Positions 1 through 64,000 of a DNA stretch of 64,000 bases are shown here, in pieces. The stretch's first letter is position 1; every line of letters starts with the position of its first letter. The translations under genes and the position numbers were made by a program. The stretch is taken from contig NZ_CP050299.1 of NCBI RefSeq assembly GCF_014189455.1, positions 496,001-560,000 on the forward strand, read 5' to 3'. The notes under the pieces are model-generated. The model was not told the origin of the DNA. It did no database searches and saw only the letters and a program-made list of their open reading frames with translations. This DNA is from Mesorhizobium huakuii. GTDB lineage: Bacteria > Pseudomonadota > Alphaproteobacteria > Rhizobiales > Rhizobiaceae.

Positions 1-2
1 AA

Positions 3-341
3 ATATTGAATGACGAGGGCGTCCGCTCGGCGCGAGGCAAGCTGTTCAGCTATGAGAACATCTGGCTCTTACGCCACCGTTGGGGAATCCCCACAGCCAA
101 GATCAACGGCGTCGCAGCCAATCCGCCGCGCTGGCCTGATGGAACCTACTCTGTACAGGGCGCAGCCGCTGCAATCGGCGTGACGGCTCAAACCATCTTC
201 GACTATCTCGCCCAGGGCCTTGTCCACGGTCGGCAAAGCACGAAAGGCCAGCCTTGGCAGATCAGCCTTTCCAGCGACCAGATCGATCAACTTCAACGCC
301 GACTGCAACGGACCAGGCGATCAAGGAAAGGTGCATCATGA
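3..341 (+). CDS. C-terminal part of a serine recombinase (partial, runs off the left edge)
   Basis: The reading frame is already open at the window edge and ends at 341. The visible part, about 112 residues, resembles the tail of large transposon-borne serine recombinases: a WLLRHRWGIP stretch, then a small helix-turn-helix-like segment (YSVQGAAAAIGVTAQTIF) followed by a basic end (RRLQRTRRSRKGAS). The catalytic resolvase domain would lie outside the window. It is followed directly by a fragment of an IS21 helper gene, so the 3' side looks like a transposon junction. Family assignment is from recall of the sequence pattern and is moderately sure. Confidence 0.5.
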   Translation: MLNDEGVRSARGKLFSYENIWLLRHRWGIPTAKINGVAANPPRWPDGTYSVQGAAAAIGVTAQTIFDYLAQGLVHGRQSTKGQPWQISLSSDQIDQLQRRLQRTRRSRKGAS

Positions 342-342
342 A

Positions 343-510
343 GCATTCGCGGACAAAGCCATGACGTTGGCCGCCATCGACAGACTGGTTCATCACGCGA
401 CGATCTTCGAAATGAATGTCGAGAGCTACAGGCGCAAAACCGCAATATCCCGTTTGACGGAAAACAGCGATGGCACGCCGGCAACGCTGGCCTCGGCCCT
501 CGCTGATTGA
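343..510 (+). pseudogene. istB: 3' fragment of an IS21-family istB helper ATPase
   Basis: The frame starting near 343 reads EAFADKAMTLAAIDRLVHHA and then an FEMNVESYRR segment, the typical carboxyl end of IstB-type AAA+ helper proteins of IS21 elements. About 55 residues remain; Walker motifs and the rest of the protein are absent. A second, different istB fragment lies at 40638-40790, so at least two IS21 relics exist here. The fragment abuts the recombinase end without a spacer, which implies a deletion or nested insertion at about 340. Confidence 0.6.
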
Positions 511-796
511 CGCGCCGCGACAAACAAACGTCAGCATAGATTGTCGCGCAAATGAAGGCCGGCCTCCCGCTTCAAACGGAGGCCGGCTTTTTTGGTGAGT
601 TCACAGCGGCCCGCGACAAACATCTCTCATCCTGATTGACGCGCTCCGCGACAATCCAAAAACCGGCCTGGTGTCGCGCAGCGTCAACTACGAAAAATAG
701 CCCTTGCAACTCACCGATTCACAGCCCATCTTCACCAAATCGCGGCCACCAAACTCTTCATCTTGATCGTCGCGCTTCCCATCCAAATTGTCGCGC
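504..796. repeat. IS21-type terminal repeat region: multiple TTGTCGCG/CGCGACAA motifs
   Basis: The core GCGACAA or its complement TTGTCGC occurs at 517-523, 541-547, 613-619, 648-654 and 788-794, with near matches at 672-679 and 766-775. Two copies are embedded in a longer direct repeat, TGATTGACGCGC-(TC)-CGCGACAA, at 504-523 and 633-654. Arrays of short direct and inverted repeats are typical of IS21-family ends, where they bind the transposase. The adjacent istB end fits. Nothing in 600-800 looks coding. Confidence 0.5.
558..593 (+). terminator. Rho-independent terminator
   Basis: A perfect 10-bp stem (GCCGGCCTCC at 558-567, GGAGGCCGGC at 578-587) with a 10-base loop is followed by six T residues (588-593). 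It lies just after the istB relic and would end transcription coming from the left. Confidence 0.75.
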
Positions 797-801
797 CATA
801 G

Positions 802-1056
802 GTGCGCAACCTCGCGCTCAACACCCAGCTCTCCTACCTTCAGCAGGTCTCGCTGTTTGCACGTCACTTCGGCAAGTCGCCGGACTTGCTCGGGCGAGGG
901 GATATTCGGACCTACCAGGTCTATGACCAACGAGAAAGAAGCTGTCGCCCGGCTCGATCCATACCGCTTCGCGGCGCTGCGCTTCCTCTACAATGTGACG
1001 ATCGAGAGGGATTGGGCGCTTGAAGAGGTCCTGCCGCTTCCCAAGAAGCCGCAGAA
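802..1056 (+). pseudogene. Tyrosine recombinase (phage-integrase type) N-terminal relic, frameshifted
   Basis: Frame 1 from 802 reads VRNLALNTQLSYLQQVSLFA and a GRGDIRTYQVY segment, the SAM-like DNA-binding N-domain of transposon tyrosine recombinases. A frameshift near 925 moves the continuation (ALRFLYNVTIERDWALEEVL, then LPLPKKPQK) to frame 2, after which homology stops. The catalytic domain with the R-H-R-Y residues is missing. Such integrases often travel with IS91-like or ISRj-type elements in rhizobia. It is non-functional debris. Confidence 0.55.
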
Positions 1057-1244
1057 GCACCGGCAGGGCGCGCTGGAAAACCTGGACGTTGATCTTGGTC
1101 TGCTCGGAAACGGTGAAGGTGTGTCCTCCGCACCGGCAGAGTGCAGTTTTCAAGGCGCTGGATGGTAGTGCCTGCAGCGCGTCCGATCGGAGGCCACTTG
1201 ATAAGGAGAGTGATCCGCAAATCCGAATGGCCTCGCGCGAATGT

Positions 1245-2730
1245 TCGCCACCACGCACGTGCCGCCGCGTTCGAGCCACAGCTTGCCTAGCGAGGAGTTG
1301 TGGTGGGGCAGGCGCGATATGCCGAACCCGCCGTAGGCTGTGAGATGAACCGGGGCATCCCCGGTCCCGTTCGCCGGACCGACCTGCGTATAGGGGATCA
1401 TCTCACCATCAATCGAGACTGCCTCGTGGCGCGTGACCACGAGCCCGGATGCGTCGAAATTCTCCGGGTTGCGCTTCAGGATTACTGAAGCGTCGAGAGG
1501 CGGCGCGGCATCGAGGTCAAGTAGGAAAAGCTGCGGCGGCGTAATCGATGAGCCGAAACGAGGACCTCTCCATTGGTCTCGTGATGTTCCGCATCGAGTG
1601 ACCAAAGGTTAACAGTCCCGCGGCCGGGCACGGTGTCCAGGGCTCGGCGCCTCCATTTCTGCCGGCCCGGCGTGAACGTCTCGAAAGAACGAGGTTCACC
1701 AGGTAGGAAATGATGAGCTCCCCGTTATTCCAGAAAAATGACTGCAGGGAGCGCCTCTCGCCTGGTTCAAACAGGGTGACAAAGCCGCGCTCGCCGGCCA
1801 TGAAAGAGGAAAGCGAGATGCCGATCAGCGCGTCGGCGGCATAGGTAGTCCCTCCAACCGTCCAGAGTTTGCGCGGCTTTACCGCCAGCCAGTCATCGAA
1901 GCCATTCCACCAGGCGTCCCGAGGAAGGTCGATCTCAACCTTGGGCCCGCTTCTATCGCCAATGCGGACTATCTGCTCGAAGTAGGCCGGCTTCTCGATA
2001 AACCAAAGGCGGTCGCTTTCGGCGGTACGGTCCAGATGGCTAGACACGCCGATGGTTTCGGAACCAGTCTCGAAGATCATCGGCGCGGTGAGGGGATCCG
2101 CGCCACGCTTCCACAGCCGCACGGTGCGCGCGTAGCCGGAGCGGGTGGCCATGCCATCACCAAGCGCACTGGAAAGCAGAGGCGTGTCAGGGTCGAGCCA
2201 ATCAATGCCGCCCTTGGCCTCCGGGAGATTGAAACCGTCGGCGACTAAGCTCAGAGTCCCTAGATCGAATTCGCGATGCGCGACCGCGTCGCTGCCGCCG
2301 CGCGACAGGCGCAGAACGGCTCTTTCCCGTCTCTCCGGCTCGATCGACGCGCCGCCCTAGATCCAGTCCTCTCCATCGCTAACGGCGAAGGCGTCCAGAT
2401 CGAGCAGTACCTCCCATTGGGGATCCGCCTTCATGTAGGCGGCAAGGGTGGTCCGGCGCGCCAAAGTCCGCGCGGGTTACGGGCATCTTGCCAGAAATTG
2501 TAGAGGTGCTGACCGCGGCGCGCGATCAGCGGAATCTTGTCGGGACGGTCGAAAATCGCTGTCAGGGCCGCGCGGTCGCGCTCGAACTGCGTTCCGCCGA
2601 AGTGCTCCAGGGTCCTTGCCGACTGGTTGGCGGTCCAGTCAAGGGCCCGTTCGCCTTCCACATCTTCGAGCCAAAGGCAGGGATCATCGTCGGGAGCATT
2701 CAGCGTTGGACGGAAATCGAATGCGGTCAT
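1245..2730 (-). pseudogene. Prolyl oligopeptidase family (S9) serine peptidase, truncated and frameshifted
   Basis: Reading leftwards, the gene starts at MTAFDFRPTLNAPDDDPCLW with the S9 N-terminal signature WLEDVEGERALDW, then covers the beta-propeller region in two further frames (shifts near 2450, 2355 and 1700). The catalytic domain begins (LTAYGGFGIS, then GGTCVVANIRA) but the sequence breaks at about 1245, just before the GGGEYGPRWH and nucleophile GGSNGG region would come. It therefore lacks Ser, Asp and His of the triad. It lies behind a NifA/sigma-54 promoter identical in layout to that of the M16 peptidase operon at 10.8-12.4 kb. In life it would have cleaved proline-containing peptides. 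Confidence 0.75.
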
Positions 2731-2828
2731 GTCCGGACAACCCCAGGAAAGAAAGCGCAAAGGCTTCCGTCGGGTCGGGAACGCTCAGTGTTCGCGGCGG
2801 CGACCGCATGTTCGAAAAGCGTGATCAT
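2727..2828 (-). CDS. Short leader ORF (33 aa) ahead of the S9 peptidase relic
   Basis: The ATG at 2828 follows a good ribosome binding site (GAGGAG about 8 bases upstream) and lies about 43 bases below the predicted transcription start of the sigma-54 promoter. It reads MITLFEHAVAA and so on for 33 codons and its TGA overlaps the ATG of the peptidase (ATGA at 2727-2730), so it could couple translation. No family is recognised. It may instead be the shifted true N-terminus of the peptidase. Confidence 0.3.
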   Translation of the reverse strand: MITLFEHAVAAANTERSRPDGSLCAFFPGVVRT

Positions 2829-2882
2829 GGGATGAGTTCTCCTCAGTCGGTGCGGCGCGGCAGTGCGTTTGCGGATAGGACT

Positions 2883-2898
2883 GCATGTGTCGTGCCAA
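2883..2898 (-). promoter_or_regulatory. Sigma-54 promoter (-24/-12) of the S9 peptidase relic
   Basis: On the minus strand TTGGCACGACACATGC gives GG (2896-2895) and GC (2884-2883) exactly 10 bases apart, matching TGGCACG-N4-TTGC except one base. Transcription would start near 2871. A NifA-type site lies at 2944-2959, about 80 bases upstream of that start. Confidence 0.75.
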
Positions 2899-2943
2899 CT
2901 GAGAACATCGTTTCAGAACAATGCGATCACGCTGATAGCGCTG

Positions 2944-2959
2944 TGTCGCATGTCCGACA
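2944..2959. promoter_or_regulatory. NifA upstream activator site TGT-N10-ACA
   Basis: TGTCGCATGTCCGACA is a perfect TGT-N10-ACA site, the consensus for NifA binding. Its centre lies 80 bases upstream of the predicted start of the 2883-2898 promoter, the same spacing as in the copy at 12484-12499. Confidence 0.75.
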
Positions 2960-2989
2960 TCGTCGAAGATCCAACAATGACTGCAACCG

Positions 2990-3322
2990 TAAACGCCTTA
3001 TCGATCGTGTGCGAGCTGGCAGGACACCCTGCAAAACTCAAGCAGTGAAGCTCACAGCGCATCAGGTCGGGCGACCGGTGGGCCCCGTTCTCTTTTTCTC
3101 GGGTCTTCGAACTTTTCGTTGGCGTGAAGGTTCGCCTGCGGGGAAATTCCTTCCAGGAGGCCTTCGATGACCCAGCCTATTGCGCCCGACGTTACGACAA
3201 CTTCGCGGCGTGCAATCCACCGTCCGCCATACCGACCCTTCAAGGAACGTCTGGAACGGGCGCAGGAGTCGATAGCGGCTATGAAATCGACTCCTTTGAC
3301 CCGCTACAGGAGTTGGCCTCTC
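2990..3322. other. Intergenic stretch without recognisable gene
   Basis: Short open frames occur on both strands but none shows a family signature or a convincing ribosome binding site together with length. It separates the activator site of the S9 relic from the XRE relic. Confidence 0.4.
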
Positions 3323-3422
3323 ATGCATGGAGATTCGAGAGTCTTTGCCCGCAATCTGCGACAGCATCGACAGACAAAGAGCAGGACGCGTTGGCGCATG
3401 AGGCCGGCGTTGACCGGACTTA

Positions 3423-4329
3423 GAGTCCGTTTTGAAAATCACGGATGGGCGTTTCGGCGGATGAGATTGCCGCCCATTGCGACAAGGATCATGGCGTGAG
3501 AGACGTCGATGCGCTGCTCGTAGTCGCGCACGAGGCGGCGCCATCGGGTCATCCAGCCGAAGGTCCGCTCGACGACCCAGCGGCGGGGCAAGACTTCGAA
3601 GCCCTTCTGGTCGTCGGATCGACGGATGATCTCGACCACGAAGTCGAGATAGGCGGCTTTGTCCATGAGCTTCAGCCGGTCATAGGCGCCGTCGGCGAAC
3701 AGATGCTTGACCCAGGGCCAGCGCTTGCGGATACCATCCAGGATCGCCTGAGCGCCGGCACTGTCGGAGATATCGGCGGTGGTGAGGTTGACCATCAACA
3801 GCCGTCCATCCGTATCGACGGCAATGTGTCGCTTGCGGCCGACAATCTTCTTGCCGGCGTCGTAACCCCTTGTTTCAGCTTGCGGAGCCTTGATCGACTG
3901 GCTGTCGATCACGCCAGCCGTGGGACTGGCCTCGCGCCCGGCTCGCTCGCGATCCAGCATCAGCGCCACGTCGTGGATGGTCTGGAACAGAAAGCGCCTC
4001 GCCAACTCGCGGAACCAGCCGTAGACCGTCTGCCAGGGGCCGAAATGGATCGGCAGCATCCGCCAACCGCAACCCGAGCGGACCAGGTAACGCACCGCGT
4101 TGACCACCTCCCGGAAATCAACCTCGCGCGGACGCCCGCGACGCCCAGGCTTGGGCATCAGCGGTGCGAACTGCTCCCACTCCTCGTCCGTCAAACCAGA
4201 CGGGTAGCGCTTGGTCTTCTTGGCAATCTGGGCCATCCGGCCACGGCTCTGCTCTGTCCACATCCACAGCCTGAATCATAACCCAGCCTCAGACGGAACC
4301 CATAGCCAGCCGATTTTCAAAACGGTCTC
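3423..4329 (-). mobile_element. Complete IS5-family insertion sequence, 907 bp
   Basis: Terminal inverted repeats are GAGTCCGTTTTGAAAATC at the left (3423-3440) and GAGACCGTTTTGAAAATC read from the right end (4329-4312), 17 of 18 identical. The flanks carry a 3-bp duplication TTA (3420-3422 and 4330-4332). One intact transposase fills it. It interrupts an XRE gene whose halves can be joined across the site, which fixes the borders to the base. Confidence 0.9.
3439..4263 (-). CDS. IS5-family DDE transposase
   Basis: 274 codons, start at MWTEQSRGRM, uninterrupted. It has the N-terminal YPSGLTDEEWEQFAPLMP segment, the RGRPREVDFREVVNAVRYL region and the DDE core: Asp in GVIDSQSIK, Asp in HLFADGAYD, and Glu in RRWVVERTFGWMTRWRRL. 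This is the full length expected for the group, so the element is probably still active or recently so. It catalyses cut-and-paste transposition using the 18-bp ends described for the element. Confidence 0.92.
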   Translation of the reverse strand: MWTEQSRGRMAQIAKKTKRYPSGLTDEEWEQFAPLMPKPGRRGRPREVDFREVVNAVRYLVRSGCGWRMLPIHFGPWQTVYGWFRELARRFLFQTIHDVALMLDRERAGREASPTAGVIDSQSIKAPQAETRGYDAGKKIVGRKRHIAVDTDGRLLMVNLTTADISDSAGAQAILDGIRKRWPWVKHLFADGAYDRLKLMDKAAYLDFVVEIIRRSDDQKGFEVLPRRWVVERTFGWMTRWRRLVRDYEQRIDVSHAMILVAMGGNLIRRNAHP

Positions 4330-4456
4330 TTACATCAGTGCGCTGGAACGTGGCGTGTAAGGCGCCACTATCGATATGATCGACAAGCTTGCCAAGGTAC
4401 TCCAAATTGAACCGGCGGTCTTGTTGGATCGGCGGTCGCAGACAGACGCGCAATGA

Positions 4457-4683
4457 TGATGCGCGGGAAAGTTTGACAGCGCTACGCGCCGTCCCCGCAT
4501 CGACCGACAGCTCGGTTGAATAGACGTCGCACTCGATGCTGAGAGCCGTCGCAATCGATCAGGGCGTGCCTGGCGTGCAGTGGGTCCCGGTTGCCCGGCG
4601 CTGTCTCAAGGAATAGCGCACAAAATCCCCCCGGGGAAACTGATTCATGCGCCATTTAGCCACGTTCAGCGTTTTCCGATACC
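4457..4683. other. Non-coding stretch before the third promoter cassette
   Basis: No gene or clear motif was recognised between the XRE relic and the degenerate activator site at 4684. Confidence 0.4.
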
Positions 4684-4699
4684 CGACGGGCACGCTACA
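4684..4699. promoter_or_regulatory. Degenerate NifA activator site (half site only)
   Basis: CGA-N10-ACA sits where TGT-N10-ACA lies in the other two promoter copies: centre 79-80 bases upstream of the predicted start of the promoter at 4744-4759. The flanking ACATAGCA is also shared with the copy near 12.48 kb. The right half-site is kept, the left TGT is lost. Confidence 0.45.
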
Positions 4700-4743
4700 T
4701 AGCATGATCTGATCCATAAGTTGTTTTTAAATGCTTTTTTGCT

Positions 4744-4759
4744 TTGGCACGGTACATGC
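4744..4759 (+). promoter_or_regulatory. Sigma-54 promoter, third copy of the peptidase-type cassette
   Basis: TTGGCACGGTACATGC has GG and GC 10 bases apart. Downstream, TGCGCGG and the ribosome-site region GGACTGAGGAGA match the copies at 12425-12440 and 2883-2898. The start codon that follows (4803) heads a frame with an early stop. Confidence 0.65.
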
Positions 4760-4802
4760 GCGGTCTACGGCAAAAGGCGTTCGGACTGAGGAGAGTCGTC
4801 TC

Positions 4803-5408
4803 ATGGCCCCGAAAAGCCGCTGACTTACGCCACCTCCCAAGGCGTACCCGGCCCGGCAGCGAGCTCAGTCTCCTGCCGGGCATCCGGTTTCAGGGTGGAT
4901 GTGCCCTGGTGTTCAGGAGTTGAAGTTGGGCGGCGGCAATGTCCGCGCCGAATGGAATATGAGAAGGCAATCTCCAACCGTCTCGAGTGGGATTTCCGAC
5001 GGCATTAAGAAGCGCCGGATAGACTCAGCGCCCAGGGGCGAGGAACTCGTCGTCGAGGAGCTTTTGTCCGACGATGCGACGGTGGCATCGGAAAACATCG
5101 CCGGCATGAGCGACCGCAGCCGGCGTCTGTTCGACGGGATGATCGCGTCGGCGCCGTCCGTGAGCGGCGCATGTCCATCACCGCATGAACAGATCCGCGG
5201 CGACAACTCCTGCGCCCAATCGGACGCGACGCTCGGCTGCTATTTGTCCGTCGCTGCTGAGATACCCCACTCGGATCGGACGCGCGCCCTCGTCACCGAA
5301 TTCCCGACCGATCGGATCCCGACGGAGACAGATGGCCCCGTCACTCAGGTTGACGGTCGTCCCAGCGAGCGCGCTGACGGGAACAACTGCCGTCGCCGCG
5401 ATTGCTGA
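4803..5408 (+). pseudogene. Unknown ORF behind the third sigma-54 cassette, early stop
   Basis: ATG at 4803 follows TGAGGAGAG with normal spacing, but the frame reads only MAPKSR before TGA at 4821. The same frame then stays open to 5408 (about 195 codons, with a possible restart at 4899). The predicted product has no motif I recognise and is rich in charged residues. It may be a decayed gene once induced with the peptidases, or chance. The position behind a NifA-like promoter is the only functional hint. Confidence 0.3.
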
Positions 5409-5512
5409 CGTTCGGAATTTCCCGGTCGATGCCGCCTCGCGACCTCGGTAAGATTAAACCTTCGCTTCCTGCTGGGCGGCGCCCTTGACGGGCTAGAAAA
5501 ATTGTAATCTTC

Positions 5513-5541
5513 GTGCTACATATTCAGTCATATTGTAGTAC
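5513..5541. promoter_or_regulatory. Inverted-repeat operator upstream of the hipA relic
   Basis: GTGCTACA (5513-5520) and TGTAGTAC (5534-5541) are inverted copies, 7 of 8 matching, spaced by 13 bases in AT-rich sequence. A strong ribosome site (CGGAGGTG) and ATG at 5553 follow. Operators of this shape bind HipB-type antitoxins ahead of hipBA; the function here is inferred from position. Confidence 0.45.
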
Positions 5542-5575
5542 GGAGGTGTCAAATGCCAACCCCACACAACCCGCA

Positions 5576-6184
5576 TGGCACCCGGACCGCTTCTCGCTCG
5601 AGCCAGATCTTGCTCTGACCCGCGGGGCCTTCGCTCCTTCTGCCGGTCTCGCGACTTTCGGGTCCATCGGCGACTCGGCGCCAGATACTTGGGGGCGCCA
5701 TCATACTCGAAAAGGATGGTCTCCGTGCCGCGGACGCGATTGCTCCTCGCCATTCCGATCGGGCGTATGCGACCGTCCAGATCGATATGCACCTCGAACT
5801 CAGTCATCGCGCGATGATCCGACTGGCCGCCTGAGATGGACGTGCGTAGGCAGATCGGCGCTGGCCAGCGCCTGTCCGACGCTGTCGTTTCTGATGTCGG
5901 CAACTTGACTCAGGCCCTCTAGCAGGCCGAGCGCCTGCAGGACGCCGGCATAAATGCCGATGCTGACGTTGTTGTCCCCGAGGACACCTGTTCGCTCGAT
6001 CTTTTCTGCGTCGGAGTTTTTTGCGCTCACGCTGGCGCAAGCCCGGGCGATTATCAAAGGAGTCGCGGCCGTGACCGCGACATGGCGGGACGCCGCCAAC
6101 GCAGTCGGCGCCCGCTCGGCCGAGATAAACCGCATGGCCAGCGCCTTCGAGCACGACGACCTCAAGCGGGCGCTGGCGCTGTGA
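5576..6184 (+). pseudogene. hipA: HipA-like kinase toxin relic with inverted N-terminal segment
   Basis: Plus strand 5576-5698 encodes WHPDRFSLEP, then ALTRGAFAP and FGSIGDSAPDTWGR, the N-subdomain core of HipA. The true beginning (MTEFEVHIDLDGRIRPIGMA, then RGTETILFEYDG) is present but on the minus strand at 5807-5697, immediately abutting. The far C-terminus (ATWRDAANAVGARSAEINRM, ending FEHDDLKRALAL) is on the plus strand up to 6184. The whole kinase centre, around 300 residues, is missing. HipA kinases phosphorylate GltX and cause dormancy; this one cannot. Confidence 0.75.
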
Positions 6185-7460
6185 CAAGGACATTCCTTCA
6201 CAGTTTCGATCCAGCAGCGCCAGTCCCGGCGGCCCCGCGTCGCATGAAATACGACACAGATAAACGAAAGGAACATACAGACAGTGATTACCCGAGGGGT
6301 GATCCGGATCGCTCCCAAGGGAACGATGGGCAAGGCAATCTCGTAGGAAGTCTAGGTCCTGGATGGACCCTCCCAGGGACGTTCAACAGATTGAGAGGCC
6401 GCGCTCTCCTACCCCATCACGCGGCCGGTTCGGTGCAGACCGCGAAGAGAAGCGAATTACCAACGGGGCGACATCGTTCGGAAAAGACGGAAAGCCTGAC
6501 CTCACCGACCCCAATAGGAAAACTCCAGCCTCGCCAGCGCCTCCGCGTCTCCAGCAGGGCCTGCACCGCCTGCGCCGCGCCCTTGGCATCCAGGATCTTG
6601 AGGATATCGTCCTTGCTGGGTTTCTGGCCGCCGAGCCCGAGTTTCCCCAGCGGCTCCGCATTGTCCACAAAGGCCTTCAAAGCAAGTGATCCCACCGGTG
6701 GCGGCGGAAGCGATGATATCCTTGCACTACAGTGCCAAAGGTTCATCGGCCAGGCATTGCTGTGGACGAACCTCCCGGAGCGGGGCACGCAACGTATCTG
6801 GGACTGTGGCCTTGGGATCGCGATCCGTTCATCATCCAGGAGTTTCGCTTCGCGCCAGATGTTCCCGACATCCAACCGCGGGTCTCGACCACAATGTCCC
6901 GATCGCTGCCTCCTATTCCAGGCGCAGACCCCAAGGATCGCCTGATGCCGATCTGAGCTGACGTCGCGCAAGCATCGGTCAAGTAGCGTTCGCCCTGCCG
7001 GACGCAGGCGAGCCACGCGATGCCGTAGGCTACCGGCAAGCGTCTGCGTATCAAGATCCAGGCCGCCCCCATAAGCTTCAGTCGATCGAGCAGTGGGCTC
7101 GCTGCCATGGGCGGAACCGATGAAGCCGCTGATCTACCGGTCCACGCGGCGCGCGACTGCAAACAAGCCCGACGTAGAGACCTTGTTCGGGCCGCTTGCC
7201 GAACTGCAACTCGAAACGTTCGAAGCCTCTCGGCGAGGACCGCCTGGTCCCTCGCAAGCTTGTCGCCCGCCACATGCGCCTTCTGCGCCGACAACCAGGC
7301 GCTTTCCTCGTCGAGACAACATCCAGCCAGTACTTCAGAATTGCGTCTGCACGGGTTGCGGAGCCGCACGCCGGCACCCATCGAGCAGCGATCTTTCGAT
7401 TCCCGTATTCGGAGATCGCTCGCGCGGTTGCCGTATCTGCGAACCGCGCAAGCAGATGCT
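6185..7460. other. 1.3 kb without an assignable gene
   Basis: Overlapping open frames exist on both strands (for example a minus frame around 6430-6660 with a helical LGKLGLGGQKPSKDDILKIL segment, and a plus frame at 6732-6956). Each breaks after short stretches and none matches a family I know. It is probably a much-mutated gene remnant downstream of the aldehyde dehydrogenase relic. Confidence 0.4.
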
Positions 7461-8917
7461 TCAGATTCCGCCCATGCAAAGGTATTTCATTTCGAGGTAG
7501 TCCTCGAGGCCATGGCGGGAACCCTCCCGCCCGATACCCGACTGTTTGATCCCGCCAAAGGGTGCCGCTTCCGAGGACATGCGTCCCGTGTTGATACCGA
7601 CCATGCCATATTCCAGGGCCTCGGCCACACGCCAGACTCGCTTCAGGTTTGAGGCATAGAAGTAGGCAGCGAGGCCGTAGATCGTGTCGTTGGCCTCACG
7701 CACGACCTGATCCGCATCGTCGAAGCGAATGATTGGCGCCAGCGGCCCGAAAGTCTCTTCCTGCGCAACCGCCATCACGCTGGAAATCTCGGTGAGGACC
7801 GTTGGTTCGAAAAACGTGCCATCCTTGCCGATGCGATTGCCCCCGCATCGAATTGTACCGCCTTTTTCGACCGCATCCGCAATATGGGATTCGATCTTGG
7901 CCAGAGCATGCTTGTCTATGAGCGGTCCGATATCCACCCCGGGAGCGAAGCCGTCGCCGACCGATAAGCGGCGGACTTTCTCCACGAATTTCTCGACGAA
8001 CTCGTCGTGAACTTTCGATTGAACGTAAAGGCGGTTCGCCGACACGCAGGTCTGGCCGGCATTGCGGAACTTCGCCTGGATCGCACCGTCGACCGCAGCG
8101 TCGATTTCGGCGTCGTCGAAGACGATGAAAGGTGCATTGCCGCCGAGTTCGAGGCTGACCTTCTTGATCTGGTCCGAGCATTGGCGCATCAGCAGCCGGC
8201 CAACCTCGGTCGATCCTGTGAAGCTGATCTTGCGGACCTTGGGATTGGCACAAAGTTCGCGGCCAACCGCATCACCTTCGGACGCATAGATCAGGTTGAC
8301 GACGCCTTCGGGAAAGCCGGCCTGATGGGCGAGGGCGAACATTGCGCCAGCCACGAGGGGGTCTGCTCAGCGGGCTTGAGGACAATGGTGCAGCCTGCGG
8401 CCAAGGCTGGCGAGATCTTGCGTGCGACCATGGACGCTGGGAAATTCCAGGGTGTTATCGTCCCGACGACGCCGATCGGTTGCTTGATCACCAGCATCCG
8501 ACGGTCCGTCGATGGTGCGGAGATCGTCTCGCCATAGATGCGATTGGCCTCCTCGGCGTACCATTGCAGGTACGCCGCAGCATGCGACACCTCCGATTTG
8601 GCTTCGGCAAGCGGCTTGCCCATCTCCGCTGTGAGTATAGCGGCGAGATCGTCGGCGTGGTCGATGATCAACTGATGCCAACGCCACAGAACGTCGCTGC
8701 GCTCACGTGCGGTCAATCCTGCCCATCCAGGTTGGGCGCCATAGGCCTTGTCGATCGCAGCGCATGTTTCCTCGACACCCATGTCGGGAAGCTCTGCCAG
8801 GACTTCGCCAGTCGACGGGTTGACGACCTCGAATGTTCGGTTGCTAATGCGCGTGCCAAGTGCCGGCAGGCGATCAATGGGTCCAAACAGGGCGGGGGAT
8901 TTCAGGTGACGGATCAT
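7461..8917 (-). pseudogene. gabD: Succinate-semialdehyde dehydrogenase-like NAD(P) aldehyde dehydrogenase, one frameshift
   Basis: Starts at MIRHLKSPALFG (8917); Rossmann part includes VNPSTGEVLAELPD, PIGVVGTITPWNFP and KPAEQTP. The second part carries the catalytic Glu in VSLELGGNAPF and the nucleophile Cys in FRNAGQTCVSANRL, ending LEDYLEMKYLCMGGI. Full family length (about 485 residues). A single missing base in a C-run (G-run at 8356-8360 on the plus strand) shifts the frame between TP and LVAGAMFALAHQ. It would oxidise succinate semialdehyde to succinate in the GABA route. The lesion is in a homopolymer, so sequencing error is possible. Confidence 0.85.
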
Positions 8918-9396
8918 CGGCAGGCACAGGGGCAATACCGGATTCCTCTTCAGCGCAGCAGAGATGTATGTCGGCAGGGTTCGGTGTATTCCGCAAGCGC
9001 GGGAACGTAGTAGGACCTCGGCCAAACAGCTGGTAGGCCACCGTCCCCAAACTGGAAAGGGAGGATACTTTTGAATTCTCTAATAGATGCTCGCGGTTCT
9101 CGCTAGGCGAAAAAATCAGAAGTCGGCTTCGCCATCCGCACGCAGTGCATGCAGGGGGCCTGCGCCTTCAATCTGCGGACCATGATCGGGGTCCTCTATC
9201 CACCCGAAGAGAAGCTGGCGTGAGGAGGAGCGTGCCACAATCAGGCGAGTCGGCCGCCTGAACCGGCAGACGCCCCGCAAGGGCCGCCAAAACCGCTCGG
9301 CGGGCTTCTAAAAAACCACTAGCCCACCGAACAGGGTTTCGCTCCCCCATGGGAAGACCTCACAAGGGGAAAAGGAAGGCGAATGGCGACCTGGTC
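8918..9396. other. Intergenic region between M16 operon and aldehyde dehydrogenase
   Basis: No family signature. A short plus frame around 9100-9223 (AFNLRTMIGVLYPPEEKLA, then TGA) looks gene-like but is not recognised. No promoter for the aldehyde dehydrogenase was identified. Confidence 0.35.
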
Positions 9397-10798
9397 TCAT
9401 CCTTTGCCCCCCAGCGGCGGGCCGACCACCATAATGGCGGGCTCGGCCGAAAGCAGCTTCTTCGCCGCAGCCTTGACCTGGTCGAGCGTCACCTGATCGA
9501 TGAGGGCGGTGCGGCGCTGGATGTAGTCGGTGCCGAGATTGTTGAGCTGCAATCCGACGAGCGTGGCTGCAATCGAGCTGGAGGAATCCAGATAGTTGAT
9601 GGCATAGGCCCCGATCAGATGCTTCTTGCTCGCCTCGAGCTCGGCCTCCGTCGGCCCCTGCTGTGCCATCTGCTTCACAACCTGATGCACGATGCTCAGC
9701 GTCTCGGCGGCGCGGTCGGAGCGTGTCGCCGTCGTAACCAGCAGCGCATAAGAATGCTCGTAACCGGCCAGATAAGAGCCGACGCGATAGGCAAAGGCCG
9801 CGCTTTTCGCGCACCTCCTCCCACAGGCGCGACGTGGAGGGCGAGCCGCCGAGGATATCGTTCATCAGCAGTGCGGCGAAGAAATCCGGCTCACTGCGTC
9901 CGATGCCAGGAAAAGCCAATTGCAGCGAGGTCTGCGGAAGCTCGTAGTTCACCTCCACCTGCTGTCCGAGTTTCGCGGCGACATCGGCAACGGGGGAGAG
10001 CGTCTGCTTCTCGTGCAAATCGCCGAACAGCTGGTCGAGCTTTTTACTCAGCCTCTTCCCGTCGATGTCGCCAACCACGACAACATGGAGCCCGTCGCGT
10101 GCGAAAATGGCCTTGTGGAAGGCGCCGAGATCGGCCGCCGTTATGCCGGCGAGGCTCACTTTGGTCCCTTCGTCCGGCCTCGAATACGGATGCGTGCCGT
10201 AGATCGCGCGTAGCCATTTGCGCTGAGCGATCGCATCGGGGTCGGGCTCATTGGCAATGATGCCGGAGAGCACCTGGGCGCGGATGCGGTCGACCGGCTC
10301 CTGGTCGAAGCGCGGCCTGTTGACCGCGAGCCTGAGCAGATCGAAAGCGGCTTCCTGTTGTTCCGAAAGCATGCGCATCGAGCCGTGGATGCCGTCGCGT
10401 TGCGCGTCGAAGCTCATCTCGGCGCCGGCATCGTCGAGCTTCACCTGGAAGGCATCGCTGTCGAGATCGCCGGCGCCCTCGTCGAACAGGCGGGTCATCA
10501 GATGAATGAGCCCCTCCTTGCCGACCGGGGCCTGCGTGGTGCCGCCCTTGAAGACGAAGCGGACCGAGATAATCGGCACCGTATGGTCCTCGACCAGCCA
10601 GGCGTTGATTCCCTTTTCAGATTTCACCTCCTGGATGTTCATCGCCGCATGGGCCCTGACCGCAGGCAGGATGAGGAAGAGGATGGCGAGGAGGAGGATG
10701 GCCAGCGGGGTGGCGAGGCGTGCGACGCTGCCTTCTGCCGCTGAAAGCGGAAATGGCAGGGCTTGTGCATAGGCGGCACGGTGTTGGTTCATCGTCAC
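9397..10798 (-). pseudogene. M16B peptidase, non-catalytic partner subunit, one frameshift
   Basis: Start GTG at 10798 (ATG at 10792 alternative), overlapping or abutting the stop of the upstream M16 gene, so one operon. A Sec signal (hydrophobic stretch LATPLAILLLAILFLILPAV, cleavage after AHA) exports it. The M16 fold is clear but the zinc motif HxxEH is replaced (GLIHLMTRLFDEGAG), as in the inactive partner of two-chain M16B enzymes. A one-base shift near 9810 separates LWEEVREKRG from FAYRVGSYLAGYEHSYALL; the final part runs to AIMVVGPPLGGKG at 9397. It is likely to form the clamshell with the catalytic chain in the periplasm. Confidence 0.85.
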
Positions 10799-10799
10799 A

Positions 10800-12380
10800 T
10801 CAATTCTCCGTCTTGGGCAAGAGATAGCCGGTGGTCGAATGGTCGGACACGAGATAGCGGGCGGCGACGGCCTTCACCTGATCGGCGGTGACCTTGCGGA
10901 TGCGGTCCGGCCATTCCTGTACATCTTTTACGGTACCGCCGGTGGCAAGCGTCGAGCCATACATGTTGGCGAGGTAGTCCTGTTCGTCTTGGGCGAAGAT
11001 CACCGAGCGGACATAGCGGTCTTTGGCCTTTTCCAGCTCTTCATCTGTCACACCGTCCTTGGCGATGCGGGCGACTTCGGCGTCGGCCGCGGCTTCTAGG
11101 TCGGCAAGCCTTGCACCGCCGCGCGGCGAGCCGTAGATGCCGAAGTTGGTGGCATCCAGCATGGTGCCCTGGAAATTGGCGCTGGCCTCGGTGGCTATTC
11201 CCTGTTTCACCACCAACTGCTGGTAGAGCCGGCTGCGGCTGCCGCCGCCGAGGATCTCGGCCAGGAGGTCGAGCGCCTCGGCCTCGCCAGGTTCGGCCGT
11301 ATGATAGGACGGCACCACCCATTGCGTGGAAAAGCGGGGCACCGAAACGCGCGCGTCGGTGAGCGTCACCGTGCGCTTGGTGTTCTGCTCCGGCTCGACC
11401 GGCCGGACTCGCGGCTGCTGCTCCGGTCCGCGCGAGAGCTTGCCATACGTCTTCTCGGTCAGCGCCTTCACCGTCTCCGGGTCGACATCGCCCGCCACCA
11501 CCACAACGGCGTTGTTGGGGTTATAATATTTGTTGTAGAAGGCCGCGGCGTCGACGCGGTTCAGCTGCTCCATCTCTTGCATCCAGCCGATGATCGAAAT
11601 GCGGTAGGGGTGGTTCTGCCAGAGTGTGGCGTCGACCTCCTCGTCCAGCACCGCCTGCGGGTTGGTCTCGATACGCCAACGGCGCTCCTCCAGGATCACG
11701 TCGCGCTCGGTCTTGATGACATCGTCGGTGAGGATGAGGTTGCGCATACGGTCGGCCTCGAAGCCCATCATCTGCTCCAACGCCGAGGGCGCCACTCTCT
11801 GGTAGAAGGCGGTATAGTCGTAAGAGGTGAAGGCATTGTGCGAGCCGCCGATCTCGGCCACCGCGCGGTTCAGCTCGCCGGCGACGTGATTGGCCGTGGC
11901 CTTGAACATCAAATGCTCGAAGAAATGCGCGATGCCGGATTTACCCGACGGCTCGTCGGCGCTGCCGACCTTGTACCACACCATATGGGTGACGATCGGC
12001 GCGCGGTGATCGGGGACGACGACCACCTCCATGCCGTTGTCGAGCAGGAAATCCGTCACCTTGCCGTCGTCGGTGGCGGCCAGAGCCGGAGCGGTCATCG
12101 CGAAAACCAAGGCGGTCTCGATGAGTGCCCTGCGCAGCCACCGTGACGGAAGTTTGGTGGATGGCTCCGGTTGTGGTGGCCGGACGATCGGCAAGGTTCG
12201 TGGCAAAGCGATTTCCTTAATTTGAAGGCGCTGCGTCCCCGTCTCCCCGTGTGGGAGAAAGTGGACCGGTAGGCAGCGCCGATCCACCCGAGCCGCCTGC
12301 ATGTTGCCAGGCCTTGCTCGAGCCTCATCTTTGGATGCGTCCGGGAGACGTGCGGCGTTATTTTTTGGTGAGGTGACCAT
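10800..12380 (-). CDS. M16 zinc metallopeptidase, catalytic subunit, exported
   Basis: The inverzincin motif HFFEH is in [20 protein letters not shown], with the third ligand Glu about 75 residues later in [14 protein letters not shown]. An export signal is seen ([17 protein letters not shown], cleavage before ATDDGK). I chose ATG at 12380 because AAGGAG precedes it and it lies about 33 bases below the predicted start of the sigma-54 promoter; a TTG at 12206 with AAGGAAA would give a shorter, more usual signal peptide, and the 58 residues between look non-native. The longer frame to 12626 runs through the promoter and is rejected. With the following gene it forms a two-subunit peptide-degrading enzyme, probably NifA-induced in bacteroids. 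Confidence 0.88.
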
Positions 12381-12424
12381 GGGACGGCTTCTCCTTGGTC
12401 CGTGACGCGTTTGCGGATGACCGC

Positions 12425-12440
12425 GCACGTGCCGTGCCAA
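12425..12440 (-). promoter_or_regulatory. Sigma-54 promoter of the M16 peptidase operon
   Basis: Minus strand TTGGCACGGCACGTGC has GG (12438-12437) and GC (12426-12425) at the required 10-base gap. The transcription start is predicted near 12413, between this element and the ATG at 12380. Confidence 0.78.
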
Positions 12441-12483
12441 ATGAGAAAACCGTTTCGGCAATGTGATAAATCGGGCTCTGCTA

Positions 12484-12499
12484 TGTTGCGTATCCGACA
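12484..12499. promoter_or_regulatory. NifA upstream activator site TGT-N10-ACA
   Basis: TGTTGCGTATCCGACA is a perfect TGT-N10-ACA site centred 79 bases upstream of the predicted start, exactly as in the copy at 2944-2959. Confidence 0.78.
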
Positions 12500-13425
12500 T
12501 TGTCGGACATCGGACGGCGCCGAACGCGAAGCGCTTGCGGCTTGGGACGATATCTTGCTCGTGCGGAAGACGATTGAGCGTGCTGCCGCGGGAGGGATAA
12601 AATGCGCCTCGAACTGGCCGCGGCACTGAGAGGGTTGGAATGGAGACGATGTGGTGGTCGACGCAGAACGCTGTCCTCGACAGGCAGGCCAGGGTCGACG
12701 CTGAACGAGCAGCGGAGTCAGGAGCCTGGCCGGTTAGGAAGGAAGGTGGCCGCCAGGCTCGCAGTGGAGGTGGCGGAGAGGCGAGGGGGAGCTCGGCAGG
12801 CCGACGTCAAGGAGGCTTGCTCAAGGGCACCTGGCGAGAGCGTGGCATTGCCGGGTCTGGCCTCGGCAGCGTGCTTGATCAGTTGCCAGAGCTGCCCAAA
12901 GCTATCCGGGATCGCGAGGCAATGTGTGTACACCTCCCGACAAAGTCGCGGGGTTGCTAGACGCTGGGCCGTGCACCCAAGCCGACAGAGAGCGCCTAGC
13001 CATTTTGAAAAACCAACAAACAAGGCAGCGCCGGGAGACGCTCTCGGCGTGTTTCTTATAGGAACCGCAATTCGCCATCCTCAGGACGCTGAGACATTGC
13101 GGTTGATTGATCATATATCGGCGGATGCGAGGACGAAGCGGCCTTGAGCGACGCCCTTTGCTGATCCCGCCGGCAGCCGAAGCTGGTCGAGATTTGGTAA
13201 AAGGCGATCGACGGCCGGACGGCGATTGGTGAGGCGGCATGAGCAGCGCGCTCAATATTACGCTTCTCGTCCAAAATCTAAATCGCGAAAGAAATCACAA
13301 GCGATAGCCTCCGAACCTTTCGCCGAGGCCGAGTTCGTATGGCACCGTCACCGCCGCATTCATCTTGAATCGCAAGTTCACCTGTGGCCGTAAAAGAACC
13401 CAGTCATCGCGCAACGCCCCGTTCT
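12500..13425. other. 0.9 kb with no recognisable gene
   Basis: Frames on both strands are short or lack any motif. No terminator, riboswitch or RNA gene was recognised. Confidence 0.4.
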
Positions 13426-13950
13426 TCAATTGCTGCCTCTTTGCTGGCTTGATCGCGCATCGCGCTCTTTCAGAATAGATTGCTGGATTTTGCCCAACGC
13501 CGTTCGCGGCAATTCTTTGGTGAAAATAAACTCGCGCGGGACTTTGAAACGGGCGACCTGGGACTGCACATAGGCAGCCAGTGCTTCTGCTTCGATCCGA
13601 GCCCCCGCCCGCCTGATCACGTAGGCGACAGGTACTTCGTGCCAGCGCGGATCCGGCCGGCCGACGACAGCGCATTCTGCGACATCGGGGTGCTCGTTAA
13701 GCACACGCTCGACTTCCGCCGGATAGATGTTTTCTCCGCCGGAAATGATCAGGTTCTTTTTGCGATCACGGACCCAAAAATAACCGTCGGCATCGCGGTG
13801 ACCGAGATCGCTACTGCGATACCATCCCTCACGCTGCGCCTCTCGGGTCGCTTGTTGATCGCGCCAATATTCATAGAAGACGTTGAGGACCCGCACCGCT
13901 ATTTCTACTGTCACGCTTGGCGGCAACTCATTGCCAGTGTCATCGATAAT
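13426..13950 (-). pseudogene. C-terminal fragment of an acyl-CoA synthetase (AMP-binding enzyme)
   Basis: The frame holds the end of the adenylation domain and the mobile C-domain: GWYRSSDLGHRDADGYFWV, the hinge DRKKNLIISGGENIYPAEVE and the catalytic Lys near PRTALGKIQQSILKE. The first two-thirds of the enzyme are missing. It is joined at about 13950 to the N-part of a biotin carboxylase on the same strand, so the fusion results from a deletion. Enzymes of this type make acyl-CoA (for example malonyl-CoA) from the acid, CoA and ATP, often next to acyl-CoA carboxylase genes. Confidence 0.75.
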
Positions 13951-14553
13951 CATGGCTTCGCAGCATCTCCGAAATACCGCTGCGCCTCACTGCGTGCCTG
14001 CACAATGGCGTGTTCCAATGCATCGAGGTCGCGCACGATCCGCATGCCCTTGCCGCCGCCGCCGACGGATGGCTTCACCAGCAAAGGCGCTCCACTGGCC
14101 CGTGCGCGCGAAATGAACGTTGCTGGATCACCCTCCTCGATCGCCGAAGGCGCGACGGGAAATCCATTCCGCCGAACGAACTTGCAGGCCCGGATCTTGT
14201 CGCCCATCAATTCGATATTCTCAGGAGTAGGTCCAATGAACTCGATGCCGGCCTCCAACACCTTGCGAGCAAACTCCGCATACTCCGACAGAAATCCATA
14301 GCCTGGGTGAACCGCCCCGGCGGTCACCTCGTGGGCCGCAGCGAGATTTGCGCGGTATCGAGATAGGCCGCGACCGGTGTGCGACCCTTATGGGAACTGC
14401 CACGTCGACCACTGAGACGGCTGGCGTCCCCGCATCGAGATCGTGGCAGACAATTGCAGAGCGCAGCTCTAGCTCGCGCAGCGTCTTGATGATTCGTATG
14501 GCGATCTCGCCTCTATTGGCGATCAGAACTGTATCAAAGGATAATTCTGGCAT
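13951..14553 (-). pseudogene. Biotin carboxylase (acyl-CoA carboxylase alpha) N-terminal fragment, frameshifted
   Basis: Starts at MPELSFDTVLIANRGEIAIR (14553), the standard N-terminus of biotin carboxylases; frameshifts near 14400 and 14330 precede HPGYGFLSEYAEFA and FIGPTPENIELMGDK. The ATP-grasp glycine loop KPSVGGGGKGMRIV is present, then the gene stops at RYFGDAAKP (about 13955) and runs into the acyl-CoA synthetase fragment. The carboxylase centre, biotinyl domain and partner subunit are gone. It is a relic of a malonyl- or propionyl-CoA pathway operon. Confidence 0.75.
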
Positions 14554-15166
14554 TATCCTATTTTTCCAGGAACACGGTTTGGTTAGTATTGTCGTTATTC
14601 GCAGTTTAGGTGGCGGACTACTTCACGGCGGTTAAATCATCCAAGATAGATTTTCCATTCGAGAGCCTAAATCGCATGTTGTTCGCATAGCCATTTTCAG
14701 CAACGGAAGTGGACTTCGCTCATTACAGCCTGGCGCAGCCAGGTCGGGCGCAGCCCCGATTGGAAGGCAGAACATCTGATGCCTCGCCATCTGCGAAAGT
14801 GCCGAAAACACACTTTGCAGTTTGGGCAGTTTGGATCAGAATTTTTCTCTTCTCCGTTCAGTCGTCGGGACAAGCAGAAACCGTAACAATTTCCGCCGAT
14901 CGGGTTCTTCGGGGTGGTTAAGTGGGCGACAAAGAGGGGCCTTTTGCGTGGGCGCCATGCCGAGTGCGCTATTCACTGATGTCCGTGTGGCATTGTACGT
15001 TTCCTTTTCCGATCGGGGCGGCGATGCTGGAAAGGTGAGGAGTTGCAACCGCCGCTGGCTGAGGGGGCGACGGAATTTTGCACACGCCATGCAGGCAGTT
15101 TTTGCGCGCTGGTGAGCCGACGAACAGATCGATGCCTTCTAACCGGGACCGGCTCTAAGCTCAAGG
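14554..15166. other. 0.6 kb non-coding, AT-richer in parts
   Basis: No gene signature. Several short plus frames have no ribosome site or family match. No TGT-N10-ACA or -24/-12 element was found upstream of the carboxylase relic. Confidence 0.4.
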
Positions 15167-15415
15167 CTATGATGCCAACAACAGCCTGACCCTGGTCAAT
15201 TTCAGATGTGCCAACCGCCGTGCCGGATAATGGAACATCTCTTGGGTGCTTTCTATAACAAACACCAGGGTCATCAGATCAAGCAGGAAGTCGTCGATCG
15301 CTTGGGCGATTGTTTGCGACTTATCGTCCAACTGATCCAGCAAAACGCGCGCCCTATCGATCGCATCCGCGCTGGCCGCATCGATTAACGCCTCGATCCT
15401 TTTGAAACAATCCAA
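15167..15415 (-). CDS. Small hypothetical protein, 82 aa
   Basis: TTG start at 15415 with AAGGAG seven bases upstream. The product begins MDCFKRIEALIDAASADA and is predicted mostly helical and acidic up to residue 60, ending basic (HLKLTRVRLLLAS). No family recognised. The codon pattern and ribosome site favour a real gene; it is divergent from nothing obvious and lies 200 bases left of cspA. Confidence 0.45.
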   Translation of the reverse strand: MDCFKRIEALIDAASADAIDRARVLLDQLDDKSQTIAQAIDDFLLDLMTLVFVIESTQEMFHYPARRLAHLKLTRVRLLLAS

Positions 15416-15620
15416 TTCCGAACTCCTTCAAGCCTCGCCAGGGTTATGCACCAAGGTGGCGACGTGAACCACCCGGCCGTTGACCCAGTGGCGCGAGCCA
15501 CCATCAGCAGATCGAGCCGGGCCCCGCAATTTTTCGTTTTTGCTTTGCCTAAAGTCTCGGCTATGTATCGGACTGGCCTAACGGCCTGCCCACGTTGCAA
15601 TTGTACAAAGGAATACGCAT

Positions 15621-15833
15621 ATGGCGACCGGAACAGTGAAGTGGTTTAACAGCAGCAAGGGATTTGGATTTATCCAGCCCGACAATGGCGGTCAGGATGT
15701 TTTCGTCCACATTTCCGCTGTCGAGCGCGCGGGCCTCTCAACCCTCACTGACGGCCAGAAGATCAACTATGAGATCGAACAGGACCGCCGCACTGGCAAG
15801 TCATCCGCTGGCAGCCTCAGCAAAGCTGGCTGA
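15621..15833 (+). CDS. cspA: Cold-shock domain protein
   Basis: 70 residues, the usual length: [20 protein letters not shown] with RNP1 (KGFGFI) and RNP2 (DVFVHIS) RNA-binding motifs and the typical rhizobial tail [11 protein letters not shown]. It binds single-stranded RNA/DNA and melts secondary structure. It stands alone, with a terminator 160 bases downstream. Its 5' region (15560-15620) is the likely leader; I see no further element there. Confidence 0.95.
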
Positions 15834-15992
15834 TTTTTCCTCTGCGTCCCGCAAGAGCCGGAAGCACGCGGCACCTCCCGGACGGGCTGACCCCTCGACG
15901 AGAGTGGGCGAGAACATGGCTTGACCGGAGAATCGGTCAGCAGATTGCTGCAAACCGTCGCGAATTCCTGAAACCAGGCTGCCTGCAAAGAC

Positions 15993-16018
15993 AAGGCGGG
16001 GTTGCTCCCCCGCCTTTT
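15993..16018 (+). terminator. Rho-independent terminator downstream of cspA
   Basis: Stem AAGGCGGGG (15993-16001) and CCCCGCCTT (16008-16016) with a six-base loop, ending in TTTT. Confidence 0.75.
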
Positions 16019-16082
16019 CATACTACGCGCAGATCATGCCAATGGCAGCAGCACACTCCAGAACGAATCTCGATTACCGAAA

Positions 16083-16553
16083 TTAAGCCGTGACCTTCTT
16101 GCGGGTCCGCTTCGCCGGCGCCGGCGCCGGCGTTTCCGGCTCCTTCGGTTTGCGGCCGAGCCCCATCGTCTTGGCCAATGCCGAGCGCGCCGCGGCGTAA
16201 TTCGGCGCGACCATGGGATAATCCGCCGGCAGGCCCCATTTGGCGCGATATTCGTCCGGCGTCAGCCCGTAGTGGGTCGACAGATGGCGCTTTAGCGATT
16301 TGAATTTCTTCCCGTCCTCAAGGGAGATCATGTAGTCCGGTGTCACCGACTTCTTGATCGGGACTGCAGGCTTAAGGACCGCCGGCTCTTGTGCGGAGAC
16401 GCTTCCGGCCGTGCCTTTCAGAGCCGCATGCACTTGGCCGATCAGAGCAGGGAGGTCCCCTACCGGAACCGGATTGTTGGAGACATAGGCTGAGACCACA
16501 TCGGCTGTGAGCTCGATGAGGGTGTCGATGTTTTTGTCGGCTTCTTCTGTCAT
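16083..16553 (-). CDS. MucR/Ros-family regulator lacking the zinc cysteine pair
   Basis: 156 residues from ATG 16553; the longer frame upstream is IS debris. The N-part (TLIELTADVVSAYVSNNPVP) is the MucR oligomerisation region; the C-part has FKSLKRHLSTHYGLTPDEYR and KWGLPADYPMVAP, the Ros DNA-binding core. The CxxC of Ros zinc fingers is replaced by SLEDG (residues 77-81), while His90 and His94 remain, as known for the zinc-free Ros homologues (Ml proteins) of Mesorhizobium loti. The tail is proline/lysine-rich. MucR proteins coat AT-rich promoters and control exopolysaccharide and symbiosis genes. Confidence 0.88.
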   Translation of the reverse strand: MTEEADKNIDTLIELTADVVSAYVSNNPVPVGDLPALIGQVHAALKGTAGSVSAQEPAVLKPAVPIKKSVTPDYMISLEDGKKFKSLKRHLSTHYGLTPDEYRAKWGLPADYPMVAPNYAAARSALAKTMGLGRKPKEPETPAPAPAKRTRKKVTA

Positions 16554-16779
16554 GAAAATCTCCGGGCGGCTTGGAACATAGTCGGCGAAGCGTCGCTTCA
16601 TAGTGGGGGTTGCCGCTGAACGCAACAATTGTCTCGACAGGATTATTGCGATGCTCATCCCAGCATCGAGGTCTATAGCGCCGCATCCCACCGTCATGCA
16701 CGTTGATCCGCTCGGTGTTGGCTGCCCCGTAACTGGGTCGGAGTTTTCTTTGAAGCTCGATCCCGTCCGTTTGAATTTT

Positions 16780-16960
16780 GCAAAATGAAAAAGCCGAAGG
16801 TGTTTCGCGCCGCTGAAGGTTTCGTACGTCATCGGATACACGGCTTCGACCTTCATGGTCTCCAATGATGCTTTCCGCCTTGGCATTGTTATGGTGATCG
16901 TCGCCACGCCCCAAGGAACCAACCAGGCAGTCAGCGCGAGCAAATTGCGATGCGCCGGCC
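16780..16960 (-). pseudogene. IS3-family transposase (orfB) fragment
   Basis: Minus strand reads NNAKAESI in one frame and MKVEAVYPMTYETF in another, which joined is the well-known DNAKAESFMKTLKVEAVY region near the end of IS3-group OrfB. Both sides are broken. The remaining 16554-16780 and 16960-17140 contain no gene I recognise. Confidence 0.6.
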
Positions 16961-17143
16961 ACGTGTTGGGGTCCACGGTCGGAGCGATGGACACAGGCTG
17001 GTGGCGGCTTCCGCCATTCGATGGCAGGCCCGATCGAAGTCTGGCCGTCAGGCCCGGTCCTCTCCCGCCGTTGATCTAGCGCAGGGTTTTCACGAACCGC
17101 ATATCCCACAATGGTTTCCGTGCACAACGCTCGGAGATCATTT

Positions 17144-18198
17144 ATGAAAATGCTATTCACGACGATGGCTGTCGCCTTGCCGGCAGCCATCGCCTTTGCT
17201 GCGGAACCGATCCCCGCCGACCTCAGAGAAACGGCACTGGCCACTTTCAAGGCTTTGCCATCCACCACGCCGGCAGTCGCCAACAACCCGATCACACCGG
17301 AAAAGGTCGCGCTCGGCAAGGCATTGTTCTTCGATCCCCGTGTCTCGGCGTCAGGTGTCTTCTCGTGCAACTCGTGCCACAACTTGGCCACCGGGGGCGA
17401 CGACAATCTTGAAACCTCGATCGGCCATGGTTGGCAGAAGGGACCGCGCAACGCGCCGACGGTACTGAACGCTGTCTTTAACATCGCGCAGTTCTGGGAT
17501 GGTCGCGCCGAAGACCTGAAGGCTCAGGCCAAGGGACCGGTCCAAGCCGGTGTCGAAATGGCCAACACTCCGGGTCAAGTCATCGCGACGCTCAAGTCGA
17601 TGCCGCAATATGTCGATTGGTTCAATGCAGCTTTCCCCGGTGAGGCCGATCGCGTCACCTTCGACAACTTGGCCAAGGCTGTTGAAGCCTTTGAGGCGAC
17701 ACTGGTCACGCCGGCGCCCTTCGATGCTTTCCTCAATGGCGATGACGCCGCCAGACTTCCGAACAGAAACAGGGGCTGGCGCTTTTCATGGACAAAGGCT
17801 GCTCGTCCTGCCATGCCGGCATCAACGTTGGCGGGGAGGACTATTACGCATTCGGCCTTATTGAAAAGCCCAGCGCCGAGGTACGGCCGGAAAACGACAA
17901 GGGCCGCTTTGCCGTCACCAATTCAGCCGACGATTCCTTTGTTTTCCGCGTGGCGCCGCTGCGCAACGTGGCACTCACCGCGCCCTATTTTCATTCGGGC
18001 AAGGTTTGGGATCTGAAACAGGCCGTGGCTATTATGGGCACCACCCAGCTCGGCGAAGAGTTGAAGGCCGAAGAAGTCGACCTGCTCGTTGCCTTCCTTA
18101 ACTCGCTGACCGGAAAGGTACCCGAGGTCGTCTTGCCTATCTTGCCCGCCGAAACGGCGACAACGCCTCGACCTGCATCGCAGATCTTAGGGAAATAA
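17144..18198 (+). pseudogene. Di-haem cytochrome c peroxidase (MauG/Ccp family), one frameshift
   Basis: ATG 17144 after CGGAGATC; signal peptide MKMLFTTMAVALPAAIAFAA directs it to the periplasm. Two haem sites are seen: CNSCH in GVFSCNSCHNLATGG and CSSCH in MDKGCSSCHAGINVGG, with conserved FWDGRAEDL and PYFHSGKVWDL segments and full length (about 350 aa). A one-base shift near 17755 (after FLNGDDAA) separates the two halves. It would reduce hydrogen peroxide with cytochrome c. Whether the shift is real decides if it works. Confidence 0.85.
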
Positions 18199-18379
18199 AT
18201 GGCCCGGGCTGGCTACGGAAAGTCGCAATCAAGAATGATTGCGACCATTACTGGGACGACACGGATCGCGACCTCTTTGAGAAGGCAATGCCTGGCATGA
18301 TCCCAAACTGCAGACAATGCTTCCGTCGCCAGCTCGTTGCGATGGCATCATGTTAGGTATCTGGTGCGAGTCAGACAAA

Positions 18380-18560
18380 AGGGCTTCGAAAAGTTGGAGG
18401 ATTGTCGCAGATACTACAACAAGGAGCGCCCATATGGGACGATAGGGCACATGGCCCCCGATCGCCGGTCTCAGTCTGTGCCAAATTCAACGGCGTTTCA
18501 CCGCCCAGTTCCGCTAATTCCCCGCACAACCACCTGTTCGCTTTGCCAGAAGCTCTCTTG
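18380..18560 (+). pseudogene. IS3-family transposase C-terminal fragment
   Basis: The plus frame reads LEDCRRYYNKERPYGTIGH, the typical C-terminal LEDWRRYYNEERPHGAIG motif of IS3 (IS407-group) OrfB. Only about 40 residues remain, flanked by unassignable sequence from 18199 to 18640. Confidence 0.65.
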
Positions 18561-18649
18561 ACTAATTGGCAGCGATGTACAGGGATTTCCCGAGAGCTTA
18601 GCCTCACACTGTGCAAAGGCCTGCTACGACTGAGGGAGGGGAGGGACGC

Positions 18650-19006
18650 TTGGACGAGCACGATCCGAAGGAAGAGCTGATCGAGACGATTTTCCGCAAT
18701 GGCACAATCACTGTCGTGGGCATCCTGCTTGCCTTTTCGCTCGGCTTCGTCACGCATTGGGCGGCAAACCCCGTGCCATGGCGGCTCTACGACCTATTCG
18801 CCGTTGTGCCGATCCTGGTCGGCATCGCGTTGCAGATGCGGGCGCTGTCCAAGCTGCTCGACATGAGTTCGCTGCGCCGACCCATCTACGAACGCGCCAA
18901 CCGCATCTTCATGGCCGGCCTCATCCTGACCGCGTGCGGCGTTGGGCTGGCTATCCTGCTCGATGTCTTCGAGATGTCGGCGAAGGGCACGCTTCCCGGC
19001 GGTTAA
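18650..19006 (+). CDS. Conserved small membrane protein, about 118 aa
   Basis: TTG start at 18650 after a very strong purine-rich site (GGGAGGGGAGGG). Three hydrophobic segments are visible: ITVVGILLAFSLGFVTHWA, LFAVVPILVGIALQM and FMAGLILTACGVGLAILL, so it is an inner-membrane protein with an acidic N-terminus (DEHDPKEELIETIF). No enzymatic motif. A GTG at 18611 gives a longer form but lacks a better ribosome site. Function unknown. Confidence 0.6.
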   Translation: MDEHDPKEELIETIFRNGTITVVGILLAFSLGFVTHWAANPVPWRLYDLFAVVPILVGIALQMRALSKLLDMSSLRRPIYERANRIFMAGLILTACGVGLAILLDVFEMSAKGTLPGG

Positions 19007-19279
19007 CGGCCTGTCACTGCGCTTTGGCGCTGCCGCTCATCGCTGTCAGTCGATTCTTGCATCCGTCGCAGGTCCGGCATCTTGGCAGTGTCGCACCATT
19101 TGACGCCGATTCTTACCGCTGGCCTTGGTTTCGCTGGCCGCCGGCACCAACGTGATCGTGGGCGCGTAGCGACACATCGCAAACCGCCGAACCCATCACG
19201 CGATTTGCGGTTGTCGATGCACGCGCCAAGCTCTGGGAACCACTTGGGTCAGCCTCAGTAGCGCCGCGGCCGGCTGCCC

Positions 19280-19560
19280 ATGGCCGAAAGCGTCAGGGAA
19301 CTCGACAAGGTCATCGGCGAGACAAACAAGCGCAAGATGACTCTCGACATTCTGCGGACCGCCAAGCGTCCGATGTCGACCGCCGAATGCGCGCAGGAGT
19401 TCGCAACGAGGCACGGGGGTCCGGGGACGATCCGCGCGCCGTCACCATCATCGGCAAGCGCCTGTCTCCGATCCTTAGCACCCTCGAGAAAGCCGGACGC
19501 GTCGGACTGAACCGCGAGGGTGACTGGGCCGAGGACCGCATCGACCGTCGCCCGATTTGA
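19280..19560 (+). pseudogene. Hypothetical winged-helix-like protein, frameshifted
   Basis: Frame 2 from ATG 19280 reads MTLDILRTAKRPMSTAECAQ; after a shift near 19420 the other frame continues DDPRAVTIIGKRLSPILSTL and ends EDRIDRRPI at 19560. Together about 93 residues resembling a small helix-turn-helix domain common as a hypothetical in rhizobia. It ends ten bases from the convergent AAA ATPase gene. Region 19007-19279 holds no gene I can name. Confidence 0.4.
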
Positions 19561-19569
19561 CTGAGGATT

Positions 19570-20967
19570 TCAGAGGGCGAGCATGGTGCCGGGCGTCAGC
19601 AACACAATTCGCCCGTCCTCCTTGGCACGCTCTTGGACACCTGCCTTGAAACCGGTGCGCGCGTATAGGACGAAGTGGCGATCTTCTACGCCACGACCAT
19701 AGTCGGTTCTTCCGGCGCGCTCGATCAGTGTCGCGAGGACATCCGCCCCGATCATTCCGCGGCGCCACTTGCACTCGCCGTATAGCATCGATCCGTCCAG
19801 CAAGCGTCCGGCTACGTCAATGTCATATTCGGCACCCCAGATTTGACCGATCTCCTGGGCCGGAGACGGAAGAGCCTCCTGCGCATGGCGGCGGGCGTGC
19901 CCTCGGCAGATTTCCTCGAACGCGCCGCCCATATACTCGTCCAGCCGCGGCACCACTTGGTGCCGCCAAATCTCGGGACCGAAGCCCTGCATCACACTTG
20001 ACATGTTCGGCCGGACGAACCGATGCCAGAAGGCAACAAGCGGATCGTCCACGAAGTAACGCGTGTCCCGTGACTTGGGGTTGGCGTCGAGGGAATGTAC
20101 GGTCCGAACCAGCCGCATGCGCTCGAGCCGCTTCATGTAGGGGCTCAGCGAAACGGAATCCTTGATGTCCCGGAGACGGCCGCCGATTTCCCCGAGTTTG
20201 GTGCAGCCGTCCGCGATCGCCGCCAGGATGCTGGCGTAGCGTTGGGTCTCCCGAAGTTCCGATTGGAGCAGGACGTTCGGCTCGTCTACCAGCGCCCCAG
20301 TATCGGCGAGCAGCAAATTGGTGACGTTCTCCTCGAGACTTGCGCTCGGATCGCAGAGCCTTAGGTAAAAGGGGATACCACCGAAGATGGCATAGGCAAG
20401 GATACGATCCACAGCAGGGTAATCCGGGAAGAACCCGGCCGCGTCCCGCAGCGGCAGCGCCTTGACTTCCAGGGGTAGGGTTTGGCGCCCGTAGAGTGGG
20501 TTCCTCTCGGCCAACAGATCCTCCATCTGGGCAATCATCGACCCGCAGAGCACCAAGTTCAGCTTGCCCTCGGCGGCGACGACCGCGTCCCAGAATTTTT
20601 GGATGATCGATGGCAGGGCCTGATCGCCCTCGACAAGGTAGGGGAATTCGTCCAGGACGACGATCAACCCAAGCGTTCCCTCGGCCTTACGCGCGAGGTA
20701 TGTCAGCACGCTCAGCCAATCGCCGAGGCCGTCCAACAGGGGATCGGCGCCGAGCGAGCGGGCGATTTCCGCTTTGAAGCCCTCCAGATTCAGAGTGGGG
20801 GTTACACGCGTCGCTTGATAGAGAACGTGGGGACGGTCCTTGGCAGCTTCCTTGAGCAGCGCGGACTTCCCGATCCGGCGCCGTCCATATACCACGAGCA
20901 AAGAGGGCCTAGCGAGGGAGAATTCCTTGCGGAGGCGGGAGAGCTCTTGAGCGCGACCTACGAACAT
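19570..20967 (-). CDS. Archaeal-type AAA ATPase (DUF234 family)
   Basis: 465 residues from ATG 20967 (MFVGRAQELSRLRKEFSLAR). Walker A is YGRRRIGKSALL, Walker B IVVLDEFPYLV, sensor region NLVLCGSM, followed by a winged-helix region (KLGEIGGRL, SLSPYMKRLE) and a C-terminal nuclease-like DUF234 domain with a DIDVAG-X-ECKW pattern (YDIDVAGRLLDGSMLYGECKW). Members are widespread in archaea and mobile in bacteria; their role is unknown, though the E-x-K centre suggests DNA cleavage. A 39-bp palindrome touches the start codon, and no Shine-Dalgarno site is visible, so expression is probably tied to that element. Codon use seems ordinary. Confidence 0.85.
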   Translation of the reverse strand: MFVGRAQELSRLRKEFSLARPSLLVVYGRRRIGKSALLKEAAKDRPHVLYQATRVTPTLNLEGFKAEIARSLGADPLLDGLGDWLSVLTYLARKAEGTLGLIVVLDEFPYLVEGDQALPSIIQKFWDAVVAAEGKLNLVLCGSMIAQMEDLLAERNPLYGRQTLPLEVKALPLRDAAGFFPDYPAVDRILAYAIFGGIPFYLRLCDPSASLEENVTNLLLADTGALVDEPNVLLQSELRETQRYASILAAIADGCTKLGEIGGRLRDIKDSVSLSPYMKRLERMRLVRTVHSLDANPKSRDTRYFVDDPLVAFWHRFVRPNMSSVMQGFGPEIWRHQVVPRLDEYMGGAFEEICRGHARRHAQEALPSPAQEIGQIWGAEYDIDVAGRLLDGSMLYGECKWRRGMIGADVLATLIERAGRTDYGRGVEDRHFVLYARTGFKAGVQERAKEDGRIVLLTPGTMLAL

Positions 20968-21005
20968 TAGTGTAATCCTGATTACGGTAATCAAGGTTAC
21001 ACTAA
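20967..21005. promoter_or_regulatory. 39-bp near-perfect palindrome at the start codon of the AAA ATPase gene
   Basis: Arms TTAGTGTAATCCTGATTAC (20967-20985) and GTAATCAAGGTTACACTAA (20987-21005) match at 17 of 19 positions around G20986. Each arm carries internal GTAATC/GATTAC units. Base 20967 is also the first base of the ATG on the minus strand, so the palindrome replaces the usual ribosome site. It could be an operator or an RNA hairpin that masks the start. Confidence 0.7.
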
Positions 21006-21145
21006 CCGAGTACCAAAGCAAGGGCGGTCAGGCAGCTTGGTAAGTAAAAAGCACCAAAGCCGGGACAGGCCACTGGAAAGACACCGCTTTCAAAGCGCCA
21101 AAATCCCGGCCGATGGGTCCGCTGGGCCTGGTTGGTCGAAGAAGA

Positions 21146-21748
21146 CTACGGGCAGAAAGGCAGATCGCCTTTGGGCCGATCCAGCCGGGACTCGACCGTT
21201 TCGCGGATCGCCCGCGGATCGGAATTGGCTCGAGATGCCTGCCAGACGATCGACTGCACCGTTGCCAGCGTGTTCTTCACCCGATGGTTCAATTCGTCGA
21301 TGAGCATTTTGGATTGCGCCTGCTCCTCCTTGTGTCTGGTCAGATCGACAAAGGAGGTAAAATACTGGACGATGGCGCCGCTCTTGTCGGGGACAGGACT
21401 GGCGAAAAGACCCGCCCAGAACTCGCTGCCATCCTTGCTCCTGTAAAGGATTTCCGTGCCCGCATCCGCATTGGCTTCGAACTCGAGCTTGATGCGTTTC
21501 AGCGCCCCGGCGTCGGTGCCGTTCGCCATCAGGAAATTGAAGTGCCGACCGCGGACCTCTTCCCTGGCGTATCCGGTCATGCCGAGGGAGGCGTCATTGG
21601 CAAAAATGATGGGATTGCCGGGTTCTTTTGCGTCGGTGAAAACCATGTGTTGTCTCGGCGGCAACGACGAACGGCCCAGGTCGTCCTGAAAGCCCTCGAC
21701 TTCGGCTTCGGCGTCCTTCTGCTCTTCGGACTTGGCGACTACGCTGGA
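21146..21748 (-). pseudogene. PAS-HWE family sensor histidine kinase, truncated
   Basis: From ATG 21748: a PAS/LOV-like domain (ITFANDA-like FANDASLGMTGYAREEV, then GRHFNFLM where photoactive LOV proteins have GRNCRFLQ), YRSKDGSEFWAGLFASPV, and the H-box LIDELNHRVKNTLATVQSIV with the phospho-acceptor His. The frame then ends in ESRLDRPKGDLPFCP at 21146, before the N and G boxes. The missing LOV cysteine means it would not bind flavin covalently. It cannot transfer phosphate as it stands. Confidence 0.75.
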
Positions 21749-21835
21749 CATATTGACTAGATCCCGCGCCTTGGCGCGATCCAACCGGATGGCGGACCGG
21801 CGCCCACGGCTCCCGCCACCGGATGGATCATGCTA

Positions 21836-22020
21836 CGCCGCCTGCGACACGCGCGAGGTGAACGTTGCCCTTGTCATCGACACGCTGGTGCCGTTCTTGT
21901 CGCTGATGACCTCGATGTTGGCCTCCAGCTGCTTGACCAGCGCCTCGACAATGGCGGTTCCCAGGCCCGTACTGGCGACGATGCTGGCGGGCTTGCCGGC
22001 GCCATTGTCTTGCCGTGATG
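21836..22020 (-). pseudogene. C-terminal G-box fragment of a second HWE histidine kinase
   Basis: The minus frame reads STGLGTAIVEALVKQLEANI and ends DKNGTSVSMTRATF, the G2 box and end strand of an HWE-type ATPase domain. It lies upstream of the PAS-H-box fragment on the same strand, so it is not simply the missing tail of that gene: either two tandem kinase genes were truncated, or one was permuted by rearrangement. Confidence 0.6.
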
Positions 22021-22728
22021 CACGTAACCCCTGGCTTCTGCCGCAGTCGCACGGGTGCCGTTCTGGTCGCGGCCTTGAATGCATCGCGGCACGGCACGTT
22101 CGACGCTGAACCGGCCGTGAGGGCGAGGGGGCCACAAACGCAAGACGGTTCGCGGCGAGATACAACGGCAGTCGGCGCGTTGTGTTGATGTTGGGCTAGC
22201 AATTGCGAGCGAAGAATTCCGGCAGTCGGCAGCAAGGGTATCCGGCACCGTACCTGCTCTACCGCCAAAGTACCGAAAGCGGTGCCGCATGGAGGCGCTC
22301 TCCGAATGGGACAATCTTATCGTGGTCTTATAGCACCACTCCAGAGACAAAACGGTCTCCGCATGCGTCTGCCAGCATTCGCAAGCCCTTGAAATCTGAG
22401 CTTGTGACTGTGGTTCGGGTGCAGACAGGCCCTTCGCGCCTGCTGTCGACTTCCAATGCTTGGCCAAGGTTCCTCGAACTATCTCGCATCCAGGGCTCCT
22501 CGGAAAGGCGTGAGCCGAGGCGTATGCCCTAATTCATCTTGAGCTTTCGCCACTGGGGCTTAGGGCCGCCTGGGGTAACCCCTCAAGGGTGCAGCTATTG
22601 GCTTCCGTTTGAATCGTGACTACGCGAGCTGGCGCTGCGACCCGGTAGCGGACCCTCCAACGTCCGCAGTGGGGTCGGAAACAGCATTATCCCAGACCGG
22701 GTGATTATCCCTCTGACCCCTACTAAAT
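22021..22728. other. Upstream region of the hup operon
   Basis: No convincing gene. I looked for TGT-N10-ACA in 22340-22730 and found none; the nearest (from 22408) has a 13-base gap. A short GGGGTAACCCC inverted repeat lies near 22573. Confidence 0.4.
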
Positions 22729-22743
22729 TGGTCCGCTTCTTGC
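22729..22743 (+). promoter_or_regulatory. Sigma-54 promoter of hupSL
   Basis: TGGTCCGCTTCTTGC fits TGGCACG-N4-TTGC with the exact GG/GC gap (22730-22731, 22742-22743). It lies 74 bases upstream of the hupS ATG. In Rhizobium leguminosarum hupSL is driven by NifA from such a promoter; here no canonical activator site is evident. Confidence 0.75.
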
Positions 22744-22816
22744 AGCAAGCATTTCTGGCAGAACCCGGCGTCTATCCGGGTGATGGGATGGGGGATGAAA
22801 TTGCTGGAGGAGCAAC

Positions 22817-23902
22817 ATGGCAGCTGCCCAAACCTTATATGACGTCATTCGTCGCCAGGGGATCACCCGGCGCGGTTTCACCAAGTTCTGCAGCCTGACG
22901 GCCGCGAGCCTCGGTTTCGGCCCGGGTGCCGCGACAGCGATGGCTGAAGCACTTGAGACCAAGGAACGCGTTCCGGTCATCTGGATGCATGGGCTCGAAT
23001 GCACCTGCTGTTCGGAGAGCTTCATCCGCTCGGCCCATCCGCTCGTCAAAGACGTCGTGCTGTCGATGATCTCGCTCGACTACGACGATACGATCATGGC
23101 GGCCGCCGGCCATCAAGCGGAGGCGATTCTCAAAGAGACGAAGGACAAGTACAAAGGCAAGTACATCCTCGCCGTCGAGGGCAATCCGCCGCTCAACGAG
23201 GACGGCATGTTCTGCATCGACGGCGGCAAACCCTTCGTTGAGAAGCTGAAGTGGATGGCCGAGGATGCCATGGCGATTATCGCCTGGGGCGCCTGCGCCT
23301 CTTGGGGCTGCGTCCAGGCGGCCAAGCCAAACCCGACCCGGGCGACAGCGATCGACAAGGTCATCCTCGACAAGCCGATCATTAAGGTACCAGGCTGTCC
23401 CCCGATCGCGGAGGTGATGACCGGGGTCGTCACCTTCATCACGACCTTCGGCGCGCTGCCGGAACTCGACCGGCAGGGCCGGCCCAAGATGTTCTATTCG
23501 CAGCGCATCCACGACAAATGCTACCGCCGACCACATTTCGATGCCGGCCAGTTTGTCGAGGAGTGGGACGATGAGGGCGCACGCAAGGGCTATTGTCTCT
23601 ACAAGATGGGCTGCAAGGGCCCGACCACCTACAATGCCTGCTCTACCGTGCGCTGGAACGGTGGCGTTTCCTTCCCGATCCAGTCAGGCCACGGCTGCAT
23701 CGGCTGCTCGGAAGACGGCTTCTGGGACAACGGCAGCTTCTATGACCGGCTGACGAACCTCCACCAGTTCGGCGTCGAGGCCAACGCCGACAAGGTCGGC
23801 ATGACCGCCGCCGGCATCGTGGGTGGTGCAATCGCCGCCCATGCCGCGGTGACCGCCTTCAAGCGCGTGACCACCAAGCGCGAAAAAGCCGACGCATCAT
23901 AA
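22817..23902 (+). CDS. hupS: Uptake [NiFe] hydrogenase small subunit
   Basis: 361 residues, ATG 22817 after GGAGGAGC. The twin-arginine signal [10 protein letters not shown] (residues 16-25) directs the folded enzyme through Tat. Cysteine motifs for the proximal cluster ([11 protein letters not shown]), the middle region ([18 protein letters not shown]) and the medial/distal clusters ([30 protein letters not shown]) are all present. The C-terminal hydrophobic helix ([17 protein letters not shown]) anchors it in the membrane. It carries electrons from HupL to the cytochrome HupC. First gene of hupSLCDEF. Confidence 0.97.
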
Positions 23903-23926
23903 TCACTCTCGGCGAGGAACAGCATT

Positions 23927-25717
23927 GTGACAATTCAAACACCCAACGGCTTCACACTGGACAATTCGGGCAAGCGCATCGTCGTCGATCCCGTCACCCG
24001 CATCGAGGGACATATGCGGGTGGAGGTCAATGTCGACGAGAACAACATCATCCGGAATGCGGTCTCGACCGGCACCATGTGGCGCGGCATCGAAGTCATC
24101 CTAAAGAACCGCGACCCCCGCGACGCATGGGCCTTCACGGAGCGCATCTGCGGCGTCTGCACCGGCACGCATGCGCTAACCTCTGTACGCGCGGTCGAGA
24201 ATGCGCTCGGCATCACCATCCCCGACAATGCCAATTCGATCCGCAACCTGATGCAGCTGGCGCTGCAGGTTCATGACCATGTCGTGCACTTCTACCATCT
24301 TCATGCGCTCGACTGGGTGGACGTGATCTCTGCGATCTCGGCCGATCCGAAGGCGACCTCGGCGCTCGCGCAGTCCGTGTCCGACTGGCCGCTTTCCTCT
24401 CCAGGCTATTTCAAAGACATCCAGACCCGGCTCAAGAAATTCGTCGAGTCAGGCCAGCTCGGACCCTTCAAGAACGGCTATTGGGGCAATGCATCCTACA
24501 AGCTGCCGCCGGAGGCCAATCTCATGGCGGTGGCGCATTATCTGGAGGCGCTCGACTTCCAGAAGGAGATCGTCAAGATCCACACGATCTTCGGCGGCAA
24601 GAACCCGCATCCAAACTGGCTGGTTGGCGGGGTACCGTGTCCGATCAATATCGACGGTACTGGTGCGGTCGGCGCGATCAACATGGAACGGCTTAACATG
24701 GTCACCTCGATCATCGACCAGATTATCGAGTTCAATGACAAGGTATACGTTCCCGACATCATGGCCATCGGCTCCTTCTACAAGGACTGGCTCTATGGAG
24801 GCGGTCTGTCGGGCAAGAACGTGCTAGCCTATGGCGACGTACCCGAGCACGTCAACGACTACTCCGAGGCAAGCCTGAAGCTGCCGCGCGGCGCGATCAT
24901 CAATGGCAATCTCGCCGAAGTGCTGCCGGTCGACCATGAGGATCCCGAGCAGATCCAGGAATTCGTTACCCATTCCTGGTACAAATATCCCGACGAGACA
25001 AAGGGCCTGCATCCCTGGGACGGGGTTACCGAGCCACATTACGAACTCGGCCCCAACGCCAAGGGGACGAAGACCAATATCGAGCAGCTCGACGAGGCCG
25101 CTAAATATTCCTGGATCAAGGCGCCGCGCTGGCGCGGCCATGCCATGGAGGTCGGGCCGCTCGCCCGCTGGGTCGTCGGCTATGCCCAGAACAAGGCGGA
25201 GTTCAAGGACCCGGTCGAAAAGGTGCTCAAGGATCTCGGCCTTCCGGTTTCAGCCCTCTTCTCGACACTCGGCCGCACGGCAGCCCGTGCGCTCGAATCG
25301 AGCTGGGCCGGCCACCAGATGCGCTATTTCCGGAACAAGCTGATTGCCAATATGAAGGCCGGCGACTTCTCTACGGCCCATGTCGACAAGTGGAAGCCGG
25401 GAACCTGGCCCAAGGAGGTCAAGGGCGTCGGCTTTACCGAGGCCCCGCGCGGCGCGCTCGCGCACTGGATCAAAATCAAGGACGGGAAGATCGACAACTA
25501 CCAGTGCGTCGTGCCCACCACATGGAACGGCAGCCCCCGCGATCCGGCAGGAAATATTGGCGCCTTCGAGGCTTCGTTGATGGATACGCCGATGTCAGAC
25601 CCCACCCAACCGCTCGAAATCCTCAGGACCATCCATTCCTTCGATCCGTGCCTAGCATGCTCGACGCATGTCATGAGCCCGGACGGTCAGGAAATGGCCA
25701 AGGTCCAGGTCCGGTGA
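23927..25717 (+). CDS. hupL: Uptake [NiFe] hydrogenase large subunit
   Basis: 596 residues from GTG 23927, 24 bases after hupS. The two nickel-binding motifs are intact: [11 protein letters not shown] (Cys75, Cys78) and [10 protein letters not shown] near the end (Cys575, Cys578), followed by a 15-residue tail starting VMSPDGQE that HupD removes after metal insertion. It oxidises hydrogen made by nitrogenase to protons, and needs HypA-F for the Ni-Fe(CN)2CO centre. No damage visible. Confidence 0.97.
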
Positions 25718-25729
25718 GGAGGATAAGTC

Positions 25730-26449
25730 ATGACTATCCATGAAACTCTCGCAGCCGCCGACGCCCACGGCGAAAAGGCCGTCGAGCGCCAGAGCATCTA
25801 TGTTTACGAAGCCCCGGTGCGCATCTGGCACTGGGTCAACGCCGTCTCGATCCTGACGCTCGCGCTAACCGGCTATTTCATCGGCTCGCCGCTGCCTTCC
25901 GTGCCGGGCGAGGCCATCGCCAATTTCCTGATGGGGTATATCCGCTTCATCCACTTCGCGGCGGGGCAGGTCCTTGCCGTGTTCCTTATCCTCAGGGTCT
26001 ACTGGGCCTTTGTCGGCAATATCCATTCCCGCCAGATCTTCTATGTGCCCTTCTGGAGCGGCCGCTTCTGGAAGGAATGGCTGCATGAGGTGCGGTGGTA
26101 CACGTTCTTGGCCCGGCAGCCGAAGTATGTCGGCCACAACCCTCTTTCCCAGTTCACCATGTTCCTGATGTTCACCCTGCCGCTCTTCTTCATGGTGATC
26201 ACCGGCTTTGCGCTCTATAGCGAGGGTGCCGGCCGCGACGGCTGGGAATATGCGCTCTTCGGCTGGGTGTTCTCGATCTGGCCCAACAGCCAGGACATCC
26301 ACACATTCCACCATCTCGGCATGTGGGTAATCCTCGCCTTCCTCATGGTTCACATTTATGTGGCGATCCGCGAGGACATTATGAGCCGACAGAGCATCAT
26401 CTCGTCGATGATTTCCGGCGAACGGCTCTTCAAGGACGTGGAGGACTAG
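25730..26449 (+). CDS. hupC: Hydrogenase b-type cytochrome subunit
   Basis: 239 residues, ATG after GAGGAGGATAAG. Four membrane helices can be drawn, with haem-ligand histidines in VRIWHWVNA, YIRFIHFAAGQ and TFHHLGMWV. It anchors HupSL and passes electrons to quinone. The stop codon TAG is followed immediately by the hupD ATG. Confidence 0.95.
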   Translation: MTIHETLAAADAHGEKAVERQSIYVYEAPVRIWHWVNAVSILTLALTGYFIGSPLPSVPGEAIANFLMGYIRFIHFAAGQVLAVFLILRVYWAFVGNIHSRQIFYVPFWSGRFWKEWLHEVRWYTFLARQPKYVGHNPLSQFTMFLMFTLPLFFMVITGFALYSEGAGRDGWEYALFGWVFSIWPNSQDIHTFHHLGMWVILAFLMVHIYVAIREDIMSRQSIISSMISGERLFKDVED

Positions 26450-27058
26450 ATGGTCGCCCCAAATCCCTTGGCCTCTTCGCCTTCCCCGCGGATTCTCGTG
26501 CTTGGCATAGGCAATATCCTCTGGGCCGACGAAGGCTTCGGCGTGCGCGCGGTGGAAACCTTCCACAAGGCGTATCGGGTGCCTGACAACGTCACCGTCC
26601 TCGATGGCGGCACGCAGGGGCTCTATCTCGTGCAGTTCGTCAATGAACACGATCGTTTGATCGTGTTCGACGCCATCGACTACGGCCTCGAGCCGGGCAC
26701 GATGAAGATCGTGGAAGACGACGTGGTGCCGAAATTTACTGGCGCCAAGAAGATGAGCCTGCATCAGACCGGCTTCCAGGAGGTGCTGAGCGCCGCTGAC
26801 CTCATGGGGCACTATCCCGATCGGCTGGTTCTCATCGGGTGCCAGCCGCTGGATCTCGAAGACTGGGGCGGCCCGCTGACGACGCCGGTCAAGGCAGTCA
26901 TACCGCGCGCAATCGAAACGGCAGTAGGAATATTGCGGGACTGGGGCGTCGTCGTCACTGCGCGACCGGATGGAGCAGCGGTTCCGCCACTACTTGAAAA
27001 CGACATCGATTTCGAACGTTACGAGCGCCGAGCCGAATCGGCCGCATTGCGCTATTGA
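26450..27058 (+). CDS. hupD: Hydrogenase maturation endopeptidase
   Basis: 202 residues starting directly after hupC. The protease fold shows VLGIGNILWADEGFGVR with the nickel-sensing Glu/Asp (DEGFG), VLDGGTQGLYLV and later HQTGFQEVL. It cleaves the C-terminal peptide of HupL once nickel is in place. Full length and intact. Confidence 0.95.
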   Translation: MVAPNPLASSPSPRILVLGIGNILWADEGFGVRAVETFHKAYRVPDNVTVLDGGTQGLYLVQFVNEHDRLIVFDAIDYGLEPGTMKIVEDDVVPKFTGAKKMSLHQTGFQEVLSAADLMGHYPDRLVLIGCQPLDLEDWGGPLTTPVKAVIPRAIETAVGILRDWGVVVTARPDGAAVPPLLENDIDFERYERRAESAALRY

Positions 27059-27068
27059 GGAGGAGATC

Positions 27069-27644
27069 ATGAATTTCCGTAGGTTTGCGGCGACGCTCGT
27101 CGCGATGGCGCTACCGTGCATCGCCCACGCGCATGTCGGCCTTCACACCGACGGCGCGCTTGCCGGCTTCAGCCATCCGTTCAGCGGTCTCGATCATATC
27201 CTGGCGATGGTCGCGGTCGGCTTCTGGGCCTTGACGCTGGGCGGTAAAGCCCGATGGATCGTTCCCTTGGCCTTCGTGACGGTCATGGCCGTGGGGGGCG
27301 CCCTGGGCATTTACGGCCTCGCTTTTCCAATGGTGGAAACCGGGATCGCGCTGACCGTCGCGCTGCTCGGTCTGCTGGTTGCTTTCGAAGTGAAGGTTTC
27401 AACGTCGGTCGCGGCGACGGTGGTTGGAACATGCGCGCTCTTCCATGGCCATGCCCATGGCACCGAACTTCCGGCGATGACGCATGCGGGCGGATATGTG
27501 GCGGGCTTCATTGCTGCCACGGTCATCCTGCATCTCACCGGTTTCTGCCTGGCCTTGTTGAGGTTCGGTAACGCCCAGCGAGTTGCCGCGCGGACCGCCG
27601 GCCTGGCCATTGCCCTTGCCGGTGCAGTCCTGCTGGCCGGCTGA
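27069..27644 (+). CDS. hupE: HupE/UreJ-family nickel permease
   Basis: 191 residues; ATG 27069 after GGAGGAGATC. A signal-like first helix (LVAMALPCIAHAH) is followed by about six membrane spans. The family metal motifs are present: HPFSGLDHILAM (H-x5-DH) and FHGHAHGTE. In R. leguminosarum HupE imports nickel for hydrogenase. It sits between hupD and hupF as expected. Confidence 0.93.
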   Translation: MNFRRFAATLVAMALPCIAHAHVGLHTDGALAGFSHPFSGLDHILAMVAVGFWALTLGGKARWIVPLAFVTVMAVGGALGIYGLAFPMVETGIALTVALLGLLVAFEVKVSTSVAATVVGTCALFHGHAHGTELPAMTHAGGYVAGFIAATVILHLTGFCLALLRFGNAQRVAARTAGLAIALAGAVLLAG

Positions 27645-27740
27645 ACTTCTCCCAGGGTTGAGGCCGGCGGGAGTCGTGTGGGCACCCTGCGCACCGCGGC
27701 TCCCGATTTCATAAGATCTGGACGACGGAGGAGGAGCATC

Positions 27741-28037
27741 ATGTGCATCGGCATTCCCATGCGGGCCGTCGCCGGCAATGAGTTCGTCGCCCACTGCGAG
27801 AGACATGGCCGGATATCCTCGATCTCCCTCATGCTGGTCGGCCCACAACCGCCGGGAACCTACCTACTCACCCATCTCGGCTCCGCCATCCGGGTGCTGG
27901 ACGCCGACGAGGCCCGCGCCATCGACAACGCACTCGCGGGTCTTGCTGAAGCTGTCGAGGGGAGGGCTTTCGACGCCCTCTTTGCCGATCTCACCTCGCG
28001 CGAGCCGGAACTGCCGCCGCATCTGCGTAGCGAGTGA
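27741..28037 (+). CDS. hupF: Hydrogenase chaperone of the HypC/HupF family
   Basis: 98 residues, ATG 27741 after GGAGGAGC. Begins MCIGIPMRAVAG with the essential N-terminal Cys2 of HypC-type chaperones, and is longer than HypC. HupF stabilises HupL at oxygen levels above those of nodules and helps load the iron centre. Intact. The following 170 bases contain the hupG promoter. Confidence 0.92.
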   Translation: MCIGIPMRAVAGNEFVAHCERHGRISSISLMLVGPQPPGTYLLTHLGSAIRVLDADEARAIDNALAGLAEAVEGRAFDALFADLTSREPELPPHLRSE

Positions 28038-28143
28038 AAAGAAAATTTCCAAAGTGGAAGGACTTTCCATCCAGATGCCCGCGATACTTTGTGAAGGCGG
28101 GAAATTTGTCTTCCAGATCAAAGGAATCTGACTTTCCCAAGTC

Positions 28144-28158
28144 TGGCACGCAGCTTGC
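28144..28158 (+). promoter_or_regulatory. Sigma-54 promoter upstream of hupG
   Basis: TGGCACGCAGCTTGC is a perfect -24/-12 element (GG at 28145-28146, GC at 28157-28158), 48 bases before the hupG ATG. A TTCCA-AAG-TGGAA inverted repeat lies upstream at 28048-28060. A second, internal promoter at this place is known in the R. leguminosarum hup cluster; the activator here is not identified by a clear NifA site. Confidence 0.8.
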
Positions 28159-28205
28159 TCCTCATTTCGTTGGAATGTTTCGCAGCGTGATTTGTGGAGG
28201 AGACT

Positions 28206-28655
28206 ATGCCATCTGTCCTGGTCCGCGCCCTGAGCGAGCGGGCGCGCCTGCCCCTCATCGACGAGACGAATATCGATGCCTTCCTCGCTCCGGCGGCGAG
28301 TGAACCCGACAATGCCGTGCTGTTCTTCACCGGCGATCCGTCGCAGCGGCCGGAAGCCGATGACGTCGCCGTCGTCCTCCCGCATATCCTCCAGGCCTTC
28401 CAAGGCCGCTTGCGCGGCGCCGTGGTCCTGCGCACGGCCGAAGACAAGCTAAAGGCCCGCTTTAACGTCGTTGTGATGCCGAGCCTCGCCGTCACTCGTC
28501 GAGACCAACCGGTCGGCCTGCTGGGCAAGATCCGCGACTGGTCCGAATATGTCGAGAAGATCGGCGCCTGGCTCGCGCCCGACGCGCCGGTCATGGTGCC
28601 CTTGGGCGGACCGAAGGTCGAGATCACCCATGCCGGCAAGAAGATCGTGCGATGA
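28206..28655 (+). CDS. hupG: Hydrogenase accessory protein HupG (thioredoxin-like, HyaE type)
   Basis: 149 residues from ATG 28206 after TGGAGGAG. A thioredoxin-like fold without CxxC (VLFFTGDPSQRPEADDVAVV), as typical of the HupG/HyaE family, which escorts the small subunit before Tat export. It overlaps hupH by 4 bases (ATGA). Confidence 0.92.
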   Translation: MPSVLVRALSERARLPLIDETNIDAFLAPAASEPDNAVLFFTGDPSQRPEADDVAVVLPHILQAFQGRLRGAVVLRTAEDKLKARFNVVVMPSLAVTRRDQPVGLLGKIRDWSEYVEKIGAWLAPDAPVMVPLGGPKVEITHAGKKIVR

Positions 28656-29500
28656 AGGCCGGCTTCTGGGTCGCCCCCGGGGGCGAGGATGCGGCGATGA
28701 CGGTGATGCCGATCGGCGCCGAGCCGCCGCTGCGTGCCCGCAAGCTCAATTTCCTCGCCACCAGCAGCGCCGAGGAAATGATCCGCCGATGTCGGCGGAC
28801 GGCGATGCTCCTGCCGGAACTCGCTGACGCGCTCGCCGTTCAGAAGGCCGACCGGCCGGGCCGGCTATTCGACATCACCGATTTCCCCGACGACGACAAG
28901 GAACTGATCGCCCAGACTCTCGGCGAGGGCGAGGTCGCCGGCGCTGCGGCATTGGCGAACGGCATCACGGCCCAGATGCAGGAGGCGGTGATGGCTGGCG
29001 TCTGGCGCGTCCGTTTCACCGACGGTGAGGGCCGGCTCATTGCCGACTATGTCGAGGTCGCGAGCATTCCCGCCGCTGTCAAGAAGGCGTGCTCGGCGCT
29101 GCCTGGCTCGATCAGCCACGGGCCGGCTCCGACCGGCGCCATGAACGTCATGCCCGTGCTGACCGAGATCGGTGATCGCGTCGCCCGTTACAGCGACGGT
29201 GATCCGGGCCATATCATCACCTTCTCGCTCTTCCCGATGAGCCCGGAAGACATGGCCTTCCTGCAGGAAACGCTGGGTGCCGGGCCGGTGCAGCTCACCT
29301 CGCGCGGCTATGGCAGCTGCCGCATCGTGGTGACCGGCGCGCGCAATGTCTGGTCGGTTCAGTTCTACAACGCCATGGACACGATCATCCTCGATACGTT
29401 GGAGATCTGCGACATTCCCTCGGTCGCGATCGCCGCCGAGGATGATTTCCGCGACTCCGAGGCGAGGCTGCGTGAGATCGAGGAGGCCTATTTCAAATGA
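28652..29500 (+). CDS. hupH: Hydrogenase accessory protein HupH (HyaF type)
   Basis: 282 residues, overlapping hupG by ATGA and hupI by 4 bases. Family signature stretches GSISHGPAPTGAMNVMPVL and GYGSCRIVVTGARNVWSVQ are visible. HupH helps mature the small subunit together with HupG and HupI. Intact. Confidence 0.92.
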   Translation: MKAGFWVAPGGEDAAMTVMPIGAEPPLRARKLNFLATSSAEEMIRRCRRTAMLLPELADALAVQKADRPGRLFDITDFPDDDKELIAQTLGEGEVAGAAALANGITAQMQEAVMAGVWRVRFTDGEGRLIADYVEVASIPAAVKKACSALPGSISHGPAPTGAMNVMPVLTEIGDRVARYSDGDPGHIITFSLFPMSPEDMAFLQETLGAGPVQLTSRGYGSCRIVVTGARNVWSVQFYNAMDTIILDTLEICDIPSVAIAAEDDFRDSEARLREIEEAYFK

Positions 29501-29712
29501 GCGCCTTCGAGAATTTCGGCAAGCGCGAGACCGTGTCGGACGACGACCAGATGGAATGCGGTATCTGCTGGCATGTCTATGATCCCGCTGAGGGTGACCC
29601 GGTCTGGCAGATTGCTCCGGGGACGTCGTTTGCAGACCTGCCGGAAGACTGGCGCTGCCCAAATTGCGATGCGCTGCAATCGAAGTTCATGAGGCTGGGT
29701 GATGGACGCTGA
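29497..29712 (+). CDS. hupI: Rubredoxin-like protein HupI
   Basis: 71 residues with two CxxC knuckles, [11 protein letters not shown] and [10 protein letters not shown], that hold one iron. HupI is thought to give electrons or protect clusters during HupS maturation. It overlaps hupH upstream and hupJ downstream (11 bases), showing tight coupling. Confidence 0.95.
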
Positions 29713-30226
29713 CGTCGCAGAGAGGGCCGAGATCGATCCCGCGCAGGCGCTCGGCCGGCGGCTCGAGGCCTGCTACCGGCACATTTACGCGACCGCCATG
29801 GCCGATGTGCCGATCTGCAATCCCGCGCTTGGCATTGCCTCGACCGGTTTTCGGACTTACGGCGGTCGTGCGTTCGGCATCGTGACTACACCATGGTTCA
29901 TGAATCTCGTGGCAGCGGATCTGCCGCAGGGCCCTTCCTCCGCCCCAGCTGCCACCGGTACGACCCTCCGTGTCGGCCTGCCGGCGGGTGAGGTCGGGTT
30001 CATTGCCGGTGAACTCGATGCGATTGACCGTGTCGATTCCTGCTCGCTGTTTTCGCCGGTCTTCGAGTTCGCGACGATGGAGGCTGCCCTCGAAACAGCG
30101 GACGAAGCGGCCCGGGCCTTCTTTGATCCTGCCACGCTCGAACCGCCGCCCGCCCCGCCCGCGGCGGTCAACCGGCGTGACCTGTTGCGCGGGCATGTCC
30201 GCAGGCGCGAGGAAGCGTCGCAATGA
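29702..30226 (+). CDS. hupJ: Hydrogenase accessory protein HupJ
   Basis: 174 residues from ATG 29702 (GTG 29699 alternative), overlapping hupI and hupK. It carries the HupJ pattern [20 protein letters not shown] and [10 protein letters not shown]. Its biochemical role is unresolved but it belongs to the HupGHIJ group needed for small-subunit maturation. Intact. Confidence 0.9.
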
Positions 30227-31331
30227 CAGTCCTTCTCGGGGCAGGCACGATAAGGATCGACGTAACCGTGTCGCGCGCGCTTGCCTGTTCCGTCACGGTG
30301 AAGGCGAACCGCCCGCAGGGGCTGACGCGCATGTTCGTCGGCCGCAGGCCCGAAGAGGCGCCCCCTCTTGCCGGTCAAGTCTTTTCGCTCTGCGGTTTTG
30401 CGCAATCCGTAGCGGCGCGGCTCGCCGTCCTGAATGCAGCGGATATGGCGATGAAGGAGGACGAACGGATCGGCTCCGGTGCCGGATTGCTCGCCGAGCG
30501 GATTTTCGAAACCTTGCGGGCGCTCATCCTCCATTGGCCATCCCCCGTGCCGGCATCGCTCGGCGCAACCGCCGGTAGACATCTCCGCGAAGCGCTGGCC
30601 GCTTCGCAAGAGATCATCGCCGCGCCAAGGCCGGGCAAATCGACAGGGCGCATTTGGCGGCCGCCGCTGCGCGGCTGTCTGCGGCGGCCAGCGCGCTCGG
30701 CATCCCGAGCCAGGGCGACACACCTTTGCCGGAATCAGCCTGCGCCGCGATGTTGCAGGATATAGGCAACGATCGGGTCTTCAATGGCCGCCGGCCCGAT
30801 CCACTGACCATCAATGACGATCCGGAAGTCATCGCCCGGCTTTGCGCCGAGCCCGGCTATGCAAGCCTCCCGCATCTCCAAGGCCGCGTCGCGGAGACGG
30901 GCGCGTATGCCCGGCTCGCCGCTGGTGACGTGGAGGCGTCCCATCTGGTCCAACGACTGCTAGCCCGCATCAACGACGTGCGCCTCTGCCTCAAACAACT
31001 GACCGCTCTCGCAGCAACCGGCAAGTGCGACGGAGCATCACTCGCCTGCGGCGGGGCCACGCCGGGTGCCGGTGGCTACGGTGCTGTGGAATGCGCGCGT
31101 GGCCGGCTCTATCATCAGGCCGAGATCGGCGGCGACGGCAGGCTTTCGTCCTATCGCATCCTCGCCCCGACCGAATGGAATTTTCATCCCGCCGGCCCCT
31201 TCGTCGAGACACTGCTGTCGTCATCCGTCGGGACCGATGAGGCCGCCGTGAGATCGGTGTCGCGGCTCGCGGTCCTGTTCGATCCTTGCGTGGCCTTTGA
31301 GGTTAGTGTTCGCGAGGCCGCACATGCATGA
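30223..31331 (+). pseudogene. hupK: Hydrogenase accessory protein HupK, one frameshift
   Basis: The first frame covers about 135 residues ([20 protein letters not shown] to SQEIIAAP); from about 30630 the sense continues one frame over (GQIDRAHLAAAAARLSAAAS) to the end [16 protein letters not shown] at 31331. The C-terminus resembles that of HupL, with a DPC motif (LFDPCVAFEV), the feature that led to the idea that HupK is a scaffold for the metal centre. A one-base indel in a GC-rich stretch breaks it. It overlaps hypA by 8 bases. Confidence 0.88.
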
Positions 31332-31665
31332 AATGTCGCTGATGGAGAGTGTGATCGAGATCGTCTGCGACACGGCGCGGCAGAACGGCGCGACACGCGT
31401 CAAGTCGGTCCGGGTCGATGTCGGCGTGCTGAGCCACGTCGAGCCGGACGCGCTGATGTTCTGTTATGAGGCCGTGCGACACGGCACGATTGCGGACGAG
31501 GCGACGCTCGAGATCAACCGCATTGCCGGCGAGGGCTGGTGTCTCGACTGCGGCAAGACCGTCGCCTTGGAGGAGCGGTTCGGCGCCTGCCCGGACTGCG
31601 GACGGCATCGGGTCCAGATGACGGCAGGCGACGAATTGAAGATCAGGGATATGGAGGTGATCTGA
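31324..31665 (+). CDS. hypA: Hydrogenase nickel-insertion protein HypA
   Basis: 113 residues from ATG 31324. Nickel ligand His2 in [10 protein letters not shown] and a zinc site with two CxxC pairs ([20 protein letters not shown]) are intact. It hands nickel to HupL together with HypB. It ends overlapping the hypB ATG (TGATG). Confidence 0.96.
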
Positions 31666-32687
31666 TGTGCACGGTATGCGGTTGCGGGACTTCTTCCATC
31701 GAGGGTCACAAGCACGAGGAGGGCGGGCACCGTCACAGCCATGACCATCATCACGACCACGACCACCACCACCATGGCGATGGCGGGCATGAGCATCACC
31801 ATGCCGCGGACTGCAGCGTCCATTATGGCAAGGGGATCGCCGGCTTCAATGTGCCAGGCATGAGCCAGGAGCGGATCATCCAGGTGGAGAGAGACATCCT
31901 CTCCAAGAACGACGCTTATGCGGAAGAGAACCGGCGATATTTTGAGCGCCAGGGCATCTTTGCGCTCAACTTCGTCTCCAGCCCCGGCTCGGGCAAGACC
32001 AGCCTGCTGGTCCGCACGATCAATGACCTAAAGGACCGCCTCACGATCTCGGTTATCGAAGGTGACCAGCAGACCTCGAACGACGCGGCCCGGATCCGCG
32101 AGACCGGCGCCCGCGCCATCCAGATCAACACGGGCAAGGGCTGCCACCTCGACGCCCACATGGTGGGCCACGCGGCTGAGGATCTCGCGCTCGAACCAGG
32201 CTCTGCGCTCTTCATCGAGAATGTCGGCAACCTCGTCTGTCCCGCCGCCTTCGATCTTGGGGAGGCCCACAAGGTTGTGGTGCTGTCAGTCACCGAAGGC
32301 GATGACAAGCCGCTCAAATATCCCAACATGTTCGCCGCCGTCGACCTGATGATCCTCAACAAGGCCGACCTGCTGCCGCATCTCGATTTCAATGTCGGCC
32401 TCTGCATCGCCAACGCCCTGCGCGTCAATCCGCGCCTCCAGACGCTGACGGTCTCCGCCCGCACGGGAGAGGGCATGGAAGCCTTCTATGCCTGGCTCAA
32501 GGCATCCGCCCCCACCGGGCCGCGTGACCGAAGGTGGCATGAACCATGGGGAGGGCGCTCGCACGACCGATCGAAAACCCGATCCGGCGGCTCAGGCTCC
32601 GGGTACGCGGCGCCGTGCAGGGCGTCGGGTTCCGGCCCTTCGCCTACAGGCTCGCGCGGACTATGCGGCTTTCTGGCTTCGTGCTGA
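31665..32687 (+). CDS. hypB: HypB GTPase with histidine-rich nickel store; C-terminus read through into hypF
   Basis: N-terminus CTVCGCG is the high-affinity nickel site, followed by a run of about 20 histidines within residues 15-50 (for example [12 protein letters not shown]), a nickel store. GTPase motifs: P-loop [27 protein letters not shown]. Homologues end soon after [11 protein letters not shown]; here the frame continues some 50 residues, overlapping hypF by 142 bases, which suggests a small indel near 32515 that removed the normal stop. GTPase and nickel sites are untouched, so it probably works. Confidence 0.9.
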
Positions 32688-34823
32688 ACGACAGTGCCGG
32701 CGTGCTGATAGAGATCGAGGGTCCGGATGCGGGCCGCTTTCCCGATGCGATCCGGACCCAGGCGCCGCCGCTCGCCCGCATCGACTCGATCCACGTGCTC
32801 GAACTCTCGCCAGCCGGTGGCGAGCGGTTCGAGATCATCGAGAGCCTTGGCGGCAAGAGCGCGACCCGGATTGGCGCGGATGCCGCGACCTGCGCCGAAT
32901 GCCGGTGTGAGCTGACCGATCCCGCGAGCCGCTTCTTCGGTTATCCCTTCGTCAACTGCACCCATTGCGGCCCGCGCTTCACCATCACTCGCGCGCTGCC
33001 CTATGACCGGACGCAGACCTCGATGGCATCGTTTCCGATGTGCCGGGCCTGTGCCTCGGACTATATCGATCCGGAGAACCGGCGCTTCCATGCCGAGCCG
33101 GTCGCCTGCCCCGATTGCGGCCCGAGTCTGAGCCATTCGATCGCGGAGATTGCGGCGCGGCTCGAAGGCGGCGCCATCGTCGCGCTCAAGGGCATAGGCG
33201 GTTTCCACCTGCTCTGCGACGCCCGCAACGATGCAGTGATCGATCTCCTCCGGCTGCGCAAGGCTCGTGACCAGAAGCCGTTTGCCGTCATGGTCGCCGG
33301 CATCGAGGCGGCGCGGCAGTTCGCACGACTGAGCGAAGCCGAAGAAGCCTTGCTGGCCTCGCCCGCGAGCCCGATCGTGGTGGTCGAGGCACGTGCCGGT
33401 GCGCTCTCCAACCTCATCGCGCCCGGCCTCGCGCGGATTGGGCTGATGCTCGCCTATGCTCCACTGCATCATGTGCTGCTCGCCGAACTCGCCTGCCATT
33501 CGCCGCACCGACCTTCAGCGCTGGTCGCGACCAGCGCCAATCCCGGTGGTGAACCCCTTGTGGCCGACAACGCCGACGCCGAGCGCCGCCTTGCCGCGAT
33601 TGCGGATCTGATCGTCACCCATGATCGCGACATCACCGTCCGCGCCGACGACTCCGTCATGCAGGTCATCGATGGCGCCCCCGCGTTCATCCGTCGCGCC
33701 CGCGGCTTCGTGCCCGAGCCCGTCGATCTCGGCGAGGATGGACCTGCGGTGATCGCCACCGGCGCCGACCTCAAGAACACTATCTGCGTCACACGTGGGC
33801 ACGAGGCCTTTCTCTCGCAGCATATAGGCGGCCTCAACAATGCCGAGGCGATCCGTTTCCAGCGCGAGGCGATCACCCATCTCTGTTCGATCCTGGACGT
33901 GAAGCCGGAATTCGCGGCCTCGGACCTGCATCCGGATTTCCGTTCGGTGCGGATGGCAGAGAGCCTGGGCCTGCCGGTCGTCGCAGTCCAGCATCATGTC
34001 GCCCATGTCGCGGCCGTGGTGGCGGAGTATCGGCTTTCAGGCCCGGTTCTCGGGCTTGCGCTCGATGGCCACGGTTTCGGCGCCGATGGCACGAGTTGGG
34101 GGGGCGAAATGTTCATCGCCGACGGGGATCATTGGCGCCGAGCGGGATCGCTTACATCGCTGCCGCTGCCCGGTGGCGACCGCGCGGCGCGTGAGCCTTG
34201 GCGCATGGGGGGTGGCAGCCCTGCAGGAGGCCGGATGCATTGATTTCGCGTCGCAGCTCTGGCCAGGTCATCGGGGTGTTGTGCAGCTCACGGCGATGTT
34301 CGAACGCGGTATGCAGCCGTCCCGGACAACCAGCCTCGGCAGGCTCTTCGATGCCGCAGCGGCGATAGCAGCCGTTCGTCTCGTCCAGAGCTACGAAGGG
34401 CAGGCGGCGATGGAGCTCGAGGCCCTGGTCCGGGCGCCGCGCTGTCTCTGCGACGGCTATGCAATCCGGGACGGGGTGCTCGATTTCCGGCCCCTCATCC
34501 TGCATCTTGCGCGGGAAGGACTGAGCGGCGCTGACGCGGCCGATGTCTTTCACGGTACGCTGATCGCGGGACTTGCGGAATGGGCCGCGGGGGAAGCGGC
34601 ACCCCTCGGCATCCCGCAGGTCGCGCTCGGCGGCGGATGCTTGATGAATCGGGTCCTTGCGGCCGGACTTGCGCAAGCGCTTCGGGACCGCGGTCTCAAG
34701 CCTTATTTGCCACGTCTCGCGCCGGCCAATGATGGCGGCATCGCGCTCGGCCAGGCCGCCCATGCGCGGCAGGTCATCATGAACGAGAATGCATCAGCGC
34801 AGGGTAGCCGGACATGTGCCTAG
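32546..34823 (+). pseudogene. hypF: HypF carbamoyltransferase, frameshift in a G6 run
   Basis: Starts at ATG 32546 with the acylphosphatase domain ([20 protein letters not shown]), two zinc-finger CxxC pairs (CAECRCEL, CTHCGPRF; then CRACASDY, CPDCGPSL), the YrdC-like domain (ALKGIGGFHLLCDA, SANPGGEPLV) and the Kae1-like domain (VQHHVAHVAAV, DGHGFGADG). At the six-G run 34207-34212 the frame changes: after AAREPWRMG the protein continues GVAALQEAG and on through GIPQVALGGGCLMNRVL to 34823. HypF makes thiocarbamate/cyanide from carbamoyl phosphate. Removing one G restores about 758 residues; polymerase slippage or base-calling error are equally possible. Confidence 0.92.
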
Positions 34824-35044
34824 CGATACCGGTCCAGGTCAAGGAAGTACTGCCCGACAACATGGCGAAGGTCACGCTCGACGGCGTCTCGAAGATCGTT
34901 TCGACCGCGCTGATCGACGATCTCCGGCCCGGCGACTATCTCCTCCTTCATGTCGGCTATGCGCTCGCGAAGATCGATCCGCAGGAGGCGGAAAGGACAC
35001 TCGCCCTCATCCGAGAAGCTGCTGCCATGGGAGATGCGGCATGA
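34814..35044 (+). CDS. hypC: HypC chaperone
   Basis: 76 residues, ATG 34814 overlapping the end of hypF. MCLAIPVQVKEVL has the essential Cys2; the rest (DYLLLHVGYALAKIDPQEAE) is standard. With HypD it carries the Fe(CN)2CO unit to HupL. Overlaps hypD by 4 bases. Confidence 0.96.
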   Translation: MCLAIPVQVKEVLPDNMAKVTLDGVSKIVSTALIDDLRPGDYLLLHVGYALAKIDPQEAERTLALIREAAAMGDAA

Positions 35045-36198
35045 AATATATCGACGAATATCGCGACGGCAGGCTCGCCAAGGATATCGCCCGGCAGATC
35101 GCCGCTCTCGCCGATCCGGCGCGTTCCTATCACTTCATGGAGTTCTGCGGCGGCCATACGCATGCTATTTCCCGCTATGGTCTCGAGGACCTGCTGCCGG
35201 CCAATGTGCGGATGATCCACGGACCGGGCTGTCCCGTCTGCGTGCTGCCGATCGGCCGTATCGATGCGGCGATCGCGCTCGCCATGCGGCCGGAGATCAC
35301 GCTCTGCACCTATGGCGACCTGATGCGCGTGCCGGGCTCGAACGGATCGAGCCTCTTGAAGGCCAAGGCGGCCGGCGCCGATATCCGCATGGTCTATTCC
35401 ACGCTCGATGCGCTCAGGATCGCCGAGGCCGAGCTCGAACGCGAAGTGGTGTTCTTTGCCATCGGCTTCGAGACCACGACGCCACCGACCGCGCTCGCGC
35501 TCAAGGCGGCGATAGCCAAGGGGCTCGGCAATTTCTCGATCTTCTGCAATCACGTGCTGACGCCGCCGGCGATCCAGAACATCCTGGAAAGCCCTGACGT
35601 TCGCAAGCTCGGCACGATCAAGATCGACGGTTTCGTCGGCCCTGCCCATGTCTCGACCGTCATCGGCACCGAACCTTACGAATTCTTCGCCGGGGAATTC
35701 CAGAAGCCGGTGGTGGTGGCGGGCTTCGAGCCGCTCGACGTCATCCAGGCGATCCTGATGCTGGTGCGCCAAGTCAACGACGGCAGGCACGAGGTCGAGA
35801 ACCAGTATATTCGCGGCGTGACAGCGCTCGGCAACGAAAAGGCCCAGGCGGAGGTGGCGAATTTCTTCGAGCTGCGCGAGAGCTTCGAATGGCGCGGTCT
35901 CGGCGAAGTGCCCTATGGCGCGCTGCGGCTCCGGCCGAAGTATGTGGCCTACGACGCCGAGAAGCGCTTTTCGATGGTGACGCCCGCCGCGAAGGACAAC
36001 CCGGCCTGCGAATGCGGCGCGATCCTGCGCGGCGTGAAGAGGCCGGCCGACTGCAAGCTGTTCGGCACGGTCTGCACGCTCGATACACCGATGGGCTCCT
36101 GCATGGTGTCGTCGGAGGGCGCCTGCGCCGCGCACTGGACCTATGGCCGCTTCCGCGAGAAGGCGCGGCAGGTGGATGGGGGGAGGGCGGTCGCATGA
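35041..36198 (+). CDS. hypD: HypD iron-sulfur scaffold
   Basis: 385 residues from ATG 35041. All family motifs are intact: FMEFCGGHTHAISRYG, GPGCPVCVLP, GFETTTPPTA, and the 4Fe-4S cysteines near the end (NPACECGAILRG, CKLFGTVCT, GSCMVSSEGACAA). It assembles the iron-cyanide-CO centre with HypC and HypE. Overlaps hypE by ATGA. Confidence 0.96.
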   Translation: MKYIDEYRDGRLAKDIARQIAALADPARSYHFMEFCGGHTHAISRYGLEDLLPANVRMIHGPGCPVCVLPIGRIDAAIALAMRPEITLCTYGDLMRVPGSNGSSLLKAKAAGADIRMVYSTLDALRIAEAELEREVVFFAIGFETTTPPTALALKAAIAKGLGNFSIFCNHVLTPPAIQNILESPDVRKLGTIKIDGFVGPAHVSTVIGTEPYEFFAGEFQKPVVVAGFEPLDVIQAILMLVRQVNDGRHEVENQYIRGVTALGNEKAQAEVANFFELRESFEWRGLGEVPYGALRLRPKYVAYDAEKRFSMVTPAAKDNPACECGAILRGVKRPADCKLFGTVCTLDTPMGSCMVSSEGACAAHWTYGRFREKARQVDGGRAVA

Positions 36199-37247
36199 AC
36201 CTGATGATCAAGGCCTACAGGCGCAAGCTCGATGTCGCGAACGGCCGTGTCGACCTTTCGCACGGGGCCGGCGGGCGCGCCATGGGCCAGTTGATCGAGG
36301 GCGTTTTCTACGAGGCTTTCGACAATGACTGGCTGAGGGCTGGCAACGACCAGTCGGCCTTTTCGGTGCCTGGCGGGCGGATGGTGATGACCACGGACGG
36401 CTACGTCGTTTCGCCGCTTTTCTTCCCCGGCGGCAATATCGGCACCCTCGCCGTGCATGGCACGATCAACGACATCGCCATGGCGGGCGCGGTACCGCTC
36501 TATCTGTCGGCAAGCTTCATCATCGAGGAGGGTTTTCCATTCGCCGATCTCGAGCGCATCGCCCAGAGCATGGGCGCCGCCTCGCGCGAGGCCGGCGTGC
36601 CGATCATCACCGGCGACACCAAGGTCGTCGAGCGCGGCAAGGCCGACGGCGTCTTCATCTCGACCGCCGGCGTCGGCATGGTTCCGGACGGGCTCGATCT
36701 CCGGTCGGACGCCGCCCGGCCCGGCGATGCGGTGATCATTTCCGGCTCGATTGGAGACCATGGCGTCGCCGTGATGTCGAAACGCGAGAACCTCGAATTC
36801 GACACCGACATCGTCTCCGACAGCGCGGCCCTGCACGGACTGGTAGCAGACATGGTCGCGGCTGGCGGGGCACATATCCGGCTAATGCGCGATCCGACGC
36901 GCGGCGGCATCGCCGCGACGCTGAACGAGATCGCCAGCCAATCGCGGGTCGGCTTCCGCATCGACGAAGACAAGATCCCGCTCAAACCGGAAGTGGCTGC
37001 AGCCTGCGAGTTCCTCGGCCTCGATCCGCTCAATGTCGCCAATGAAGGGAAACTGGTAGCAGTCGTGGCGCCGGAGGGCGCTGACGCCGTGCTCGCGGCG
37101 ATGCGCGCCCATCCGCTTGGCGGTGAGGCGGCGCTGGTCGGCCACGTCGTGGCCGACGACAACTGCTTTGTCCAGATGACGACCTCGTTTGGCGGCGGCC
37201 GGATTGTCGACTGGCTGTCGGGCGAACAACTGCCCCGGATCTGCTAA
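36195..37247 (+). CDS. hypE: HypE thiocarbamate dehydratase
   Basis: 350 residues, ATG 36195. Glycine-rich ATP site (DLSHGAGGRAMGQLIEGVF), MTTDGYVVSPLFFPGG, NDIAMAGAVP and the C-terminal PRIC with the cysteine that receives the carbamoyl group and is dehydrated to thiocyanate. Length and motifs fit the PurM-like family. Intact. Confidence 0.96.
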   Translation: MNLMIKAYRRKLDVANGRVDLSHGAGGRAMGQLIEGVFYEAFDNDWLRAGNDQSAFSVPGGRMVMTTDGYVVSPLFFPGGNIGTLAVHGTINDIAMAGAVPLYLSASFIIEEGFPFADLERIAQSMGAASREAGVPIITGDTKVVERGKADGVFISTAGVGMVPDGLDLRSDAARPGDAVIISGSIGDHGVAVMSKRENLEFDTDIVSDSAALHGLVADMVAAGGAHIRLMRDPTRGGIAATLNEIASQSRVGFRIDEDKIPLKPEVAAACEFLGLDPLNVANEGKLVAVVAPEGADAVLAAMRAHPLGGEAALVGHVVADDNCFVQMTTSFGGGRIVDWLSGEQLPRIC

Positions 37248-37254
37248 GAGAGGG

Positions 37255-38914
37255 TGATGCGCATCCTGCTTCTCTGCCACAATTTCAACTCGCTCTCCAG
37301 CGCCTGCATGTCGACCTGAGACGGGCTGGTCACGAAGTGACGGTCGAGCTCGACATCCATGACGACTTCACTCGCGAGGCGGTCGCTCTCTTTTCGCCGG
37401 ACCTCGTGATCGCGCCCTTCCTCAAGCGGCCGATCCCGGCCGTTGTCTGGCGCGGAACGCTCTGCCTGATCGTCCATCCGGGCATCCGTGGCGATCGCGG
37501 CCCGAGCGCCCTCGACTGGGCGATCCTCGACGGCGAAGCGACCTGGGGCGTCACACTGATCGAGGCCCAGAAGGAGATGGATGCGGGGGCCGTCTGGCTT
37601 GGGCGGAATTTCCGATGCGCCCCGCTCGGAAGTCGAGCCTCTACCGACATGACGTGACCCAGGCTGCCGTAGCCTGCGTCTTCGAAGCGATCGGCCGCAT
37701 CGAGCGCAGGGAAGGGGCGGCACTGCCGGCGAACTGGGGCACGGGGTGCGAGCGACCCGCCTGCCGGAGGTCCGACCGTATCCTCGACCCGACACTCGGC
37801 CGAGGAAGCGCTACGCATCATCCGGGCGTCGGACGGAGATCCCGGCGCTACGATGACGATCGCCGGACAGACTTTCCTGGTGTTTGACGCCGAGCGTGCG
37901 GAAGGAGTTCCGGGGCCTGCCGGCGTGCTCATCGGCCGTTCCCGGCACGCTCTCGCCATGGCCTTGCGTGAGGGGGCGCTGTGGGTCGGCCATCTCCGGC
38001 GACCGGATTCCCACTCGCTGAAACTGCCGGCGCTCCGGCTGCTCGGTGCCGAAGCAAACGATCAGCCCATCATCGAAGGTCCCGAACCCTGCCGTTACCG
38101 GGAGGAGAACGGCGTCGGACGAATTCCGCTTCCACAACGGCGCGATGTCGTCGGAAGATTGCGATACCTTGCGCAAGGCGATCACGAGGCCAAGGCACCC
38201 ACGCTTCCGGTTCTTGTGCTGCGGGGCGACGCGGATCGCTGGTCGAACGGCATCCATCTCGGCATCATCGAGGGCGCCGACAGCGCCGCCGACGAAACCT
38301 GGTGTAGCATAAACGCGATGAACGACTTGGTGCGCGAGATCATCGAAACCGATGACCGACTGGTTATTGCCGCGGTGCTCGGCAATGCCGGGGCTGGCGG
38401 CGTCTTCCTGTCGCTTGCCGCCGACGAAGTCTGGATGCGCGGGGGCGTCATCCTCAATCCGCACTACAAGGACATGGGCAATCTCTACGGCTCGGAATAC
38501 TGGACCTATCTGCTGCCGGCTCGGGTCGGCGAGGACCGAGCCCGCCGCGTGACCCAGGCAAGGCTGCCGATGGGGGTCGACGAGGCGCTTGAACTGGGGC
38601 TTGCCACCCGGCGCTTGCCGGGAAATGTAGAATCGGCCGATTGGGAACTGCTCCGCGCTGCCGCCGAACTCGCGGCCTCTCCCGATCTTGCCCGGCGGAT
38701 TGCTGCCAAACGGGCGCGCCGCGCTGGCGACGAGGCCGAGAAACCGCTTGCCGCCTATAGGGAAGAGGAACTGCGGCGGATGCGGCGCAATTTCTACGGC
38801 TTCGACCCGAGCTATCACGTGGCGCGCTACAATTTCATCCGCAAGACGCCCAAGTCCCGTACGCCCGTCACGCTCGCTGTCCACCGCGCGAACGCCGACC
38901 ATTCGGACCGGTAG
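37255..38914 (+). pseudogene. hypX: HypX (HoxX), multiply frameshifted
   Basis: The start (VMRILLLCHNFNSLS) is followed by frameshifts near 37297, 37610, 37780, 38090 and 38180. Recognisable blocks are the formyl-transferase-like part (VIAPFLKRPIPAVVWRGTLC, HPGIRGDRGPSALDW) and the enoyl-CoA-hydratase-like part (RWSNGIHLGIIEGADSAADE, AAVLGNAGAGGVFLSLAADE, YGSEYWTYLLP). HypX releases CO from formyl-CoA for the active site in the presence of oxygen. With at least four lesions it is dead unless the sequence is very poor here. Confidence 0.88.
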
Positions 38915-38926
38915 GAGCACTATGCG

Positions 38927-39064
38927 ATGACGAACGCGCTCTCAACCGTTCTCGTGGTCGGCGACGAGGTGTATTCATCGAAGGCTATCCAGCGGGTTCT
39001 ATCCGATGAATTCCAGGTCATCGCCGCGCGCAACGACCTCGGGCTTTCTCCGCGAGGTCTGTGA
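38927..39064 (+). pseudogene. hoxA: N-terminal stub of HoxA (NtrC-type hydrogenase regulator)
   Basis: ATG 38927 after TAGGAGCAC. The 45 codons read MTNALSTVLVVGDEVYSSKA then IQRVLSDEFQVIAARND, a receiver-domain start in which the acidic pair (normally VVDDE) is VVGDE. Nothing of the AAA+ or HTH domains follows. In R. leguminosarum hup clusters hoxA is likewise broken and hup is put under NifA instead; the present stub fits that. Confidence 0.65.
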
Positions 39065-40637
39065 TGAGTTGCGTGCCATGCTTGGCGCGACAAGCGCGTC
39101 CGAACCCTTGACCAGTCCTTTTCACCGTAAGACGCTCCGAACTCCGAAGGCCGTAGACCGCATCGTGCGAGAACATCTCGGTCAGTTCGAGGTCGTCCAA
39201 CCGCCGAACAAAACGCCGTTAGGGCTCTCGCCGTTCAGATAAAAGGACAAAACGTCAGTTATCTGAACGATCGCCAGGTGATCACTTCCACCAACTTTAG
39301 AAACCGATCCGCTCCCATCCATGCCCTTGGTATGGGTCCGCCGCATGTTCAGGGCCATACGATTACGACAACGCTGACCTTCCGCTCGCCGACCCCGGCG
39401 ACGTTTCCTCATATCGCGTATCTTCCAGGGAACTGAACGTGGTCTCCGACAACTTGCACGCCGTCATTCCACAGCCTCGCAAAGCCGCGCCCGATCTGGA
39501 GGTGGAAATATTGGGCAACCAGCACTTCCTGCTCTCTCCCGCTGCCGGACGTTCACGCTTAGCCACCTCCGCTCGCCGGTGGCAGTTGCTACTTAATTGT
39601 AGAAAAGGCGCGCTCTACAACACGCCCGTCGACATCTCGGCGACGATGCCGGGTCAAAGAGCGGGAACTAAGCCACTTCGGAATGGCCGGCCTCTCTCCA
39701 ACTAAGTCCAAGCGGCGGCGTGAAGACCAAGAGCTGTCGTTTCTTTTTTCGTGGTCTGCGCGAAAAATCTTTAGCCCAGACCTGATTATTGTGATCCGCC
39801 TGTCGTATTTTCAGTGGGTGTTGCACGGTACAATGACAGCGCTTCGCCGTGTGCGTCAGGAGGCCACGGCAAGGGCTGAAACACGGTAAGACGGCGCAGA
39901 CCGTCACACTCTTCAAAAGAGGCTATTCTTCAAAGGGGATCGTCATCACCGATCGGGCGGTCGGGAGGCTCGGCCGGACTGTAGGAGGGCGTTGGCAATG
40001 ATGCGGTCAGGAGATGCATGGCGTGTTCCACGCCAGGTACCTGCACAGATCACCTCCCCAAAATGGCGGTCCGGTCCCGGTATCGAGCCGCCGTCGCGAG
40101 ATTTTCGCGGCCGTGGAGGCTTCGCTGTCTGCTGTCCACAGGCCGAAGCGCGCAGCAGATGAGAGCTGGCGGCGGGTGCGACATGCGCCCGAGACTTGCA
40201 AGCCTCGGCAAGGGCTTCAATTATCCAGTGAAACATGTCGAACTGGCAGTTTTCAGCAAGTGCTGAATCCGATCGCATGGTGGAATAAGAGACCTCCGCC
40301 CCGGTGTTCCTTGCCCCGAGATCAGACGACCATGGACGCCAGGGGTATTAGGTGAGAGAAACCACGGGTACAGACGGCGGCGCGCACCGTAGAGACTTTG
40401 AAAGACGTGCCCGTCAGAGTAGCGCAGACATCTCGGCGAAACAAGTAAGTGACGATCTCTCGACATAACGGCAGGCGGCAGCTCCTATGTATTAGGCTTC
40501 GCCGCCGCTGCCATCGGACACGCGGCTCGAGATGGTAGCCATGGCTTGCTCTCGGCCACAAGGCCTGCCGCGAAGATTTCTCCGTCGCCGAGCATCGGGT
40601 TCCTGTTCGCCGCCCTCGCGGGTGCAATGCCGACGGG
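39065..40637. other. 1.6 kb of scrambled, non-assignable sequence
   Basis: Several short frames look gene-like, for instance plus 39225-39436 (SYLNDRQVITSTNFRNR) and minus 39946-40278, but none is recognised and none has a proper start region. With the istB fragment to the right, this is probably transposon graveyard. Confidence 0.4.
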
Positions 40638-40790
40638 CCATACGGCAAGATCCTCAAATCTTTTCCCAAGACCGACTTCCTGATTCTCGATGACCGGGGA
40701 CCGAAAAAGCTCAATGACAACCAACGTCGCGATCTCCTGGAGATCATTGAGGACCGCTGCGAACGACGCTCAACCATCGTCACAAGTCAG
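40638..40790 (+). pseudogene. istB: IS21-family istB fragment (Walker B region)
   Basis: Reads KTDFLILDDRGPKKLNDNQR then RDLLEIIEDRCERRSTIVTS, the Walker B/sensor part of IstB helper ATPases (normally LILDDWGPEKL). Only 51 residues remain in frame; upstream pieces (near 40480-40620) are frameshifted. Confidence 0.65.
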
Positions 40791-41105
40791 AGGCCCGCAC
40801 GCCCTCCGTTGCCATTTTGTTCCCGTTGTGGAAAGAGCGCTACAAGACCCGCCCCTCCACAAGGCGGGTCGATTACGTTTCATCTTAAGGGTGGCGATCC
40901 CTCGAACGGTCCATTAACCCGGCAGCGGCGACACTTGAAACACGTTGTGATTCGCCTAACTGACAAATTAGATCAAAGTGTTCTTGTTCTGTTCCCTGTG
41001 ACTCGAAAGGCACGCACAAGGAGAATGTGACGTGATGATGGCGGCAGCGTATCCGAATCACTGATGGACTGATCAACTTGGAAAAAATCAAAAAGGGAGA
41101 AAGAC

Positions 41106-41342
41106 ATGCGGGTTAAGGTCAAAACATTGGGAAGTGGAGGTCACCCTAGCGAGGTGATGGTTTCCGTAAAGACAATGGAGGGGGAGGAACGACTGGTTGT
41201 CAGCCGTCGCGCAGTTGAAAGCGATACACTTGATATCGGGTATCCGATCAACCATTCCGATCACAAATACCTAGTGGAACTACCCCGCGAAACGTTGAAA
41301 GGGTCATGGAGAGTTTGGGTTCCGGTTGAATCCGTGATCTAA
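41106..41342 (+). CDS. Small protein of unknown function upstream of dcd, 78 aa
   Basis: ATG 41106 preceded by AAAGGGAGAAAGAC. The product (MRVKVKTLGSGGHPSEVMVS, ending SWRVWVPVESVI) is predicted beta-rich, without membrane segments or known motifs. It ends 30 bases before dcd and both share an AT-richer composition than the neighbouring genes, so they appear to be one transferred unit. Function unknown. Confidence 0.65.
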   Translation: MRVKVKTLGSGGHPSEVMVSVKTMEGEERLVVSRRAVESDTLDIGYPINHSDHKYLVELPRETLKGSWRVWVPVESVI

Positions 41343-41371
41343 GCAAAAAGCCGCTTGGGGGAGGCACGACA

Positions 41372-41941
41372 ATGATACTTACAGACAGGGAAATTCAAAT
41401 TGCTCTAGAGAGTAAGGCCATCATAGTCGAGCCGACCCCTGGCGAGGAACAGTACAGTTCAACCAGCCTCGACCTACGCCTAGATAAGATACTGACTATC
41501 TTTAAGCGCCCCAAAGGGGGCGTAGACATCTGTATCGATCCATCTAACAGAGAATACGATCACGAAGCTGTATTTGGTGATATCTCTACCGAGATTGAGA
41601 TTGATGATAAAAAGGGCTACGACTTTCAACCTAACGATATGGTTTTAGGCTGGACGGAAGAATATATAGCTCTCACGTTCCATTCGAGACTCGCAGCCAG
41701 AGTCGAAGGCAAGAGTTCCCTTGCTCGACTTGGAATCGGGGTTCATCTCACCGCTCCCACAATCCACGCTGGATTTACTGGACGCATCCGGCTTGAGATG
41801 GTCAATCATAACGTTATGCCAATTCGACTGCGGACCGGTATGCGGGTTTGCCAACTTATCTTCGAGCAAACTCTTGGGACGCCCGTGCAGGGGTACAAAG
41901 GCCGATTTGCGGGCCAGATGGCCGGCGCAAAGAAGGGCTAA
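41372..41941 (+). CDS. dcd: dCTP deaminase (Dcd/DUT family)
   Basis: 189 residues; GGGGGAGGC precedes the ATG. Family motifs: [12 protein letters not shown] near the start, the nucleotide site [10 protein letters not shown], and [20 protein letters not shown] with the catalytic Glu, ending [11 protein letters not shown]. It turns dCTP into dUTP (or, in bifunctional members, dUMP). This looks like an extra, laterally acquired copy in a symbiotic region; Dcd enzymes are also known as anti-phage nucleotide depleters, which is only a possibility here. The stop lies 7 bases before the panC relic. Confidence 0.88.
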
Positions 41942-41948
41942 CCCACGC

Positions 41949-42790
41949 ATGAGCGTGCCGATCGTTCGAACCGTTGCCGAGTTTCGCACTGTTGTTGCAG
42001 GATGGCACCGCTCGGGCGCAAGTGTCGCGGTGGTACCGACCATGGGGGCCTTGCATGAAGGACATCTGAGCCTCGTGCGTGCAGCGCTTCAGAAGCGCTG
42101 ATCGGGTCATCGTGACGCTGTTCGTCAACCCCAGCAGTTCAACAATGCTGCCGACCTTGCCGCCTATCCCCGGACGGAAAACCAAGACGCGGCAAAGCTC
42201 GTGCCGCGGGCGCACACCTCCTCTATGTGCCGGATGCAGAGGAGATGCACCCTGCGGGCTTCGCCACGACCGTTTCGGTGGCGGCTATCAGCGAGGGCCT
42301 GTGCGGCGCGTTTCGGCCGGGCCATTTCGATGGCGTGGCGACCGTCGTTGCCAAGCTCTTCGTGCAAACCGGCGCTGATTTCGTCCTTTTCGGCGAAAAG
42401 GATTTCCAGCAGCTTCAGCTCGTCAGGCGCATGGTCCAGGATCTGGATATTCCGATCACCGTGGTGCCTTGTCCGACAGTCCTCGAAGCCGATGGTCTTG
42501 CGCTATCGTCGCGCAATGCCCCGCTCTCGCCAGCGGAGCGCGCCATCGCCCCAAAACTCGCATCGGTCCTGATCGAGACGGCTGAGCCGCTTGCGCGCGG
42601 CTCTCCCGTCCTGCCAATGCTTGCCGAAGCGCACGCGGCAATTCTGGCGGCAGGCTATCGCGACATCAATACCTGGAGCTTCGCGGGGGAACAGATCTAC
42701 AGCCAATGACAAGCCTTGACCGACCGGCGCGCCTACTTGCAGCGTGGCTCGGCGAAACACGGCTCATCGACAACGTCAGAACATCACCGG
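41949..42790 (+). pseudogene. panC: Pantothenate synthetase, several frameshifts
   Basis: Begins [16 protein letters not shown] with the ATP motif [20 protein letters not shown], then shifts near 42100 ([12 protein letters not shown] in a new frame) and 42215; the main block reads HPAGFATTVSVAAISEG, FRPGHFDGVATVVAKL, FGEKDFQQLQLVRRMVQDL and EADGLALSSRN. A last shift near 42680 moves the end (RPARLLAAWLGETRLIDNV) to another frame. It would join pantoate and beta-alanine. Copies of panC on symbiosis islands are known; this one is broken. Confidence 0.88.
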
Positions 42791-42806
42791 TTTTTTGAGA
42801 AATTAG

Positions 42807-43475
42807 ATGATTACCCGGCGTTCAGTAGCGCGCCGCAACATGGCGTCCGCCGCCGCGGGCTTCGACTTTCCGCTCTTCGCCTATTTTGTTTACCCGTCGG
42901 TCCCCGGCGATGCGCCGCGCTTGATCTCAAACTACCCTTCGCGCTGGCCACGTTATCTGCAGCAGCGGAACCACAGCCTTGATCCGGTGATCCTGCGCGG
43001 GCTGCAAGGCTGGGATACTTTTGATTGGGGCGTGGATCGCGCTCGGCAGTGTCTGCCGACGTCATAGCAACGAATTCTGGAGGGTGCCACTCAGTTTGGC
43101 ATCCGCGGCGGATTGACGATGTCAATGCATGATCATCGCGGCCGGTTTGCAGGCGCTGACCTTTGCTTCCGACGAGTCGCGTCCGCCTCTTTGCGGTCAC
43201 TGCCACGTTATGAAAAGGCATCGCAGCTGGTGGCGATCAACTTTCATATCCATGTGCGGCGCAGGCTCGCCAACGATCACGTGGTGGATGGCGCAACGCT
43301 CAACCCGCGAGAGTTCGAATGCCTGAAATGGACGGCGCGCGGCAAGTCGCCTTGGGGCGTCAGCCAGATCCTCGGCGTCTCAAAGCGCACCTGACCTTAC
43401 ATCTGAAAACGCCAAAGCAAAGCTCGGCGTGGGAACGGTCAACCAGGCCGTCGCACGGCTGGCTGCCTCCGGTCA
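42807..43475 (+). pseudogene. LuxR-family quorum-sensing regulator, frameshifted
   Basis: The autoinducer-binding domain is recognisable (FDFPLFAYFVYPSVPGDAPR, then ILRGLQGWDTFDWG), then after shifts near 43050 and 43150 the linker and HTH: HVRRRLANDHVVDG, LNPREFECLKWTARGKSPW and ILGVSKRT, ending in yet another frame as ENAKAKLGVGTVNQAVARLA. This is a TraR/LuxR-like regulator; such genes control conjugative transfer of rhizobial plasmids and islands. No cognate luxI is in the window. Confidence 0.75.
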
Positions 43476-43981
43476 GGCGAGTTCTGATCCCTTCCACCGC
43501 GATAGCTGTAAACGTCTACAGACTGCATCACCAGCGGCTTTGTCCTTCGATGGCGGAAACACATCCCGCACGGAGGCGACCAGATGGTGAATTGGGCTCA
43601 CGAAGGGCAGCAAAGCGTGAACTTACGCCGAAGCGTCCCGCATCTGGCTGATCGCCAGCAGAAGCTCGCAGATTCTTGGCGGCGGCACTTAGTGCAAGGC
43701 CAAGGCTAAGCGCTGCCGCCTCCGATGCGCCACACCGGGATACCGACCTTGCGCGCCTTGTCGGCAAGATTGGTGCTTTGTTCCGTCCCGCTTGAAGGCA
43801 TTTGCGGCATCTTGCGAAAATCGGCCCAGCGGGCGGCAATGCGCTCGGCGATTTTGGCGACCTTGGTTCTCGAACCAGTCCCGCCGTCGGAGGCGAATGA
43901 CGGTCTCCCGGATAGTGAACTTTATTGCGATCGCCGATCCGCTGTACCGCCATGCCTCCAGCTTGCGGTTGGTTCCGTTGA
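43476..43981. other. Region left of the tolC nod box
   Basis: A minus-strand frame (43689-43991, NGTNRKLEAWRYSGSAIAIK) looks partly protein-like but no family is recognised. Otherwise no feature. Confidence 0.35.
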
Positions 43982-44032
43982 TATCCATCATGTAGATGGG
44001 TTTCCATCAAAACAATCGATTTTACGCAGAAT
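43982..44032 (+). promoter_or_regulatory. nod box upstream of tolC-like gene
   Basis: TATCCAT-CA-TGTA-GATG, a 7-base gap, ATC, then AAACAATCGATTTTAC reproduce the nod-box consensus (YATCCAYNNYRYRGATG...ATCNAAACAATCRATTTTACC) almost fully; deviations are one extra base in the middle spacer and the last few bases. Orientation is towards the right. NodD with flavonoids would switch on transcription from here. Confidence 0.8.
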
Positions 44033-44162
44033 GACCGGAATGAAAAGGGTCGCTCGGGTGGCTCTCTCTATGCGCAAGCATCGAGCCTGAAGGGCCCCGA
44101 GACGTCGTGTCGGCTGGTTAATCGCGACCGCCGATGCGGCGCAGTTGCCATGACGAAATAAA

Positions 44163-45569
44163 ATGAGGGATATGTTTGTGCCGACTGTACGCAACAGCAT
44201 TTTTGCCATTATTTTTTGCTCTGCTAGCATCCTACCGCCGTTAACGGCGTCGGCAGAGACTATCTTCGGAACCCTATCTAAGGCCTATCAGAACAATTCT
44301 TCGCTGAATTCGAGCCGCGCCGGCACACGCGTCACGGACGAGGGCGTGGCCATCGCCAAGTCGGGCTGGCGTCCGACCATCACCGGCTCCGCGGACATCG
44401 AGTATTCCAGCAGCCACCTTAACGGCTCGAACCGGAGCGTGCGCCTAACCCAAGGCAACTTCGGCGTCGAAATCGATCAGACCCTGTTCGACGGTTTTCA
44501 GACCAGGAACAATGTCGCGGCTGCCGAAGCGCAGGTCGGCGCTTCGGTCGAGAGCTTACGCAACGCCGAACAAGACACCCTTTTCAACGCGGCTCAGGCC
44601 TATATGAACGTAATTCGCGACCGGCAAGTTGCCGTGCTGACGGAGCAGAACCTGCAGTTCCTGACCGAACAGGCGCGTGCTGCGCGTTCGAGCTTCGAGG
44701 TTGGGGAAGGCACGCGCACCGACGTCGCGCAGGCCGATGCCCAGCGCGCCAACGCAGTGGCGAAGTTGAGTGCCGTCCGCGCGCGGGCGCTGGCAAGTGC
44801 GGCAACCTATCGTCAGATCGTCGGGGACGAGCCGGGGAAGCTCAGGCCGGCGGCGCCGGTGGCAAAATTGCTGCCGTCGAGCCTCGATGCGGCAATCGCG
44901 ATCACATCAGCCGAGCATCCGGCCATCCTCGCCACCCGGCTTCTGGTTGACGCGGCGGCGTTTTCAGTGAAATCGGCCGAAGGCGCGCTGCTGCCCCAGC
45001 TTTCCGCAAGCGCCGGCGTCTCGAGCGCTTATCGCAACACGGTGCCCGGTGTGATCACCTCGGGAACGGAAGGCACAACCAATTCGGCCAGCATCGGGGC
45101 GACGCTGACCGTCCCCATTTATTCTGGTGGCCGCACTTCAGCATTGGTGCGCCAGTCCAAGGAATCGCTCAGCCAGGCTAGGATCAAGGTCGACGTCAGC
45201 CGCGACCAGGTGCGCCAAGCCGTGACCGCGGCATGGACCGCTTATACCGCCGCCCAGCAGAGCGTCGCGGCCAACCGGCAGGCGATCGCGGCCGCGCAGC
45301 TTGCCTTGAACGGCGTCATCGAGGAGCGCAATGTCGGCCAGCGCACTACGCTCGACGTGTTGAACGCCCAGAACGACCTCATCACCGGCAAGATCGATCT
45401 TGCCAGCGCCGAGCACGACGTGGTGGTAGCGAGCTATGCCATCCTACAGGCGACCGGGCGTCTGTCGGTCGAGCGCCTTGGCCTGAACGTGACAAAGTAC
45501 AAGCCTGAAGACCATTACAACGCGGTCAAGGACAAGTGGATCGGCCTGCGCACGCCGGACGGTCGCTAG
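44163..45569 (+). CDS. TolC-family outer membrane efflux/secretion channel
   Basis: 468 residues. Signal peptide IFAIIFCSASILPPLTASA precedes two tandem OEP repeats with coiled-coil helices (RNNVAAAEAQVGASVESLRN, GEGTRTDVAQADAQRANAV; and GGRTSALVRQSKESLSQARI, VGQRTTLDVLNAQNDLITGK) as in type I secretion TolC proteins. It would form the trimeric exit duct for an ABC or RND pump. It is the first gene 130 bases behind a nod box, with no pump genes beside it. ATG 44163 (or 44172) has only a weak ribosome site. NodT is a precedent for a nod-regulated outer membrane channel, but this protein looks closer to the TolC/BepC group. Confidence 0.9.
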   Translation: MRDMFVPTVRNSIFAIIFCSASILPPLTASAETIFGTLSKAYQNNSSLNSSRAGTRVTDEGVAIAKSGWRPTITGSADIEYSSSHLNGSNRSVRLTQGNFGVEIDQTLFDGFQTRNNVAAAEAQVGASVESLRNAEQDTLFNAAQAYMNVIRDRQVAVLTEQNLQFLTEQARAARSSFEVGEGTRTDVAQADAQRANAVAKLSAVRARALASAATYRQIVGDEPGKLRPAAPVAKLLPSSLDAAIAITSAEHPAILATRLLVDAAAFSVKSAEGALLPQLSASAGVSSAYRNTVPGVITSGTEGTTNSASIGATLTVPIYSGGRTSALVRQSKESLSQARIKVDVSRDQVRQAVTAAWTAYTAAQQSVAANRQAIAAAQLALNGVIEERNVGQRTTLDVLNAQNDLITGKIDLASAEHDVVVASYAILQATGRLSVERLGLNVTKYKPEDHYNAVKDKWIGLRTPDGR

Positions 45570-45876
45570 CCGATCAACGCACGCCCTGCGAAAGATCCCT
45601 CTTGGCCGGAGTCGAGAACGGCAAAGGCAGCTATCCAAGCCCACTTCGAGCATCATACGTTGTTCAACTTTCCCAGCAGTGACAAACTGCGGTAAAAGTT
45701 GTCAATGCCGGGGCGGGGAGATCAGATACGTCCAGATTCGCAGCCCTATAGTCTAGTAAGCACCACTTGCGCCAAACGCGGAAGTTCATTGGCCTCCTAC
45801 AAAATCTGCTCCTGAGGCGAAGAAGGCACGAGATTCCTCAATCTCTTAAAGGCCTGCGATCAGCTCTCACACGGCG
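45570..45876. other. Intergenic region after the tolC-like gene
   Basis: No gene or clear terminator seen. Confidence 0.4.
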
Positions 45877-46281
45877 GTGAAAGTCGTTCACTTGAACATC
45901 ATCCTCAAGGAAGACACCGCGCACAGGCCGCGTCCAAGCGTTGAGATCGCTTCCTCCTTTTTCGCGGACGCGTCACAATCGGACGCCACGTCGGCAAGGT
46001 TCTTTTGGGATCCGCGCGACTGCGCCCGTATTCTACGAGCGGCCGCGGAGCCGGTTGGGCTCGACCACGATTTTGAACCGCTTGATCTTTCTCCGCTCTC
46101 ATGCGGCAAGGACATCCTGCTGACACCTGCCGGCGTGCAGCACGTGCTGCTGAGGGAGGACTGTCGGAGTCTGCAGATCGCCGTTTCCGGTGCCTCCGTT
46201 CTCCGCCCATTGCGGCTATATGTCGACGCAATCGTGCCGCCGCGGCACCTGAAGTTCCATGTTGCTGCCCGTAGTTTTTGA
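45877..46281 (+). CDS. N-terminal half of a split DUF2285-type regulator (FseA-like ORF1)
   Basis: 134 residues from GTG 45877. The stretch ARFFWDPRDCARILRAAAEP, DLSPLSCGKDILLTPAG and RPLRLYVDAIVPPRHLKFHV is the N-terminal half of rhizobial proteins that end in a DUF2285 domain. The frame stops with TTT-TGA (46276-46281) exactly where homologues continue, and the continuation is present in the overlapping next ORF. In Mesorhizobium loti the excision activator FseA is made from two such ORFs by programmed frameshifting, so the same may hold here. Confidence 0.6.
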   Translation: MKVVHLNIILKEDTAHRPRPSVEIASSFFADASQSDATSARFFWDPRDCARILRAAAEPVGLDHDFEPLDLSPLSCGKDILLTPAGVQHVLLREDCRSLQIAVSGASVLRPLRLYVDAIVPPRHLKFHVAARSF

Positions 46282-46541
46282 ATAACATCAATGGTTGCGG
46301 CCGCCTGGTAGCTGCTTGCCTTCCGCCGGAACCCCGCAGAGGGCGTCTGCGTATCGTGCTCCAGGCTTTGGATGGTTCGCTTGCCGGAGCATCCCAGGAG
46401 ATCGCCATTGCCCTGTTCGGGAGACGGCGTGTCGAAGAAGATTGGTCTCATCCGGGCAGCCATCTTCGCGATCAGGTGCGTCGCGCCGTCCAAAGTGGCC
46501 GCTACCTGATGGGCGGCGGCTACAGACAGTTCCTGGTGTAA
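46278..46541 (+). CDS. DUF2285 domain, C-terminal half of the split regulator (FseA-like ORF2)
   Basis: The frame (from 46278, no own ribosome site) reads RRGRLRIVLQALDGSLAGAS, then IAIALFGRRRVEEDW and LRDQVRRAVQSGRYLMGGGY, a complete DUF2285 domain. Its frame is -1 relative to ORF1 and the overlap is four bases at a run of five T (46275-46279). Together the two would give about 220 residues. Without frameshifting this half has no evident start. Confidence 0.65.
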   Translation: MNNINGCGRLVAACLPPEPRRGRLRIVLQALDGSLAGASQEIAIALFGRRRVEEDWSHPGSHLRDQVRRAVQSGRYLMGGGYRQFLV

Positions 46542-46617
46542 TTGTGGTGACAGCCTAGTATTTTGGCTTATTCCAAAACACGCAGGGATCTGTCCGCATC
46601 CGCCCATGACGGGCTTA

Positions 46618-46632
46618 TTGTGCATTGCACAA
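46618..46632. promoter_or_regulatory. Palindrome TTGTGCATTGCACAA upstream of the PhyH gene
   Basis: A 15-bp inverted repeat, mismatched only at the centre, 112 bases upstream of ATG 46744. It resembles a regulator-binding site (lux-box-like in size); the binding protein is unknown. It is not TGT-N10-ACA. Confidence 0.4.
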
Positions 46633-46743
46633 AACCTGACGCGCGGTTAGTCTTTCCGCTGCGGGAATTGGGTTTGGGTAATACGGACGAAGCACTGAGA
46701 ACCAAGGCTTCGTTGATAGTGCATTCATACCCCGAGGACCCTG

Positions 46744-47718
46744 ATGACCGATACGCACCCCGACAAAGCCGGCGCTGCAAGCCTTGAGGCGATCGCGCGA
46801 AACGGCAGCATGCTCCATCGCATCGCTGTGCGTATCCCGACCTATCTCTCAGATTTTCGAGAGAATCCGGCGTGGCTGCCGATGTTCATGCTCGCCCGCA
46901 CCATGCCGGCACGGAGAATGCACTGGCGTGGTGCAAAGCCTGTTCGAGTGTCGCAGAAAGCCCAGGACACGATGTTTGCTGGCGTCAATCGCCAGGATGT
47001 TGTCGACGCTCTGCGGTCGGATGGGCTTTTTTCCGGTCTCGTCTTGCCAACAATGGTCTCTGAAGATGTAGCCGCATTCGCCAGGTGCACACCTTGCTTC
47101 GGCAATTTCGACCGCCGCCTCGAATTCATGCCGACGGAGCATGCGGAGGCTGAGGTCCGGTTTGGCCGTCCGTTGCTCAGCGGCCACTATTTCGAGCGCA
47201 TTCTGGGCTGCAAGGCGGCACTCGCCATCCAGAACGATCCGCTGCTCATGGATATCGCCGCGCACTATCTCGGCGGCCAGGCGAAGTTGATCACCACGCG
47301 TGTCTGGTGGAGTTTCCCGACCGGCCAAGCCTCCGACGCCGACAAGAACCTGGCTTCGCTTGGCAAATACCACTTCGACCTCGACGACTGGCGGATGCTG
47401 AAGTTCTTCTTCTACCTGATGCCCGTCGACGAGGGCACCGGCCCCCATGTCTATGTCCGAGGCAGTCATAACCGCCGCGCCCTCAAGCACCAGCTTACGC
47501 TTCTCGTCGGCCATCCCGCGCAAGAGGTTCTGGATGTCTACGGGGAGCAGAGCCCGGTCACGCTGACCGGGGAGGCCGGTCTCGGTTTCGTCGAGGATCC
47601 GTTCGGCTTCCATATGGGCACCGTGCCGGCCCGCAGGCCACGGCTGATGATGGAAGTCGGCTTCGGCGTTTCTCCTCCATCGCGCCGCCGCTTCCATGGC
47701 GAGCCTGTGATCCGCTGA
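46744..47718 (+). CDS. Phytanoyl-CoA dioxygenase (PhyH)-like Fe(II)/2-oxoglutarate oxygenase
   Basis: 324 residues, ATG 46744 after GAGGACC. The jelly-roll metal triad can be placed: His210 and Asp212 in GKYHFDLDDWR and His290 in DPFGFHMGT, with a basic ARRPRL cluster after it for 2-oxoglutarate; HVYVRGSHNRRAL is the family GSH motif. Such enzymes hydroxylate small metabolites or secondary products; the substrate here is unknown. It sits alone between the DUF2285 pair and nodM. An intact gene among relics suggests selection. Confidence 0.82.
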   Translation: MTDTHPDKAGAASLEAIARNGSMLHRIAVRIPTYLSDFRENPAWLPMFMLARTMPARRMHWRGAKPVRVSQKAQDTMFAGVNRQDVVDALRSDGLFSGLVLPTMVSEDVAAFARCTPCFGNFDRRLEFMPTEHAEAEVRFGRPLLSGHYFERILGCKAALAIQNDPLLMDIAAHYLGGQAKLITTRVWWSFPTGQASDADKNLASLGKYHFDLDDWRMLKFFFYLMPVDEGTGPHVYVRGSHNRRALKHQLTLLVGHPAQEVLDVYGEQSPVTLTGEAGLGFVEDPFGFHMGTVPARRPRLMMEVGFGVSPPSRRRFHGEPVIR

Positions 47719-48420
47719 TTTCGAAAAGTCACGAAAAGAATAAGGCTATGGCGCCATTCCAGTCTGTTCGGCGCCAAAGCGGTTGTCTGCACATCCGTTG
47801 GATGTGGCTGGCGCGATGGGTCTCGCCATGGCGCCAGCCAGCGCATGTTCGAATCGAGGTGCGATGGCTCCGATTTCCGCGGACCGGCTGAGCTGCCAAA
47901 GTTGAATGAATCGATCTCAAACCGGGCGTCGATGCGCGACGATGAGCTTAAACCGAGCTCGGAAGGATGCATGCAACCGGCTCCTCCCGCGCCAAAATAT
48001 CCGCATCAGGTCTTGCCAACGGCCGATCTCGCGCGCGGCGGCGCGGGGCTAACGCAGGCGTACGGGCGCCTGTAACGATAACCGGATCGGGCGCGGTGCG
48101 GGCGTCGGCCGCGTGCTTGCTGGCGCGACCGCTTCGCCGACTTCCGGCAGCGCGCGTCGTCTTCAAGTCCCGCGTCGTCAAGCTGGATGGAAAGCGTCTT
48201 CAGAGCGCGCGTCGCGCCTTAACGATCTGCCGACGCGAGTGGATTGGAAACCTCAGGGAAAGGACTGCGTCGGCGGTTGTGTGGGGAGGTGCGTAGCCGG
48301 GATGGCCGCGCATGGCCGGCCGGCCGAGGTTGTTGCTTAGTGCCGCGGGTGTGAGCTTGCGTTCGGTCATGAGAGTGTCAGGCGCAACGAGGAGTTTAGA
48401 TCAGGGCCCGCGCCTTGGTC
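47719..48420. other. 0.7 kb non-coding between PhyH and the nodM nod box
   Basis: GC-rich short frames only; none recognised. Confidence 0.4.
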
Positions 48421-48469
48421 TATCCATAGGGTGGATGGTAGCTATCCTTACAATCAATTGTACCGATAT
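48421..48469 (+). promoter_or_regulatory. nod box upstream of nodM
   Basis: TATCCAT-AG-GGTG-GATG, six bases, ATC-C-TTACAATC-A-ATTGTACC closely follows the nod-box consensus with correct internal spacing; it points to the right and ends 88 bases before the nodM ATG. It should place nodM under NodD. Confidence 0.88.
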
Positions 48470-48556
48470 TACCAAATACTACTACAAGATCCTGAATGCC
48501 GGGTGGGTGTCGTCTCACGTGGGCTGAAAGCTGCCGGGAAGAATGCGGAGACGAGC

Positions 48557-50379
48557 ATGTGCGGGATTGTTGGCATTGCTGGGCAACAGCCGGTGTCGGA
48601 TCGGTTGGTCGACGCGTTGAAGCGTCTGGAATATCGCGGCTATGACTCGGCCGGCGTTGCGACGATCACCGAGGGCGCCTTGCACCGCCGGCGCGCCGAG
48701 GGCAAGCTCGTCAATCTCGAGACGAGACTGAAGGAAGAGCCGCTGAGCGGCAACATCGGCATCGGCCACACGCGCTGGGCAACCCATGGGGCACCGACTG
48801 AACGCAACGCGCATCCGCACTTTAGCGATGGTGTGGCCGTCGTCCATAACGGCATAATCGAGAATTTCGCCGAGTTGAAGGACGAATTGGCGGCGGCGGG
48901 AGCCGAGTTCCAGACCGACACCGACACCGAGGTCGTCGCGCATCTCTTGGCAAGACACCGCCGGGAGGGCATGGGGCGAGGTGAGGCGATGCATGCCATG
49001 TTGAAACGTGTCAGGGGCGCCTACGCGCTTGCCATTCTCTTCGAGGATGATCCATCGACCATCATGGCGGCGCGCAATGGACCGCCGCTGGCGATCGGTC
49101 ACGGGGACGGCGAGATGTTCCTGGGCTCCGATGCGATCGCGCTTGCTCCCTTCACCAATGAAATTACCTATCTCATCGACGGCGACTGGGCCGTAATCGG
49201 CAAGACGGGCGCCGATATCTTCGATTTCGACGGCCATCCTGTCGAGCGTCCGCGACAGACCTCCACGGCCGCGCCGATCTCGCCAACAAGGGCAACCATC
49301 GCCACTTCATGGAGAAGGAAATTTACGAGCAGCCCGAGGTCATCGCGCATGCGCTCGGTCACTATATCAACATCATAGAGAATCGCGCCGACATGGTTTC
49401 TGGCATCGATTTCTCCAGAATCCCGAGCTTGGCGATCTCTGCCTGCGGCACCGCCTATCTCGCCGGACTGATCGGAAAATACTGGTTCGAGCGCTATGCG
49501 CGCCTGCCGGTTGAAATCGACGTTGCGTCCGAATTCCGTTACCGCGAAATCCCGTTGTCGCCGCAGTCGGCGGCTATTTTCATTTCGCAGTCCGGCGAAA
49601 CCGCCGATACGCTGGCATCGCTGAGATACTGCAGGGAGCTTGGGCTGAAAATTGGCGCCATCGTCAATGCCCGCGAATCGACCATCGCTCGGGAGGCCGA
49701 TGCGGTCTTCCCGATCCTTGCCGGACCGGAGATCGGCGTCGCCTCCACCAAGGCTTTCACCTGCCAGCTTGCCGTTCTTGCCGCACTCGCCATCGCCGCC
49801 GCCAGGGCCCGCGGAACCGTAACCGAAGACGAGGTGCAGGCGCTCGTCAGGAGCCTCGCCGAAGTGCCGCGCGTCATGGGGCAGGTACTCAACAGCATCC
49901 AGCCACAGATCGAGTTCCTCTCGCGTCAACTGTCAAAGTGTCGTGACGTCCTGTATCTTGGCCGCGGCACCAGTTTCCCGCTGGCGATGGAAGGTGCGCT
50001 GAAGCTCAAGGAGATTTCGTACATCCACGCCGAAGGCTACGCGGCGGGTGAGTTGAAGCACGGTCCGATCGCATTGATAGACGAGAACATGCCAGTTATC
50101 GTTATCGCGCCACATGATCGCTTTTTCGAAAAGACCGTCTCCAACATGCAGGAAGTGGCTGCCCGTGGCGGGCGGATTATCCTCATCACCGATGAAAAAG
50201 GGGCGGCCGCATCGACACTCGACACTATGCACACGATCGTGCTGCCGGCCGTCGACGAGATTATCGCTCCGATGATTTTCTCGCTGCCGATACAGCTTCT
50301 TGCCTACCACACGGCGCTCTTCATGGGCACAGATGTCGACCAGCCGCGCAATCTCGCAAAATCGGTCACCGTCGAATGA
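48557..50379 (+). pseudogene. nodM: Glucosamine-6-phosphate synthase NodM, one frameshift
   Basis: ATG 48557 gives MCGIVGIAGQQPVSDRLVDA with Cys2 as glutaminase nucleophile, GHTRWATHGAP and HNGIIENF. After HPVERPRQTSTAA (about 49265) one base is missing, and the isomerase half continues in another frame: LANKGNHRHFMEKEIYEQPE, two SIS domains (SACGTAYLAG, SQSGETADTLASLR, STKAFTCQL) and the end DQPRNLAKSVTVE. It makes glucosamine-6-P for the Nod-factor chitin backbone. The nod box identifies it as nodM rather than housekeeping glmS. Confidence 0.92.
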
Positions 50380-51043
50380 CTGTGACGTTTTTATAGGTGG
50401 CGATGCTCGTCCATCCGAAAGCGCCAACACGTGTCTAGAACTGAAGCTCGGATGAAATCCAACAATCGCCATCCTTTTTTCGGCAGGTCGGGCAATTGCG
50501 CAGGGCAGCCGGATTGAGCTTGCTCAAGCCGACGTCAGCACAGAAGCCCGCGGCCCTTTCGGCTGTATCCTCGGCCGCCCCATCCTTTCAGTTTGCGAAT
50601 AAGCATCGGCGGCTTAAAAAATTTGGTTAACAGCGGTAATCGATGTGTGATTCAAACATAGCGCGTTTTTCGCTGCATCGGCGGCGGACATTGGTCGAAG
50701 GTATCAGCGTCCGCTAGGCTGGGTGGACGGTGCTGGAGGCGGAGGCAGGGGAGTTCGAGTTGCTGTTCAAGAATGCCTTGGGCGAGGATGAGTCGCGTGG
50801 GATCGCAGGACGAATGCGGTACAGTTGATCGGGCCATCTCAGGGCAGGCAGGTTCTTGAAACTTGATCAGAAGCAGGTGAGCCGCCATATTCCGACTTGG
50901 CTGTCCATTTCAGGTGGCCCATTTTATGGATGAGGCCGGTCCGGCCGAATCGACGTCCATTTTTTTGATTTGCTGGGTGCGCGCCAGGTCCGGGAGGAAA
51001 TCTCCCGATCTATCAGGCGCTCCTTATCTTCTTGGAGGTGTCT
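50380..51043. other. 0.65 kb without assignable gene
   Basis: No family match in either strand; no promoter motif found besides the ribosome site of the next gene. Confidence 0.4.
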
Positions 51044-51298
51044 ATGAAGGATTCGCGCAGTCCCGAGCCAGTCTTGACGGCTATGTCGCAGGGGACCCAC
51101 ATCATCCGCGCTTATCGTGAGCACCTTGGATATTCGATCGAGGACCTCGCAGTGGCGTGCGGGCTTGCCGCTGAGGAAATCCAAAACATCGAGTCGGGTC
51201 TGAGGTACAACAAGGGTTATCGGGATCGGATAGCGAGATCACTGTCCATACCTGTGGGAATTCTTGAGGCAGAGTCGGACATATCGGACGCCGCGTGA
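51044..51298 (+). CDS. Small XRE-type HTH regulator, 84 aa
   Basis: ATG 51044 after TTGGAGGTG. The helix-turn-helix is clear: IIRAYREHLGYSIEDLAVAC, GLAAEEIQNIESGLRYNKGY, then an acidic tail. Regulators of this size control transfer of symbiosis elements (for example QseC in Mesorhizobium) or toxin-antitoxin units, but identity is not proven. Its stop overlaps a following ATG (TGATG at 51296-51300), suggesting translational coupling. Confidence 0.75.
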   Translation: MKDSRSPEPVLTAMSQGTHIIRAYREHLGYSIEDLAVACGLAAEEIQNIESGLRYNKGYRDRIARSLSIPVGILEAESDISDAA

Positions 51299-51573
51299 TG
51301 TCGGATAATCTGCAAATGAGTGGAAGATCCGCTCCTTGTGATGTGTAATTTGCGACGGATAGTCGAACGTCAAAAAAAGAGCGCCCGGGTCCTGGAAACG
51401 AAGAACGGGGAGACGCGAATGCCTTCTGGCGCAGTACCGCCAAGAGAATTCTCGTCCAACTGTCCGAGTCAGGAATTGCACAAGGGTTCGCCGAATATGA
51501 AGTTGGAACGCTTCATCTTCATACTGTCTTAGGCGATATCGCCGCCCGGAGTGCTGCGACACGTGCACGATAG
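51298..51573 (+). pseudogene. Small ORF coupled to the XRE gene, interrupted by one stop
   Basis: The frame from ATG 51298 has TAA at 51346 and then stays open to 51573; the distal part reads AFWRSTAKRILVQLSESGIA and EYEVGTLHLHTVLGDIAA, which looks like a genuine small protein. Overlap with the regulator suggests a two-gene unit. An alternative N-terminus in another frame (ATG 51341, MCNLRRIVERQKKS) could be joined by a shift near 51415. No family recognised. Confidence 0.3.
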
Positions 51574-52236
51574 CATCGGCTCGTGACGAAGGATTGCTAA
51601 CGGCGAACTCATGCTGGTCGGCAACGCGATACCGGCTGGAGCATCAGGTTGGCCGACGAGAGCGGCCCACCAAGTTGGGCAGGATCGGCCGACACGGCCG
51701 ACATCGCGCCGCTCTGACAAGAGCACAGCGGGCACCCAGACACTGCCGGGTTGACTATGGGTGTCGGAACCGCGAAAAGGGGCCGCTCTTCATGAGTGGC
51801 GTGCGCCGGCAGTCTAACCCCAAGCCCCCGCCCAGGCTGCCGGCGCGCTTCTAACGTAGACATAGGGCACAACGTTTCCTTGTCCGACTACGCCTCGATC
51901 AGATCCCGAGCAGCCAGCCAGTGTTCGACCGTCGCTTCCGCCTCTGCCTGGCGCCCGAGGCGCTTCCTCCAGCGAGGAAAGCCGATCACCATGGGTGCCG
52001 CCAGTTCTGATGCTCACCCACGTGCCATTTGCCTGCTTGAAAAGGGCAGGGCGGCTAGCGTCGCCCCTGTTGTTACTATTCTTCGCTGTGGTCGGTGTCT
52101 TCCTTGGCTTCGGAATCGGGACATTCGACTTTGCAAAAAAATAGGCCGCCGGAGCCGTTTTCGAGCACGACAATCATGCCGGCAGTGCCGGCAACGATGC
52201 CGCATGCAAAAATCCACAGATGGTTCTAGCCAAATG
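51574..52236. other. 0.65 kb without assignable gene
   Basis: A minus-strand stretch near 51890-51990 (EATVEHWLAARDLIEA) resembles a transposon-protein end but cannot be placed. Confidence 0.35.
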
Positions 52237-52626
52237 CTAGCTGCCCAGCATATGTCCGGCATTTCGCAAGGCCCCTAGGAAGAGACTGGCATGGCCGTTG
52301 GCATCGATCTTGGCCTGCATCGACAAAGGCATGCTGTTCCAGTTTTCCAATGGCGCAATGAGATGTGAGAAAGTACCATTGACGATGCAACGGTGGGTAA
52401 CAAGGCCCTGTCTGTCCAACGCCAGCACGCCGGTTCGGTCGCCCAGATATCGGATGGCTGCGACCCGCTGGACCTCCGCGTCACCGTCGACCCGTACGTC
52501 GAAAAGCAGGATACCGCGGCTCCTGGTGGCTATCTCCGCGGCTTTTTCAGCGAAGCTTAAGGAGAGAGAGCGGACGCTTTCGACCGCCATCTGGAAAACC
52601 ATCAAATCCAGTTCATTCACGGCCAT
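52237..52626 (-). CDS. Hypothetical protein, about 129 aa
   Basis: ATG 52626 gives MAVNELDLMVFQMAVESVRS, then RGILLFDVRVDGDAEVQRVA and TGVLALDRQGLVTHRCIVNG. The frame has the look of a real soluble alpha/beta protein, with alternating hydrophobic strands, but no family is recognised and the ribosome site (about CCTTAT region) is weak. A longer frame to 52671 adds a Cys-rich start that is less likely. Confidence 0.4.
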   Translation of the reverse strand: MAVNELDLMVFQMAVESVRSLSLSFAEKAAEIATRSRGILLFDVRVDGDAEVQRVAAIRYLGDRTGVLALDRQGLVTHRCIVNGTFSHLIAPLENWNSMPLSMQAKIDANGHASLFLGALRNAGHMLGS

Positions 52627-52639
52627 AAGGTAACTGCAC

Positions 52640-53208
52640 GTAACACAGGGGTCATTGCAATCGACGCACACGGCTTGTTCACAGATGTCGGCTCACGACC
52701 GATCATTTAGTTTGGGTTTGCCGGTTGGCCACTGACCGAGGGCGTGCTCCGGTTCGAACCGATCCTGAAGCGGAATGCGCGGGATCTACGGAACCCGAAG
52801 AGCCGGCCAGCCAAGTTGCCGCGACAATTGATGTCAATCATTCCAGACATCTGCATTTCGGCGCGGCTGCGAAAAATCCCACCTGGTAAATCCGTTCTTT
52901 GCGGCAAGCCCATCCTCGGGCCGTCTTGTACATGAAACCCTCGCGTGGCGTCCCTCGAAGCTCGGCACCGCCGGGCGCTTGATCGAAGCGTCGAGAACCC
53001 TGTTTTCCGAAGATCCGGGACCTCCTTCAGAGCATATTCTGGTACGCTCGCCTTTGAACATCCACTGAAGCGTCCGTTTCTAGTCCGTGTTCCCTGTAGG
53101 CTCACCGCCTGAGCGCGCCTTGCACACAGCGGCACGTCCGCGCATGAAACTTGTCCCCCGTTCACTTCACAAAATGGATTTCCTGAAGTACTAGGAGCGC
53201 AGAGAAAT
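52640..53208. other. Upstream region of the queCDE operon
   Basis: No recognisable gene. The promoter for queCDE should be here but I cannot fix it. Confidence 0.4.
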
Positions 53209-53241
53209 CTCCGGTCGCAGCCTACCCGGTTAAAACAAGGA
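53209..53241 (+). ncRNA. preQ1-I riboswitch controlling queCDE translation
   Basis: CCGGTCGCAGCCTACCCGG folds as stem CCGG (53211-53214) with CCGG (53226-53229) and the conserved loop core GGTCGCAG...ACCC; the tail TTAAAACAAGGA carries the A-rich strand that forms the H-type pseudoknot. The pattern is very near the well-studied Thermoanaerobacter tengcongensis aptamer. AAGGA (53237-53241) is also the ribosome site of queC (ATG 53249), so ligand binding should hide it and stop translation. Confidence 0.88.
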
Positions 53242-53248
53242 CCCAACG

Positions 53249-53947
53249 ATGAAAACTCTCGTCATCTGCTCCGGCGGATTGGACTCCGTTACTCTTGCTC
53301 ACAAGGTGGCAGCGGAGTACGAGCTCGCCGGCCTCCTATCTTTCGATTACGGCCAACGGCACCGGAAGGAATTGGGATTCGCCGCCCTTTGCGCTGAACG
53401 CCTGAACGTCCCGCATCGCAGCATCGACATCCGCCAAATCGGCCGCGGCCTTTCCGGCTCCGCGCTGACCGATAGTGTGGATGTGCCGGATGGGCACTAC
53501 GCCGAAGACACGATGAAGGTCACGGTAGTGCCGAACCGGAACGCCATCATGTTGGCCACCGCCTTCGGTCTCGCCGCCGCGCACAAGGTCGAAGCGGTGG
53601 CGACTGCCGTGCACGGTGGGGATCATTTCATTTATCCCGACTGCCGTCCGGCCTTCATCGACGCTTTCCAGATGATGCAAGACCGCGCGCTCGACGGCTA
53701 CGCGAAGGTTCGCCTTTATGCGCCCTATGTGAATCTCACGAAGGCGGACATCGTTAGGGATGGAGCAACATACGGCACGCCCTTTGCACAGACCTGGTCC
53801 TGCTACAAGGGCGCCGAGCGTCACTGCGGGAGGTGCGGGACCTGCGTCGAGCGGCGCGAGGCGTTTCATCTCTCTGGGCACCTGGACCCCACCGACTACG
53901 AGGACTCCGACTTCTGGCTCGATGCGCTGCGAAGGAGGACCGCATAA
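53249..53947 (+). CDS. queC: 7-cyano-7-deazaguanine (preQ0) synthase
   Basis: 232 residues. The PP-loop ATP motif is CSGGLDSVTLAH, followed by DYGQRHRKELGFA and VPNRNAIML; the zinc site lies at TWSCYKGAERHCGRCGTCVE (four cysteines). It makes preQ0 from CDG for queuosine. First gene of a tight queC-queD-queE operon behind a preQ1 riboswitch. No queF is in the window. Confidence 0.97.
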   Translation: MKTLVICSGGLDSVTLAHKVAAEYELAGLLSFDYGQRHRKELGFAALCAERLNVPHRSIDIRQIGRGLSGSALTDSVDVPDGHYAEDTMKVTVVPNRNAIMLATAFGLAAAHKVEAVATAVHGGDHFIYPDCRPAFIDAFQMMQDRALDGYAKVRLYAPYVNLTKADIVRDGATYGTPFAQTWSCYKGAERHCGRCGTCVERREAFHLSGHLDPTDYEDSDFWLDALRRRTA

Positions 53948-54303
53948 TGTTCCGCATCACCAAGGAGTTCCACTTCTCGGCCTCGCATCAGCTCACCTCG
54001 TTGCCGCCCGATCACCAATGCGCGCGCCTGCACGGGCATAACTACATCGTCGAAGTGGAGCTTTCAGCGAATGGACTGAACGACAACGGTTTCGTGCGCG
54101 ACTATCACGATTTGGCGCCATTCAAACGCTATATCGACGAGAGCTTCGACCACCGACATCTCAACGACGTGCTCGGACATGAGCAAGTCACCGCGGAATG
54201 CCTGGCCAGACATTTTTATCTATGGTGCAAGGCACGCCTGCCCGAAACCTCGGCCGTGCGGGTGAGCGAAACGCCGAAAACCTGGGCGGAATACCGGCCA
54301 TGA
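53947..54303 (+). CDS. queD: 6-carboxytetrahydropterin synthase
   Basis: 118 residues from ATG 53947, whose first base overlaps the queC stop. Zinc histidines in [11 protein letters not shown] and [14 protein letters not shown] and catalytic Cys (CARLHGH) are present, plus FDHRHLNDV and [12 protein letters not shown]. It turns dihydroneopterin triphosphate into 6-carboxytetrahydropterin. Overlaps queE (ATGA). Confidence 0.96.
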
Positions 54304-55034
54304 CCGATACGCATCCCGCTATCCGCGTGAGCGAGATTTTCGGGCCGACGATCCAGGGCGAGGGCGTGCTCATCGGTTTGCCGACGGTCTTCATCAGAAC
54401 CGGCGGGTGTGACTATCGCTGTTCCTGGTGCGACAGTCTCCATGCGGTGGACAATCAATTCCGCCATGAATGGGAGATGATGCCAATCGACGCGGTATGG
54501 CAAACCGTCGTTACGCTTTCCGGTGGCCGGCCAGTGATGGTGTCGCTGTCAGGCGGCAATCCGGCCATTCAGCCGTTTCGTGCGCTCATCGAGCGAGGCC
54601 ATGGTGAAGGTTACCGTTTTGCGCTCGAGACCCAAGGTTCGGTGGTCAGGGACTGGTTTGCCGACCTTGACGTGCTGGTCCTCAGCCCTAAGCCGCCTTC
54701 AAGCGAAATGAGGACCGATTGGGCCACTCTCGAGGCGTGCGTCGATGCGGCGCAGGAGAAGCCGCAGATCGTGCTCAAGCTCGTTGTTTTCGACGAGAGC
54801 GACTACGCCTACGCGAAAGGCGCCGCGGAGCGATTTCCGCGCCTTCCGGTTTACCTGCAACCCGGCAATCACACGCCGCCCCGTCCTGGCAACGAAGACG
54901 CGTCTGTCGATCTGGACGGAATAATGAAACGCATGGAGTGGCTGGTTGAAAAGGTAACCGGCGACAGGTGGTTCGACGCCCGCGTGCTGCCGCAGCTGCA
55001 CGTTCTGCTGTGGGGCAACAAGAGGGCCGTCTAG
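54300..55034 (+). CDS. queE: 7-carboxy-7-deazaguanine synthase (radical SAM)
   Basis: 244 residues from ATG 54300. [20 protein letters not shown] is the family start; the cluster motif is [12 protein letters not shown] (Cys37, Cys41, Cys44), then [10 protein letters not shown] and ETQGS. It converts carboxytetrahydropterin to CDG. Intact; it ends the operon. Together with queC and queD it supplies preQ0 but the later steps must be encoded elsewhere. Confidence 0.95.
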
Positions 55035-55210
55035 CCTGCGCCTTTCGCACTGGAACTGCGTCTGCGGATCTTCGGTTAGCCGGGTCGGCCCCCATTGACG
55101 GCGTTGTTGGGGTACTTGCGGAATTATGGTACCGGCACAAAGAGCGTGGCCAGCCGAGTTTGATCCGACTTTGATGGGGCATCCTTGTGGTCCGAATTCA
55201 GGGATGCGCG

Positions 55211-55340
55211 ATGGGCCAGATTGTGCGCGGGAGCATCACGACGACAGAGGCGATCCATCGAGCAATACATCATGGTCAACACGGCCTGAGGACGCGGGCC
55301 AACGCTACGGCACAAATCACAAGACCGTTGGCAACCTGGC
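55211..55340 (+). pseudogene. Transposase N-terminal fragment (IS481-like helix-turn-helix)
   Basis: ATG 55211 gives MGQIVRGSITTTEAIHRAIH and, after a one-base shift, QRYGTNHKTVGN, matching the common transposase start MGQVLHGSATTTEAVRRAIQ...RYGINPKTVAKW. The rest is lost. Confidence 0.6.
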
Positions 55341-55639
55341 GCGAGAACTCCATGTCCATCACCGCATGCAGGTCCACGACCGACAACCACTGCGCCCACC
55401 CAAAGGTTGGCGCGTCGCTACCGCGGTGCGGCGGCAGCACAGCGATCGCGCGCCAGGAGCGCAGCTTGGGGCCTATGTCGCGACGCGGCCGGTCGACTAC
55501 CGTCATTTTGTGGAGCGCCAGACTATACGCGGTCGCAGCGGCAATCGCTTGGCCGCTGCCAGGCTGCCTGCAGCGCCCAGAGCGACCTCCAATCCCCGAC
55601 ACTCGGCCCTTCTCTCGATAAGGGCACGCGCCAGCGGCG
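55341..55639. other. Spacer between transposase relic and dctA control region
   Basis: Long frames on the minus strand have no recognisable domain; I find no dctB or dctD start here although these are usually divergent from dctA. Confidence 0.4.
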
Positions 55640-55657
55640 TGTGCAGAAATCCGCACA
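55640..55657. promoter_or_regulatory. DctD-type activator palindrome upstream of dctA
   Basis: TGTGCAGAAATCCGCACA is an inverted repeat (TGTGC-N8-GCACA) about 75 bases upstream of the predicted dctA start. Its place and form fit binding sites for the sigma-54 activator DctD. A second tandem copy, usual for dctA, is not evident. Confidence 0.6.
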
Positions 55658-55698
55658 AGCACGGCGTGAGGTCCGGCGCGTGTCTCGCGCCGCCAATT

Positions 55699-55713
55699 TG
55701 GCACGGCGCTTGC
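55699..55713 (+). promoter_or_regulatory. Sigma-54 promoter of dctA
   Basis: TGGCACGGCGCTTGC is a perfect -24/-12 element (GG 55700-55701, GC 55712-55713), 111 bases before the dctA ATG. dctA is the textbook DctD/sigma-54 gene. Confidence 0.9.
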
Positions 55714-55823
55714 GACCGACATGGCAGCGGCGTTCGACCGGAGTGCCGCGATGCGAGAAGCCTGGGATGGGACGAAGCGCCCGGCCCCTATCCGGTTGGG
55801 GAGAGAAATGGTGTTAGCTCCAC

Positions 55824-57064
55824 ATGTCCGCAGCGCGGTACGCGGCGCCTCGCAAGGCCTTCTACGCCAAGCCCTATGTGCAGGTGCTTGCCGCCATCGC
55901 CCTCGGCGTCGCACTCGGCTATTTCTATCCGGGGATCGGCGAAAGCGCGAAGCCGCTCGGTGATGCCTTCATCAAGCTTGTCAAGATGATCATCGCGCCT
56001 GTCGTCTTCCTGACAATTGCGACCGGCATCGCCGGCATGAACGATCTCCAGAAGGTCGGCCGAGTTGCCGGCAAGGCGATGGTCCATTTCCTCACCTTCT
56101 CGACGCTCGCACTTATCGTCGGCCTTGTCGTCGCCAATGTCGTTCAGCCGGGCGCCGGCCTCAACATCGATCCGGCCTTGCTCGACGTCCAGGCCGTGAA
56201 TACCTATGCCGCGAAGGCCCACGAGCAGTCCGTCACCGGCTTCCTGATGAACATCATCCCGTCGACGATCGTCGGCGCCTTCGCGCAAGGCGACATCCTG
56301 CAGGTCCTGTTCTTCTCGGTTCTGTTCGGCATCGCCCTGGCCACGGTAGGAGAGACGGGCAAGCCTGTCGTTTGCTTCCTTCAGGCACTGATCGCCCCCA
56401 TTTTCAAGCTCGTCAGCCTGCTGATGAAGGCCGCCCCGATCGGGGCTTTCGGCGCGATGGCCTTCACCACCGGCAAATATGGCATCGGGTCGATCGTTAA
56501 CCTCGCGATGCTGGTCGGGACGTCCTATTTCACCGCCTTCCTTTTCGTGTTCGGCGTTCTCGGCGCGGTCTGCCGTTACAACGGGTTCTCGATCTTTTCT
56601 CTCATTCGCTACATCAAGGAAAAGCTGCTGCTTGTCCTGGCAACGTCCTCCTCGGAGGCCGCGCTGCCCTCGATCATGGAGAAGATGGAGAAGGCCGGCG
56701 CCAAGCGTTCCGTCGTGGGACTAGCCGTCCCGACCGGCTATCCCTTCAACCTGGACGGCACCAATATCCACATGACGCTGGCGGCCCTCTTCATCGCCCA
56801 GGCGACGAATTCGATCTCTCGATTGGCGATCGGATCCTGCTGCTTCTCGTCGCCATGCTCCCTTCGAAAGGAGCAACTCGCATTACCGCTGCAGGCTTCG
56901 TCACTTTGGCTGCAACGCTCTTTGTCATCCCGACCGCCCCGCTCGCCGGCATGGCGCTGATCCTTGGCGTCGACCGCTTCATGTCCGAATGCCAGGCGCT
57001 GACGAATGTCGTTGGCAACGCGGTGGCTTCGCTCGTCCTCGCCCGCTGGGGGCGAGCCGGATGA
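55824..57064 (+). pseudogene. dctA: C4-dicarboxylate transporter DctA, one frameshift near the end
   Basis: ATG 55824. The DAACS-family body is intact: [55 protein letters not shown] and the substrate loop [20 protein letters not shown]. Around 56820 (after QATNSIS) one base is missing; the last two helices continue in another frame: [36 protein letters not shown] and the end at 57064. It imports succinate, malate and fumarate, the bacteroid carbon source. If the lesion is real a second dctA must exist elsewhere. Confidence 0.92.
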
Positions 57065-57361
57065 CGTTCGATCGGCAAAGGCCGTCGCGAGCGGCCCCTC
57101 GACGCTTTGACGGTGGAGGATCAACCATCCGGCCCGGCGAAGGGCGGTTGCGGCCGGCCAGCTCGCGCGAGCGCCGCTCAGCCATTGGGGGCAGGGCGTG
57201 AAGCCGTCCTAGAGGCATTGCCAGCTGGCATCGGCACCGAGAGAGCCCCGCAACTTCCCGTACTCCGGGAAGTGCCGGGCAAGCGATCAAAAGCGATGCC
57301 CGGGTTTACGCCAAAGGCACCGTTGCTGCCCTGCTGTTCACTGTTAATCGGAGACCGCCCC

Positions 57362-58050
57362 ATGTCCAAGCCAACCCCCGGCCTTGTCGTCTCGATCGCT
57401 CTTTTAGCCCTCGCCCTGCTTTTTTCCGCGCTGGGGGCGCTACATCATCCTGCTGTCATAGACTACCTGCAGCAGCTCGAAGACCGACGCCAGCTCGCGG
57501 GGAATTGAAGATGCTCATTGCCGCGCGGCGCGACGCACTGTTCAATGACCCCGCGGCGCCAACCGCTGGCAATCCGGAAAGCGACGTCGCTCTGGTCACC
57601 TTCTTTGACTACAACTGCCCGCCTTGCCGGAACGCAGCCCTCAATATCCAGCAAGCCATCAAGGACGATTGGAGTCTGAAGCTTGTGTTCAAAGAGTTTC
57701 CGATCCTGGGACCGGCTTCCAAATTCGCCGCGGTGGCGGCGCTGGCCTCCCACAAACAGGGAAAATACGAGGCGTTCCACCGTGCCCTCATGGGTTTCCA
57801 CGACCTCGTCAACGAAAGGTCCACCTTGACCATCGCAGCAGATGTGGGCCTCGACGTTGAGCAGCTCAAGCGGGACATGGAAGACCCGGCCATCGCAGAC
57901 GCCATTGCGCGCAATGGCGCGCTCGCCGGCGATCTGTACATCACCGGCACGCCGGCGTTGGTGGTCGGCGATGAAGTGATCCCTGGGATGGTCGATGTTG
58001 CCACGCTGCAACGCTCCATCGCCAATGCGCGAGCAAAGCCGGAGGGTTGA
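57362..58050 (+). pseudogene. DsbA-family periplasmic thiol:disulfide protein, one frameshift
   Basis: ATG 57362 gives the membrane or signal helix LVVSIALLALALLFSALGAL; the frame stops after EDRRQLAGN (57508), and the domain continues one frame over from 57505: IAARRDALFNDPAAPTAG, FFDYNCPPCRNAALNIQQ with a CPPC active site, FKEFPILGPAS and the cis-Pro loop GTPALVVGDEVIPG. The gene is followed by a ccdA start, a frequent partner. A base lost in GGGG (57497-57500) would explain the shift. Confidence 0.8.
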
Positions 58051-58054
58051 GACG

Positions 58055-58180
58055 GTGTTTGAAATTCCAATATCGGCATTTTGACAGCACTGGCGGCCGG
58101 TGCAATCTCGTTCCTCTCGCCATGCGTGCTGCCTGTCGTGCCGGGCTACGTCTCTTATATGGTCGGCAACCCGATGGTGC
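58055..58180 (+). pseudogene. ccdA: CcdA (DsbD-like) N-terminal fragment
   Basis: GTG 58055 after GGAGGGTTGAGAC. VFEIP, a missing base, then TALAAGAISFLSPCVLPVVP and GYVSYMVGNP match the first helix of CcdA with its redox cysteine. It is cut at about 58180 where a repC relic begins. CcdA would move electrons across the membrane to the adjacent DsbA-like protein or to cytochrome c assembly. Confidence 0.75.
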
Positions 58181-58186
58181 GCCAAC

Positions 58187-58670
58187 GGCATGCCGCAGAC
58201 CACCCTTCGCCGTCATCTCGCGGTTCTGGTCGAATGCGGCCTGATCATTCGCCAGGACACCCCCCAACGGCAAAAGACATGCGAGGTAGCGTCGGGGAGG
58301 CGAGATCGAGCAGGCTTTCGGCTTCGATGGGGATCCTGCTGGCCGCCTGCCCGAGCATGCGGGAACTCGCCCGGGGCGACGAAATTCGCTACCGGCGGGA
58401 TTTTCTGGCGCGCGCCGAGCTTGTCCGGCCCATGTTGGGATCACCCCGAGCGCGTGGCGGGAGGCCTGCGAGGTGCAGGGCGAGCAACAGGCCGCGATCA
58501 CGTTGACCGCGATCTATCAACGCGCTGATCAGATCAACAGCGCCGGCGGTTATTTGCGCTGCCTGACGGACCGCGCGCTGGGGACGGGAAATTCTCGGCC
58601 TGGCCGATGATCTTGGCGTCGCTGCTTCGGCCAAACTCGATGCCGAAAAGACGCCCGCGGAGACCGATGG
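58187..58670 (+). pseudogene. repC: RepC plasmid replication initiator relic
   Basis: The first frame reads GMPQTTLRRHLAVLVECGLI, the winged-helix part of RepC (family: MPEATLRRHLAALVDAGLI). After shifts come GEIEQAFGFD, then TPSAWREACEVQGEQQAAIT and RADQINSAGGYLRCLTDRAL and finally GKFSAWPMILASLLRPNS, the RepC carboxyl end. Much of the middle is deleted. It shows that part of this region came from a repABC plasmid. No repA, repB or oriV signature is seen. Confidence 0.78.
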
Positions 58671-58826
58671 GCCGCCGGATGATGGCAATCGGAGGGAAGG
58701 GCGGTTCGAGGGTCTCGGAAACGCTTGTCCCGAGCCTGCGCAGGAATCATGATGCTGGATCGATGTGTGAGCCCGCGTACCGGCCGTTTCCGTTGGCGAG
58801 CCAGTCATGCAGGCCAAGCCAGTGGC

Positions 58827-59036
58827 TTATTCGTCGCCTACGAGACCGTCGAACGCCTCAAGCAGCGCCTCGACGATCGCTTGGCCGAGCGCCTGTGCCG
58901 TCTCACCCATTTGGGCTTCGTTTCCGTTGCGCGCGGCGGTGGCGAGTTCCGAACCCTCATCCGTCAGGATCGCATTGGCCCGATCGATCGCCCATTGCGC
59001 AAAATCGTCCCGGCTGTCGATGATCCTGGTTTCCAT
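58827..59036 (-). CDS. Small acidic hypothetical protein, 69 aa
   Basis: ATG 59036 with CGGGAG ten bases before. METRIIDSRDDFAQWAIDRA is followed by LTDEGSELATAARNGNEAQM and a helical acidic end. The composition fits a real soluble protein; function unknown. It lies between the repC relic and unassigned sequence. Confidence 0.5.
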   Translation of the reverse strand: METRIIDSRDDFAQWAIDRANAILTDEGSELATAARNGNEAQMGETAQALGQAIVEALLEAFDGLVGDE

Positions 59037-59039
59037 CAA

Positions 59040-59768
59040 TGCGCGCTCCCGCGTTTACGATTTGTTTGCCCAATTCGGGCTAGGGTTGAGATGCGCGATG
59101 GGTACTGCGTTCGCGCCATAACACTTCTCGATCCTTGCAGCGAGGCCTGACTGAGCAAGCCGTTCCGCCTCGCCCGGTCGAGGAGGTTCTTGACGGATGA
59201 GGGCCCCCAGTTCCTTGCGCCGCGCGGTGCCCGTCATGAAGCCTCGTGCCGGTTGGCGATTTCGCGCAGCGTGAGCTGTGGGGGACGAATGATTTCCGGC
59301 AACTAGCTGCATGAGGCGATGCTCGGGAAGGCCGGCGGGCGCATGAGACGCCCGCGCCGAGTTCCTCGACGATCCTTTGGCAGCCGGCCACTCCCTCTGG
59401 TCGACGAGAAATGCGAGTTTGCGTCTTAGCGGCCATTTGCAGCCCTTGGGAGATCGTTTTGGGCCGGATTTCCAAGCATGGATGGTACGGCGTCTCTTGA
59501 GGTTCTGCAGACGTTGCAGTCTACCAGCGCGATCAGGCCATTCGGCGCTAACCCACAACTCCAGCTCCCCTAGAGACAAGAAGTTCCTCTCACCCCGTTG
59601 GAGGCGGAACATATAGTTGCTATCGTCCTCGACCTCGCGCCAGCCCGGACGCTTATGGCCAAAGACCTTCGTATCTGGTCCGCAATGCGACGGTAGCCGG
59701 TGAATGGTCAAAACGTAGCGCAATCGGTTCACGATCGACTGAAAACCGTGACCGTTCCTCTGCGGTGC
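59040..59768. other. 0.7 kb downstream of hemN without assignable gene
   Basis: A minus-strand frame (59055-59732) stays open but changes character half-way and matches nothing I know; likely a composite of relics. Confidence 0.4.
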
Positions 59769-61133
59769 TCAGACTGCCACCGAGTGCCTGGCCGTTCCAC
59801 TTTCGAGATATTTGTCGAACTTCGCCGCAACGCTCCTCACGAAGGGACGGCTTTCCGCCAGCACGACGAAACTGTCGCCTTGGAGTTCAAGCAGTCGAGC
59901 AGGATCCTGAAGAGCGATTGAGCTTGCCTGAAAAAGGAGCTTTTGGCCGGCTTGCCCGAAGCTCTCCACCAGGTCGATCGCCGAGAAGGCGAAATCGCAC
60001 ATCAGCCGCTCGATGATCCAGCCACGGACGCGATCGTCGTCGGAAAAGGCGATGCCGCGGACGGCGGCCAGCCCGCCATTGGCGACCATACGTCCGTACT
60101 CAGCGGTCGAAGGATTGTTCTGCAGGTAGCCCTGGCGAAACCGGCTGATGGACGAAGGACCGACGCCGATCAGCGTCTCGCAGCGATCCTCTGTGTAGCC
60201 TTGGAAGTTGCGATGCAGGGCCCCTGTGGAGGCCGCCACCGCCAGCGCATCGCCCGGCTTGGCGAAATGGTCGAGGCCTATTGCTTCATATCCCTTGTCC
60301 AAAATCGCCCGCGCGGCGAGTTGCGATTGCGCGAACCGCTCCGTGGGACCGGGGAGCCAGGCCTCGTCGATCATCGTCTGATGTTTCTTGAACCAGGGCA
60401 CGTGAGCGTAGCCGAACAGCGCCATCCTGTCCGGTTCCAGGGTGAGCGCCTGCGCGACGGTAGAACACAGGCTCTCGCTGGTTTGATGCGGCAGGCCGTA
60501 GAGCAGATCCAGATTGACGGACTCGACGCCGCGGGAACGAACTCCGTCGACGACTGCCTTGGTCTGCAAAAAGCTTTGTTCGCGGTTGATCGCCTTTTGC
60601 ACTTTCGGATCGAAATCCTGCACGCCGAGGCTCGCCCGCGTCATGCCGATTTCGGCAAGTGCATCAAGGCGTGCCTCGTCCATATCGTTCGGATCGATCT
60701 CGATGCTGATTTTCGTATTTGGAACAAAATCGAAGCTGTCCCGCATGAACGCGCCTAGAGCCACCATATCCTCGGGCTTCAGCATTGTCGGCGAGCCGCC
60801 GCCGAAGTGGATTGCGCGGACGAAGACCTTGCCGCTGATAAGGGCGGCAACCGTCGCGATCTCCGCGCGTAGCGAGCGCAGATAAGCGGTCACCGGCTCA
60901 TAGTGGCGCGTCTGCTTGGTATGGCACGCACAGAACCAGCAGAGTCTGTCACAATAGGGAATATGCAGGTAAAGCGATATCTCGTCACCGCCTTCGAGGG
61001 CCTCCAACCAGCCTTTCTGGACCGCCGCATCGACGCCCGGATGGAAATGCGGCGCGGTCGGGTAACTGGTGTAGCGGGGGACGTTCTCGCCAAGTCTGGC
61101 AGTTAATTCCGGTCGCATGTCGTGGTCCACCAT
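59769..61133 (-). CDS. hemN: Oxygen-independent coproporphyrinogen III oxidase
   Basis: 454 residues. I start at ATG 61133 (MVDHDMRPELTARLGENVPR); the longer frame to 61298 crosses the FnrN site. The radical-SAM cluster is HIPYCDRLCWFCACH (Cys61, Cys65, Cys68), with FGGGSPTMLKPEDM and GVQDFDPKVQKAINREQ. It makes protoporphyrinogen IX precursors for haem when oxygen is scarce, needed for the cbb3 oxidase encoded next door. It is divergent from fnrN with an anaerobox between. Confidence 0.96.
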   Translation of the reverse strand: MVDHDMRPELTARLGENVPRYTSYPTAPHFHPGVDAAVQKGWLEALEGGDEISLYLHIPYCDRLCWFCACHTKQTRHYEPVTAYLRSLRAEIATVAALISGKVFVRAIHFGGGSPTMLKPEDMVALGAFMRDSFDFVPNTKISIEIDPNDMDEARLDALAEIGMTRASLGVQDFDPKVQKAINREQSFLQTKAVVDGVRSRGVESVNLDLLYGLPHQTSESLCSTVAQALTLEPDRMALFGYAHVPWFKKHQTMIDEAWLPGPTERFAQSQLAARAILDKGYEAIGLDHFAKPGDALAVAASTGALHRNFQGYTEDRCETLIGVGPSSISRFRQGYLQNNPSTAEYGRMVANGGLAAVRGIAFSDDDRVRGWIIERLMCDFAFSAIDLVESFGQAGQKLLFQASSIALQDPARLLELQGDSFVVLAESRPFVRSVAAKFDKYLESGTARHSVAV

Positions 61134-61176
61134 GTTTGAGTCGCCGGAACTCTGGACGCGTCGAACAGCCAAAGCC

Positions 61177-61190
61177 CTGATTTCGGTCAA
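61177..61190. promoter_or_regulatory. FnrN/FixK anaerobox between hemN and fnrN
   Basis: CTGAT-TTCG-GTCAA keeps the TGA-N6-TCA core of the consensus TTGAT-N4-ATCAA. Centred 50 bases upstream of the hemN ATG and 92 upstream of the fnrN ATG, it could serve both directions, giving microaerobic hemN expression and fnrN autoregulation. Confidence 0.7.
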
Positions 61191-61274
61191 CCTCCAACAC
61201 GGACAAACTGCCGCAACGATTTTTCTACCGTCGATTGCTATCCTGCCGGCACTTGGGATCGGTAGAGCGATGGA

Positions 61275-62021
61275 ATGACAGTACGGCAAGATATTCATAG
61301 TTCCGGCATTCCCGTTCTTTGCCTACCTTGCGAGGCACGGCACCGCGGCGTCTGCGGTGCGCTCGATCCAGACGATTTGGCGCGGCTCGCCAAGACTTCG
61401 TCGCGGCACAAGATCGAACCGGGGGTCGAACTGATCGGCGACGCCGAGGCCGTCGACAGCTACTCAAACGTGCTTTCAGGCGTGGTGAAGCTGACGAAGA
61501 GCCTTTCGGACGGCCGCCAGCAAATCGTCGGCCTCCAGTTCGCACCGGATTTTCTGGGACGGCCCTTCAAGGTGAAAAGCGCGATCAATGCGGAAGCGGC
61601 AACCGTTGTCTTGCTGTGCTCGTTTCCGAGGGCGGCCATCGAACGGATGATGAAGGAATCACCGGAACTTGAGCATCGCTTGCTCAAGCAGACGCTGAAC
61701 GAACTCGACGAGGCACGCGAATGGATGGTGACTCTGGGGCGCAAGACCGCACCGGAGAAGGTGGCCAGCTTTCTCCTCATGATCGCCCGGAATATCGATT
61801 CCAGTGTTGGCCCGGCGGCCAGGTCGGCGTGCTTCGATCTGCCGCTGACGCGTGCCGAGATCTCTGATTTCCTTGGACTTACAAACGAGACTGTGAGCCG
61901 CCAGCTGACCAGACTGAGAATGGACGGCGTGATCCGGATCGAGAACAATCGCCGTGTCACGGTGGACAGCGTCAGCCGGCTGGAGCAGCGCTGCGGCGGC
62001 CGAGGCGCAACCGCCCTTTAG
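61275..62021 (+). CDS. fnrN: FnrN, oxygen-responsive CRP/FNR-family regulator
   Basis: 248 residues. The N-terminal cysteines CLPCEARHRGVC (Cys16, Cys19, Cys27) plus Cys115 make the 4Fe-4S site that distinguishes FnrN from FixK. The cAMP-fold (NVLSGVVKLTKSLSDGRQQI) and the helix-turn-helix (LTRAEISDFLGLTNETVSRQ) are intact. It activates fixNOQP, hemN and, in R. leguminosarum, hypB under low oxygen. Gene order hemN-fnrN-fixN supports this. Confidence 0.95.
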   Translation: MTVRQDIHSSGIPVLCLPCEARHRGVCGALDPDDLARLAKTSSRHKIEPGVELIGDAEAVDSYSNVLSGVVKLTKSLSDGRQQIVGLQFAPDFLGRPFKVKSAINAEAATVVLLCSFPRAAIERMMKESPELEHRLLKQTLNELDEAREWMVTLGRKTAPEKVASFLLMIARNIDSSVGPAARSACFDLPLTRAEISDFLGLTNETVSRQLTRLRMDGVIRIENNRRVTVDSVSRLEQRCGGRGATAL

Positions 62022-62594
62022 ATGAGACCTAAGCGCGCGGGGCCGTCGCCTACTCCGACGCAGCAGGATTTGTTCGCGTTCGAAAGCGATGTGTGTCGCC
62101 GCAAGCCTTCGAAGAAGCCGCGCAGAATGAAACCGACGGCGTCCGCATTCTCCACCGTCTCGCCATGGCCGATCGCTAGCAGAATTCAGTCATCTAACCA
62201 GCAAAGCACTCGCCTTCGACGTGTTCGGCGCGCAACCGCCGGGTAGAAGCGAGGCTGGCGTCGCCGCCGACGACGGCGGCCTCGTAGGCGGGAAAGACGA
62301 TCGTTTCTTCATATTGGTGAACGCTTGCGCAACAATGGGAGGATTGCGTTGGCCGTGCCGAGGCACTTCAGGCGATCGACGCTGGACAGCGCATCAGCGA
62401 TATTTTCCAGAGCATTGCAGAGCTGCATCCCTGTGCGCGCACTTCATCACATCACACGGAATCGCCTCCACGCCGGCCGGCCCGCGGACGCCGGACTTGT
62501 CCATGAGCGGGGCGGCCCGTGCTGCGTTTCCTCGTTCAATCGCCACCTTCTGATCGCACCGAACTCGATGCTGCCCGAAGCAAAATCGTGCGAT
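62022..62594. other. Region between fnrN and fixN
   Basis: No recognisable gene; short GC-rich frames on both strands only. Confidence 0.4.
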
Positions 62595-62608
62595 CTGACA
62601 TGGATCAG
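62595..62608 (+). promoter_or_regulatory. Probable anaerobox upstream of fixN
   Basis: CTGAC-ATGG-ATCAG retains TGA-N6-TCA, 75 bases before the fixN ATG, where an FnrN/FixK site is expected. Both outer bases deviate from TTGAT/ATCAA, so it may be weak. Confidence 0.5.
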
Positions 62609-62682
62609 GGCGAGCAGGCGGCGGCTGCGCAATTAATGCACTGCGGATTTGGGTCCGCCGGAATTGGAGATCGGTACTTGCG

Positions 62683-64000
62683 ATGAAATTCGGCACAGAG
62701 ATCGTCCTTCTAAGCCTGTTTGCTTTTGCGGCCCTGGTGGCTGCCGGCTTCGGCGTAGATGAACCTTTTCGCCAGCATATGTGGGTTTTGTTCTTCGCCG
62801 TGGCTGGCTTCACTGCGATCCTGTTGCGCAACACGGAGTTCAAGCCAGCAGTTCCCATCCACCCCGCCGCTTACATGGATGGGCCGATACGCTACGGGGC
62901 CGTCGCAACGGTGATCTGGGGGGTCGTAGGCATGCTGGTCGGTGTGGTCATCGCGCTGCAGCTCGCCTATCCGGATCTCAACATCGAGCCCTGGTTCAAT
63001 TTCGGTCGCTTGCGGCCGCTGCATACGTCGGGCGTCGTTTTTGCTTTCGGGGGCAATGCACTGCTTTGCACATCCCTGTATGTCGTGCAGCGCACCTGCC
63101 GCGCCCGGCTGTTTGGCGGCGATCTCGCCTGGTTCGTGTTCTGGGGCTATCAGCTTTTCATCGTCATGGCTGCGACAGGCTACCTGCTCGGAATCACCGA
63201 GAGCCGCGAGTATGCCGAACCCGAATGGTATGTGGACCTGTGGCTGACCATCGTCTGGGTCGCCTATCTCATCCTGTTCCTCGGCACGATCCTGAAGCGC
63301 AAGGAATCGCATATCTACGTCGCCAACTGGTTCTATCTGTCATTCATCGTGACCATCGCGATGCTGCATGTGATCAACAATCTGTCGATGCCCGTCTCGT
63401 TCGTTGGCTCAAAAAGCTATTCCGCCTTCTCCGGCGTACAGGACGCCCTGACGCAGTGGTGGTACGGCCACAATGCCGTCGGCTTCTTTCTGACCGCCGG
63501 CTTTCTCGGCATGATGTATTATTTCGTGCCCAAGCAGGCAAACCGCCCAGTTTATTCCTACCGCCTGTCGATCATCCACTTCTGGGCGTTGATCTTCCTC
63601 TATATCTGGGCTGGTCCGCATCACCTCCACTACACCGCTCTGCCCGACTGGGCGCAGACGCTTGGCATGGTGTTTTCGATCATGCTCTGGATGCCCTCCT
63701 GGGGCGGCATGATCAACGGCCTGATGACGCTGTCCGGCGCCTGGGACAAGCTGCGCACGGATCCGATCATGCGCATGATGGTGATGGCCATCGCATTCTA
63801 TGGCATGTCGACCTTCGAAGGCCCGATGATGGCGATCAAGACGGTCAACTCGCTGTCGCACTATACCGACTGGACGATCGGGCACGTCCACTCCGGCGCG
63901 CTTGGCTGGGTTGGCATGATCTCGTTCGGCGCGATCTATTTCATGGTGCCGAAGCTGTGGAACCGTGAGCGGCTCTATTCACTGCGGCTGGTCAACTGGC
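62683..64000 (+). CDS. fixN: cbb3-type cytochrome oxidase subunit I (open at window end)
   Basis: ATG 62683 starts [20 protein letters not shown]; 439 codons are visible of an expected 540 or so. Haem and copper ligands appear in order: [58 protein letters not shown] and [19 protein letters not shown]. It is the catalytic subunit of the high-affinity oxidase used by bacteroids; fixOQP should follow outside the window. The reading frame is unbroken. Confidence 0.96.

Follow-up and report, generated by a model that had tools for sequence, protein, structure and literature searches.

The NifA2-dependent promoters of Mesorhizobium loti R7A are the closest described counterparts of the regulatory regions considered here: in bacteroids, an acdS::lacZ fusion yields 369 Miller units in the wild type versus 7.5 in the nifA2 mutant, and msi158::lacZ yields 1282 versus 5.5 (PMC3538637). 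Neither a peptidase gene nor a small RNA appears among the 16 promoters in Table 1 of that study, in contrast to the set described below (PMC3538637). Hairpin loops with an anti-Shine-Dalgarno motif are known from the NfeR1/alpha-r14 (cuckoo) small RNAs of alphaproteobacterial symbionts, which are active in bacteroids (PMC10746234), and M16 metallopeptidases have been tied to symbiosis through HrrP and SapA, the latter being M16B-like (PMC8175422).

Within the window, the whole 64,000-nt stretch of Mesorhizobium huakuii DNA analysed here, the motif TTGGCACG-N5-TGC is found at 2883-2898 (minus strand), 12425-12440 (minus strand) and 4744-4759 (plus strand). These positions correspond to the sigma-54 -24/-12 elements of cassettes A (2883-2959, minus; element TTGGCACGACACATGC at 2883..2898), B (12425-12499, minus; TTGGCACGGCACGTGC at 12425..12440) and C (4684-4759, plus; TTGGCACGGTACATGC at 4744..4759), all of which have GG/GC at -24/-12 in agreement with TGGCACG-N4-TTGC. 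The sequence-only reading had placed three cassettes here and had noted shared flanking words, and both are present. An exact NifA site (TGT-N10-ACA) lies upstream in A (2944..2959, minus) and B (12484..12499, minus). In relatives, the NifA sites are arranged in tandem (TGT-N10-ACA, one base, TGT-N10-ACA); the site of A is the downstream member of such a tandem, and the upstream members are one letter off in both A (TGT-N10-ACG, 2961..2976, minus) and B (CGT-N10-ACA, 12501..12516, minus). Cassette C had been described as having lost one half-site. Its NifA sites are indeed damaged, but the loss is a 6-bp deletion spanning the point where the two sites meet; only joined remnants remain at 4672..4699 (plus), and no exact site is found upstream of C, whereas its relatives retain one. 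Given that TGT-N10-ACA by itself is found at 8 places within the window, only the combination of motifs is informative.

Similarity no better than chance between the upstream regions, which had been named as an outcome that would count against the original proposal, was not what we found. With the -24/-12 block and the exact upstream half-sites masked before alignment, pairwise scores were 85 (A/B), 50 (A/C) and 76 (B/C), exceeding all 500 shuffles per pair (maxima of 39, 38 and 35; z of 16.0, 8.5 and 17.6, respectively). As judged from their sequences, A, B and C are related putative NifA/sigma-54 promoters. Their architecture is the same as that of the R7A promoters, and the 16 letters of the -24/-12 element of A are identical to the msi158 (ompW) promoter in Table 1; that promoter matches cassettes A/L021, and the acdS -24/-12 element matches C/L018 (PMC3538637). 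By analogy, the reporter data published for these matching R7A elements support NifA2 dependence of the promoters described here.

The cassette had been described as repeated three times. A model search of the genome recovers 22 (E 2.2e-5 or better), all on C2, C3 and C4, which are the three smaller contigs; the same model finds none on the 7.1-Mb contig. C4 also carries two nifA genes and one of the two rpoN genes of the genome. Nine of the 22 cassettes front peptidase genes or relics belonging to five groups (S9, S9-like, M16, S46 and M10). In one case, the cassette has been joined, along with an S46 leader, to an M10-type gene; for the Sinorhizobium meliloti orthologue of that gene, the single record examined shows no promoter of this kind, in line with the earlier proposal of spread through promoter copying. 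These comparisons support a promoter lineage that appears to have been copied across the symbiosis plasmids of this legume-nodulating bacterium.

Cassette A fronts what is left of a prolyl oligopeptidase (S9) gene (1237..2760, minus), as had been recognized; the relic is truncated and spread over several frames, and spans residues 1-511 of a 706-aa paralogue that is intact at C4:36.4 kb (L237). A Pfam search with two ORF pieces of the relic returned nothing, and the protein is without an evident leader, as judged by eye. The intact S9 gene is followed by an OmpW-family gene. Cassette B was said to drive an M16 pair, and two M16 genes are present; the first (10800..12380, minus) is an open frame with an HFFEH motif and a leader that by eye resembles a signal peptide, but the second (9397..10798, minus) is frameshifted near 9.8 kb. 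Behind the cassettes at C3:49.2 kb and C3:304.2 kb lies an S9-like relic, which we take to be DPP-IV-like; in Pfam, its last piece matches Peptidase_S9, its middle piece gives a sub-threshold match only and its first piece gives none. The M16 genes here differ from HrrP, a fused single chain with two domains, in forming a two-gene pair with a NifA promoter, and from HrrP and SapA, both predicted to be cytoplasmic, in the signal-peptide-like leader (PMC8175422). The same gene pair, with upstream NifA sites and a sigma-54 element, is found on pNGR234a of strain NGR234 (L262), albeit with a different -24/-12 spacer and leader.

Each of the three window copies either fronts a damaged gene or has itself suffered damage at a site, and better copies exist elsewhere in the genome. 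Furthermore, relics or an IS transposase lie downstream of several other copies, and at C4:661.9 kb the M16 pair is intact but no longer has its -24/-12 element. The promoter copies might accordingly be leftovers of plasmid rearrangements, duplicated along with genes and insertion sequences and without a present regulatory role. We regard this as unlikely, given that in 11 of 12 hand-picked plasmid loci the peptidase gene has a sigma-54 element with at least 11 of 13 consensus letters ahead of it (one of these 11 has no exact NifA site, and five are located 490-633 bp upstream) and that the promoter of the element downstream of C is kept, along with its core, across many genomes. NifA sites are also present upstream of the M16 pair in six of six other rhizobial plasmids, likewise hand-picked. 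A peptidase regulon, understood as a promoter architecture, is thus supported, although the symbiosis regulon originally envisaged stands only in part: the association with peptidases extends to nine of the 22 cassettes, but C drives no ORF. The peptidase branch would represent a clear case of regulon growth via promoter copying.

Only a certain group of legumes makes NCR peptides. Plasmids with relatives of the M16, S9 and S46 genes come from isolates of Oxytropis, Astragalus and Medicago, but also of Phaseolus, Calliandra, Acaciella, soybean and Lotus; the hosts include legumes outside the NCR-making group, so that NCR-making legumes do not stand out in this distribution, and a specialization for NCR peptides is not supported.

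The unknown ORF assigned to cassette C is more plausibly a non-coding element. In total, 86 of 146 Mesorhizobium genomes carry matches to a promoter-free model of this element (R1), 126 matches altogether. Among the 112 matches read, 80 have a sigma-54 site with 12-13 of 13 consensus letters ~47-66 nt upstream, against a chance expectation of ~0.0045 per 95 bp, and 31 have none. An exact NifA site is found within 130 bp in 70 of the 79 sigma-54-bearing core loci, with two sites in 29. In an independent 18-base scan, 23 of 29 Mesorhizobium/Aminobacter loci have a GGCA-N8-GC site 55-67 nt upstream, compared with none of 15 loci from other taxa. The presence of the element tracks nifH: it is found in 84 of 100 genomes with nifH versus two of 46 without.

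In the window, the predicted small RNA occupies 4770..4893 (plus), with a 5' end deduced from the -12 position and an uncertain 3' end; further copies in this genome lie at C4:134.6 kb and C4:165.8 kb. Hairpin 1 (4826..4846, plus) exposes ACCUCCCAA, an anti-Shine-Dalgarno sequence, at 4832-4840, and hairpin 2 (4851..4881, plus) combines a 9-bp GC-rich stem with a conserved loop and is a possible terminator. Support for a conserved structure is moderate. In the larger alignment (90 rows from 88 chosen sources, two of the rows being weak antisense matches, fitted to the structure), pairing reaches 96.2% versus 29-46% with the pairs slid, and 16 cells are changed on both sides versus 3.4 in shuffled alignments, with one helix-1 pair unpaired in 27 rows. 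Covariation is weak in the 28 training sequences alone, with one changed cell, equalled by 40 of 500 shuffles. The loop is open (mean of at least 0.8) in 38 of 50 distinct folded transcripts and partly paired (0.58-0.79) in the other 12; the 191-nt C stretch folds no better than its shuffles (z -0.84).

In C, a ribosome-site-like GAGGAG is present along with an ATG six codons ahead of the core, which might hint at a short peptide encoded by the conserved core. However, a core-spanning ORF of 15 codons is found in only 13, 2 and 10 of 56 distinct transcripts in the three frames (with ATG in 1, 2 and 4), that is, in at most 13 of 56 in any one frame. Furthermore, the core is interrupted by gaps of 1-2 bases, and the annotated 60-aa gene of strain 582 begins 38 nt after it. 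We accordingly rejected an ORF as the explanation of C, and consider a peptide-coding core highly improbable. What the element does show, namely its own promoter, a conserved structure and no shared ORF, is part of what would be expected of a trans-acting small RNA.

Hairpin 2 is not followed by a U-run, and in 11 of the loci compared, acdS lies ~0.64 kb downstream of the core. In R7A, acdS is NifA2-dependent, and its listed -24/-12 element is identical to the promoter of the element in several relatives (PMC3538637). Because this NifA2-dependent gene starts, in relatives, 0.64 kb past the core, read-through of hairpin 2 is probable, and the element could represent either a structured 5' leader of longer NifA-driven mRNAs, such as that of acdS, or a fragment processed from them. 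This reading is doubtful in our view, because the core and acdS are separated by a long stretch and the other loci have no common downstream gene, what follows being hypothetical, on the opposite strand or not annotated. A NifA-driven small RNA is the best reading of the element, and the acdS promoter listed for M. loti may transcribe the element first.

Rfam, which includes alpha-r14, contains no family matching the element: searches with E up to 10 gave no relevant match for window positions 4600-5500 or locus L057, and none of six loci scored at the gathering threshold, so that a known RNA family was discarded as an explanation. By their descriptions, none of the five plasmid candidates in the small-RNA list of M. 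huakuii 7653R is recognizably this element (PMC5596092). In alpha-r14, CCUCCUCCC recurs in each of three hairpins, whereas the element here has a single hairpin with ACCUCCCAA; NfeR1 has LsrB as its activator and NtrC as its repressor, whereas the promoter here is of the NifA/sigma-54 type (PMC10746234). Some sister elements without a sigma-54 site carry CCTCCTCCC in one hairpin.

Taken together, we think it probable that one copied NifA/sigma-54 promoter lineage gave rise to A and B in front of peptidases and to C in front of an anti-Shine-Dalgarno small RNA. In nodules, NifA, occupying the upstream sites, would activate transcription by sigma-54 polymerase from the -24/-12 element. Copies A and B would have been recruited before peptidase genes (S9 and the M16 pair, respectively), and copy C would yield an RNA of ~110-125 nt, although the window copy may be weak because its activator sites are broken. 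Acting in trans, the ACCUCCCAA loop would most likely keep mRNAs with ribosome sites of the GGGAGG type from being translated in bacteroids. More tentatively, NifA may switch on a multi-copy RNA encoded on the symbiosis plasmids and islands of Mesorhizobium, and this RNA would silence a set of mRNAs while nitrogenase is being made; the same promoter lineage, at times along with an export leader, would have been copied onto several unrelated peptidases, so that RNA silencing and proteolysis would both be tied to nitrogen fixation. The shutdown by bacteroids of their own growth and nitrogen assimilation during fixation is only partly explained; if the proposal is correct, a NifA-controlled small RNA in many nifH-bearing Mesorhizobium genomes would offer a testable route to it. 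As a target by analogy with NfeR1, which acts on ntrB, ntrB is not supported here, its start region pairing poorly. Perfect 9-nt candidate target sites precede start codons in four cases, versus one in the control.

The promoter finding is real, and larger than the sequence-only reading stated. All three NifA/sigma-54 cassettes that it had placed in the window were found there by motif scan (A, 2883-2959, and B, 12425-12499, on the minus strand; C, 4684-4759, on the plus strand), and their upstream similarity goes beyond chance: with the motifs excluded, A, B and C align above all shuffles (500 per pair). Genome-wide, the pattern TTGGCACG-N5-TGC was matched 30 times, versus 3 times for a reversed control. 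The genome comprises 8.45 Mb in four contigs, with the window on C4 (686 kb), which encodes nifH, two nifA and one of the two rpoN genes; the plasmid record nearest to the C region is that of Mesorhizobium strain 582, an Oxytropis isolate. Alignment of 12 cassettes from the genome yielded a common form, in which tandem NifA sites with a 17-bp period are followed by a T-rich stretch, the -24/-12 element and a TCCGCAAACGC-like word, the GGAG leader being present in only part of them. Every copy in the window is damaged: A and B each retain one exact NifA site, and C lacks 6 bp across both sites. An IS4/5-type transposase gene (3439-4263) lies between A and C. Also in the window, an aldehyde dehydrogenase gene is split over two frames (7461-9025, the second piece identified by eye), at a place where strain 582 has a single annotated succinate-semialdehyde dehydrogenase gene, and a sigma-54 element, TTGGCACGGCGCTTGC, with no exact NifA site above it, lies upstream of an ORF for a DctA-like sodium:dicarboxylate symporter (55698-56960; 378 aa) that ends before the final portion of the Pfam profile.

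A sequence-only promoter model trained on the 12 aligned cassettes raised their number in the genome from three to 22 (E 2.2e-5 or better), with 4 on C2, 8 on C3 and 10 on C4; 12 of these are the training sequences, and two of the other ten are near copies of them. On C1 (7.1 Mb) no match reached this threshold, the best having an E of 0.02. Across the genus panel, 101 of 146 genomes were matched, namely, all 100 counted as nifH-bearing (97 above the curated cut-off plus strong partial matches in G017, G020 and G051) and one other, G007, a link with nifH that is expected because the model may also match ordinary nif/fix promoters.

Peptidase genes or relics lie behind nine of the 22 cassettes, the small RNA behind three and other things behind ten. 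The peptidase group comprises the S9 relic behind A and the M16 pair behind B, an intact S9 gene (706 aa; C4:36.4 kb) with an OmpW-family gene behind it, a broken S9-like gene in two identical copies (C3:49.2 kb and 304.2 kb), an intact S46 gene (719 aa; C3:81.8 kb), a frameshifted S46 copy (C3:291 kb), an S46 N-terminal relic recognized by eye (C3:94.8 kb) and an M10 serralysin-type ORF of 1170 aa (C3:196.3 kb). By eye, the ten other cassettes front a HesB/iscN-like leader before nifS, methyltransferases, a transporter, an IS transposase and a formyltransferase-like long ORF, among others. The cassette at locus L249 (C2:158.5-163 kb) fronts a long ORF (at least 1376 aa) that starts like a formyltransferase and contains NRPS-like sequence further on (by eye). 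The M10 ORF looks to have acquired promoter plus leader by capture, because an S46-like leader precedes MPNPSQTSD, the start point of the S. meliloti pSymB orthologue, and the 700 bp upstream of that orthologue contain no NifA site and a sigma-54 match of at best 10/13 letters. A 150-aa ORF without a Pfam match (L244:431-883; C4:667.3 kb) carries an S46-type leader (MYSNLKRLAQATAIA) below a decayed cassette. Nearby, a nifA C-terminal relic (C4:665576-665740) adjoins a gene for a trypsin-family (S1) peptidase (L243:5020-5856; C4:666.0 kb) in which inspection by eye suggests a signal peptide; no cassette was seen above it.

The peptidase regulon proposed earlier holds up as a promoter architecture that, judged from upstream sequences, appears to recur in several rhizobia, but it does not extend to C, which drives an element without a shared ORF rather than a protein gene. 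Among 12 peptidase loci hand-picked from match lists, a NifA site and a sigma-54 element lie upstream of the M16 pair in 6/6 (Mesorhizobium AR02, M. amorphae, Rhizobium CC1099, S. chiapasense, R. gallicum and NGR234) and of S46 in 2/2; S9 has a sigma-54 element in 3/3, two of them ~620 bp upstream and one locus lacking an exact NifA site, and M10 has such a promoter in 0/1. By chance, 11/13 sigma-54 letters were reached in 78 of 1800 shuffled 850-bp stretches. In three M16 loci the promoter is 490-633 bp above the CDS, and sequence resembling the S9-like relic sits between cassette and pair. In strain 582 the damage falls on the first M16 gene and spares the second, opposite to the situation in the window. 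A second M16 pair (C4:661.9 kb) is intact and retains only the leader of the cassette, which speaks against a working M16 regulon in this genome.

The surprise is cassette C, with its NifA-linked predicted small-RNA element (~4770-4893). The element matched no Rfam family, and its conserved core starts 67 nt past the -12 element of C. The earlier suggestion that C drives an ORF fails, as no single frame stays open through the core in more than 13 of 56 distinct transcripts. Nearly identical cores with differing flanks occur at C4:134.6 kb and C4:165.8 kb, and the core is found in seven Mesorhizobium plasmid records, five unannotated under the match and the AR07 record without any annotation; strain 582 has an annotated 60-aa gene immediately downstream of it. 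An exact 18-base scan of species genomes found 44 loci (28 Mesorhizobium, one Aminobacter and 15 in scattered other taxa). At 55-67 nt upstream, 23/29 Mesorhizobium/Aminobacter loci have a GGCA-N8-GC site, versus 0/15 of the others.

A core model built from 28 sequences, promoter excluded, gave 126 matches in 86 of 146 genus genomes. Upstream regions were read for 112 matches, leaving out L092 as a noise match: ~47-66 nt upstream, the sigma-54 consensus is present at 13/13 letters in 75, 12/13 in five and 11/13 in one, with none of note in 31. The latter include sisters with the loop CCTCCTCCC; L142, L160, L168, L175, L183 and others are sisters of the core without the sigma-54 site, several carrying this loop. 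Of the 86 genomes, 67 have the sigma-54-linked core among the loci read and nine (G013, G020, G021, G025, G051, G052, G056, G063 and G102) have sigma-54-less matches only; for a further nine no locus was read, and for G081 only some were. Of the 79 sigma-54-bearing cores, 70 have exact NifA sites upstream, in tandem in 29. Presence of the core follows nifH (84/100 nifH-bearing genomes versus 2/46 others; Fisher p 2e-21, with kinship ignored and sigma-54-less sisters counted). Across the family (297 genomes, 109 genera), five genomes matched, two outside the genus, one of these two with the promoter. In another genus, L204 is a weak match just past an electron-transfer flavoprotein alpha-like gene (by eye) and may be a related terminator hairpin. 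Compensatory changes occur in helix 1 (TACGCC/GGCGTA versus TATGCC/GGCATG; 16 cells versus 3.4 in shuffles), a signal that is small in the 28 training sequences alone.

In 11 of the compared loci (G018 among them), acdS begins ~0.64 kb downstream of the core, and several of them have, above the core, the promoter TTGGCACGGTACATGCT, the sequence listed for acdS of M. loti R7A in PMC3538637. According to the same paper, R7A bacteroids yield 369 units from acdS::lacZ versus 7.5 in a nifA2 mutant, and 1282 versus 5.5 from msi158::lacZ; cassette A and its sister share the listed msi158 -24/-12 element. Because both fusions collapse in the mutant, genes behind this promoter class are, per these published reporter data, NifA2-dependent. 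That acdS is reached suggests that transcription reads through past the GC-rich hairpin 2, and this is the main ground for the rival explanation that the core is the leader of a longer NifA-driven mRNA and not an independent small RNA.

For the predicted small RNA, folding of the C transcript leaves the ACCUCCCAA loop fully exposed; of 50 distinct sigma-54-linked transcripts folded, 38 have an open loop (0.8 or more) and 12 a partly paired one (0.58-0.79). Such a loop could pair with GGGAGGU ribosome sites, and the genome holds four perfect target sites at gene starts versus one in the control. Pairing with ntrB, considered as a target, was not supported. At L234 (C2:97255), one of the four sites, TTGGGAGGT stands immediately upstream of the start of a gene for an ABC transporter ATPase, znuC-like by eye, a possible target.
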